From contig QHNR01000078.1 in NCBI GenBank assembly GCA_003218475.1, positions 1 through 32,812 of the forward strand: a stretch of DNA of 32,812 bases, written 5' to 3'. Origin of the DNA: Verrucomicrobiota bacterium (GTDB lineage: Bacteria; Verrucomicrobiota; Verrucomicrobiia; Chthoniobacterales; UBA10450). The notes beneath the pieces were generated by a model, which ran no database searches, was not told the origin of the DNA, and saw only the letters and a program-made list of their open reading frames with translations. A program made the translations under genes and the position numbers. Positions 1 through 32,812 of the stretch are shown in pieces. Numbering within the stretch: position 1 is the stretch's first letter; the number at the start of each line of letters is the position of its first letter.

Positions 1-550
1 AGGTCGTTCCATTGGGGCCATTGAGCGGATTACCGTTTTTATCAAAAATCTTGATCGAGCTATTGACCGACTGGACATAATGATTCGGGCCGACATCGCC
101 ATCGGTGTCAGGTGGCAAACAGAGACAACCACTCTGGCTTGAGTTCATCCCATCGAAAGTCAGCAGCGGCGCAGGCATCGTCGGCGTGGGCGGTGCGATT
201 TGCTTCACCAACGTCTCGAACCGCGGATAATCGGATTGATTGGTCGGGCTTGGAATTTCCGGGTGCGGATAACGCGTCAGCCGCTTCTCTTCGATCTCCG
301 CGTTTGGAGCAACGTAAGGGAGACTGCGCAAATCGTTGTTTTGAATGAGAGGCCCGACCAATTGTACAACGTCGGGCGTCTGCGTACCGGGAGCGTCCTG
401 TGCGCCCACGGAGCGATTGCTTTGTTGAGTCGGCCTTGCGCTCTTTGTTTGGGCGAACAGCGCCACAGCGAGAGCACCAAGGCAAAAGATCGCAGCAATT
501 AAAACGCGAAGATTAAAGAAGGCAGATTGTGAAGTGGATTTTTTTTTCAT
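1..550 (-). CDS. secreted protein of unknown function, 3' end outside window
   Basis: Reading leftwards from an ATG at 550 the frame stays open to the window edge (183 codons), so the C-terminus is missing. The N-terminus MKKKSTSQS, a hydrophobic stretch (about residues 14-32) and an AlaGln-like cleavage region near LFAQ form a Sec signal peptide. A low-complexity Pro/Gln/Ser linker follows. Near residue 145 comes the stretch PPDTDGDVGPNHYVQSVN, then a segment ending DKNGNPLNGPNGTT. From memory, this motif (PPDTnGDvGpnHYVQ) recurs at the start of the folded region of many secreted proteins in Verrucomicrobia and Acidobacteria that are usually annotated as hypothetical. No catalytic function can be read from the visible part. 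There is no Shine-Dalgarno before the ATG. A hairpin sits in the leader at 574-601. The export call is firm; the function is unknown. Confidence 0.75.
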   Translation of the reverse strand, partial: MKKKSTSQSAFFNLRVLIAAIFCLGALAVALFAQTKSARPTQQSNRSVGAQDAPGTQTPDVVQLVGPLIQNNDLRSLPYVAPNAEIEEKRLTRYPHPEIPSPTNQSDYPRFETLVKQIAPPTPTMPAPLLTFDGMNSSQSGCLCLPPDTDGDVGPNHYVQSVNSSIKIFDKNGNPLNGPNGTT

Positions 551-573
551 GGTGGAGGTTTATTGGGGTGTGC

Positions 574-601
574 GATTCTTGCGTTAAACGCCCGAAGAAT
601 C
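574..601. other. hairpin in the leader of the left-edge secreted gene
   Basis: GATTCTT at 574-580 pairs with AAGAATC at 595-601, and the loop itself holds the near-palindrome GCGTTAAACGC. It lies 24 bases upstream of the ATG at 550. It could be a leader structure or part of a binding site. No T-tract follows on the minus strand, so it is not an obvious terminator for the gene at 686. Confidence 0.35.
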
Positions 602-685
602 AAGAGCTTGTTGGTATGCCGCGCGTAATTGGGCCGGTTCGGCTACGAAAAGAGTTGTGCTGCCGACCCCAGCTTATGAGATGCG

Positions 686-2410
686 CTACGGCTGCGACGT
701 ACCAACCAGACCTTTGGCCGGCGGCCCATCGTAGCCGTGATTGACTGGATCGATGCGGCGCATCGGTTTCTCGCGGGCCTGTTCTTCGATGACGTGCGCG
801 ACCAGTCCGGGCGTGCGCGCGATCATGAAAATGCCATTGAACGCCGCGGGGTCCATTCCCAGATCGGCGAGGATTGCGCCGATGGCGCCGTCCACATTAA
901 CAGGGAGCGATTTTTTCGCGTCTGCGAATGCTTTCTGGACTGCTCGCGCGGCTTGCATGTGCACGCCGTCCACGCCGGCTTCGCGCGCGAGTTCGAACAG
1001 TCGCGCTGTGCGCGGATCTTTGGTGTGCAAGCGATGACCGAAGCCAGGCATGCGTTCACCAGCTTCCGCCATGGCCGCGAGCGTGCGCGTTGCGGCTTCA
1101 TCAATTGAAATCGATTCACGTGCGGCGCGAGCGGCGATTGCTTTCAGTTGGCGCGCGCAATCTTCAATGGCCCCGCCGTGATGTCGATTGATTGACATAA
1201 TGCCGGCGGCAACTGACGCGCTCAACGACGCGCCGGTAGACGCTACCGTCCGCGCAGCCAACGCGCTGGGAGGTGTCGCGCCGTGATCAATTGAGGAGAC
1301 CAGAATCGCGTCCATCAAACGTGCGACAGCCGGCGGTGGCAATTCGCCCTGCAAAACTAAATAAACCGCTGCGCCAACTGAAACGCGCCCCATGAGCTCG
1401 GCGATGTCGTATCCGCGCACCGCTACTTTGTTGGGCTGAACGCGTGTGATGGCAGTATTCCAGACTGCATTCTTGTCAGTTTCACTCATCAGACTTTCTC
1501 CTTTTATTTTCTTGAGAATCTCCACGACCGCCTCCGGCAGTTCGCCAAACGCATCAACCACGGAGGCGCCGGCTTCGCGCAACGCTTTCACTTTCCCAGC
1601 ATGCGTGCCCCGACCACCCTCGATGATCGCGCCCGCGTGACTGAAGCGCGTGCCTTCGCGAGCAGCCTTGCCGCCAATATACGCGATTACCGGCTTCGTG
1701 ATTTTCCGGTCGATAATGAGTTGTGCGAGTTCTTCTTCCTGTGACGAACCGATTTCCCCAAAGATCACGATTGCTTCCGTGAACGGATCAGTCTCAAACA
1801 TCAGCGCCGCGTCGGGGAGAGGAATTCCAATCACCGCGTCGCCGCCGATGTGGACAATTGTCGAAATCCGCACGCCCGCTTGCCCAAGGTAGTAACCCGT
1901 GCTCGAAGCCATTCCGCCGGAGCGGCTGATCACGCCCACGCCTTTCGGAATGCCCGGCTTGAACCATTGTCGAGCGCTCTCCGCGCGGCCGCCGATCATA
2001 CCGATCACACCTTTGCCCGGGCTCAACGCCCCGAGCGTGTTCGGTCCTAGAAACATCGCGCCCTTTGCTTTCGCTGCCGCCCCGATTTCCATCGCGTCCC
2101 ATACCGGCACGCGATCGGGGACCAACACGGTCAGTTTGATTCCTGCATCAATCGCGGAAATGGCTGCATCCTTTACACCGGCCGCGGGCACGAAAAGCAC
2201 GGAGATGTCGATTTCCCCTAACGAATCCACCGCTTCCTGCGGTGTGTTAAACACTGGAACGCCGAGCACGGTCTGTCCCCCTTTGCCCGGGGTTACGCCA
2301 GCGACCACGTTCGTTCCGTAATCGCGCATCAGCCGCGTGCGCGCCCGGCCTTCCCGTCCCGTGACGCCTTGCACCACCACGCGCTTTTTCTCGTCAATTA
2401 AAATCGCCAT
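686..2410 (-). CDS. ATP-citrate-lyase-like large subunit: SucD-like CoA ligase alpha domain fused to citryl-CoA lyase domain
   Basis: 574 residues in two parts. Residues 1-303 resemble the succinyl-CoA synthetase alpha subunit: a CoA-binding Rossmann segment (VVVQGVTGREG, 12-21), GVGVISRSGG (157-166) and the phospho-histidine motif SHAGAII with His258. Residues 308-574 resemble citrate synthase/citryl-CoA lyase: His410/411 in NRHHGGA, His459 in PGFGHRLH and Asp507 in NVDGAIG match the His-His-Asp catalytic set. This order is that of the ATP-citrate lyase large subunit, which cleaves citrate with CoA and ATP to acetyl-CoA and oxaloacetate. The SucC-like partner lies upstream at 3140-4675. The substrate is inferred; malyl- or citramalyl-CoA chemistry would also fit this architecture. 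Oddly, Met308 at the domain junction has its own Shine-Dalgarno (see 1487-1505), so the lyase half may also be made alone. The stop is TAG at 686-688. Confidence 0.85.
   Translation of the reverse strand: MAILIDEKKRVVVQGVTGREGRARTRLMRDYGTNVVAGVTPGKGGQTVLGVPVFNTPQEAVDSLGEIDISVLFVPAAGVKDAAISAIDAGIKLTVLVPDRVPVWDAMEIGAAAKAKGAMFLGPNTLGALSPGKGVIGMIGGRAESARQWFKPGIPKGVGVISRSGGMASSTGYYLGQAGVRISTIVHIGGDAVIGIPLPDAALMFETDPFTEAIVIFGEIGSSQEEELAQLIIDRKITKPVIAYIGGKAAREGTRFSHAGAIIEGGRGTHAGKVKALREAGASVVDAFGELPEAVVEILKKIKGESLMSETDKNAVWNTAITRVQPNKVAVRGYDIAELMGRVSVGAAVYLVLQGELPPPAVARLMDAILVSSIDHGATPPSALAARTVASTGASLSASVAAGIMSINRHHGGAIEDCARQLKAIAARAARESISIDEAATRTLAAMAEAGERMPGFGHRLHTKDPRTARLFELAREAGVDGVHMQAARAVQKAFADAKKSLPVNVDGAIGAILADLGMDPAAFNGIFMIARTPGLVAHVIEEQAREKPMRRIDPVNHGYDGPPAKGLVGTSQP
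1487..1505 (-). promoter_or_regulatory. internal Shine-Dalgarno and ATG inside the citrate-lyase-like fusion
   Basis: On the minus strand AAAAGGAG (1505-1498) is followed by 8 bases and an in-frame ATG at 1489-1487 (Met308 of the fusion). The ATG falls exactly between the SucD-like and citrate-synthase-like domains. Translation from it would give a 267-residue protein, close to the size of stand-alone citryl-CoA lyases. It is either a functional internal start or the scar of two formerly separate, tightly spaced genes. Confidence 0.5.
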
Positions 2411-2517
2411 CGAGGGTTCATGTTGATGAAATCAGGTTGTTCTGGAAGCAGGCTCGGAGTCTCATAGAGCGAGGACGGACCTACGATTGCGATAGCCACG
2501 CCGCGGAGAACGCAAAT

Positions 2518-2715
2518 TTAGACGGGAGTCAACTCCGCCCGCGCGAGCGCAGCTTCGAAAACCGAGAGAAGCTGTTTTTTTTGATCGGCAACGGGCTGCT
2601 CGGGATTCAATTTTCTCTCCAGCGATAATCCAGATTTTGGCTCCGTCAGGCGAAGCAATCGCTGGCCACCTTTAAGTTTGACCAGCTCCATTTGGATCTT
2701 TTCGCGCTCGATCAT
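2518..2715 (-). CDS. small hypothetical protein (65 aa)
   Basis: 65 residues starting MIEREKIQMELVKLKGG, rich in Lys/Glu/Leu and without signal peptide or membrane segment. The segment LLRLTEPKSGLSLERKL looks like part of a small soluble fold. The ATG at 2715 lies four bases after the stop of the 40-aa ORF upstream, an operon-like spacing that supports both being read. I do not recognise the family. A small cassette of the toxin-antitoxin-neighbour kind is one possibility but nothing proves it. Confidence 0.45.
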   Translation of the reverse strand: MIEREKIQMELVKLKGGQRLLRLTEPKSGLSLERKLNPEQPVADQKKQLLSVFEAALARAELTPV

Positions 2716-2719
2716 TGCT

Positions 2720-2842
2720 TCAATGTTCGTTGAAACCGTAGGATTTCAACATGCGGTTCAAGTTCTCAACAGATGCAACACCAAACTCTTTATGTGCTGA
2801 ATGTGCAGCGCGCTCAAAATCGCCCTCATTGAAGTCAATCAC
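2720..2842 (-). CDS. very small hypothetical protein (40 aa), GTG start
   Basis: 40 residues from a GTG at 2842 that overlaps the TGA of the preceding frame (GTGA), ending in TGA at 2722-2720. The sequence begins (M)IDFNEGDFERAAHSAHKEF and ends MLKSYGFNEH. The amphipathic composition and the stop-start overlap with both neighbours argue for a genuine short gene in a three-ORF cluster. No function recognised. Confidence 0.4.
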   Translation of the reverse strand: MIDFNEGDFERAAHSAHKEFGVASVENLNRMLKSYGFNEH

Positions 2843-3018
2843 GGCTGATGGTGGATTGAGGCGACTGCCGCAGCTTCGAGAATTTCGTGATAGAGCGTAA
2901 CGGACTGCTCCTCCTCAGGTAGGTCCGATTTGATCGTGATCTCGAACGTTCTTCCTACAATTCGCGTCCGCGCGATCGCCTCACGCCCCAACGCATCGCG
3001 CAGCGGGCCAGCGGCGGT
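2839..3018 (-). pseudogene. fragment of a small protein gene, 5' end broken
   Basis: The frame is open from a TGA at 3021-3019 to the TGA at 2841-2839, giving 59 codons with no ATG. It contains RTRIVGRTFEITIKSDLPEE and SVTLYHEILEAAAVAS, which look like real protein. Upstream, another frame encodes LRGGFIVLRIEPPLA. The coding sequence may therefore continue 5' through a frameshift near 3005. Either the gene is decayed or an unusual start (TTG at codon 11) is used. It is overlapped at its 3' end by the 40-aa ORF. The protein family is unknown to me. Confidence 0.4.
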
Positions 3019-3139
3019 TCAATGCGAAGGACGATAAAGCCACCTCTCAATGGAAGTTCTCAAATGAGCGGAAGTCAATCATGCTCCGGATGAGAAACAT
3101 GATGGATTCCTCACGGCAAGAATTATTGTGGGGACTCCG

Positions 3140-4675
3140 CTAGCTGCTGCGTGCCAGTAACTCGTCCAGTCCGGGAATATGGAGCTCTAGATAGAAACCT
3201 TCGATTCCGGCGAGCCGGCATTCGACATCGCAGGCAAGCAACTCGGAATCTTTGGTGGCGAATTCTTCGGTCGGCAATGCTGCCGCGGGAGCGCCTTCGC
3301 GATCGACGATCAATCCGCCCGAGTGCGTTTCGACTACGGGGCGAATCTTTGGCCATTGTGCAGTATCGATCCAGACACGGCCGTTTTTTACAGGTAGCGT
3401 TGTGCCTGATCGATTTTTGACAAACTTCGGCACCAGCGGTAGGCGCGGTTGCCATTTGGCGCCCTTTCCTTCAGCGACCAGCTCCGCAAAGCGCGCGGCG
3501 ATCATAGCCGGCGTATCAGCCTTGCGATAACCTTCGACCGGCACGCGAAGCAGCTTTGACATCCGTCGCAAAATGTCCACTGCGCGGTCTTCGGTGTTGC
3601 CTCCTAAACGAATGACCGCGGGAATATCGAGATCGAGTTCCCAAAATGCCTTGGCCAGCCCGTATGCAGACCAATATTGTTCCTGGCTTGCGACGCCGGA
3701 GCCGGAACCGAAATAGCCGACCAGATCCGGCTGCGCCAAAATGATTCGCGCAGCGCGATATACTTTCGAGGCGGACGGATTGCCGCTTGTGTCGGTGAAA
3801 TTCGCAATCGTAAATCCGGCGTTCACGATCGCATCCATCGACATCATCGAGCCGCCGCCGCCTGCGCCGTGAAAACCAACCAAACCTTTTGATTCTTTTG
3901 GCGCGGCAGTTGCCAACTGCGCGAAATAAAATGTGCCGCGATGATCGCTTTGTTCGACGGCATAGGCGACGCGCTCCAGAGGCGTTGGCGGATGATCGAA
4001 TTCGCGTGCGATTTCGATTCCAAGTTCAGGGTGACGCGCCACCGCGTAATCATCAATCGTGATCCGGCAATCGGCCGCGACGAACTCACCGCTTTTGCTC
4101 AATACCAGCGGGTTGATTTCCAGCGAGCGCGCTTCCACGCTGCGCGCGGCAGCGAATAATTTTCGAATCGAGTCACCTAACTGCTTCACGTGCTTCTGCG
4201 AAATGCCGCACGCGGCAACAGCTTCGGTCGCGGCTGAATCCAGAGGCCCTTGATTCACATCGCAAGGAATTCTTCGCGTTGCAGCGGCGCGCTCTTCAAT
4301 ACCTGTGCCGCCGCCGGCGGCGAAAATGATCATCGGCGCGCGAGCGGCGTCATCGATTGCGAACGAAAGAAAAAATTCGCGATCGATGTCGATCTTCTCT
4401 TCAACGAGCACAGCTTCGACTGGAAACTGTCCCACTTTCATCGATAGCATCCGTTCGGCGTGCGCTCGCACATCGTCAGCGCTTTTGGCGAAGACGACTC
4501 CGCCAATCTCAGCGCGGCCGGTAGTCCACGCTTGGATCTTGATGACAACTTCGCCGCCGAATTCCTTTGCTATTGCGACAGCTTCTTCAGCAGATGAAGC
4601 CGTGCGGCCGCGCGGAACCTTAAATCCGTTCGCAGCAAGAATGGCTTTGCCTTGATATTCGTGCAGACGCGCCAT
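3140..4675 (-). CDS. SucC-like / ATP-citrate-lyase-like ATP-grasp subunit with C-terminal extension
   Basis: 511 residues. The N-terminal LHEYQGKAIL (4-13), KIQAWTTGRAEIGGV (46-60) and the metal-binding EINPL (186-190) mark the ATP-grasp fold of succinyl-CoA synthetase beta subunits. Residues about 262-395 form the CoA-ligase domain, with FHGAGGGGSMMSMD and ANFTDTSGNPS replacing the usual NGAG...ANFLDVGG. SucC and small ATP-citrate-lyase subunits are near 390-400 residues; this one carries about 110 extra residues (400-511) that I cannot assign. The nearest gene downstream of any size is the SucD/citryl-CoA-lyase fusion, so the two probably form one ADP- or ATP-dependent CoA-ligase/lyase complex in the cytoplasm. 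The natural substrate (citrate, malate or another) cannot be fixed by eye. Start is the ATG at 4675, directly before the conserved N-terminus. Confidence 0.85.
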   Translation of the reverse strand: MARLHEYQGKAILAANGFKVPRGRTASSAEEAVAIAKEFGGEVVIKIQAWTTGRAEIGGVVFAKSADDVRAHAERMLSMKVGQFPVEAVLVEEKIDIDREFFLSFAIDDAARAPMIIFAAGGGTGIEERAAATRRIPCDVNQGPLDSAATEAVAACGISQKHVKQLGDSIRKLFAAARSVEARSLEINPLVLSKSGEFVAADCRITIDDYAVARHPELGIEIAREFDHPPTPLERVAYAVEQSDHRGTFYFAQLATAAPKESKGLVGFHGAGGGGSMMSMDAIVNAGFTIANFTDTSGNPSASKVYRAARIILAQPDLVGYFGSGSGVASQEQYWSAYGLAKAFWELDLDIPAVIRLGGNTEDRAVDILRRMSKLLRVPVEGYRKADTPAMIAARFAELVAEGKGAKWQPRLPLVPKFVKNRSGTTLPVKNGRVWIDTAQWPKIRPVVETHSGGLIVDREGAPAAALPTEEFATKDSELLACDVECRLAGIEGFYLELHIPGLDELLARSS

Positions 4676-4705
4676 GGCCTAGGAGCGTAACGAAATTTTC
4701 GGGTA

Positions 4706-4880
4706 GCGCACGCGTCTCGCGTGCTGGGGAGCACAGGCTGCTAGCCTGTAGTTGCCGGCAGCCCTGCCGGCAACATCTTTGGGCATGCAATTCTCAGTCC
4801 ACGTCAATTTCCCGGTCTCGGCAAGCTGCCGAGACCTGCAGGCTGGCAGCCTGCGCTCCCCAGCACTGAGACGCGCAGAC
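4706..4880. repeat. intergenic REPIN-like element, copy 1 of the CTGGGGAGCACAGGC family
   Basis: The left end has GCGTCTCGCGTGCTGGGG followed by AGCACAGGCTGCTAGCCTGT; the right end carries the same sequence inverted (CAGGCTGGCAGCCTG then GCGCTCCCCAGCACTGAGACG). Each arm contains its own small hairpin. Inside are two further palindromes, TTGCCGGCAGCCCTGCCGGCAA and a TCTCGGCAAGCTGCCGAGA arm. It fills the gap between the permease and the SucC-like gene. Related copies lie at 13887-14017 and 16410-16541. Confidence 0.85.
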
Positions 4881-4893
4881 TTCACACCTATCT

Positions 4894-5709
4894 CTACCCG
4901 CCGACAGCCTGATAATGGCCGAGGCCGCGTTTCCACATCGCTTTTGCCCAGGCACACGTGAGTAAGAGCCAGCCAGTTTGGATCGCCAGCGCCTGCACGA
5001 GGTCGGCTCCTTTTAATCGGCCGAGAAAGATTGCGACCGGGCAAAACAACTCATAGTAAAACGGCAGCCACTTCATCACGGCTTGGACCGCGGCGGGCAT
5101 GATGTCGATCGGAAACATCTGGCCGCCTAGGAAATATTCGAATGAATAAACGATGAATACGATAGTGGTGATCTCCAAAATCCAGAACGCGAACATGGCC
5201 AGGCTGTAAGTGATGAAGAATTGAATGAATGCCGCCATCAAGATCGACACTGCGGTAAGCAGGTAGACCAATGGGTCGGCCGGCAGCACGATGTAATCCC
5301 TGAAATAAACAAAGATCAGCGCGATTGGCGGAAGAGTGACGAATGCGTAAACGAGGCGGCCACTCAAAAAAATGCTGAACCGGTAGGCGAGGTAGCTCAT
5401 TGGCTTGGTGAGAAGCGCGTTGATCTGTCCTTCGCGAATATCAGCAGCGATTTGCCATTCGTCCTCTGTCGGCACGACCAGATTGCTCACCAGGATCGTG
5501 AGCAAATAGTAATAAATCATCGAGCTGTAATCGTAGCCGTGCAGGCCGCCGCCACGCTCCTTGAACACTGCCCCCCAGAGAAACACCGTCCCAGCCAGCG
5601 GGATGAGGCCGAAGAGGGCGCGCAGAAAATAATTCCAGCGATACACGAACGTGTTTTGCAGCCCGATGTTAAAAACCGAAGCGTATTTGCCGATCCTACT
5701 CATGCTCAT
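4894..5709 (-). CDS. ABC-2 type transporter permease, orphan
   Basis: 271 residues with about six hydrophobic segments, near residues 25-48, 60-82, 110-133, 140-172, 175-195 and 235-258. This is the layout of the ABC-2 permease family with a conserved first loop (COG4587/DUF990 type: YRWNYFLRALFG, then a LFLWGAVF-like segment). IREGQINALLTKPM is typical of this family. It would form the membrane channel of an ABC exporter together with an ATPase and usually a second permease. Neither is adjacent; upstream lies pdxA in an unrelated block. It is therefore an orphan whose partners must be elsewhere or lost. Two starts are possible, ATG 5709 and ATG 5703, because the start sits in a repeat with CAT triplets (5701-5784). 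The first is listed. Confidence 0.85.
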   Translation of the reverse strand: MSMSRIGKYASVFNIGLQNTFVYRWNYFLRALFGLIPLAGTVFLWGAVFKERGGGLHGYDYSSMIYYYLLTILVSNLVVPTEDEWQIAADIREGQINALLTKPMSYLAYRFSIFLSGRLVYAFVTLPPIALIFVYFRDYIVLPADPLVYLLTAVSILMAAFIQFFITYSLAMFAFWILEITTIVFIVYSFEYFLGGQMFPIDIMPAAVQAVMKWLPFYYELFCPVAIFLGRLKGADLVQALAIQTGWLLLTCAWAKAMWKRGLGHYQAVGG

Positions 5710-5784
5710 GCTCGTGCTCGCAATCGTAATCGTAATCGAAATGAAGGAACGTCGAGCACGAGCACGATTACGAGCATGAGCACG
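5701..5784. repeat. CTCGTGCTCG/CGTAATCG inverted repeat overlapping the permease start
   Basis: The left arm, CATGCTCATGCTCGTGCTCG followed by three CAATCG/TAATCG units, is mirrored by GAGCACGAGCACGATTACG then AGCATGAGCACGAC. The arms are built from 6-mers (GCTCGT, GTAATC). The repeat contains both candidate start codons of the permease and all of its immediate leader. A shorter member of the family is at 7163-7208. Confidence 0.75.
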
Positions 5785-5819
5785 ACAATTACTCGTGATG
5801 GCATATCTAAGAACCTCCC

Positions 5820-5961
5820 GTCATTCCGAGCGAAGTCGAGGGCTGAAGGCTCATGCCATGAGCCGCTCGCGACGTTAATAGCATGAAGCTGATTAACGTA
5901 GCAATCCCGTGGTAAACCTTCAGCTAATTCCGCGGGATCCTTCGACTCCGCTCAGGATGAC
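5820..5961. repeat. GTCATTCCGAGCGAAGTCGAGG hairpin element, copy overlapping the pdxA stop
   Basis: GTCATTCCGAGCGAAGTCGA at the left end pairs with TTCGACTCCGCTCAGGATGAC at the right end, about 140 bases apart. The right arm reads into pdxA: the last codons of pdxA (RSS then TGA) lie in the repeat. Other copies are at 14040-14152, 17869-17961 and 22593-22678. Confidence 0.8.
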
Positions 5962-6869
5962 CTTGCGGTCAGTTCCACAGCGAGATTGAGCGCTGCGATC
6001 ATGCTATCGTGTCGCGCGAGTCCCTTGCCGGCAATATCAAACGCAGTGCCGTGATCAGGGCTGGTTCGAGGAAAAGGGAGGCCCAAGGTGACGTTCACAC
6101 CTTCGTGAAAGGCATGCAGCTTCAGTGGGATCAATCCTTGATCGTGATACATACAAAGTACCGCGTCGAATTCGCCTTCGATCGCGCGGTGAAAAACCGT
6201 GTCCGGCGAGTGTGGCCCGGTTATTTCGGACTTCGGATTTCGGATTTCGGATTTCAGCGCCGCGATAGCTGGGCCGATGATATCGATTTCTTCGCTTCCG
6301 ATTTTGCCTGATTCGCCGGCGTGCGGATTTAATCCGGCAATGGCGATGCGCGGTCCTCGCGCCGCAGGACTCGATCGATCCGTCTTCGAACGAGGAATGC
6401 GTGACAAGAAATCCGCAAGCAACAGACCGACGCGGACAATCTCCGATTGCTTTAGCGCATGTGGAACTTCGCTCAATGGAATGTGTGTTGTGACCAGCGC
6501 GACCGTGATTTTTCCGCCCGTCAAGCACATCGCGAAATTTTTGACCCCGCAACGCTCCGCGAAAAATTCCGTTTGCCCTGGGAACTTGAAACCGACGTCG
6601 TACATCCGGGCTTTATGAATCGGCCCTGTTACGATTGCATCGAGCTCGCCGCGCCCGGCGAGTGTGACGGCTTCTTCGAGTGCAGCCGCGGCGGCACGCG
6701 CAGTTTCCGCCGTGGGATGCCCGGGTGTGCAGTCAGGATATTTACCAATGGTTTTGTACTCGGCGGATTTCGGGACTCGACCAGATTTCAATGCAGTATC
6801 GACAATCTCCGGTCCGATTCCGGCGCAATCGCCCAGCGTAATGCCAATGCGCGGTTTTTTTCTGCTCAT
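5952..6869 (-). CDS. pdxA: 4-hydroxythreonine-4-phosphate dehydrogenase PdxA
   Basis: 305 residues. PdxA oxidises 4-phosphooxy-threonine with NAD in the DXP-dependent pyridoxal phosphate pathway. The family signatures are present: GDCAGIGPE near the N-terminus (usually GDPAGIGPE), metal-ligand histidines at His129 (TTHIPLSEVPHAL), His183 (LNPHAGE) and His242 (MYHDQGLIPLK), and RTSPDHGTAFDIAGKG near the end. It is about 20 residues shorter than the E. coli enzyme. Two oddities come from repeats. Residues 205-216 (LKSEIRNPKSEI) are encoded by a tandem TTCGGAT repeat at 6225-6255, and the last residues plus the stop are supplied by an intergenic hairpin repeat (5820-5961). It follows surA on the same strand, an order also seen in enterobacteria (surA-pdxA). 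The ATG at 6869 has AGGAG only one base upstream, so initiation may be weak. Confidence 0.93.
   Translation of the reverse strand: MSRKKPRIGITLGDCAGIGPEIVDTALKSGRVPKSAEYKTIGKYPDCTPGHPTAETARAAAAALEEAVTLAGRGELDAIVTGPIHKARMYDVGFKFPGQTEFFAERCGVKNFAMCLTGGKITVALVTTHIPLSEVPHALKQSEIVRVGLLLADFLSRIPRSKTDRSSPAARGPRIAIAGLNPHAGESGKIGSEEIDIIGPAIAALKSEIRNPKSEITGPHSPDTVFHRAIEGEFDAVLCMYHDQGLIPLKLHAFHEGVNVTLGLPFPRTSPDHGTAFDIAGKGLARHDSMIAALNLAVELTARSS
6225..6255. repeat. tandem TTCGGATT repeat in frame inside pdxA
   Basis: Four TTCGGA(C/T) units in a row with an 8-base period. On the pdxA strand it reads as SEIRNPKSEI. In PdxA of other bacteria nothing corresponds to this stretch, to my knowledge, so it is probably a surface-loop insertion between His183 and His242. 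Confidence 0.7.
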
Positions 6870-6873
6870 GCTC

Positions 6874-7044
6874 CTACATTAATATCCTCTGTTAAGTGGC
6901 AAGCATACACGGAGTGTGGAGTGGCAGCCGCCCTCGGCTGCTGGAGGACGGCCGCCAATCGTATGCGAGACTCCGTGAGGAGCGAGCGGACGGCCAGCCG
7001 GAACAGGCGCGAGTGGAGCGAGGAAACAGAGGATACTAATGTAG
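6874..7044. repeat. 171-bp intergenic segment bounded by 20-bp inverted repeats
   Basis: CTACATTAATATCCTCTGTT (6874-6893) is repeated inverted, with one mismatch, at 7025-7044 (AACAGAGGATACTAATGTAG). The inside holds GC-rich palindromic pieces (GGCAGCCGCCCTCGGCTGC and similar). The left arm ends five bases before the pdxA ATG, so it forms the pdxA leader. It looks like a small non-autonomous insertion or a leader duplicated in inverse orientation. Together with the hairpins to its right it accounts for the gap 6870-7265, in which I see no gene. Confidence 0.6.
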
Positions 7045-7124
7045 CTGTTCGCTTGCGCTCTAGGTGGGCAGGATGCCGCGCTCCTACCCAGCGTTGTCGC
7101 TCCGCTCCTGCCAGCGAAGCTGGC

Positions 7125-7158
7125 GGCTCACACACCAAATGCATTTCGTGTGTGAGCC
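7125..7158 (-). terminator. strong hairpin downstream of surA, possible terminator or repeat
   Basis: GGCTCACACAC pairs perfectly with GTGTGTGAGCC around a 12-base loop. It lies about 107 bases after the surA stop. No long T-run follows, so it may be another repeat rather than a Rho-independent terminator. Confidence 0.35.
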
Positions 7159-7162
7159 AACG

Positions 7163-7208
7163 CCTGCTCGTGATCGTAATCGAATTTGCTCAATCGAGCA
7201 CGAGCAGG
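7163..7208. repeat. CCTGCTCGTG hairpin, related to the repeat at 5701-5784
   Basis: CCTGCTCGTG (7163-7172) pairs with CACGAGCAGG (7199-7208). The loop carries ATCGTAATCG, the same 6-mer vocabulary as the permease-leader repeat. It lies downstream of surA. Confidence 0.6.
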
Positions 7209-7265
7209 ATTAAGAGAGGAGACGGCAGACTGAGGCTAAGCGGAAGAGGAAGAGCAGAATGCGCG

Positions 7266-8255
7266 TCAGAACGTCTTGATGTAAGCCTTTGCGCGCAGGC
7301 CGGCAATCCAGCGTTCCTGAATACTCTGTGCTTCCTCCTGAATCAGTCTCTTCTCGATATCGTCCCGTGCTTCGGCAAGTGAACGCGTAGTGCCGCCGCG
7401 TTTATCTTCGACTTTGATAATATAATAATTGCCAGCGTAATCGATGATGTTGCTGATTCGGCCGACTGGCATATTGAATGCGAATATTTCAAGCGAGGCA
7501 GCCAGAGTGTTGCGCTCGATCCACCCCCAGTCGCCGCCATTGTCGCGGGTGCTGTCTTCGGAATAGACCTGCGCTGTGCGATCGAATTCCGCGCCGCCGG
7601 CCAGCTTACCGAGCACTTCTTCCGCCAGCGCCTTCTGCGCGGGGGCGCTCGCGGTGTCCTTTTGGCCAGGAATCATGATCATTCGCAGCTTGATCTGTTC
7701 CTTGCTGGTGAATTCTTCGTGATGCTTCCTGTAGTAATCTTCGATTTTCGTAGGCGAAATAATCGTGTTCGTCTTGACGTTATGGCTGCGCATGGCCTGC
7801 ACCATTATTCTTTCCAGTTCCTTCTCTTTGAACTCGCCTAACGTGTAATTCTCCGCCTCGAGTGTCTTGATGAAAGTGTTGCGGTCGCCGCCAAAGGATT
7901 CTCGGATGATCTGATGCACCCGGTCGTCGACAATGTGATCCGGGATTTGGTAGCTTTCCTTTTTAAACGCCTGGATCACAAGGCGTCGGTCAATCAAATC
8001 TTTTAAAGCAAGCTCGCGCAGTTCGATCAGCTTCTTTTCCAGTTCCTTGCCGGTGAGCTGCGACCGCAGCAGTTTTTCGCGTGGTGCGGACAATTGCCGA
8101 ACTTGCGAGTAGGTGATGACGTCGCCATTCACAACCGCCGCAATGCCATCTACCACCTGGGCCTCCTCGGCAAATGCAGCGCCACAAAAAGGCCATAGAG
8201 CAAGGCCACAGCCGGTAAGCAAAATGGCGGCAAATGGACGTACAAGATTCCTCAT
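7266..8255 (-). CDS. surA: SurA-like periplasmic peptidyl-prolyl isomerase/chaperone
   Basis: 329 residues. A signal peptide (residues 1-29, cleavage likely after AFA) leads into a SurA N-terminal helical region (VVDGIAAVVNGDVITYSQV, 34-52, and a long helical stretch to about 180). One parvulin-type domain follows (about 185-295, with EFDRTAQVYSED and NGGDWGWIERN). E. coli SurA has two parvulin domains and 428 residues; this is the shorter one-domain type. It is expected to chaperone outer-membrane proteins in the periplasm. An alternative lipobox-like LLTGC at residues 12-16 is noted but the longer signal peptide is preferred. Its ATG overlaps the mfd stop (ATGA, 8255-8252), so the two are translationally coupled. 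pdxA lies next downstream. Confidence 0.85.
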   Translation of the reverse strand: MRNLVRPFAAILLTGCGLALWPFCGAAFAEEAQVVDGIAAVVNGDVITYSQVRQLSAPREKLLRSQLTGKELEKKLIELRELALKDLIDRRLVIQAFKKESYQIPDHIVDDRVHQIIRESFGGDRNTFIKTLEAENYTLGEFKEKELERIMVQAMRSHNVKTNTIISPTKIEDYYRKHHEEFTSKEQIKLRMIMIPGQKDTASAPAQKALAEEVLGKLAGGAEFDRTAQVYSEDSTRDNGGDWGWIERNTLAASLEIFAFNMPVGRISNIIDYAGNYYIIKVEDKRGGTTRSLAEARDDIEKRLIQEEAQSIQERWIAGLRAKAYIKTF

Positions 8256-11200
8256 AATTTTTTAATCAGTGCCTGAATTTCCCGGGGGTACTGATCGATT
8301 TTCGCTGCAACTAAACGGGGAAATTTGCCCGCGACAAGTATAAAATCCCCATGCCGCGTCAACATCAATTTGCGCTCCCGTAATTCCACCCGACTCACTC
8401 CTGATTCCGCTGCGGCGAGCTTGATTTTGATGAGAGCAAATAAATTGTCAACTGCCGGAGGGACCGGCCCAAACCGATCACGCCAATCGCGTTGCAGACG
8501 ATCCAATTGCTCCTGTGAAGTGACCTCCGCGACATTGCGATAGGCTCGTATTCGCAGAGCAGGATCGCTGACATAGGCGACTGGAATGAAAGCGGGAATT
8601 CGCTCGAGGATAGGCGCTTTTCCAAGCGCTTCGGCGGACTGGAGACCGCCGCTCCTTGTTTTTGTGGCTGGAACGTACTCCGCTTCATTTGTGACGACAA
8701 AATCGAGCTGTAAATCGACATCCAATCGGAGCCGCGGTTTCTCACCCTTGAGCTGCGTCACCGCCTGCTTCAGCAACTGGCAATACAAATCGAAACCAAC
8801 CGCTACAATGTGGCCGCTCTGAGCTGTGCCCAGAATGCTGCCTGCGCCGCGAATCTCCAAATCGCGCATGGCGATGCGAAAACCCGCGCCGAGCGAGCTG
8901 TACTGTTTGATGGCGCTGATTCGCTTGCGCGCTGCGCCGATTGTCATCATCTCGCGTGGAAGGAGCAGATAGGCGTATGCCTTGTGCTCGGCTCGGCCGA
9001 CGCGTCCGCGCAATTGATACAAGTCGGCCAGACCAAACTGATCCGCGCGATCGATGATGATGGTGTTTGCGTTGGGGATATCGAGGCCGCTTTCGATGAT
9101 CGTAGTGCAAACGAGCACGTCGGTTTTGCCGGCAATGAAACGGGCCATCACCGCTTCGAGTTCGTCCGCGTCCATCTGGCCATGGCCTATTTCAACTCTG
9201 GCCTGCGGACAAAGATGAACAATCCGGTCCCGCGCGCTCTCGATCGTCGCTACGCGATTGTGCAAAAAAAACACCTGGCCCTGCCGTTCCAATTCGCGAT
9301 CAATTGCGGTGCGAATGATCCGTTCATCGTAGGCTGATACCACGGTTTCTACCGGCAAACGATTGAGCGGCGGCGTCTCAATCGTGGACATATCTTTTAC
9401 CCCCACAAGCGAAAGGTAAAGAGTGCGCGGAATCGGCGTGGCCGAAAGTGTCAGCACATCGACCAGCTTGAAGAGCTCTTTGAACTTTTCCTTGTGAAGA
9501 ACTCCGAAGCGCTGTTCCTCATCGATGATTGCCACGCCAAGGTCCTTGAATACTACGTCGCCGGAGATGAGCCGATGAGTGCCAATGACGATATCAACGC
9601 CGCCTTCGTGTAGCAGTTGTAGCACTTTCTTCTGTTCGGATTGCGAACGAAAGCGGCTGAGCATTTCGATGCGCACCGGGTAATCGAGCATGCGCTGCCG
9701 GAACACTTCGAAATGTTGTTGAGCCAGAACGGTGGTCGGCGCCAGCACGGCTACTTGTTTGCCGGCCATGACCGCCTTGAACGCGGCGCGGACGGCCACT
9801 TCGGTTTTCCCGAAGCCAACGTCGCCACAGATCAGACGATCCATCGGTCGCGGACGTTCCATGTCGATTTTCGCATCAATGATGGCCTTCATTTGATCCG
9901 GCGTTTCGCGAAACGGGAATGAACGCTCAAATTCCGCCTGCCATTTTGTGTCCGGGGCGAATGCGTAACCTGGGTGCATTTGCCGCTCCGCTTGAATCGC
10001 CAACATTTTGCCGGCGTAATCGAAAATGGAAGCCGCAGCTTTTATTTTGGCGCGGGCCCATTTCCCATCGCCGAGCGAGCTTAGCGGCGGCGATTTTTTT
10101 CCCGCGCCGACGTAGCGGGAAACGAGGTACGCTTGCTCGAGAGGGACGTAGAGCTTCGCTTCATCTGCAAATTCGAGTCCGAGAACTTCCTGCTCTTCTT
10201 GTAGCACAGACATCTTGTCTGTGGGGCTAGCGAGCATCTTGCTTGCTGAATCGGCAGACGAGACGCCCGCCGGCCCCACAGGCTGGAAGCCTGTGCTACG
10301 AGGGATTTTTATAAGGCCGAGAAATCGGCCGATGCCGTGCTCAAGGTGCACAACCAAATCGCCTTCGTTCAGTTCGCTAAAGTCGATCTGCGCGCGATTG
10401 CGCTCGGCGCGACGCAAATGCCTGCGCGCATGGACCGCGAATCGCCCAAATAATTCTGCGGCTGAGAGGACGACGAGATTGGCTTCGCGGAAACAAAAGC
10501 CGCGCCGCAACGTTCCTTCGACAAAATCGACGCCTTCAGTTGCGCCTGCCATAATTTCCCGAAAGCGCTCGTTCTCTCCTTCGGTCTGAAAATAAATGAC
10601 GACTCGCGTGTTGTTTGCGCGCCATTCTTTTAAACGTTGGATAAACTGCGCCCGTTTCGCCTCGGCGAGCGCCAGGTCACCGGCCGCAAACTCGCCGATG
10701 TCGCAGTCTTCGAACGCGCCGGTGAAATCTTCCGGACCAGTTTGAATCCAGCCTTCGCTGATCTGGATGTTTGAAGGGGCAACGTCCAGCTTGCCACGCC
10801 GTAACGCCGCGAAGGCGGGCGAGCCCGGCGTCGCAGGAGCTCCGCGCTCCATGTCGGGTTCAATCGCGATTACGAGGTGATTCGGAGCAACGTAATCGCG
10901 AACGAAACCGCTCTGATCGCTGAATAGGAAAGAGCGATCTGGCGAGGCCGCTCCGAGCAAAATAGCGACTGAAGCCAGATCGCGCACGGAGGTTTGACTG
11001 TCGATATCGAACTCGCGTAGCGATTCGATTTGGTCGCCGAAAAATTCCAGCCGGAAGGGCAATGACGCGTGCCACGAATAGAGATCGACAATGCCGCCAC
11101 GGACAGCGAACTGTCCCCGAGTAGTTACTTGGGCGACGCGCTCATAACCGCTGGCCACGAGTTGATCGAGAAGCTGTTCCATCTTTGCGGTTGCGCCGCG

Positions 11201-11749
11201 TCGCAGTTGGCTGACGGCAGATTGGAGCGTGCCGCGCTCTGGCGCGGGTTGATCGAGACTTGCACGCGTCGCGACGATGATACGCGGACCACTGTCGCGC
11301 TCGATCTCCATCAGCAGCGCCAGTCGTTCAGCCGCGATTTCCGGATCGGGTAAAACGTTTTCTACCGCGACAAGCTCGGCTTCCGGCAGGAAAAGCGCGT
11401 CTGGCCGCCAGTTCAGCAAACTCTCGTAAAGCAGTTCTTGAGAATGAACGCTGGGACAGAGGACCCAGATCGTGGAATCGGCAGCGTGACGGTCATCGGG
11501 TGGACGTCCATGGCACGCGTGCGCGATTACGGCGGCCAAGAACGCCTGTGCCGGCTCTATAACGTGCGAAAATTGTACCGGCCATCGAGCCTCTCGTATC
11601 GCGCCAAGTTTGCGCGTGATCGGTTCGCTCGCTGCGACACTTTCCAGAAGCTTTACGCCGACGGATTTTTCCACTAACGAGCTTACGCCAAGTTCTTCCA
11701 GAGTTGTAGCCGCGGCTGTGCCTGCGCCTTCGGCGATTGATGTCGGCAT
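8252..11749 (-). CDS. mfd: transcription-repair coupling factor Mfd
   Basis: 1165 residues from ATG 11749. Mfd removes stalled RNA polymerase and recruits UvrAB. UvrB-like domains lie at the N-terminus. The RNA-polymerase-interacting domain begins with GDLVVHLEHGIGRFLGL (about 465-481). The translocase has Walker A GDVGFGKT near 641, the DEEQ box near 741 and SATPIPRTL. TRG-like motifs (RGRVGRAEHKAYAYLL) and the C-terminal TRCF domain follow. An earlier in-frame GTG at 11773 lies inside a palindrome (11770-11810), so the ATG is preferred. A palindromic repeat (10201-10300) is inserted in frame in the polymerase-interacting domain and encodes STGFQPVGPAGVSSADSAS and more, about 34 extra residues. 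A further small hairpin repeat encodes residues near 1035. aroF lies upstream and surA overlaps downstream. Confidence 0.97.
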   Translation of the reverse strand: MPTSIAEGAGTAAATTLEELGVSSLVEKSVGVKLLESVAASEPITRKLGAIREARWPVQFSHVIEPAQAFLAAVIAHACHGRPPDDRHAADSTIWVLCPSVHSQELLYESLLNWRPDALFLPEAELVAVENVLPDPEIAAERLALLMEIERDSGPRIIVATRASLDQPAPERGTLQSAVSQLRRGATAKMEQLLDQLVASGYERVAQVTTRGQFAVRGGIVDLYSWHASLPFRLEFFGDQIESLREFDIDSQTSVRDLASVAILLGAASPDRSFLFSDQSGFVRDYVAPNHLVIAIEPDMERGAPATPGSPAFAALRRGKLDVAPSNIQISEGWIQTGPEDFTGAFEDCDIGEFAAGDLALAEAKRAQFIQRLKEWRANNTRVVIYFQTEGENERFREIMAGATEGVDFVEGTLRRGFCFREANLVVLSAAELFGRFAVHARRHLRRAERNRAQIDFSELNEGDLVVHLEHGIGRFLGLIKIPRSTGFQPVGPAGVSSADSASKMLASPTDKMSVLQEEQEVLGLEFADEAKLYVPLEQAYLVSRYVGAGKKSPPLSSLGDGKWARAKIKAAASIFDYAGKMLAIQAERQMHPGYAFAPDTKWQAEFERSFPFRETPDQMKAIIDAKIDMERPRPMDRLICGDVGFGKTEVAVRAAFKAVMAGKQVAVLAPTTVLAQQHFEVFRQRMLDYPVRIEMLSRFRSQSEQKKVLQLLHEGGVDIVIGTHRLISGDVVFKDLGVAIIDEEQRFGVLHKEKFKELFKLVDVLTLSATPIPRTLYLSLVGVKDMSTIETPPLNRLPVETVVSAYDERIIRTAIDRELERQGQVFFLHNRVATIESARDRIVHLCPQARVEIGHGQMDADELEAVMARFIAGKTDVLVCTTIIESGLDIPNANTIIIDRADQFGLADLYQLRGRVGRAEHKAYAYLLLPREMMTIGAARKRISAIKQYSSLGAGFRIAMRDLEIRGAGSILGTAQSGHIVAVGFDLYCQLLKQAVTQLKGEKPRLRLDVDLQLDFVVTNEAEYVPATKTRSGGLQSAEALGKAPILERIPAFIPVAYVSDPALRIRAYRNVAEVTSQEQLDRLQRDWRDRFGPVPPAVDNLFALIKIKLAAAESGVSRVELRERKLMLTRHGDFILVAGKFPRLVAAKIDQYPREIQALIKKL
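8632..8651. repeat. small CGGCGG hairpin within mfd
   Basis: CGGCGGACTGGAGACCGCCG is an imperfect palindrome read in frame in mfd as part of RSGGLQSAEALGKAP. It falls in a variable linker between the translocase and the C-terminal domain. It is probably a single REP arm. Confidence 0.5.
10201..10300. repeat. REPIN-like doublet inserted in frame in mfd
   Basis: GTAGCACAGACATCTTGTCTG followed by TGGGGC opens the element; the closing end is its inverted counterpart with a different stem (GCCCCACAGGCTGGAAGCC then TGTGCTAC). Both arms are hairpins. It is translated as Mfd residues about 484-517 without stop or frameshift, between GLIKIPR and QEEQEVLGLEFAD. That is a loop of the RNA-polymerase-interacting barrel. 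Confidence 0.85.
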
Positions 11750-11769
11750 CGTCTTCAGGAGAAGCCGAT

Positions 11770-11810
11770 CCACCTTTGCGCAAGGTGGAACGCGTTGTCC
11801 TCAACGCGTT
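11770..11810. repeat. double palindrome upstream of mfd
   Basis: CCACCTTTGCGCAAGGTGG (11770-11788) is a near-perfect palindrome. It is followed by AACGCGTT-GTCCTC-AACGCGTT (11789-11810), two copies of a self-complementary octamer. It lies in the 87-base gap between aroF and mfd and contains the alternative GTG start of mfd. It could be a REP element or an operator; the repeat explanation is favoured. Confidence 0.6.
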
Positions 11811-11836
11811 GGGACCAATTCGCTGGGACGAAATTC

Positions 11837-12850
11837 TTACAGCGCGCGCCCGATGGCTACGGCGACCGCGCGAAGGCGCGGAACGAGCCCGGCGAAAATT
11901 TCCGGCGTGAGCGCCTGGTTGCCGTCGCTCTTGGCCATTTCCGGAGAATCGTGCACCTCGATCATGAGCGCGTCCGCGCCGGCAGCGACTGCGGCGAGAC
12001 ACATCTGCGGGACAAATTCGCGCAGGCCAAGCGCATGCGTCGGATCGACAACGACTGGCAGATGCGTTTTGGACTTCAAGATTGGAACAGCGCTAAGATC
12101 GAGCGTGTAGCGGGCGGCCGTCTCAAACGTGCGAATCCCGCGCTCGCAGAGGACAACGTTAGGGTTACCTTCGTTAAGAATGTATTCCGCGCTCATGATC
12201 AGGTCATAAACCGTGGCGCTGAATCCGCGCTTGAGCAGCACGGGAAGTGTGCTGCGGCCGACTTCTTTCAAGAGAGAAAAATTGTGCATGTTCCGGGTGC
12301 CGACCTGCAGGCAGTCTGCGTACTTCTCGATCATGGAGAGATCGCGAGGGTCCATGACTTCAGTAACCACGGGCAAGCCCGTCTTCGCGCGCGCTTCGGC
12401 GAGAAAGCGAAGTCCCTCTTCGCGTAACCCCTGAAAACTATATGGGGAAGTCCGCGGTTTAAACGCGCCGCCGCGCAAAATCTTTGCGCCAGATTCTTTC
12501 ACGATCGTCGCGATCGACTGAATTTGTTCTCTACTTTCAACTGAGCACGGACCGCAAATAAGGACAACATCCTCGTGTTCGCCCAGGCGCACGTCGCCAA
12601 TTGCCACACAGGAGGAGCCGCGCGAGTCGCGCGCGGCAAGTTTGTATGGCTTCAACACCGGGATGATTGCTTCCACGCCCGCCATCGCGGCAATCGGCTT
12701 TTCGCGCAGGAGCGCCTCCGGCCCAATTACGCCGATGATCACGCGCGATGCGCCACGGCTGATTTGTGCCTCAAGCCCAAACTCGCGTACGCGCGTAACG
12801 ATCCGCTGGATCTGTTCCTCAGTGGCGTTTGGTTGCGTAATGACGATCAT
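11837..12850 (-). CDS. aroF: 3-deoxy-7-phosphoheptulonate (DAHP) synthase, type I-beta
   Basis: 337 residues. It condenses phosphoenolpyruvate and erythrose-4-phosphate, the first step of the shikimate pathway. An N-terminal ferredoxin-like regulatory domain (1-70, [18 protein letters not shown]) precedes the barrel. This is the type I-beta layout known from Thermotoga, where the extra domain mediates feedback inhibition by aromatic amino acids. Family motifs include [55 protein letters not shown] and VVDPTHALG, which carry the metal and phosphate ligands. It heads the aroF-mfd-surA-pdxA run. Start is the ATG at 12850. Confidence 0.95.
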
Positions 12851-13201
12851 ATTTTTGGCGGCGGGATCATCAGAATGACGTGGTCAGAAATTTTCTGCAA
12901 GCCCAGATACGAGACCGCGAAAAACCAGGTGCTCATCCTTATCGGTTGGATGTTCATGTGGAATGGAACGACTGCGGAGTGCTGTATGGTCGCCTCCGGC
13001 TTCAAAAAGAGACGAGCAGAGCATAGGTTTATTCAGGGTCAGTCGGAGGGCTCCGACCCCTCACCTTTGTCCTCTCCCCTTATCCAAGGGGAGAGGCGAG
13101 AAGGCCCCACGAAGCTGTCTCGAGATGTCGTGAACGGGTTCGGAGTGAACTGCTTCGTTGCACGCCAACTGCCGACCAACGAACACCAACCTTAAAGAGC
13201 C
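12851..13201. other. intergenic region with hairpins, no supported gene
   Basis: 351 bases between aroF and the L,D-transpeptidase, both on the minus strand. Visible structures are GGTCGGAGCCCTCCGAC-type complementarity near 13038-13060 and the perfect hairpin at 13071-13096. Plus-strand frames across it continue from antisense of aroF and lack protein-like composition. The aroF promoter must lie here but I cannot point to a clear -35/-10 pair. Confidence 0.5.
13071..13096. repeat. CCTCTCCCCTT hairpin, downstream of the transpeptidase gene
   Basis: CCTCTCCCCTT and AAGGGGAGAGG form an 11-base perfect stem with a four-base loop (ATCC). It is flanked by CTCACCTTTGT and GCGAGAAGGCCC. The sequence resembles a widespread bacterial intergenic repeat. 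It could also act as a transcription stop for the gene ending at 13202, although no T-run follows. Confidence 0.55.
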
Positions 13202-13813
13202 TTAATTGGTGATCGTGACGGGCGTTCCGACTGAGACTGATCTAAAGAAATTTTCGGCCATGAATTCAGGCATGCGGATACAGCCGTGTGACGCCGGATA
13301 CCCCGGCAAATAACCTGCGTGCATGCCCGTCCCTGACACGATGCGCATGAAGTACGGCATCGGCGTGCCTCTGAAGTGAGCGCCCGGCGGTTTCGGATCC
13401 TTTTTCACATCGACGTTGGGCACGACGACATTTCCCCCCGAATCGACATAGTCGCCGAATAAGCTGGAGACGTGGTCTTTGTCTTTTTGAATAATTTTAA
13501 ACTGTCCAATGGGAGTGTTTAGTCCCTCCCGGCCGGTGGACAGTTGCGAAACGCCGACCAGCACGCCGCCCTTGTAAAAATAGGCGCGCTGTTCTCCCAG
13601 GCTGATTTTCACAGAAGGACTTCCGTTGGAGCTATCCCCGTCCCAGTAGGAGACGGTGTCTCGCGGCGGACCACCCTCGCCGCCGCCGCCGTAAGCCCCG
13701 CCCAGATACTGCGTTCTGGCCGAATAACGCGGGTCTTCGCCGCAACCTGTGACGAGCAAAACGAGACCAACACAGCAAGCTGCTTTCAAAATTCCAAAGA
13801 AGGAGCGACTCAT
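13202..13813 (-). CDS. L,D-transpeptidase (YkuD family) lipoprotein
   Basis: 203 residues from ATG 13813. The N-terminus MSRSFFGILKAACCVGLVLL ends in the lipobox VTGC (Cys24), so it is a lipoprotein anchored in the envelope. A Gly-rich linker (residues 38-50) is followed by the YkuD domain beginning SPSVKISLGEQRAYFYKGG. The domain ends in the catalytic signature HAGYLPGYPASHGCIRMP with His165, His176, Cys178 and Arg180. The family forms 3-3 peptidoglycan cross-links or attaches proteins to peptidoglycan. A longer in-frame start at 13852 would put 13 charged residues before the signal peptide and is less likely. It stands alone, flanked by repeat-rich gaps. Confidence 0.9.
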   Translation of the reverse strand: MSRSFFGILKAACCVGLVLLVTGCGEDPRYSARTQYLGGAYGGGGEGGPPRDTVSYWDGDSSNGSPSVKISLGEQRAYFYKGGVLVGVSQLSTGREGLNTPIGQFKIIQKDKDHVSSLFGDYVDSGGNVVVPNVDVKKDPKPPGAHFRGTPMPYFMRIVSGTGMHAGYLPGYPASHGCIRMPEFMAENFFRSVSVGTPVTITN

Positions 13814-13886
13814 AGAATCTTCGATGGCGTTCTTAATGCGCAAGCTGCGCAAAAAGTCAAGCGGGGCGAACAGGTTTTGCGCTTCC

Positions 13887-14017
13887 GAGGAGCACAGGCT
13901 GCCAGCCTGTTCATCTCGGCAGCTTGCCGAGATGCCTGTTTGTTCAGTGGTCGCCGCGAATCAGAATGTTGCCGGCAAGCTGCCTGCAACTACAGGCCAG
14001 CGGCCTGTGCTCCCCAG
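13887..14017. repeat. intergenic REPIN-like element, copy 2 of the GGGGAGCACAGGC family
   Basis: GAGGAGCACAGGCTGCCAGCC opens and CAGGCCAGCGGCCTGTGC then TCCCCAG closes the element. Inner palindromes include ATCTCGGCAGCTTGCCGAGAT and GTTGCCGGCAAGCTGCCTGCAAC. It lies in the 345-base gap 13814-14158, which has no gene. Confidence 0.8.
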
Positions 14018-14039
14018 AAAGGCGCAATCGTGGCTTCTT

Positions 14040-14152
14040 GTCATCTGAGCGCAGTCGTCTGCCAAGCCGTCGCTCTATGGGAAGGTCTGGAGGAATCTCT
14101 TGCTGGTTTCGGTGAGAGATATTTAGAAAGTCTCCACTTCGGTGGACATGAC
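14040..14152. repeat. degenerate GTCAT...ATGAC hairpin element
   Basis: GTCATCTGAGCGCAGTCG at the left and GTCTCCACTTCGGTGGACAT followed by GAC at the right match the ends of the elements at 17869-17961 and 22593-22678 with several mismatches. GGAGGAATCTCT in the middle also matches. It is an older copy just downstream of the S9 peptidase gene. Confidence 0.6.
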
Positions 14153-14158
14153 AGAGGA

Positions 14159-16363
14159 TTATTTACACCATTGATCCACCCAATCGTTCACAGTTTTGTA
14201 CCACAGCCGGCTGTTCTGCGGCTTGAGCACCCAATGGCCTTCGTCGGGGAAATACAACATCTTCGACGGGACTTTCAGGATTTGCAGGGTAGTGAAAAGA
14301 TCGAATCCTTGCGAAACGTCGATCCGGTAATCGTTCTGACCGTGTACGACCAGTGTCGGCGTTTTGAACTTCGCCGCGTACTCGTGCGGTGACCACTTCC
14401 GATAAACATCCCGTTTTTTCCATGGCGGACCGCCGAATTCCCAATTCATGAACCAAATCTCCTCCGTCGTGCCATACGCCGACTCCGCGTTAAACATGCC
14501 GTCGTGCGACACTATGCATTTGAGCCGATTTGTGTGACCTAACAACCAGTTCGCCATGTAACCACCGTAGCTCGCGCCCAGCGCCGCCTCGCGGTTCTTG
14601 TCGACGAACGGGTAGGTCTTCTCCACGTAATCGAGTCCCTTCATCAGATCGACATACGGTTTGCCGCCCCAATCCCCGCTGATCGAGTCGGTAAACTTCT
14701 GCCCGTAACCGGTCGAGCCGTGGAAATTTATCATCACCACTACGTAATTTCCGGTCGCAGCGAACAACTCCGCGTTCCAGCGATACGTCCACTCGTTCCC
14801 CCATGCGCCTTGCGGCCCGCCGTGGATCAAAAATTTCAGCGGATACTTTTTATTCGGATCGAATCCCGGCGGCTTGACCAAGAAACCCTGCACTTTTTCG
14901 TTATCCGCGCCTTTGAATGTGAACGATTCCAACGGTTGCATGTCGATCTGCGACAACAGCGTGTCGTTCATGTGAGTAAGGGCAACGGGATCCGGAGTCT
15001 GCAGAAAATCTGAGTCGAGGTGTGAGGTATCTAAGTAGTAAATCTCATTCGGGGCTGTAGCTGCCATTCTCGTGAAGTACAATCGTGCTACCGGTGCACT
15101 GAACGTCAGATCATCCGCGTGGATTTGGGGAACAATGTTCGGAGGTACCCGAAAAGCCTGCTTCGTTTCGAGCGAGACAACGAACACGGGCGCTTCTCCG
15201 TCATCCTCAAAGCTGGCAAAAATTCTTTTAGAATCTGCTGACCATGCGAAGCTGCCTGCCGAACGGTCGAAAATGTCGGTTCGATCCTCAGTGTCGCCCG
15301 AGTGCCGATCTTGCACGAGGAGCCGCCATTTATCGGCTTCGAAGCCGGCGCGCGCTTGCGAGCGCCAGGCGAGATATTTTCCGTCCGGCGAATAGAGCGG
15401 CGTCGAATCGGCGCCTCGACTGGTGGAAATCTTCTTGGGCGATGCTGTAGCGTGCGCTGTCCTCAGCGCATCAGGGGATTGTCCGCTGGGGACAGCGGAC
15501 TCTACAGCAATCGCCACAGTGAAAATTTCGTTGTTCGTGCTGGTCGCTTCGACCTCGTCGATGTTGCTCGTGTACGCGACCTCCTGCCCGCCGGGCGAAA
15601 TCGCATACATATCCTGCCCGCCTAACGAGAACGGCGGCACATCGTGATCGCCTGGAGTGAGATCACGCGGCTCGTTCTTCTGTAGTGGCAGCCGTGTCGG
15701 CTGCGATTCTGGAGATGGTGCAGGCGACACGCCTGCCTCTACAGTTGCGTCCGCTGAAACCACAAACAAATGGCTCCGCTTGAATTCAGTGAATGCGTTC
15801 CAATGCCGATAGAACAAGCGAGAAAAAATTTTTGCTTTTACTTTGCTCTTCTTCAGCTCTTCATCGCGTTGCTTGTTGCACGCATCATCTCTGCAATCCG
15901 CATAAACCGCCGACACGAACACGATGTTCTTCCCATCGGGCGACCAGATCCCTCCGTCGGCACCGGTAGAAATTGTCGTTAGCTGCCGAGGCTTCCCAAC
16001 CAGCGCTCCGCTTCCGGAGTCGAAATCGCACATCCAGATTTGCGTCGGATCAGTCGCTTTCGAAGTCCAAATGAGCCGTTTGCCGTCCGGTGAAAACCGC
16101 GGGCGCTCCTCGTGATTCGGCGTCGGATTCAATCGCTGCGATTCGCCGCCATTCGCCGGCACGATCCACAAATGCGAAATCTTCGTGTTCGCCGCAAGAT
16201 CGACATCTTGGCAATCGAACACGACCCATTTGCCATCCGGCGATGGCACCGGCGCGCCCACCCGCTTCAGCGCCATCATGTCTTCGAAGGTGAATGGATG
16301 CTTGGGGCTCTGGGCGAGGGCTAATGTCGCGAGCGCGAGAAAAATGGCAGGAAGTATTTTCAT
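14159..16363 (-). CDS. secreted S9-family peptidase (dipeptidyl/acylaminoacyl peptidase type)
   Basis: 734 residues from ATG 16363, with signal peptide MKILPAIFLALATLALAQS. The N-terminal beta-propeller has TolB/WD-like repeats (PSPDGKWVVFDC, FSPDGKRLIWTS, YSPDGKYLAWRS). The C-terminal alpha/beta hydrolase has Ser598 in GASYGGYMANW, Asp678 in GQNDYRID and His710 in DEGHWV, a complete catalytic triad. It is expected to trim oligopeptides in the periplasm. Two REPIN-like doublets are translated in frame inside the propeller: 15680-15744 (residues about 207-228) and 15444-15508 (about 286-307). The longer in-frame start at 16420 would fuse non-signal residues encoded next to a repeat, so it is rejected. 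The gene ends in a repeat-rich gap. Confidence 0.93.
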   Translation of the reverse strand: MKILPAIFLALATLALAQSPKHPFTFEDMMALKRVGAPVPSPDGKWVVFDCQDVDLAANTKISHLWIVPANGGESQRLNPTPNHEERPRFSPDGKRLIWTSKATDPTQIWMCDFDSGSGALVGKPRQLTTISTGADGGIWSPDGKNIVFVSAVYADCRDDACNKQRDEELKKSKVKAKIFSRLFYRHWNAFTEFKRSHLFVVSADATVEAGVSPAPSPESQPTRLPLQKNEPRDLTPGDHDVPPFSLGGQDMYAISPGGQEVAYTSNIDEVEATSTNNEIFTVAIAVESAVPSGQSPDALRTAHATASPKKISTSRGADSTPLYSPDGKYLAWRSQARAGFEADKWRLLVQDRHSGDTEDRTDIFDRSAGSFAWSADSKRIFASFEDDGEAPVFVVSLETKQAFRVPPNIVPQIHADDLTFSAPVARLYFTRMAATAPNEIYYLDTSHLDSDFLQTPDPVALTHMNDTLLSQIDMQPLESFTFKGADNEKVQGFLVKPPGFDPNKKYPLKFLIHGGPQGAWGNEWTYRWNAELFAATGNYVVVMINFHGSTGYGQKFTDSISGDWGGKPYVDLMKGLDYVEKTYPFVDKNREAALGASYGGYMANWLLGHTNRLKCIVSHDGMFNAESAYGTTEEIWFMNWEFGGPPWKKRDVYRKWSPHEYAAKFKTPTLVVHGQNDYRIDVSQGFDLFTTLQILKVPSKMLYFPDEGHWVLKPQNSRLWYKTVNDWVDQWCK
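15444..15508. repeat. REPIN-like doublet in frame in the S9 peptidase gene (a)
   Basis: GCTGTAGCGTGCGCTGTCCTC then AGCGC opens; GTCCGCTGGGGACAGCGGAC then TCTACAGC closes. The outer GCTGTAG/CTACAGC ends are those of the uvrD copy (23299-23371). It encodes AVESAVPSGQSPDALRTAHA and neighbours. Confidence 0.8.
15680..15744. repeat. REPIN-like doublet in frame in the S9 peptidase gene (b)
   Basis: CTGTAGTGGCAGCCGTGTCGG then CTGC opens and GCAGGCGACACGCCTGCC then TCTACAG closes, an inverted pair of hairpin arms. It encodes VEAGVSPAPSPESQPTRLPL within the propeller, in a loop where close relatives would be expected to be shorter. Confidence 0.8.
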
Positions 16364-16409
16364 GAGCCGCAAAACTCTCGCTGAAGAATTGTGCATGCAA
16401 GCTCTGTCT

Positions 16410-16541
16410 CTGGGGAGCACAGGCCGCTGGCCTGTAGTTCGCGGCAGCCTGCCGCGAACATGTTGGCGAACCTCGCGCGGGTTAATTCACTGCGTTCGGC
16501 AAGCTGCCAAACGCTACAGGCCAGCGGCCTGTGCTCCCCAG
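16410..16541. repeat. intergenic REPIN-like element, copy 3 of the CTGGGGAGCACAGGC family
   Basis: CTGGGGAGCACAGGCCGCTGG then CCTGTAG opens; CTACAGGCCAGCGGCCTGTG then CTCCCCAG closes, a perfect 28-base inverted repeat. An inner palindrome GTTCGCGGCAGCCTGCCGCGAAC is present. It lies between the S9 peptidase and the CDGSH gene, two divergent genes, and probably sits in or near their promoters. Confidence 0.88.
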
Positions 16542-16600
16542 AAATCCACGGCGTTTCTCTCGCGCTTGGGGTTTGAAAATTGGTGCTTTAGTGTTGCGCC

Positions 16601-16816
16601 ATGGCTCAAGTAACAATCGAGACAATCAAGAACGGTCCTTACATCGTAACGGGCGAAGTGGAACTGATCGACGCGGACGGCAATAAATTTCCGGTGGAAA
16701 AACGAATGGCGCTTTGTCGCTGCGGCGCGTCGACTGAAAAACCGTTTTGCGACGGCACTCATTCCAAGATTGGTTTTCAAGCGGCTGAGAAAGCCGTGCC
16801 CGAATCGAAGGAGTAA
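16601..16816 (+). CDS. CDGSH iron-sulfur domain protein
   Basis: 71 residues. The motif CRCGASTEKPFCDGTH (39-54) gives Cys39, Cys41, Cys50 and His54, the 3-Cys/1-His ligands of a [2Fe-2S] cluster in the mitoNEET/CDGSH family, here with Thr in place of Ser. The N-terminal 35 residues form a short beta segment (GPYIVTGEVELID) found in bacterial single-CDGSH proteins. It has no signal peptide, so it is cytoplasmic and probably a redox or cluster-transfer factor. The next gene starts three bases after its stop, and its last codons contain the AAGGAG ribosome site for that gene. This suggests the two products are made together. Confidence 0.93.
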   Translation: MAQVTIETIKNGPYIVTGEVELIDADGNKFPVEKRMALCRCGASTEKPFCDGTHSKIGFQAAEKAVPESKE

Positions 16817-16819
16817 CAT

Positions 16820-17863
16820 TTGCTGCGATCCGCATCTCTCGCCGCGAGACGAAGGTTCATCTTCGTGTTTCTCGCCTCGATCATCTCAAGTTCGTTTTCG
16901 AGCGCCGTCGATTTGCCGAAGACGATGAAGGCGATCGTCGCGCACGAATACGGCCGACCTGAAGTATTGAAGTACGAGGATGTCCCGGTGCCGGAACCGA
17001 AGGACAACGAAATTCTCGTGCGCGTGATCGCGAGCGGCGTGAATCCAGCCGACCCCCTGATACTTGGCGGGAAGTACGCCAAAGAATTTGGGACGCACCT
17101 GCCGCTCATCCTCGGTTACGAAATGGCCGGCGTTGTTGTGAAAACGGGAGCGAACGTTACGAAATTGAAGGTCGGCGATCCGGTTTACGCGTATCTCCTC
17201 TGGGGCCGCGGTTGGGCCGAATATTGCATCTCGAATGAAAGCGAATCGGCAATCAAACCGAGGTCGCTGAGCTTCGTCGAAGCAGCGTCGGTTCCGCTGG
17301 CGGCGTTAACGGCGTGGCAAGCGTTGGTCGATGTTGGAAAGATTCAAGCTGGTCAGACTGTGTTGATTCATGGCGGTTCGGGAGGCGTCGGAAGTTTTGC
17401 TATTCAAATTGCAAAGGCGCGCGGTGCCCGCGTCATCGCCACGGCTTCAACGGCCAATCAAGATTTGCTGAAACAACTCGGTGCCGACGTCGCGATCGAT
17501 TACACGAACCAAAAATTCGAAGAGATCGCGCACGATGTCGATATTGTGCTGGATCCAGTTGGCCGCGATACGCTTGCCCGATCGTACGGCGTGTTAAAAA
17601 AAGGCGGCATCGTCGTAACGCTTGTTTCCCGCTGCGATGAAGCCGAACTTAAGAAACACGAAATTCGCGGCGCGTCGCTCTCGTCACATCCGGATGCGAC
17701 GGAACTCGCCGAAATCACGAAGTTGATCGATGACGGAAAGATCAAGCCGATCGTTTCGCAAGTTTTGCCTTTAACTGAGGCAGCCAAAGCGGACGCGCAG
17801 GCCGCAACGCATCACACGCGTGGAAAAATTGTTTTGAAAATCGCTGACGAACCAACAGGCTAG
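16820..17863 (+). CDS. zinc-independent MDR oxidoreductase (quinone-oxidoreductase type) with N-terminal signal-like segment
   Basis: 347 residues from a TTG at 16820, supported by AAGGAG six bases upstream. The body is a medium-chain dehydrogenase/reductase: MKAIVAHEYGRPEVLKYEDV (36-55), then a GroES-like part, then the NAD(P)H-binding motif HGGSGGVGSFAIQIA. It lacks structural-zinc cysteines, as in the quinone-reductase branch. Residues 1-30 (ARRRFIFVFLASIISSSFSS and Ala) form a convincing Sec signal peptide, which is strange for an NAD(P)H enzyme. Met36 at 16925 is the usual start in relatives, so a cytoplasmic form is possible, but no ribosome site precedes it. It may act with the CDGSH protein encoded three bases upstream. 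The substrate is unknown. Confidence 0.88.
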   Translation: MLRSASLAARRRFIFVFLASIISSSFSSAVDLPKTMKAIVAHEYGRPEVLKYEDVPVPEPKDNEILVRVIASGVNPADPLILGGKYAKEFGTHLPLILGYEMAGVVVKTGANVTKLKVGDPVYAYLLWGRGWAEYCISNESESAIKPRSLSFVEAASVPLAALTAWQALVDVGKIQAGQTVLIHGGSGGVGSFAIQIAKARGARVIATASTANQDLLKQLGADVAIDYTNQKFEEIAHDVDIVLDPVGRDTLARSYGVLKKGGIVVTLVSRCDEAELKKHEIRGASLSSHPDATELAEITKLIDDGKIKPIVSQVLPLTEAAKADAQAATHHTRGKIVLKIADEPTG

Positions 17864-17868
17864 GGTTT

Positions 17869-17961
17869 GTCATTCCGAGCGAAGTCGAGGAATCTCTCAC
17901 TGTTGTCTGGCCGTTGCTTGATCGGAAACTTTAGAGATGTCTCCACTTCGGTCGACATGAC
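17869..17961. repeat. GTCATTCCGAGCGAAGTCGAGG hairpin element
   Basis: GTCATTCCGAGCGAAGTCGA then GGAATCTCT at the left is mirrored by AGAGATGTCTCCACTTCGG then TCGACATGAC at the right, a stem of about 28 bases with a loop near 35. It begins six bases after the oxidoreductase stop and could form a transcript-ending or protecting hairpin. Confidence 0.85.
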
Positions 17962-18041
17962 AACCTTTTAGAGATGCTTGTGTCAAGCGCCTTGTGATTC
18001 GGTTCGGTGCTTGATACAAGCACCGCTACAACGCTTGGAAT

Positions 18042-19436
18042 ATGAAAAAGATTGCTGCTCTTCTTCTCTTCATCGGCGTGGTTGCCGTTAACGCCGAAAA
18101 AATCTCGCTGGTCGGCGCGACCCTGATCAATCCAGTCGACGGCAAAGTATTGCCAAACGCGACGGTGGTGATTAACGGCGACAAAATTGAGCGGGTCGCG
18201 ATGGGCAAACAGGACGCGGCAACGCTCGGGAAACAGATCAGTTGCGTGGGCAAATTCATTTTGCCTGGCTACATCGACACGCACATTCATTTTTTTCAAT
18301 CGGCGGACTTGTTCACGCGACCCGACGGCGCGGACTTCAATAGTGTCCGGCCGTACAAGGACGAGGTCGCTTGGATCAAATCGCACCTCGACGATGTATT
18401 TGCCCGTTACATCCGTTGCGGGATCACGAGCGTCGTCGATGTCGGCGGACCGATGTGGAATTTCGAGGTGCGCAAAAAGGCGAATGCAACTGAGAAAGCG
18501 CCGCGCGTGGCGGTCGCCGGACCGTTAATCTCCAGCGTCTCGCGCGAGAAACTCGATCTTGGCGATCCGCCGATCGTGAAGATCGACAATCCGGATCAAG
18601 CGCGCGAGTTCGTGCGCAAATTGGCCGAACAGAAACCGGACTTGGTCAAGATTTGGTACATCGTCGACAAAGACCATCCGCTCGACGCGTTTCGGCCGAC
18701 CGTACGTGCGACGGTTGAAGAAAGTCACGCGCACAAGATTCGCGTCGCAGTTCACGCGACCGAATTGGAAACGGCGCGCGCTGCGGTTGAAGAAGGCGCG
18801 GACATTCTTGTTCACAGCGTGGTCGATAAGCCGGTGGATGGCGCATTCGTAAAGCTATTGAAAGATCGACATGTCATTTTGTGTCCGACGCTCGTGGTCT
18901 TCGAACGCTACGGCCGGACGTTATCGCACCAGTTGAGTCTGACGCCCGAGGAACAAAAGTGGGGCAACCCAGAAGTGATCGCGTCGCTAGACGTCACGAA
19001 AATTCCTCAAGACAAATTGCCGGAACGGGTCAAGACCGCGCTGGCCGATCCAAAGGCCGCTCTCGACAAGATCAACAAAACTTATGAAGTCGCGCTGCCG
19101 AATTTGAAAAAACTGCAGGACTCCGGCGTGACTATCGCCGCCGGCACTGATGCTGGAAACATCGGAACGATTCATGGACCCGCGCTCTTTCGTGAATTTC
19201 AGTTGATGAAAGAAGCGAGGCTAACGCCGATGCAGATTTTGCAGTGCGCCACGGCTAATGCGGCGAAACTTTTCGGCGGCGAGACCGGCGCGCATATCGG
19301 CCACATCGAGAACGGTTATTTCGCCGATCTGGTTATTCTCAATTCCAATCCGCTGGACGACATCGCGCACGCTTCCGACATCGACACAGTCATCAAGAAT
19401 GGCGTGATATATCCGGCTGATTCGATTTTGCGGTGA
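18042..19436 (+). CDS. secreted metal-dependent amidohydrolase (imidazolonepropionase/prolidase-like)
   Basis: 464 residues with signal peptide MKKIAALLLFIGVVAVNA. The amidohydrolase barrel carries the metal ligands: His81 and His83 (DTHIHFF), Lys203 (LVKIWY, likely carboxylated), His238 (VAVHATEL), His258 (ILVHSV) and Asp370 (AGTDAG). The C-terminal beta-sandwich ends FADLVILNSNPLDDI, typical of the family. Close families include secreted Xaa-Pro or Xaa-Arg dipeptidases and other imidazolonepropionase-like hydrolases; the substrate cannot be read. A hairpin repeat separates it from the oxidoreductase upstream. With the S9 peptidase and the sulfurtransferase nearby, a general role in scavenging of organic nitrogen is plausible but inferred. 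Confidence 0.92.
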   Translation: MKKIAALLLFIGVVAVNAEKISLVGATLINPVDGKVLPNATVVINGDKIERVAMGKQDAATLGKQISCVGKFILPGYIDTHIHFFQSADLFTRPDGADFNSVRPYKDEVAWIKSHLDDVFARYIRCGITSVVDVGGPMWNFEVRKKANATEKAPRVAVAGPLISSVSREKLDLGDPPIVKIDNPDQAREFVRKLAEQKPDLVKIWYIVDKDHPLDAFRPTVRATVEESHAHKIRVAVHATELETARAAVEEGADILVHSVVDKPVDGAFVKLLKDRHVILCPTLVVFERYGRTLSHQLSLTPEEQKWGNPEVIASLDVTKIPQDKLPERVKTALADPKAALDKINKTYEVALPNLKKLQDSGVTIAAGTDAGNIGTIHGPALFREFQLMKEARLTPMQILQCATANAAKLFGGETGAHIGHIENGYFADLVILNSNPLDDIAHASDIDTVIKNGVIYPADSILR

Positions 19437-19452
19437 GTCGCAGGATTCAGGA

Positions 19453-19628
19453 GAGAGCGCGCGTCTCGCGTGCTGGTTTCGGCGTCGCGCCGAAATGAAC
19501 TTCGTCTGCGCATTCATCGCTCCCCGAAGCTTAAAGCTGAGAGAAAAGTTCGCGATCGCGAAGACGCGCTCGCCAACACGTTCGCCACGGCGAATCCGAC
19601 CTCCGGCGGACGAGACGCGTGCGCTACC
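19453..19628. repeat. GCGCGCGTCTCGCGTGC inverted-repeat element
   Basis: GAGAGCGCGCGTCTCGCGTGC at the left pairs with GACGAGACGCGTGCGCTAC at the right. It shares the CGTCTCGCGTGCTGG end with the outer part of the element at 4706-4880. It fills most of the gap between the amidohydrolase and the sulfurtransferase; a small hairpin TTTCGGCGTCGCGCCGAAA lies inside. Confidence 0.65.
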
Positions 19629-19698
19629 CGGCGATGGCGCCTTGAGCCCGACGTAAAATTCCTTGCCGCCTTGTGAGAGCAGTCTGAAGTTTTGGCCT

Positions 19699-20565
19699 AT
19701 GGCTACTTACCCGACTGAATACGCGCATCCGGAAGCGCTAGTAGAGACCGACTGGCTGGAGAAACATCTCAAGGACGATGGAATCCGAATCGTCGAATCA
19801 AACGAAGACGTCCTGCTTTATGACACCGGCCACATTCCCGGCGCAGTGCATATCGATTGGCGCGCCGATCTGCAGGACCCAGTGATCCGCGATTACATTT
19901 CACCGGAAAAATTCGCCGAGCTCTGCAGTCGGAACGGAATCACACCGGAAGCGACCTGCATTTTTTATGGTGATAAGGCGAACTGGTGGGCGTGTTACGC
20001 GCTCTGGGCATTCCGCCTCTTCGGTCACGAGAATGTGAAAATTCTGAATGGCGGCCGGGACAAATGGAAAGCGGAAGGCCGTTCGATGACGCGCGAAGTC
20101 CCAAAATATCCGAAGACAAATTATCCGGTGCCGAAGAAGCGATTCGACAAGGAGATTCGCGCGTTTTTCGATGAAGCGCTGGCGCAAAGCAAGAGCGGCA
20201 AACCGCTGATCGACGTGCGTTCGCCGGGCGAATACAGGGGCGAGATCACACACATGCCAGAGTATCCGCAGGAAGGCGTGCTGCGCGGCGGCCACGTTCC
20301 AGGGGCAAAGAGCATGCCGTGGAAGACCGCCACCAACGATGACTCCACATTCAAGCCAGCTTCAGAACTGGCGAAAATCTATTTCGATCAATGCGGAGTC
20401 GGTCCCGGCAAGAATACAATTGTGTATTGCCGAATTGGCGAACGGTCGAGTCACACTTGGTTTGTGCTCACCTACCTCTTGGGACTCGATAATGTCCGCA
20501 ATTACGATGGTTCGTGGACCGAATGGGGCAACAAAGTCGGCGCGCCGATCGAAAAAAGTGCGTAG
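19699..20565 (+). CDS. thiosulfate/3-mercaptopyruvate sulfurtransferase (tandem rhodanese)
   Basis: 288 residues. Two rhodanese domains lie at about 10-130 and 150-285. The first has [13 protein letters not shown] but no catalytic cysteine. The second has the active-site loop [11 protein letters not shown] with Cys244. The sequence resembles the actinobacterial CysA/SseA-type enzymes that move sulfane sulfur from thiosulfate to cyanide or thiol acceptors. No signal peptide, so it is cytoplasmic. The ATG at 19699 begins [20 protein letters not shown], the family N-terminus. An in-frame TTG at 19663 would add 12 residues encoded by the upstream gap and is rejected. Confidence 0.95.
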
Positions 20566-20571
20566 CCGACT

Positions 20572-20714
20572 GGGGAGAGCGCGCGCCTCGCGCGATGGCG
20601 ATGGCACCCTCGCCACCGCGAACTTTTCCAAATGTGTGCACCGGTCGCACTGGAATGCGTTGATGACATTTCGCCGGGGCGTCGAAATGTGCGGGCGAGG
20701 CGCCCACGCTCCCC
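20572..20714. repeat. GGGGAG...CTCCCC inverted-repeat element
   Basis: GGGGAGAGCGCGCGCCTCGC at the left pairs with GGCGAGGCGCCCACGCTCCCC at the right. Inside are GGCGATGGCACCCTCGCC-type arms. It fills the 157-base gap between the converging sulfurtransferase and malQ genes, so it may also serve as a bidirectional transcription barrier. Confidence 0.7.
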
Positions 20715-20722
20715 AATCGGGA

Positions 20723-22423
20723 TTACGCCCTTCCTGTTTTCACCAGCAGCTCATGGATTAACTGCATTCGCCGCTGCTCTTTTCGGCTGGAACCGAGCTG
20801 TGCAATCGAGCGCTGCATTCGGCGCGTCCAATTCAGGTTCGCTTTAGTCCCGGGGACGTTGAACCGATATTTGCGTGCCAGTAGATCAGCGATCATGACG
20901 ATGGCGATCCACGATTCGCACCTGAAAAGTGCTTCCATGATCGCCGGATAAAAATCCCTTCCGAAATCGAGCTCTCCGATTTTTGAATTCAGTCCGGCAA
21001 ACAGAGCGATCTTTTCGAGTGTGGCTCGCGCTTGTCCGCCAGCGTTCGAAAATGGCGGCTCGAAGGCCTCATTCCACAAAGCACGAATCGGTTCATGATC
21101 GTGTGTTGCGTACGTCGCCACCGACAGCCGTTCGTACATCTGCCCAGGGATGATCATGCCATCGTGCACTTCCCATTGCGGAATTTTAAATCCGGCAATG
21201 CCGAGCGATCGTAAGTTTGGTCGCACGTATTCGGGGACGACGCCGAGATCTTCGCCGATCACGCGCCTGCCGCCGGCTTCTTCCAGAATAGCGCGCAGGT
21301 ATTCTTCGCCTTCGCGTTTGTTCGCTTCCCGGTTTTCGAGTGTGTTGTCATCACGTGGAACGAAATGCGGTGCACGACCGCCAGTTCGCTCCACCATCTG
21401 GTGCTCGTCGAGCGGAAGGAATTCCTTGTTCCTGCGGGGCCGCCACGGAAAGGCATAGATGCGATAAAATCCCTGGATATGATCGATCCGAAAAAGATGA
21501 AAAATGCGTCGGACGGCACGTACCCGCTGGCGCCACCACTCAAAATTGTTTACGCGCATGTTATCCCAGCGATAGAGGGGGATACCCCAGTTTTGCCCCC
21601 ATTTTCGCGTAAAGGCGTCGTCTTCGAAGTAAGGTTCGGGAGGTGCGCCACCGAACCAGTCCAGCATGAATTCATCCGGGCGCGCGAAAACGTCGGCGCT
21701 GCAATAACTGACACCGAATGGAATGTCGCCCATTAGCGCGACGCCGCGTTCCTCGGCGTACGTTTTGACGGCGCGCCACTGCTGGTCCGCGATCCATTGC
21801 ACGTAACAGAAGAAGCTTTCGCGGCGTGCCAGAGCCGCCTGTCGATCGTGCGGCAGATCGTGGAGCCAACTGCGCGCTTTTTCGATTGTCTGATGCTGCG
21901 GCTGCCATCGATTCCATGCCGCGCTATCGTCGTTAGCCTCCATCAGGACCCGGAAAAATGCATACTCGCGCAACCACGCGGACTCTTGTTCGCAGAATGC
22001 TCGGAATTCTGATTGCCGTTGTTCGCCGGCGTGAGCCGAGAAATTCGAAAACGCTTTTTCCAGCAAGCGCAGCTTCAGTTTTTTTACAGGGCGATACTTT
22101 ACCGCGCCAAGACGGAGCGCGTTCAGATCAACATCGGCAACTGCAGTGTCAAAGTCTTCGCGCGTTAAATCCTGCGGCGAGTTTGGCGCAAGGTGCAGCG
22201 TCATTGGTTCGATCGCCATGGCGCTGATCGCGTTGTAAGGACTGTTATCGTCTCCTACTTCGTTGATGGGCAGGAGCTGGACAAGTTTGAATCCGACTTC
22301 TGCGACCCAATCAATAAACTCGCGCAACGCAGCGGTGTCGCCGATTCCAAAATCCTCTTGTCCCCGGAGGGCAAACAGCGGGACGAGAACTCCAGCAATC
22401 TTTTTCTCCGGCGACAGAATCAT
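20723..22423 (-). CDS. malQ: 4-alpha-glucanotransferase (amylomaltase, GH77)
   Basis: 566 residues from ATG 22423. MalQ transfers alpha-1,4-glucan segments between maltodextrins in glycogen/maltose metabolism. GH77 marks: LLPINEVGDDNSPYNAISAM (51-70), RIDHIQGFYRIYAFPW with nucleophile Asp314, VIGEDLGVVPEYV with acid/base Glu391, and ATHDHEP with transition-state Asp442. FDWFGGAPP-like residues (255-262) also fit. The Gln in HIQGF and the His in THDHE differ slightly from the commonest RIDHFRG and THDNDT. A longer in-frame start at 22474 would add 17 residues encoded wholly by the GACGAATGACGAA repeat, so it is rejected. No ribosome site is evident before the chosen ATG. Confidence 0.95.
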   Translation of the reverse strand: MILSPEKKIAGVLVPLFALRGQEDFGIGDTAALREFIDWVAEVGFKLVQLLPINEVGDDNSPYNAISAMAIEPMTLHLAPNSPQDLTREDFDTAVADVDLNALRLGAVKYRPVKKLKLRLLEKAFSNFSAHAGEQRQSEFRAFCEQESAWLREYAFFRVLMEANDDSAAWNRWQPQHQTIEKARSWLHDLPHDRQAALARRESFFCYVQWIADQQWRAVKTYAEERGVALMGDIPFGVSYCSADVFARPDEFMLDWFGGAPPEPYFEDDAFTRKWGQNWGIPLYRWDNMRVNNFEWWRQRVRAVRRIFHLFRIDHIQGFYRIYAFPWRPRRNKEFLPLDEHQMVERTGGRAPHFVPRDDNTLENREANKREGEEYLRAILEEAGGRRVIGEDLGVVPEYVRPNLRSLGIAGFKIPQWEVHDGMIIPGQMYERLSVATYATHDHEPIRALWNEAFEPPFSNAGGQARATLEKIALFAGLNSKIGELDFGRDFYPAIMEALFRCESWIAIVMIADLLARKYRFNVPGTKANLNWTRRMQRSIAQLGSSRKEQRRMQLIHELLVKTGRA

Positions 22424-22428
22424 GAAGA

Positions 22429-22560
22429 AAATGACAAATGACGAATGACGAATGACGAAATAATGACGAAACACGAATGACGAAAAAATCCGGCATGCGT
22501 TTTCGTCATTCGATCATTTGAATTTCTTTCGTCATTCGTCATTTGAGCTTCGTCATTTTC
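22429..22560. repeat. GACGAATGACGAA inverted repeat in the malQ leader
   Basis: Several tandem ATGACGAA units (22429-22485) are followed, after a short AT-rich spacer, by inverted TTCGTCATTCGTCATT units (22500-22557). The whole would fold into a long hairpin. It begins six bases upstream of the malQ ATG and creates a false N-terminal extension of 17 codons. Confidence 0.85.
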
Positions 22561-22592
22561 TCATCACCTGCCAGTCTTTGACGCCCATTCGT

Positions 22593-22678
22593 GTCATTCC
22601 GAGCGAAGTCGAGGAATCTCTGACCAGTCGATAAAATGAGCTACCAATGAAAGATGTCTCGACTCCGCTCGACATGAC
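22593..22678. repeat. GTCATTCCGAGCGAAGTCGAGG hairpin element
   Basis: GTCATTCCGAGCGAAGTCGA then GGAATCTCT pairs with AAGATGTCTCGACTCCGC then TCGACATGAC. This is the same family as 17869-17961 and the copy in best condition. It ends nine bases from the helicase stop codon and lies in the gap before malQ. Confidence 0.88.
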
Positions 22679-22687
22679 AAAAGGAAA

Positions 22688-24733
22688 TCAGCCCCGCCTC
22701 ACTTGCCAGTCTTCCACCAGATCGTTTGAAATTTCTTGCAGGAAACGCGATGGCCGCTGGAAGACATCGCCGTAGCCTCCGCTCAAGCGCATTTGCGGAT
22801 AAGTAAGATAAAGCTCGTCGCGTGCGCGGGTGACGGCCACGTAAAACAAGCGCCGCTCTTCCTCCAACGCATCGCGCGTATCGAGCGAGCGGCTGCTCGG
22901 AAACATTCCGTCAGTCAACCAGATGACGAACACGGTGTGGAACTCGAGACCTTTCGCCTGGTGCACAGTGGACAGATTGACCGCCTCTTTGTCGCTCGTC
23001 TGACCTGGCGCGGCCTCCGCATCGACGTTGCTGATCAGCGCCAGTTGAGAGAGAAATTCGTGCACGTCTTTGAACTGGCGGGCAAACACTGCGAGCTGAT
23101 CGAGATCTTCGCGACGCAGTTCGTAGTTGGTAAAGTTCACCTTCGCGTAGTCGTCGTAAATCGCTTCCACAATCGATGCGATCATTTCCGAGGGTGGATT
23201 AGGTTGGCCGCCCGGTGCGATCTCATCCAGGGTATGCGCCAGTTGCGTCCACAGTTTCTTTGATTTTGCGGGAACGTTCATTGCTAGGAGACGTTCGCTG
23301 TAGCCGGGGGCGCTGACCCCGGCAGGCGCTGGTGTTTTTTCACGGCCGGGATCACCGATCCCGGCTACAGCGAGACGGCTTTCCCACGTCTGCCAAAGAT
23401 TTTCTGCCGTCCGATTGCCAATGCCCGGAAGCAATTTCACCATCCGGTTAAAGGCGACTTCATCGCGCGGATTAGCTATGAAACGGACAAATGAAGTCAC
23501 ATCTTTGATATGCGCCTGCTCGAAAAATCGGATACCGCTGGTGATTTGGTAGGGAATACCGCGCCGGGAAAGCTCCAATTGCAGCTCGACCGCGTGATAA
23601 TGCGCGCGGTAAAGCACCGCGATATCGTTAAGATCGACATTTTCATCGCGCAGTTCGAGAATCCGCTGCGCCACAAACTGCGCTTGTTCCGCGCCGTCGT
23701 TCAGCGCCACCAGAGCCGGCTTCAGTGCTTTTGATTCGCGTGTTGCGCTTAGGTGTTTGCGGAATTGTCGAACGTTTGCGGCGATCGCTGCGTTCGCCAC
23801 CTCCAGAATTTCCGGCACGCTGCGGTAATTCATTTCGATTTTGAACACCTGCGCGTCTGGATAACGCTTCGGAAATTCTAGAATATTTTGGAAGTTCGCG
23901 CCGCGCCACGAATAAATCGACTGCGCGTCGTCTCCAACGACCATCACATTGTGGTGGTCGCTGGCGAGCAGATCCACAATGTCAGCCTGGATTTTGTTTG
24001 TGTCCTGGTATTCATCGACCAGAATGAACTGAAACTGCCGCCGGTAAACTTCTGCGATGCGCTCGTGCTGCTGAAACATCAACAACGTCTTTTGCAGTAG
24101 GTCGTCGAAATCCATCGAGTTGGTCGCCTTTTTCTTTTTTTCGTATCGCTCCTGAACATCTTGAATTCTGTCGAGTAGCGGTAGGAAGTAAGGAAACTTT
24201 TCCGCGAGTAATTCCTCCAGCGGTTTCTCTGTGTTGATCACGAAACTAAAAATTTCCGCGAGCACATCGCCTTTCGGGAACCGGATTTCCTTCGGATCGA
24301 TGCCCGCACTGGCCACCACCGTATCGATCAAGTCTTTTTGATCTTCGCGATCCATGATTGTGAATCCGCTCGAGTAACCGAGCGCGCTGCCACGTCTGCG
24401 CAAAATACGGTTTCCAACCGAATGAAATGTTCCGCCCCAGAGTCCGCTGGCATCGACCGGTAGCAAATTCGCGACGCGGTTCAGCATTTCGCGCGCAGCT
24501 TTGTTCGTGAATGTGAGAAGCAGAATATTTCGGGGATCAATCCCGTTTTCGAGCAGGTAAGCTACGCGATAAGTAAGGGTGCGCGTCTTTCCCGAGCCCG
24601 CGCCGGCGATCACAAGGATAGGGCCGGGCGGCGCAGTCACCGCCGCAAGCTGCTGTTCGTTCAGCTCAGCGGCGTAATCGATGTGGATTGATGTCGATGC
24701 CGGGACACGTTGCAGCATGTATTGACGGGACAT
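22688..24733 (-). CDS. UvrD/PcrA-type superfamily 1 DNA helicase
   Basis: 681 residues from ATG 24733. SF1A motifs in order: Q-motif LNEQQLAAV (24-32), Walker A GAGSGKT (44-50), LLTFTNKAAREM (Ia), VDEYQDTN (II), VVGDDAQSIYSWRGA (III), MNYRSVPEIL (IV), LSTVHQAKGLEF (V) and YVAVTRARDELYL (VI). It should unwind DNA 3'-5' in nucleotide-excision and mismatch repair and in clearing recombinase or stalled polymerase. It is shorter than UvrD proteins with a long C-terminal tail and lacks a clear Tudor-like end. A REPIN-like doublet (23299-23371) is translated in frame as residues about 455-479 (VAGIGDPGREKTPAPAGVSA). Earlier starts (TTG 24787, ATG 24772) are possible but extend beyond the usual N-terminus. 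Confidence 0.93.
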   Translation of the reverse strand: MSRQYMLQRVPASTSIHIDYAAELNEQQLAAVTAPPGPILVIAGAGSGKTRTLTYRVAYLLENGIDPRNILLLTFTNKAAREMLNRVANLLPVDASGLWGGTFHSVGNRILRRRGSALGYSSGFTIMDREDQKDLIDTVVASAGIDPKEIRFPKGDVLAEIFSFVINTEKPLEELLAEKFPYFLPLLDRIQDVQERYEKKKKATNSMDFDDLLQKTLLMFQQHERIAEVYRRQFQFILVDEYQDTNKIQADIVDLLASDHHNVMVVGDDAQSIYSWRGANFQNILEFPKRYPDAQVFKIEMNYRSVPEILEVANAAIAANVRQFRKHLSATRESKALKPALVALNDGAEQAQFVAQRILELRDENVDLNDIAVLYRAHYHAVELQLELSRRGIPYQITSGIRFFEQAHIKDVTSFVRFIANPRDEVAFNRMVKLLPGIGNRTAENLWQTWESRLAVAGIGDPGREKTPAPAGVSAPGYSERLLAMNVPAKSKKLWTQLAHTLDEIAPGGQPNPPSEMIASIVEAIYDDYAKVNFTNYELRREDLDQLAVFARQFKDVHEFLSQLALISNVDAEAAPGQTSDKEAVNLSTVHQAKGLEFHTVFVIWLTDGMFPSSRSLDTRDALEEERRLFYVAVTRARDELYLTYPQMRLSGGYGDVFQRPSRFLQEISNDLVEDWQVRRG
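23299..23371. repeat. REPIN-like doublet in frame in the uvrD-type helicase gene
   Basis: CTGTAGCCGGGGGCGCTGACC then CCGGC opens; GCCGGGATCACCGATCCCGG then CTACAGCG closes. Both arms are hairpins sharing CTGTAGCCGGG ends. It is read through as about 25 residues with no frameshift, in the 2B-like region between ENLWQTWESRL and LLAMNVPAKSK. Confidence 0.85.
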
Positions 24734-24974
24734 AATTGCTGTCCAATCCGACAGCCCGACGGATTCGCCCATGAGAGACTTGGACAAGTTACGCTGCTGT
24801 TGTCGTCAACACACTTCAATTAGAGATTGCGTTGGCCGCCGCGGTAGCGAATTGCTGCTGAACAAGAAATTCGTTCGAGATTTGGGGTACGCGGCAAAGT
24901 AAATAACGCGGAATTACTTCAACGGAGGCAAATCAGTTCAGGACGCAATTCGAGTTTCTAAAGATTGCGTTGCA

Positions 24975-25376
24975 TCACCTAATACCGGTATCAATATCCA
25001 TGTCGACCCGCACCGTCTGGTTCGAAACGATGGTGAAAAATCGAGGCTTTACTCGGACGGGCCTGCCTTCGGACTCCTGCAGGTCGAGCATATATTCGCC
25101 CGGGGGCAGCTCAACGCGATAGTTTCCGTCTCGATTTACGGTCACCTGCGTGACTTCTTTTTTTCCGTCTCGGCTCCGGATGATTAACGGATATTCAGAA
25201 TAAGGAGGTTCAGCATCTGTGTTCGCGCGGTCTCCATCATCGGTAAGATTGGCATCCCTGAGTGGAAAAATCTTCACATGCCCTTCAACAAAACCTGGCG
25301 GCACAGGGACGCTCCACACCGCACTGCCAATCAGCATCAGTACAACGCACCTGCGAATCACGTGTTTGACAAACAT
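24975..25376 (-). CDS. small secreted protein with carboxypeptidase-regulatory-like (prealbumin-type) domain
   Basis: 133 residues from ATG 25376. A signal peptide (MFVKHVIRRCVVLMLIGSAV, cleavage near WSVPVPPG) is followed by one beta-sandwich: FVEGHVKIFPL, then VTVNRDGNYRVELPPGEYML, then FFTIVSNQTVRVDMDIDTG. The RDGNYRVELPPGEY pattern is the carboxypeptidase regulatory-like/transthyretin-like signature, usually a binding or structural module. The longer in-frame start at 25424 is rejected because its codons lie in the terminator hairpin 25387-25424. It lies downstream of the beta-propeller gene after that terminator, so it needs its own promoter or read-through. The target is unknown. Confidence 0.7.
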   Translation of the reverse strand: MFVKHVIRRCVVLMLIGSAVWSVPVPPGFVEGHVKIFPLRDANLTDDGDRANTDAEPPYSEYPLIIRSRDGKKEVTQVTVNRDGNYRVELPPGEYMLDLQESEGRPVRVKPRFFTIVSNQTVRVDMDIDTGIR

Positions 25377-25386
25377 GCGCGACCTC

Positions 25387-25424
25387 AAAAAAAATGGGCG
25401 AGGTAGATTAACCTCCCCGCCCAC
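25387..25424 (-). terminator. Rho-independent terminator of the 25446-28412 gene
   Basis: On the minus strand, about 20 bases after the gene stop, AGTGGGCGGGGAGGT pairs with ACCTCGCCCA around a TAATCT loop (one small bulge). Eight T residues follow directly (25394-25387). This is a classical intrinsic terminator and the clearest one in the window. Confidence 0.8.
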
Positions 25425-25445
25425 TAGATAAACTATGATTTATCT

Positions 25446-28412
25446 TTACGGAAGGGTCAGTTTCCAAGCACTCCGTCCGTGCGTCGCGGCATAAAGCAAG
25501 CGTGCGTTCGGCACAATCGTCAGACTGGAGACCTCTACTTTGGGCAGGCCAGAGCCCGCCTCTGTCCAGGTATTCCCGCCATTAGCGAGCTTCATTACGC
25601 CGAAGTCACTGGCGGCGTAGAGATCACCCGTGTTATCGTCACGGACAAGATCCGTGATCGGGAGATCATCGAGGTTGTAGCTGCGGTCGGTCCACGTCGC
25701 CGTCCCGGCACCCGGGTCGTAAGTCACTTCAAACACATGCCCCGGAGTTGACGGAGTATGGGCGTTGTAGCCCGAGTACGAGAGCCAAACGTGGTTCTTA
25801 TTTGCCGGATCGATATAAATGGAACTGATAAAGCGTTCCGGATCGTTTGAGACGAGCGAGTCAACTCGCGTGTAGGTCACGTCATTCTGGTTGGCTGCGT
25901 TCCCGTTGTACGTAACGAAGAGGCGGCCGGAGTCTGTGGCGGCCCAAAGTGTGCCGTTGTCGCCCGCAAACCGTTCGACCTGAGAGATGATGCTCGGAAG
26001 GCCGAGTGTCAGGGTCCGATCGCCCCAGAATGAGCTTGTTAGATCGCCGTTGGCGCCGCCGAGCGGGAGCCAGTCACCACAATTGGGGTTGTCAAACGAA
26101 ACGGTGAACTCCTGGCAATTCGCCTCCAAGTATGCCTGACTGCCGCCGTTATCAAACGTGCGCCAGACATGCTGGAACCCGGTGTACATCGTGCCTGGCA
26201 CTGCCGGGTCCATCAGCTCGGGCCAGTAGAACTCGACGCTTTCGCCGCTCTGAATCAGTGGTCCGCCGATGATAACCCATTTGGTCGGATCACCGTTTTG
26301 GAAGTTCACGTCTGTGGCACCCAGGAAGAATTGGTTAAATCGAATCGCCGGATTACCGACATTAAATCCCGACTCGCCGCCGTCACCATAAATGATCTGC
26401 GGCCACGCCACGGATGAGCCGTAAGTCTCGAACGTTCCGTTGTCTTGCGTGCCGCCCTGGAGATGCTTCGAATTCGTCGGATCGACCGACAGCGTCGAAA
26501 ACTGGAGCGTGGAAAGGCCCTTGTTCGAGCTAAAAAGGTGCGATGGAACGGCAGACAGCAGAAGATGGCATCCTGTCCTGCTCGCGGAGCCGATAAGACC
26601 CGCGTTAAACCGATCGTCACATTGGCTTGTGATGTCGGTAAACGAGCCACTCGAGCGGACAACGCCGCCATCGGATGCCTCGAAGAACAGGCCGCTATTA
26701 CTCGGGCTCACGACGAGCGCGTGCTGATCCGGGTGCATGCCATTGGGCGCGACCAACATGGGCGGATAGGTGGACGCGTAGCTACCTGGAGGCACTGGTG
26801 GGGTTGTCGCATCGAATGTCATATCTGACCAGTGTTCGCCAGCGTCGGTTGAACGCACGACGGCCCGGCCGTTCGATCGCAAGCCGTACTCACCGTACTG
26901 GTAGGAGCCGCCCACGTAAACCTCGTCCGGGTGACTGGGGGGCGAGACGACGAAGTTGTCGTAGACGCATTGCGTCGTGCAATAGTTGAATGTTGCATAA
27001 TAGGGATTCGTGCGATCAGAACTCGTCAGGTTCTTCCACGCCGCAGTATTGTTTGTGCCATCGAACAACCCGCTCGCAGCCTGTGTGGCGTCATCCGTTC
27101 GATAGAACGCTGTTCCAGTCGGGCTGTTGGCGCCATCGCCAGCATAAATTCGCGTCTTTCCATTCGATAGATGCACCGCCGCAAACTCGGTGCGATCCGC
27201 GCTCGAGGAACTTGCCGGCTTGAAGATCTGGGCAAAGGTTGCGCCGCTGTCAGTCGAGCGACGGATCCCCCTGCCGAAGACGCCCGCATAGATGGTGCTG
27301 GTCGCGGAGGGATCGAACTCAACATGGTTCACCCCGCGAAGCGAACCAAAACTCGAAATGAACGCGCCGCCGGGAAGTAGCGGATTGTTGCAGACTGCGA
27401 CGGGGTCTCCGATCAGTGTGAAATTCGCACCACCGTCAATCGATTTCCAGAGCCCAACAGGCGGGAAGTTGGGATTCTGCGAGAACGAACCGCCGGACGG
27501 CACCCCATCGCCAAGAACGCCTCGGGCTGACCCGACGTAAAGAGTAGTCCCATCGACGATGATCGAGGCAATCGAGCGACCGTCGAATGCTGGTCCGGTG
27601 TACGGAGGGATGACCGGCGTAGCGCCGCAACCAGTGGCGCCCGCTACGCTCGTATTGGCAGCAAGGTGGTTCCAGGTGTTGCCACCATCAGTCGATTTGT
27701 AAATGCCAAGACCTGCGTTGGAATCGCCCGAGCCGTTAGCCTCGCCTGTGCCGACATAAACGGTGTCGCCGGTCGGGTCACTCGGATCAAGTGTGATTGT
27801 GCCAATCGCGTTCGTGGCGAAGCTGTCTGAGACAAACGTCCAGTTGGGAGACGTCGCGAGACCGTTGTCAGTCCGCCAAATTCCTCCCCCGGCGGCACCT
27901 AGGTAAAGACGGCATTTTGATTGAGAGCAATTCGGCGCGATGGCAAGCGCAGTCGTTCGACCCGACGCAATATAGTCGTGGCCGGTGAATGTCAGCAACC
28001 CGGGATATTGGGCATTACTCGGACCGATCAGGCTCCACTGCCCGACAGAGTTTGCCGGTGCATTGGCTGATTTGCCTTTAATTCTGGCCCAGGCGTTCTG
28101 TGCGTTTAGCGTGTCTTTGGTGGAGATCACTGCCGCGGGGTATGCGCGATGGCGGTATGCCTCCTGCGCTGCGCGATCGATACCATCTACCTCGCCCGGC
28201 TCTCCGCCGTTACCGGCGAGGGCCTGAGCAGTCAGCTTCCCGGCTAACGGAGATCTGGGCCGGGTCTTGGACCAGCCTTTGCCGACCGTTGGCACCGTGT
28301 TTGTTGCCGCGACGAAGGCCAATGCCGCCGCCGCGGACATCAGCGTGACCGTGGTTGCGATCCGCAGATTTGATGAGAGACGATTTCGATTAAACCAACG
28401 AGGAGTTTTCAT
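25446..28412 (-). CDS. large secreted BNR/sortilin-like beta-propeller protein
   Basis: 988 residues. The signal or anchor region is MKTPRWFNRNRLSSNLRIAT through about residue 38. After a linker the domain begins WSLIGPSNAQYPGLL and repeats BNR/Asp-box blades: KSTDGGNTWNHL, KSIDGGANFTLIG, RSTDSGATFAQI, RSTDAGEHWSDM and NGGNTWTEAGSG. Several blades carry TVYVGTGE or TIYAGVF strands. The shared motif GGTQDNGTFE and the C-terminal ATHGRSAWKL also occur in the second propeller gene at 29546-32095, so the two are paralogues. There is no clear sialidase Arg-triad or catalytic site. The role may be surface binding or glycan/peptide interaction; function unknown. It is terminated by the hairpin at 25387-25424, and its leader is duplicated at 32283-32430. 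Confidence 0.85.
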   Translation of the reverse strand: MKTPRWFNRNRLSSNLRIATTVTLMSAAAALAFVAATNTVPTVGKGWSKTRPRSPLAGKLTAQALAGNGGEPGEVDGIDRAAQEAYRHRAYPAAVISTKDTLNAQNAWARIKGKSANAPANSVGQWSLIGPSNAQYPGLLTFTGHDYIASGRTTALAIAPNCSQSKCRLYLGAAGGGIWRTDNGLATSPNWTFVSDSFATNAIGTITLDPSDPTGDTVYVGTGEANGSGDSNAGLGIYKSTDGGNTWNHLAANTSVAGATGCGATPVIPPYTGPAFDGRSIASIIVDGTTLYVGSARGVLGDGVPSGGSFSQNPNFPPVGLWKSIDGGANFTLIGDPVAVCNNPLLPGGAFISSFGSLRGVNHVEFDPSATSTIYAGVFGRGIRRSTDSGATFAQIFKPASSSSADRTEFAAVHLSNGKTRIYAGDGANSPTGTAFYRTDDATQAASGLFDGTNNTAAWKNLTSSDRTNPYYATFNYCTTQCVYDNFVVSPPSHPDEVYVGGSYQYGEYGLRSNGRAVVRSTDAGEHWSDMTFDATTPPVPPGSYASTYPPMLVAPNGMHPDQHALVVSPSNSGLFFEASDGGVVRSSGSFTDITSQCDDRFNAGLIGSASRTGCHLLLSAVPSHLFSSNKGLSTLQFSTLSVDPTNSKHLQGGTQDNGTFETYGSSVAWPQIIYGDGGESGFNVGNPAIRFNQFFLGATDVNFQNGDPTKWVIIGGPLIQSGESVEFYWPELMDPAVPGTMYTGFQHVWRTFDNGGSQAYLEANCQEFTVSFDNPNCGDWLPLGGANGDLTSSFWGDRTLTLGLPSIISQVERFAGDNGTLWAATDSGRLFVTYNGNAANQNDVTYTRVDSLVSNDPERFISSIYIDPANKNHVWLSYSGYNAHTPSTPGHVFEVTYDPGAGTATWTDRSYNLDDLPITDLVRDDNTGDLYAASDFGVMKLANGGNTWTEAGSGLPKVEVSSLTIVPNARLLYAATHGRSAWKLTLP

Positions 28413-28530
28413 ATATTTTTGGACCTGCAGTTCGGGTTTGAGTTTCGATTAACTTTCCCGGCACAAGAAGATGTAAGTTGTCAGCATCACGAAGAAGACG
28501 TCAAGGTTCTTTAACATTATATTTTTGTAA
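28387..28530 (-). repeat. leader/start-codon region of the 25446-28412 gene, copy 1 of a duplicated segment
   Basis: 26 bases including the ATG (28387-28412) are identical to 32283-32308. Similarity continues upstream with mismatches: a CAGTTNNGGGTTTGANTTT block, then ATTACANAAAT...GT about 100 bases upstream. This copy has TATAAT on the minus strand at 28521-28516, a possible -10 box without a convincing -35. The rest of the gap to 28834 contains no gene or further structure I can support. Confidence 0.6.
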
Positions 28531-28834
28531 TCGTCAGGCTGAGCCCGTGTAATCATTCGCCAACTACTCGCTCGCCACCCGCAGATGTCCGCCAAGTCGT
28601 TTGTCATGTGGTGTGCGCGAGAAATATTTACCTTACGAACCGCAGACCCGCTGCCTCGACCAATCGTCTGCTAGACGGCTTGGCCTTACAAACCGCCTCA
28701 CGAACGAAATTATCCTTGTGGCCCGGCGTGCCGCCGACGTATGGGAGCAGCTCCAAAGAGTTTTCGACGCGACGATATGCGCGGAAGGAACTTGAGCTAT
28801 TGGAAAAGCGCTGTTGAACGGAGGATAAGAAAAG

Positions 28835-29452
28835 ATGGTCGAACTGAAAGAGCGCCTGATTCACCAAAAAAGCGCCGTAAGCATGATGAATATGAATCGG
28901 AAAGTTTCTTTGCATGTTGCGACAACAACGGCCGCATTTTTTTTTATGACATCGAGTCTCGTCCGTGGACAGACAGCCCAGACCTCACCGGCTAGCATGG
29001 CGCGTGGAGATGAAGCGATGGGCTTCGATCAAGAGAAAACCACTCATCATTTCAAACTCCTACCGGACGGCGGCACGATCGAGATCAGTGCCAATGATCC
29101 CTCTGACGTCGCGACTAGAGAGGCGATCCAACGACACGTAGCGAAAACTGCGGGTATGTTCGCACAAGGAGACTTCAGTATCCCGATGCTCGTCCACAAG
29201 CAGGCACCACCGGGTGTAGATATGATGAAGCGGCTCAAAGGTGAGCTTTCTTACACGCCAGAGAATTTGCCGAACGGCGGACGAGTGCAGATTACAACGT
29301 CAAATTCAGAGGCGCTGAATGCTGTTCACGATTTCCTGCGCTTCCAAATACAGGAACATAAAACGGGCGACTCGCTTGCCGACCCCCGACCGGCTAAGCG
29401 GAAGCACCCAGCGAACAATCTCGGCAAGGACGCGCACCCGGCGCCGCCTTAA
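28835..29452 (+). CDS. secreted protein of unknown function (conserved MGFDQEKTTHHF family)
   Basis: 205 residues from ATG 28835, with GGAGG ten bases upstream (28820-28824). The n-region is long (MVELKERLIHQKSAVSMMNM) and is followed by a hydrophobic core VATTTAAFFFMTSSLVRGQ, a signal peptide. Met17 at 28883 would give a more usual signal length. The mature part has MGFDQEKTTHHFKLLPDGG, GMFAQGDFSIPMLVHKQ, PPGVDMMKRLKGELSY and VHDFLRFQIQEHKTGDS. From memory this combination defines a family common in Acidobacteria and other soil bacteria with no known activity. The C-terminal Pro/Lys/Arg-rich tail (PRPAKRKHPANN) is probably disordered. It is the only plus-strand gene in the right-hand secreted cluster and is divergent from the propeller gene at 25446-28412. 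Confidence 0.75.
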   Translation: MVELKERLIHQKSAVSMMNMNRKVSLHVATTTAAFFFMTSSLVRGQTAQTSPASMARGDEAMGFDQEKTTHHFKLLPDGGTIEISANDPSDVATREAIQRHVAKTAGMFAQGDFSIPMLVHKQAPPGVDMMKRLKGELSYTPENLPNGGRVQITTSNSEALNAVHDFLRFQIQEHKTGDSLADPRPAKRKHPANNLGKDAHPAPP

Positions 29453-29480
29453 GCGGCCAGTAGAAAAGATCCAGTTAGCG

Positions 29481-29504
29481 CGCTCTCCAACGCGGGAGAG
29501 AGCG
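29481..29504. terminator. weak hairpin between converging genes
   Basis: CGCTCTCC and GGAGAGAGCG pair with a two-base bulge around AACGCG. It lies between two converging genes (28835-29452 plus, 29546-32095 minus) and could serve both. It lacks a T-run on the plus strand and has only a short TCTTTTC on the minus strand, so it is tentative. Confidence 0.3.
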
Positions 29505-29545
29505 TCTCACGTTGTAGCCTTGGCGCAACCCACTACAGGGTCACC

Positions 29546-32095
29546 TCATGGCGCCTTCACGATCTCGTAGAAGCCGCGCCCGTGTGTTGCCGCACGCAGG
29601 TGACCGTCGGAACTGATCGCCAGATCGAACACGGCTGCGTCGGGCAGGCCGATGCCGTAGAGGCTCCAGCTTGAACCGCCGTCGGTGGAGTTGAAAACAC
29701 CGCGGTCAGTGCCAGCGTAGAGATGGGTCGAATCTGCCGGATCAACCACGAACGCGTTCACCGAGACATCGGGAATCCCAGTGTCCGTTTCCGTCCACGT
29801 GACGGTGCCGGTGCCGGTAAGGTTGAGATTGGCTGCCTTAAAAATGTGCTTAAATGTTGGGGTACTGCCATTGCCGTTATACACGACGTATGCCGTATTC
29901 GGATCGTTCGGATCGATAACGGCGCGCGCGAGGTATTTAGCGGGCATGCCAGTCTGGGTCACGTCCGTCATCGGGTTACCACCGGTGATCGTCGCAAACA
30001 CTTTTCCGCTGTTGAGGCCGACGATGCGGACGTCGTCATTGGTCTTCGAAATACCAATCGCGCTGACGTTAGAGGTAAACGCCTGGCTGACGATCGTCAT
30101 CAAATCGCCTTTGTTAATCGATCGGTAGAGTTTGTTCGTGCCGAAGTAAACCGTCTGTCCAGAGCCGCCTGTCACTACCGGACCCAGCGCCACCGGCGCG
30201 TAAAAGTTCACCGGGTCGCTAAGCAAAATTCCGTTGAACGTGTCGGTAGTTCCATCGCAGTGGACAGTCGGATCCACGGGTGGCGTATAAGCGCCCTTAA
30301 ATGACCACTGCCCCTCTATCGCGCAGCTCGTTTTCAGGACGCGGCCGAAGCCGATCAGGTTATTCGTCGCGTTGAAATACGTATGATACATCGTCACATT
30401 TTCCGTGTCTGTCGCCGTCTGGTCGATCAGCGCGTAACCGCCGTCACCGAAGTCAACACGGGTCCATGTTCGGTTCGGCTGAAAGAAATTGGTGCCGTTG
30501 TCCTGCGTGCCACCGATGCTGAAGTTGGGATCGGTCGGGTGAACGGCCACGCTTTGGAACTGCGTCGCGCTAAAGGTGGCGGTGTTGCGATCGATCCAGT
30601 GCAAGCCCATATCGTTCGACCGCCAGACACCGCCATCGTTGCCGGTGTAAATGACCGACGGATTGGACGGTGCGACGCCAACCATGTGGCTATCAACATG
30701 CAGCGTATCGTTGCTTGGTGTAAATGTGCCGCCGCCATTTCTCGAAAAGAGAAAAGTCCCATTCAGCGTGCCGACGACATAGATGTTATTTGAATTCGTC
30801 GGGTCGATTGCCACCCCAAGGTTGTAGAACCCTTGACCAGCTGCGAATCCATTCGCGGACGGTAACCCGGTGAAGTTAACGTTCTTTGGCTTGCTCGATT
30901 TGTAAACGGCCTTATAAGCTTTGCCTTGGCCCTGGTTGCTGGGAGCAGTCTCGCCGGTGGCCGCTACCACCGTGACGGTGTCGCCGATCTTGTTGATCGC
31001 GAGCTTGACCGGCGCGAAGTCCGCGATTGCGGTTGCCAGGACTTTCGTGAACACAGGAGTCCCGGCGCTCGCATTTGTCGTAAAATAGATGCCCCCAATT
31101 CCTTGTGCGGCGGCATCGGCGACGCCAACAAAAATATGATCGGAGCTGCCCGGCTCGTAGACAATTGACGTGACCCGGAAGTCGAACCCGGCAGGTAGGT
31201 TCGCCACCGCAAGCTTCGTGAAGGTGGAAGCGCCGGAAAAGAAGTTAGTCGAACGAAAGACACCGCGTGCCGGAGCGCCGACAAATGCTTGCGGCCCGAT
31301 CCCCTGCTGGCCAGTCGAACTGCCGACGTAAACGGTATCATGATGATTGGGGTCGATAGCTAACCCGGATAGGCTTCGCTTGCTAAACACATCAGTGGCG
31401 GTTGTGCTCTGATTGAACGGCCCGCTCAGAACTGGGCTGGTTTTCAGATTTGTAAGTTTGTAAACACCAAATCCCGCATAACTATCCGCGGAAAAGTTAC
31501 TCTCGCCGCTGCCGACCAGCAGCGTGTTCCCCGTCGCGTCCGTGGGATCAAGCTCGAGGGAACCGACCGCCAGCGTCTGCGCGATTGCGGTATTATCCAT
31601 CAAAGGTGTCCACGTTGCGCCGCCATCGCGGGTCTGATACACACCGCCTTGCGCCGCGCCGACATAAGCAGTGTTCGGATCGGCGGGGTCTATTGCCACC
31701 GCTGTCAAACGCCCGCTGACGGGAGCTTGAGTGAGGGAAATGCCGTTTGCGTCAGCCGGTATCGTCTGGCCGTTTGGAATCGGCGCCGGACCGAGAGCCG
31801 TCCAGCTCGGGGTGGTTACGAGGAAGGCCGCGGTGATTGAGAATGGGGAAATCGCAGGTCCGCTGGTTGGTTGAATCGCTTCATTCGATGGTTGGACCCC
31901 TGGTTCTGCTTGCGGCGGTCCGCTCTCATCGACTCTCGCCTTGAAATGCTTCGCAGTCGGCTTATGTGAATTCTGGGCATAGGTGAACGTTGGTGCCGCA
32001 AGCAGCGCGACGGTAATGGAAACACACAAAGCTGTGTGAAAAAAGCCGACGCGGAATACGCGTGCGTTAGTAATGATGGAAGATAGTGATTTCAT
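29546..32095 (-). CDS. large secreted BNR/sortilin-like beta-propeller protein, paralogue of 25446-28412
   Basis: 849 residues from ATG 32095. Signal peptide MKSLSSIITNARVFRVGFFH then ALCVSITVALLAAPTFTYAQ. A Pro/Glu-rich linker (to about residue 85) precedes propeller blades that start WTALGPAPIPNGQTIP and continue with DPADPNTAYVGAAQGGVYQT, RDGGATWTPLM, RSNDMGLHWIDR and STDGGSSWSLYG. The GGTQDNGTNFFQ motif, the VDFGDGG segment and the C-terminal RAATHGRGFYEI match the paralogue. This clan includes sialidases and xyloglucan-acting enzymes with Asp-box repeats, but I cannot identify catalytic residues. A longer in-frame start at 32203 is rejected because it puts 36 non-signal residues first. 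Leader copy 2 and a relic ORF lie just upstream. Confidence 0.85.
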   Translation of the reverse strand: MKSLSSIITNARVFRVGFFHTALCVSITVALLAAPTFTYAQNSHKPTAKHFKARVDESGPPQAEPGVQPSNEAIQPTSGPAISPFSITAAFLVTTPSWTALGPAPIPNGQTIPADANGISLTQAPVSGRLTAVAIDPADPNTAYVGAAQGGVYQTRDGGATWTPLMDNTAIAQTLAVGSLELDPTDATGNTLLVGSGESNFSADSYAGFGVYKLTNLKTSPVLSGPFNQSTTATDVFSKRSLSGLAIDPNHHDTVYVGSSTGQQGIGPQAFVGAPARGVFRSTNFFSGASTFTKLAVANLPAGFDFRVTSIVYEPGSSDHIFVGVADAAAQGIGGIYFTTNASAGTPVFTKVLATAIADFAPVKLAINKIGDTVTVVAATGETAPSNQGQGKAYKAVYKSSKPKNVNFTGLPSANGFAAGQGFYNLGVAIDPTNSNNIYVVGTLNGTFLFSRNGGGTFTPSNDTLHVDSHMVGVAPSNPSVIYTGNDGGVWRSNDMGLHWIDRNTATFSATQFQSVAVHPTDPNFSIGGTQDNGTNFFQPNRTWTRVDFGDGGYALIDQTATDTENVTMYHTYFNATNNLIGFGRVLKTSCAIEGQWSFKGAYTPPVDPTVHCDGTTDTFNGILLSDPVNFYAPVALGPVVTGGSGQTVYFGTNKLYRSINKGDLMTIVSQAFTSNVSAIGISKTNDDVRIVGLNSGKVFATITGGNPMTDVTQTGMPAKYLARAVIDPNDPNTAYVVYNGNGSTPTFKHIFKAANLNLTGTGTVTWTETDTGIPDVSVNAFVVDPADSTHLYAGTDRGVFNSTDGGSSWSLYGIGLPDAAVFDLAISSDGHLRAATHGRGFYEIVKAP

Positions 32096-32221
32096 ATGAG
32101 AGTCGATGTAACTGAATTCTGAACGCCGCACCGGCATGTGGGTTCGTTTAGGTTCTTCTGAGGCCGGAATGTGGCAAATCGCGTGATTCGTGATGTAACG
32201 CAAGAACTTTCTTTAACTTTA

Positions 32222-32308
32222 TCACCCATGGGGGCATCGGAAAGGTAACGCCGTTGTTACTTTTGCGGGCTGTCGGAGCGCGCGATTAAACCAACGAGGA
32301 GTTTTCAT
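32222..32308 (-). pseudogene. relic start of a propeller-type gene (28 codons)
   Basis: The ATG at 32308 begins with codons MKTPRWFNR identical to the start of the 25446-28412 protein. It then diverges (ALRQPAKVTTALPF) and stops at TGA 32224-32222. It is the stump of a gene whose leader and first eight codons were duplicated, or an upstream ORF in the leader of the 29546-32095 gene. Confidence 0.5.
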
Positions 32309-32430
32309 ACATTTTTTTTAACTGCCAGTTAGGGTTTGAATTTAGTAAATTTGGGAACTCAGATTACCAAAAGAAAACCCAAACGCTAAGATTTTCGACG
32401 TTGCATTTCTGTAATGATGGCCCGACGCGG
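32283..32430 (-). repeat. duplicated leader segment, copy 2
   Basis: It matches 28387-28530: 26 identical bases around the ATG, then CATTTTTTTTAACTGCCAGTT then AGGGTTTGAATTT against the other copy with scattered changes, then TTTCTGTAATGATGGCCCG. The stretch 32431-32592, between this leader and typA, holds nothing I can assign. Confidence 0.6.
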
Positions 32431-32592
32431 GATTTCGATACGGTGCTTTATCAAATAGTGCGTCGTTAAAACTGCGTTGGACGAAGGCCTCTTTTTCATC
32501 CTTGGTAGGCCCATTCACCCGAACCGCCTCGGTTTATCGTGACAAGAGACAGAGGCGATTGAGGCAATGGCCCTACCTCCGCTGGAATTGAG

Positions 32593-32812
32593 CTACGCTG
32601 CAGCTGCGCGTTTCCGCGCGGTCGCGTCGAGAATCCGCTTGCGTAAACGCAATGATTTTGGTGTCGCTTCGACGTATTCGTCGATGTCGATGTACTCGAT
32701 GGCGCGCTCGAGAGTCATGCGCAGCGGCGCTTCCAGTTGGATGCCTTTGCCTTCCCCTTGCGAACGCATGTTCGTAAGATGTTTCGTCTTGCAGGGATTC
32801 ACTGGCAAATCT
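32593..32812 (-). CDS. typA: translational GTPase TypA/BipA, C-terminal end only
   Basis: Only the last 72 codons are in the window; the gene enters from the right edge. The visible sequence DLPVNPCKTKHLTNMRSQ, then LEAPLRMTLERAIEYIDIDE, then VEATPKSLRLRKRILDATAR is the C-terminal domain signature of TypA/BipA. This ribosome-associated GTPase acts in 50S assembly and stress adaptation. TAG stop at 32595-32593. GTPase motifs lie outside. Confidence 0.93.
   Translation of the reverse strand, partial: DLPVNPCKTKHLTNMRSQGEGKGIQLEAPLRMTLERAIEYIDIDEYVEATPKSLRLRKRILDATARKRAAAA

Follow-up and report, generated by a model that had tools for sequence, protein, structure and literature searches.

In the strict sense, a REPIN owes its mobility to a RAYT transposase whose gene has copies of that REP on its flanks. 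In the available part of the survey of Di Nocera et al. (2013; PMC3733652), most REPs are found between genes and many inside genes; the statement of an earlier note on the DNA studied here, that REPINs are normally kept out of genes, is not supported in that form. More than half of the intragenic REPs described in that part are dimers or groups encoding 20–30 residues; the most intragenic GTAG repeats were found in the verrucomicrobium Opitutus terrae; and the recB genes of two Xanthomonas species carry different REPs at about the same site. Two further systems are similar by description: Rickettsia palindromic elements (RPE), which are palindromic and translated in frame within conserved genes, RPE-4 and RPE-6 being treated as CGTC and not as GTAG repeats (available part of PMC3733652), and the enterobacterial small mobile sequences RU, which are reported to have open frames and to occur inside genes (available part of PMC2759123).

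Since translated REP dimers in repair genes, a verrucomicrobium included, have been published (PMC3733652, same part), the kind of element considered here is already known. The elements described below share with the intragenic GTAG/CGTC REPs of that source the GTAG ends, the frequently dimeric form, the translation, and the many hosts among DNA repair genes. However, the recB case given there concerns one species pair, whereas the slot in Mfd involves several families, tens of species, mosaics, nesting, and a local replacement. The new part is this serial re-use of one slot by several families, with many switches, which was not found in the literature searched (main texts, with supplementary files outside the scope). 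Mfd is absent from the main text of PMC3733652, its supplementary list of intragenic REPs lying outside the search; Mfd combined with REPs yielded one unrelated paper only, Udaeobacter with palindromic repeats yielded none, and REPIN with RAYT and Verrucomicrobia yielded only PMC3733652.

The window, i.e., the whole analysed stretch of 32,812 nucleotides (contig QHNR01000078.1, order Chthoniobacterales), contains three sites of such elements, two in mfd and one in a peptidase gene (Table 1).

Table 1. Elements, host genes, and the interrupted protein domain in the window.
Feature	Positions	Strand	Length or product	Basis
mfd (transcription-repair coupling factor), host gene	8252–11773	(-)		ORF and Pfam domains
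CarD_TRCF_RID, RNA-polymerase-interacting domain, split by element A	10109–10372	(-)	residues 468–555	Pfam
Family A palindromic doublet, GTAG...CTAC (element A)	10201–10299	(-)	99 nt; ~33 residues	translated
Half of a family D (GGAG...CTCC) element in mfd	10819–10851	(-)	peptide MERGAPATPGSPAFAALRRGKL	family D match
Family F element in the S9 peptidase gene (ORF 14159–16420)	15679–15745	(-)	peptide TVEAGVSPAPSPESQPTRLPLQ	translated

Element A lies in frame inside the polymerase-binding domain of Mfd, as the earlier note had proposed: the ORF is open throughout the element (GRFLGLIKI-PRSTGFQPVGPAGVSSADSASKMLASPTDKMSVLQEEQE-VLGLEFADEAKLYVP), and the protein has the Pfam domains UvrB_inter, CarD_TRCF_RID (with element A inside), DEAD, Helicase_C, and TRCF. 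The two inverted hairpin arms that the note described are also seen, at positions 10198–10249 and 10251–10302, with a complementarity of 73%; the fold of the single-stranded DNA has z = -5.7, and none of 200 dinucleotide shuffles folds equally well. The element begins with GTAGCACAG... and ends with ...CTGTGCTAC, as in the hairpins of GTAG-type REPs, and the two inverted arms with their spacer have the layout of a REPIN. In the computed fold of the whole doublet, GTAG is paired with CTAC of the opposite arm; in a lone arm, GTAG would presumably be unpaired. GTAG-type REPs are extragenic by name, whereas the window copy lies inside mfd. The rest of Mfd, taken by the note to be intact, harbours the second translated element of Table 1. 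At this second stretch, a D-like peptide is present in several loci of the window's genus (g1) and of genus g4, and plain 28 residues are found in many others. In G036, a longer peptide near the same stretch looks repeat-derived.

A search of the window's own genome (195 contigs, 83.5% complete) with family A gave 18 matches, both strands counted, at 11 places including the window, i.e., similar DNA recurs at ten further places. Family A matches are also present in 29 of 35 g1 genomes, so that the element is dispersed and multicopy, as GTAG-type REPs are, and the idea of a dispersed palindromic doublet that was inserted and is tolerated as a peptide holds. Within the window, a search with a 27-base symmetric pattern returned element A itself as the sole match (three mismatches). 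Weak matches to A, G, or F arms, with scores of 15–18, about the chance level, are seen at positions 4681–4900, 5881–6020, 6881–6980, and 13841–13980. The suggestion that such elements are able by sequence to insert as peptides fares poorly: the ten own-genome A copies have, on average, 3.60 of six frames open versus 3.12 after shuffling, and the window copy has three. The consensus of family D is open in all six frames; since its 43 copies have a mean of 5.60 open frames versus 5.23 in shuffled sequences, this openness mostly reflects base composition.

The loop stretch is 213 nt long in the window and 123 nt in the most frequent empty form, so that the window's protein is longer here by a net 30 residues. 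In an AlphaFold model built from 34 aligned sequences, the insert (residues 56–87) has pLDDT below 50 and is placed between strands 42–53 and 89–97, in keeping with a looped-out insert. The model is poor overall (mean pLDDT 50.8; 102 of 216 residues below 50), hence the low pLDDT at the insert says little. The best 13 of 224 matches in a structure search with this model are Mfd structures.

The Mfd region is present in 187 of the 197 genomes searched. Loops were read at 70 loci with G handles and at 80 named loci, the latter mostly from bins called Verrucomicrobia, Spartobacteria, or Chthoniobacterales, with a few Candidatus Udaeobacter. A loop was obtained from 141 of these 150 loci, and 81 loops are distinct at the DNA level; the other nine loci (L090, L150, L157, L162, L171, L172, L173, L174, and L176) gave no loop by the pattern and stand outside the tree. 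Some genera were read in part, e.g., seven of the 11 genomes in g4 and three of seven in g3. JAICUQ010000075.1 and G024, the latter being the best foreign match in the Mfd search, have identical loops.

The loop between two strands of the RNA-polymerase-interacting barrel of Mfd is probably a permissive slot that has been entered repeatedly by small, dispersed REP-type palindromic elements in this lineage of Chthoniobacterales. The insert comes from one of several multicopy families, the frame is open, and the content of the slot differs between close relatives. Among the 31 distinct loop alleles of g1, 29 carry inserts: these comprise five palindromic families that can be told apart (A, B, C, D, and F), together with one mosaic and nested elements. 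Filled loops are also found in g5 (4/4), g4 (6/7), g10 (2/4), g14 (1/6), g11 (1/1), and g13 (1/1); all loops read from g2, g3, g6, g7, g9, and g12, six of the 12 other genera of the family, are empty. Among the 81 distinct loops, 35 are empty, 14 hold B, 11 hold F, seven hold D, six hold C, and three hold A; three have C with a nested G (CG loops), one is a C/A mosaic, and one is assigned to "other". In 44 of the 46 filled rows, at least one arm of A, B, C, D, F, or G, and often only one, scores above the 0.999 threshold from shuffled sequences; of the two rows below it, G020 was placed in C by eye and L168 is the "other" one. The mean folding z of the loops is -3.8 for A, -2.8 for B, -3.7 for C, -1.5 for D, -2.8 for F, and 0.0 for the three CG loops, and some of the D, B, and F loops do not surpass their shuffles in folding; both here and for the arm threshold, the shuffles preserve single-base composition only. 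The shortest loops, in G002 and G009 (108 nt), look like deletions, and GGTA retained in the latter may be a scar.

Two simple accounts were rejected. A one-off accident in one species is ruled out by the proportion of filled alleles in g1. Inheritance of the same insert from a distant ancestor is rejected on the eight order-level loops read (G115, G119, G120, G129, G150, G188, L177, and L178), which are all short and lack the insert, L168 being long and of unclear place. With other copies present in the genome and the insert missing from these loops, neither of the two outcomes that the note named as refuting is seen. The loop of L168, which stands outside the main group, has 66 residues in the VVH..LYIP stretch, folds with z = -5.3, and matches no named family.

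Could the variety be an artefact of assembly or binning? The loop rows come mostly from metagenome bins, and the window's own genome is incomplete, as noted above; however, each filled loop that was read has an open frame and sits in a single contig between mfd sequences (disrupted copies would escape the search), and sixty loop alleles are identical in a second collection, though possibly from the same assemblies. This makes an artefact extremely improbable.

Each of the five families has matches in the genomes of g1: among 35 genomes, and with the mfd copy counted where present, A was found in 29, B in 29, C in 34, D in 25, and F in 33. The number of family matches per genome ranges from 0 to 30 among the matches listed, with at most about 26 best candidates scored per genome in the family searches and a palindrome possibly counted once per strand; in G007, the sole A match is its mfd copy. 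The arm consensuses were derived from the loops themselves, and their independence rests on these genome searches. The elements of A, B, C, and F have GTAG/CTAC ends, while D has GGAG/CTCC. The reading register of GTAG is the same in A and C, and another in B and F; the spacers also differ between these two pairs. The arms of B and F are alike (cross-scores 13–18), hence the five families may be four, one of them split.

These data bear on the possibility that one element entered mfd in the ancestor of the family and drifted, the "families" being its diverged versions. The common GTAG...CTAC ends of A, B, C, and F at about the same position, the similarity of the B and F arms, and the retention of the same family in g5 and in several close pairs would fit such a history. 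However, it is largely refuted by the matches of each family to its own repeats elsewhere in the genus; furthermore, D lacks the GTAG ends, species with 97.6% identical mfd differ in family, and empty and filled alleles alternate within g4, g10, and g14. A single ancient insertion is therefore very unlikely.

The turnover of the slot was followed on a maximum likelihood tree built from the Mfd flanks, with 81 rows and 1510 retained columns; 46 of its 78 inner branches are starred. The smallest number of changes on this tree is 26 for nine states and eight for empty versus filled; among the filled rows, with CG merged into C and the mosaic and "other" omitted, it is 18. These counts do not distinguish gain from loss and are inflated by exchange of mfd between species. 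The clearest case is the pair of G014, which has C, and G031, which has D: their mfd genes are 97.6% identical over 1371 nt, with 0 to 6 differences per 60-nt window in the flanks, and the loop is replaced. The loop and spacer of G031 resemble the D alleles of G021 and G025, although a grouping of G031 with these two in a single clade is rejected by the flanks (AU p 1.5e-42). Uniting G000 and G024, which both have A alleles, in a clade is rejected as well (AU p 0.001); both tests were picked after the tree was seen. Given the D-like loop of G031 despite its conflicting flanks, some switches look like short-tract replacements rather than fresh insertions. In other cases, elements seem to have inserted into elements already present: G030 has a C/A mosaic, and G-type repeats are nested with C in G005, G013, and G023. 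Around the loop, empty and filled alleles are too different for a target-site duplication, as expected for a MITE, to be read by eye; neither such a duplication nor a target motif was established. In-frame insertion, switching of families at one slot, and one local replacement are thus observed directly.

The re-use of the loop by several families might also come from the DNA: if the transposase preferred a target motif or strand exposure found there, the loop would be an insertion hot spot, beyond mere tolerance. The nested and mosaic elements suggest that an element already in place draws in further ones, and the slot in a 3-hydroxyacyl-CoA dehydrogenase gene, described below, is not re-used likewise; both would agree with a hot spot. 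On the other hand, A/C and B/F differ in register and spacer, D has other ends, and re-use of the S9 peptidase slot together with D versus C in the LMF1-type gene points to general protein tolerance. A hot spot is, accordingly, rather unlikely, and a permissive slot is the reading that we retain.

The S9 peptidase slot was seen at 14 loci in 13 g1 genomes, and here, too, the family switches between species. Five loci have F (G000, G001, G015, G021, and G022); two have D (G006 and one of the two G016 loci); and four have A (G023, G030, the other G016 locus, and G024, the last by match overlap only). Of the remaining loci, G019 and G033 have an insert of no assigned family, and G017 is short (split match). 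The dehydrogenase slot, used as a control, was read at 13 of 26 loci. D is present in nine of these 13 (G000, G006, G010, G014, G017, G021, G025, G028, and G031), another insert in G001, and no element in G003, G008, and G020. Since this slot has mostly one family and no switching, switching is not common to every slot. The slot-reading pattern had missed five of the 14 peptidase loci, four of which were regained, and 16 of the 26 dehydrogenase loci, with three regained. In the LMF1-type gene (L365, L381, L382, and L410), D is seen at three loci and C at one, at about the same place; this gene is perhaps another family-switching slot.

Among 28 sites fetched from the window's own genome (10 A, 10 F, 5 D, and 3 B, the F sites being the matches listed and 13 C matches standing outside this census), seven are in frame within conserved genes, namely those for aconitase, a PF02621 menaquinone-biosynthesis protein, MutS, glycerate kinase, 3-hydroxyacyl-CoA dehydrogenase, SMC, and an EngA-type GTPase, the last host being called by Pfam domains on both sides, as the codon score failed. 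With the three sites of the window added, ten of 31 own-genome sites, all families together, lie inside conserved genes.

We also applied a strict coding test to 80 sites from the top of the listed matches, with the mfd sites and the own genome set aside; it was passed by 21 of 40 D sites, 5 of 20 F, 1 of 10 C, and 1 of 10 B. Such a choice favours well-preserved, hence coding, copies, and several sites are the same slot in different species: the passing D sites represent only seven gene slots and the passing F sites two. D hosts among L339, L340, L342, and L347–L384 are genes for 3-hydroxyacyl-CoA dehydrogenase, SMC, FtsK, LMF1, and a tRNA methyltransferase-family protein; the frequent position of D inside genes may reflect a preference, common descent, or the sampling. 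MutL, DnaX, and, under a less strict test, TilS contain in-frame elements (L418, L388, L398, and L419). The hosts thus include many genes of repair, replication, or tRNA function, like those of other species in the available part of PMC3733652.

The insert starts directly after a residue that corresponds, in the alignment, to residue 499 of E. coli Mfd (chain 6x26_A), and the L499R variant of the E. coli protein is reported, in the available text of PMC5910403, to show deficient interaction with the beta subunit of RNA polymerase. The peptides might, hence, have been kept for altered binding of Mfd to RNA polymerase, e.g., for weaker coupling and a higher mutation rate. Several other hosts with roles in repair or replication (MutS, MutL, DnaX, SMC, and FtsK) fit this idea, and a mutator role has been voiced in PMC3733652 (available part). 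However, the peptide sequences differ between families, and metabolic enzymes (aconitase, glycerate kinase, and 3-hydroxyacyl-CoA dehydrogenase) serve as hosts as well; retention for altered binding is distinctly unlikely. Some function of the peptide is possible, as the insert is beside the RNA polymerase contact, yet different sequences fill this place in different species, and the loop peptide is probably close to neutral.

The likely mechanism is a combination of insertion and short-tract exchange of loop alleles. Transposition would bring in the elements at first, with a Y1/RAYT-type enzyme working in trans as the natural candidate; those that land in frame may persist because the peptide loops out and additional residues are tolerated at this place. 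Later changes would be due partly to short-tract exchange of loop alleles between species, and partly to new elements landing in or beside old ones. As in REPIN/RAYT systems, a dispersed element of about 100 bp with two inverted REP hairpins occurs together with Y1 transposase genes, Y1_Tnp genes being present in 33 of 35 g1 genomes. Unlike in those systems, the window copy is inside a gene, and no association of elements with Y1 genes was seen at 29 scanned Y1 loci (the flanks of 24 lack any A–G arm, and those of five have one), so that the Y1 enzyme is only a candidate mobiliser.

More tentatively, and with considerable doubt, certain loops in conserved proteins may serve as lasting docking sites for mobile repeats: once occupied, such a loop would receive other repeat families again and again, via insertion into the old element and allele exchange between species, and mobile DNA would thereby keep supplying new peptide to that side of a repair factor which faces RNA polymerase. 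Independently of this possibility, one loop with several inserts in many species amounts to an experiment by nature, with dense replication, on the uptake of mobile DNA by proteins. It makes it testable whether the inserts are neutral padding or alter function, here the grip of Mfd on RNA polymerase; and the contents of the loop record which repeat families were active in uncultured soil bacteria.
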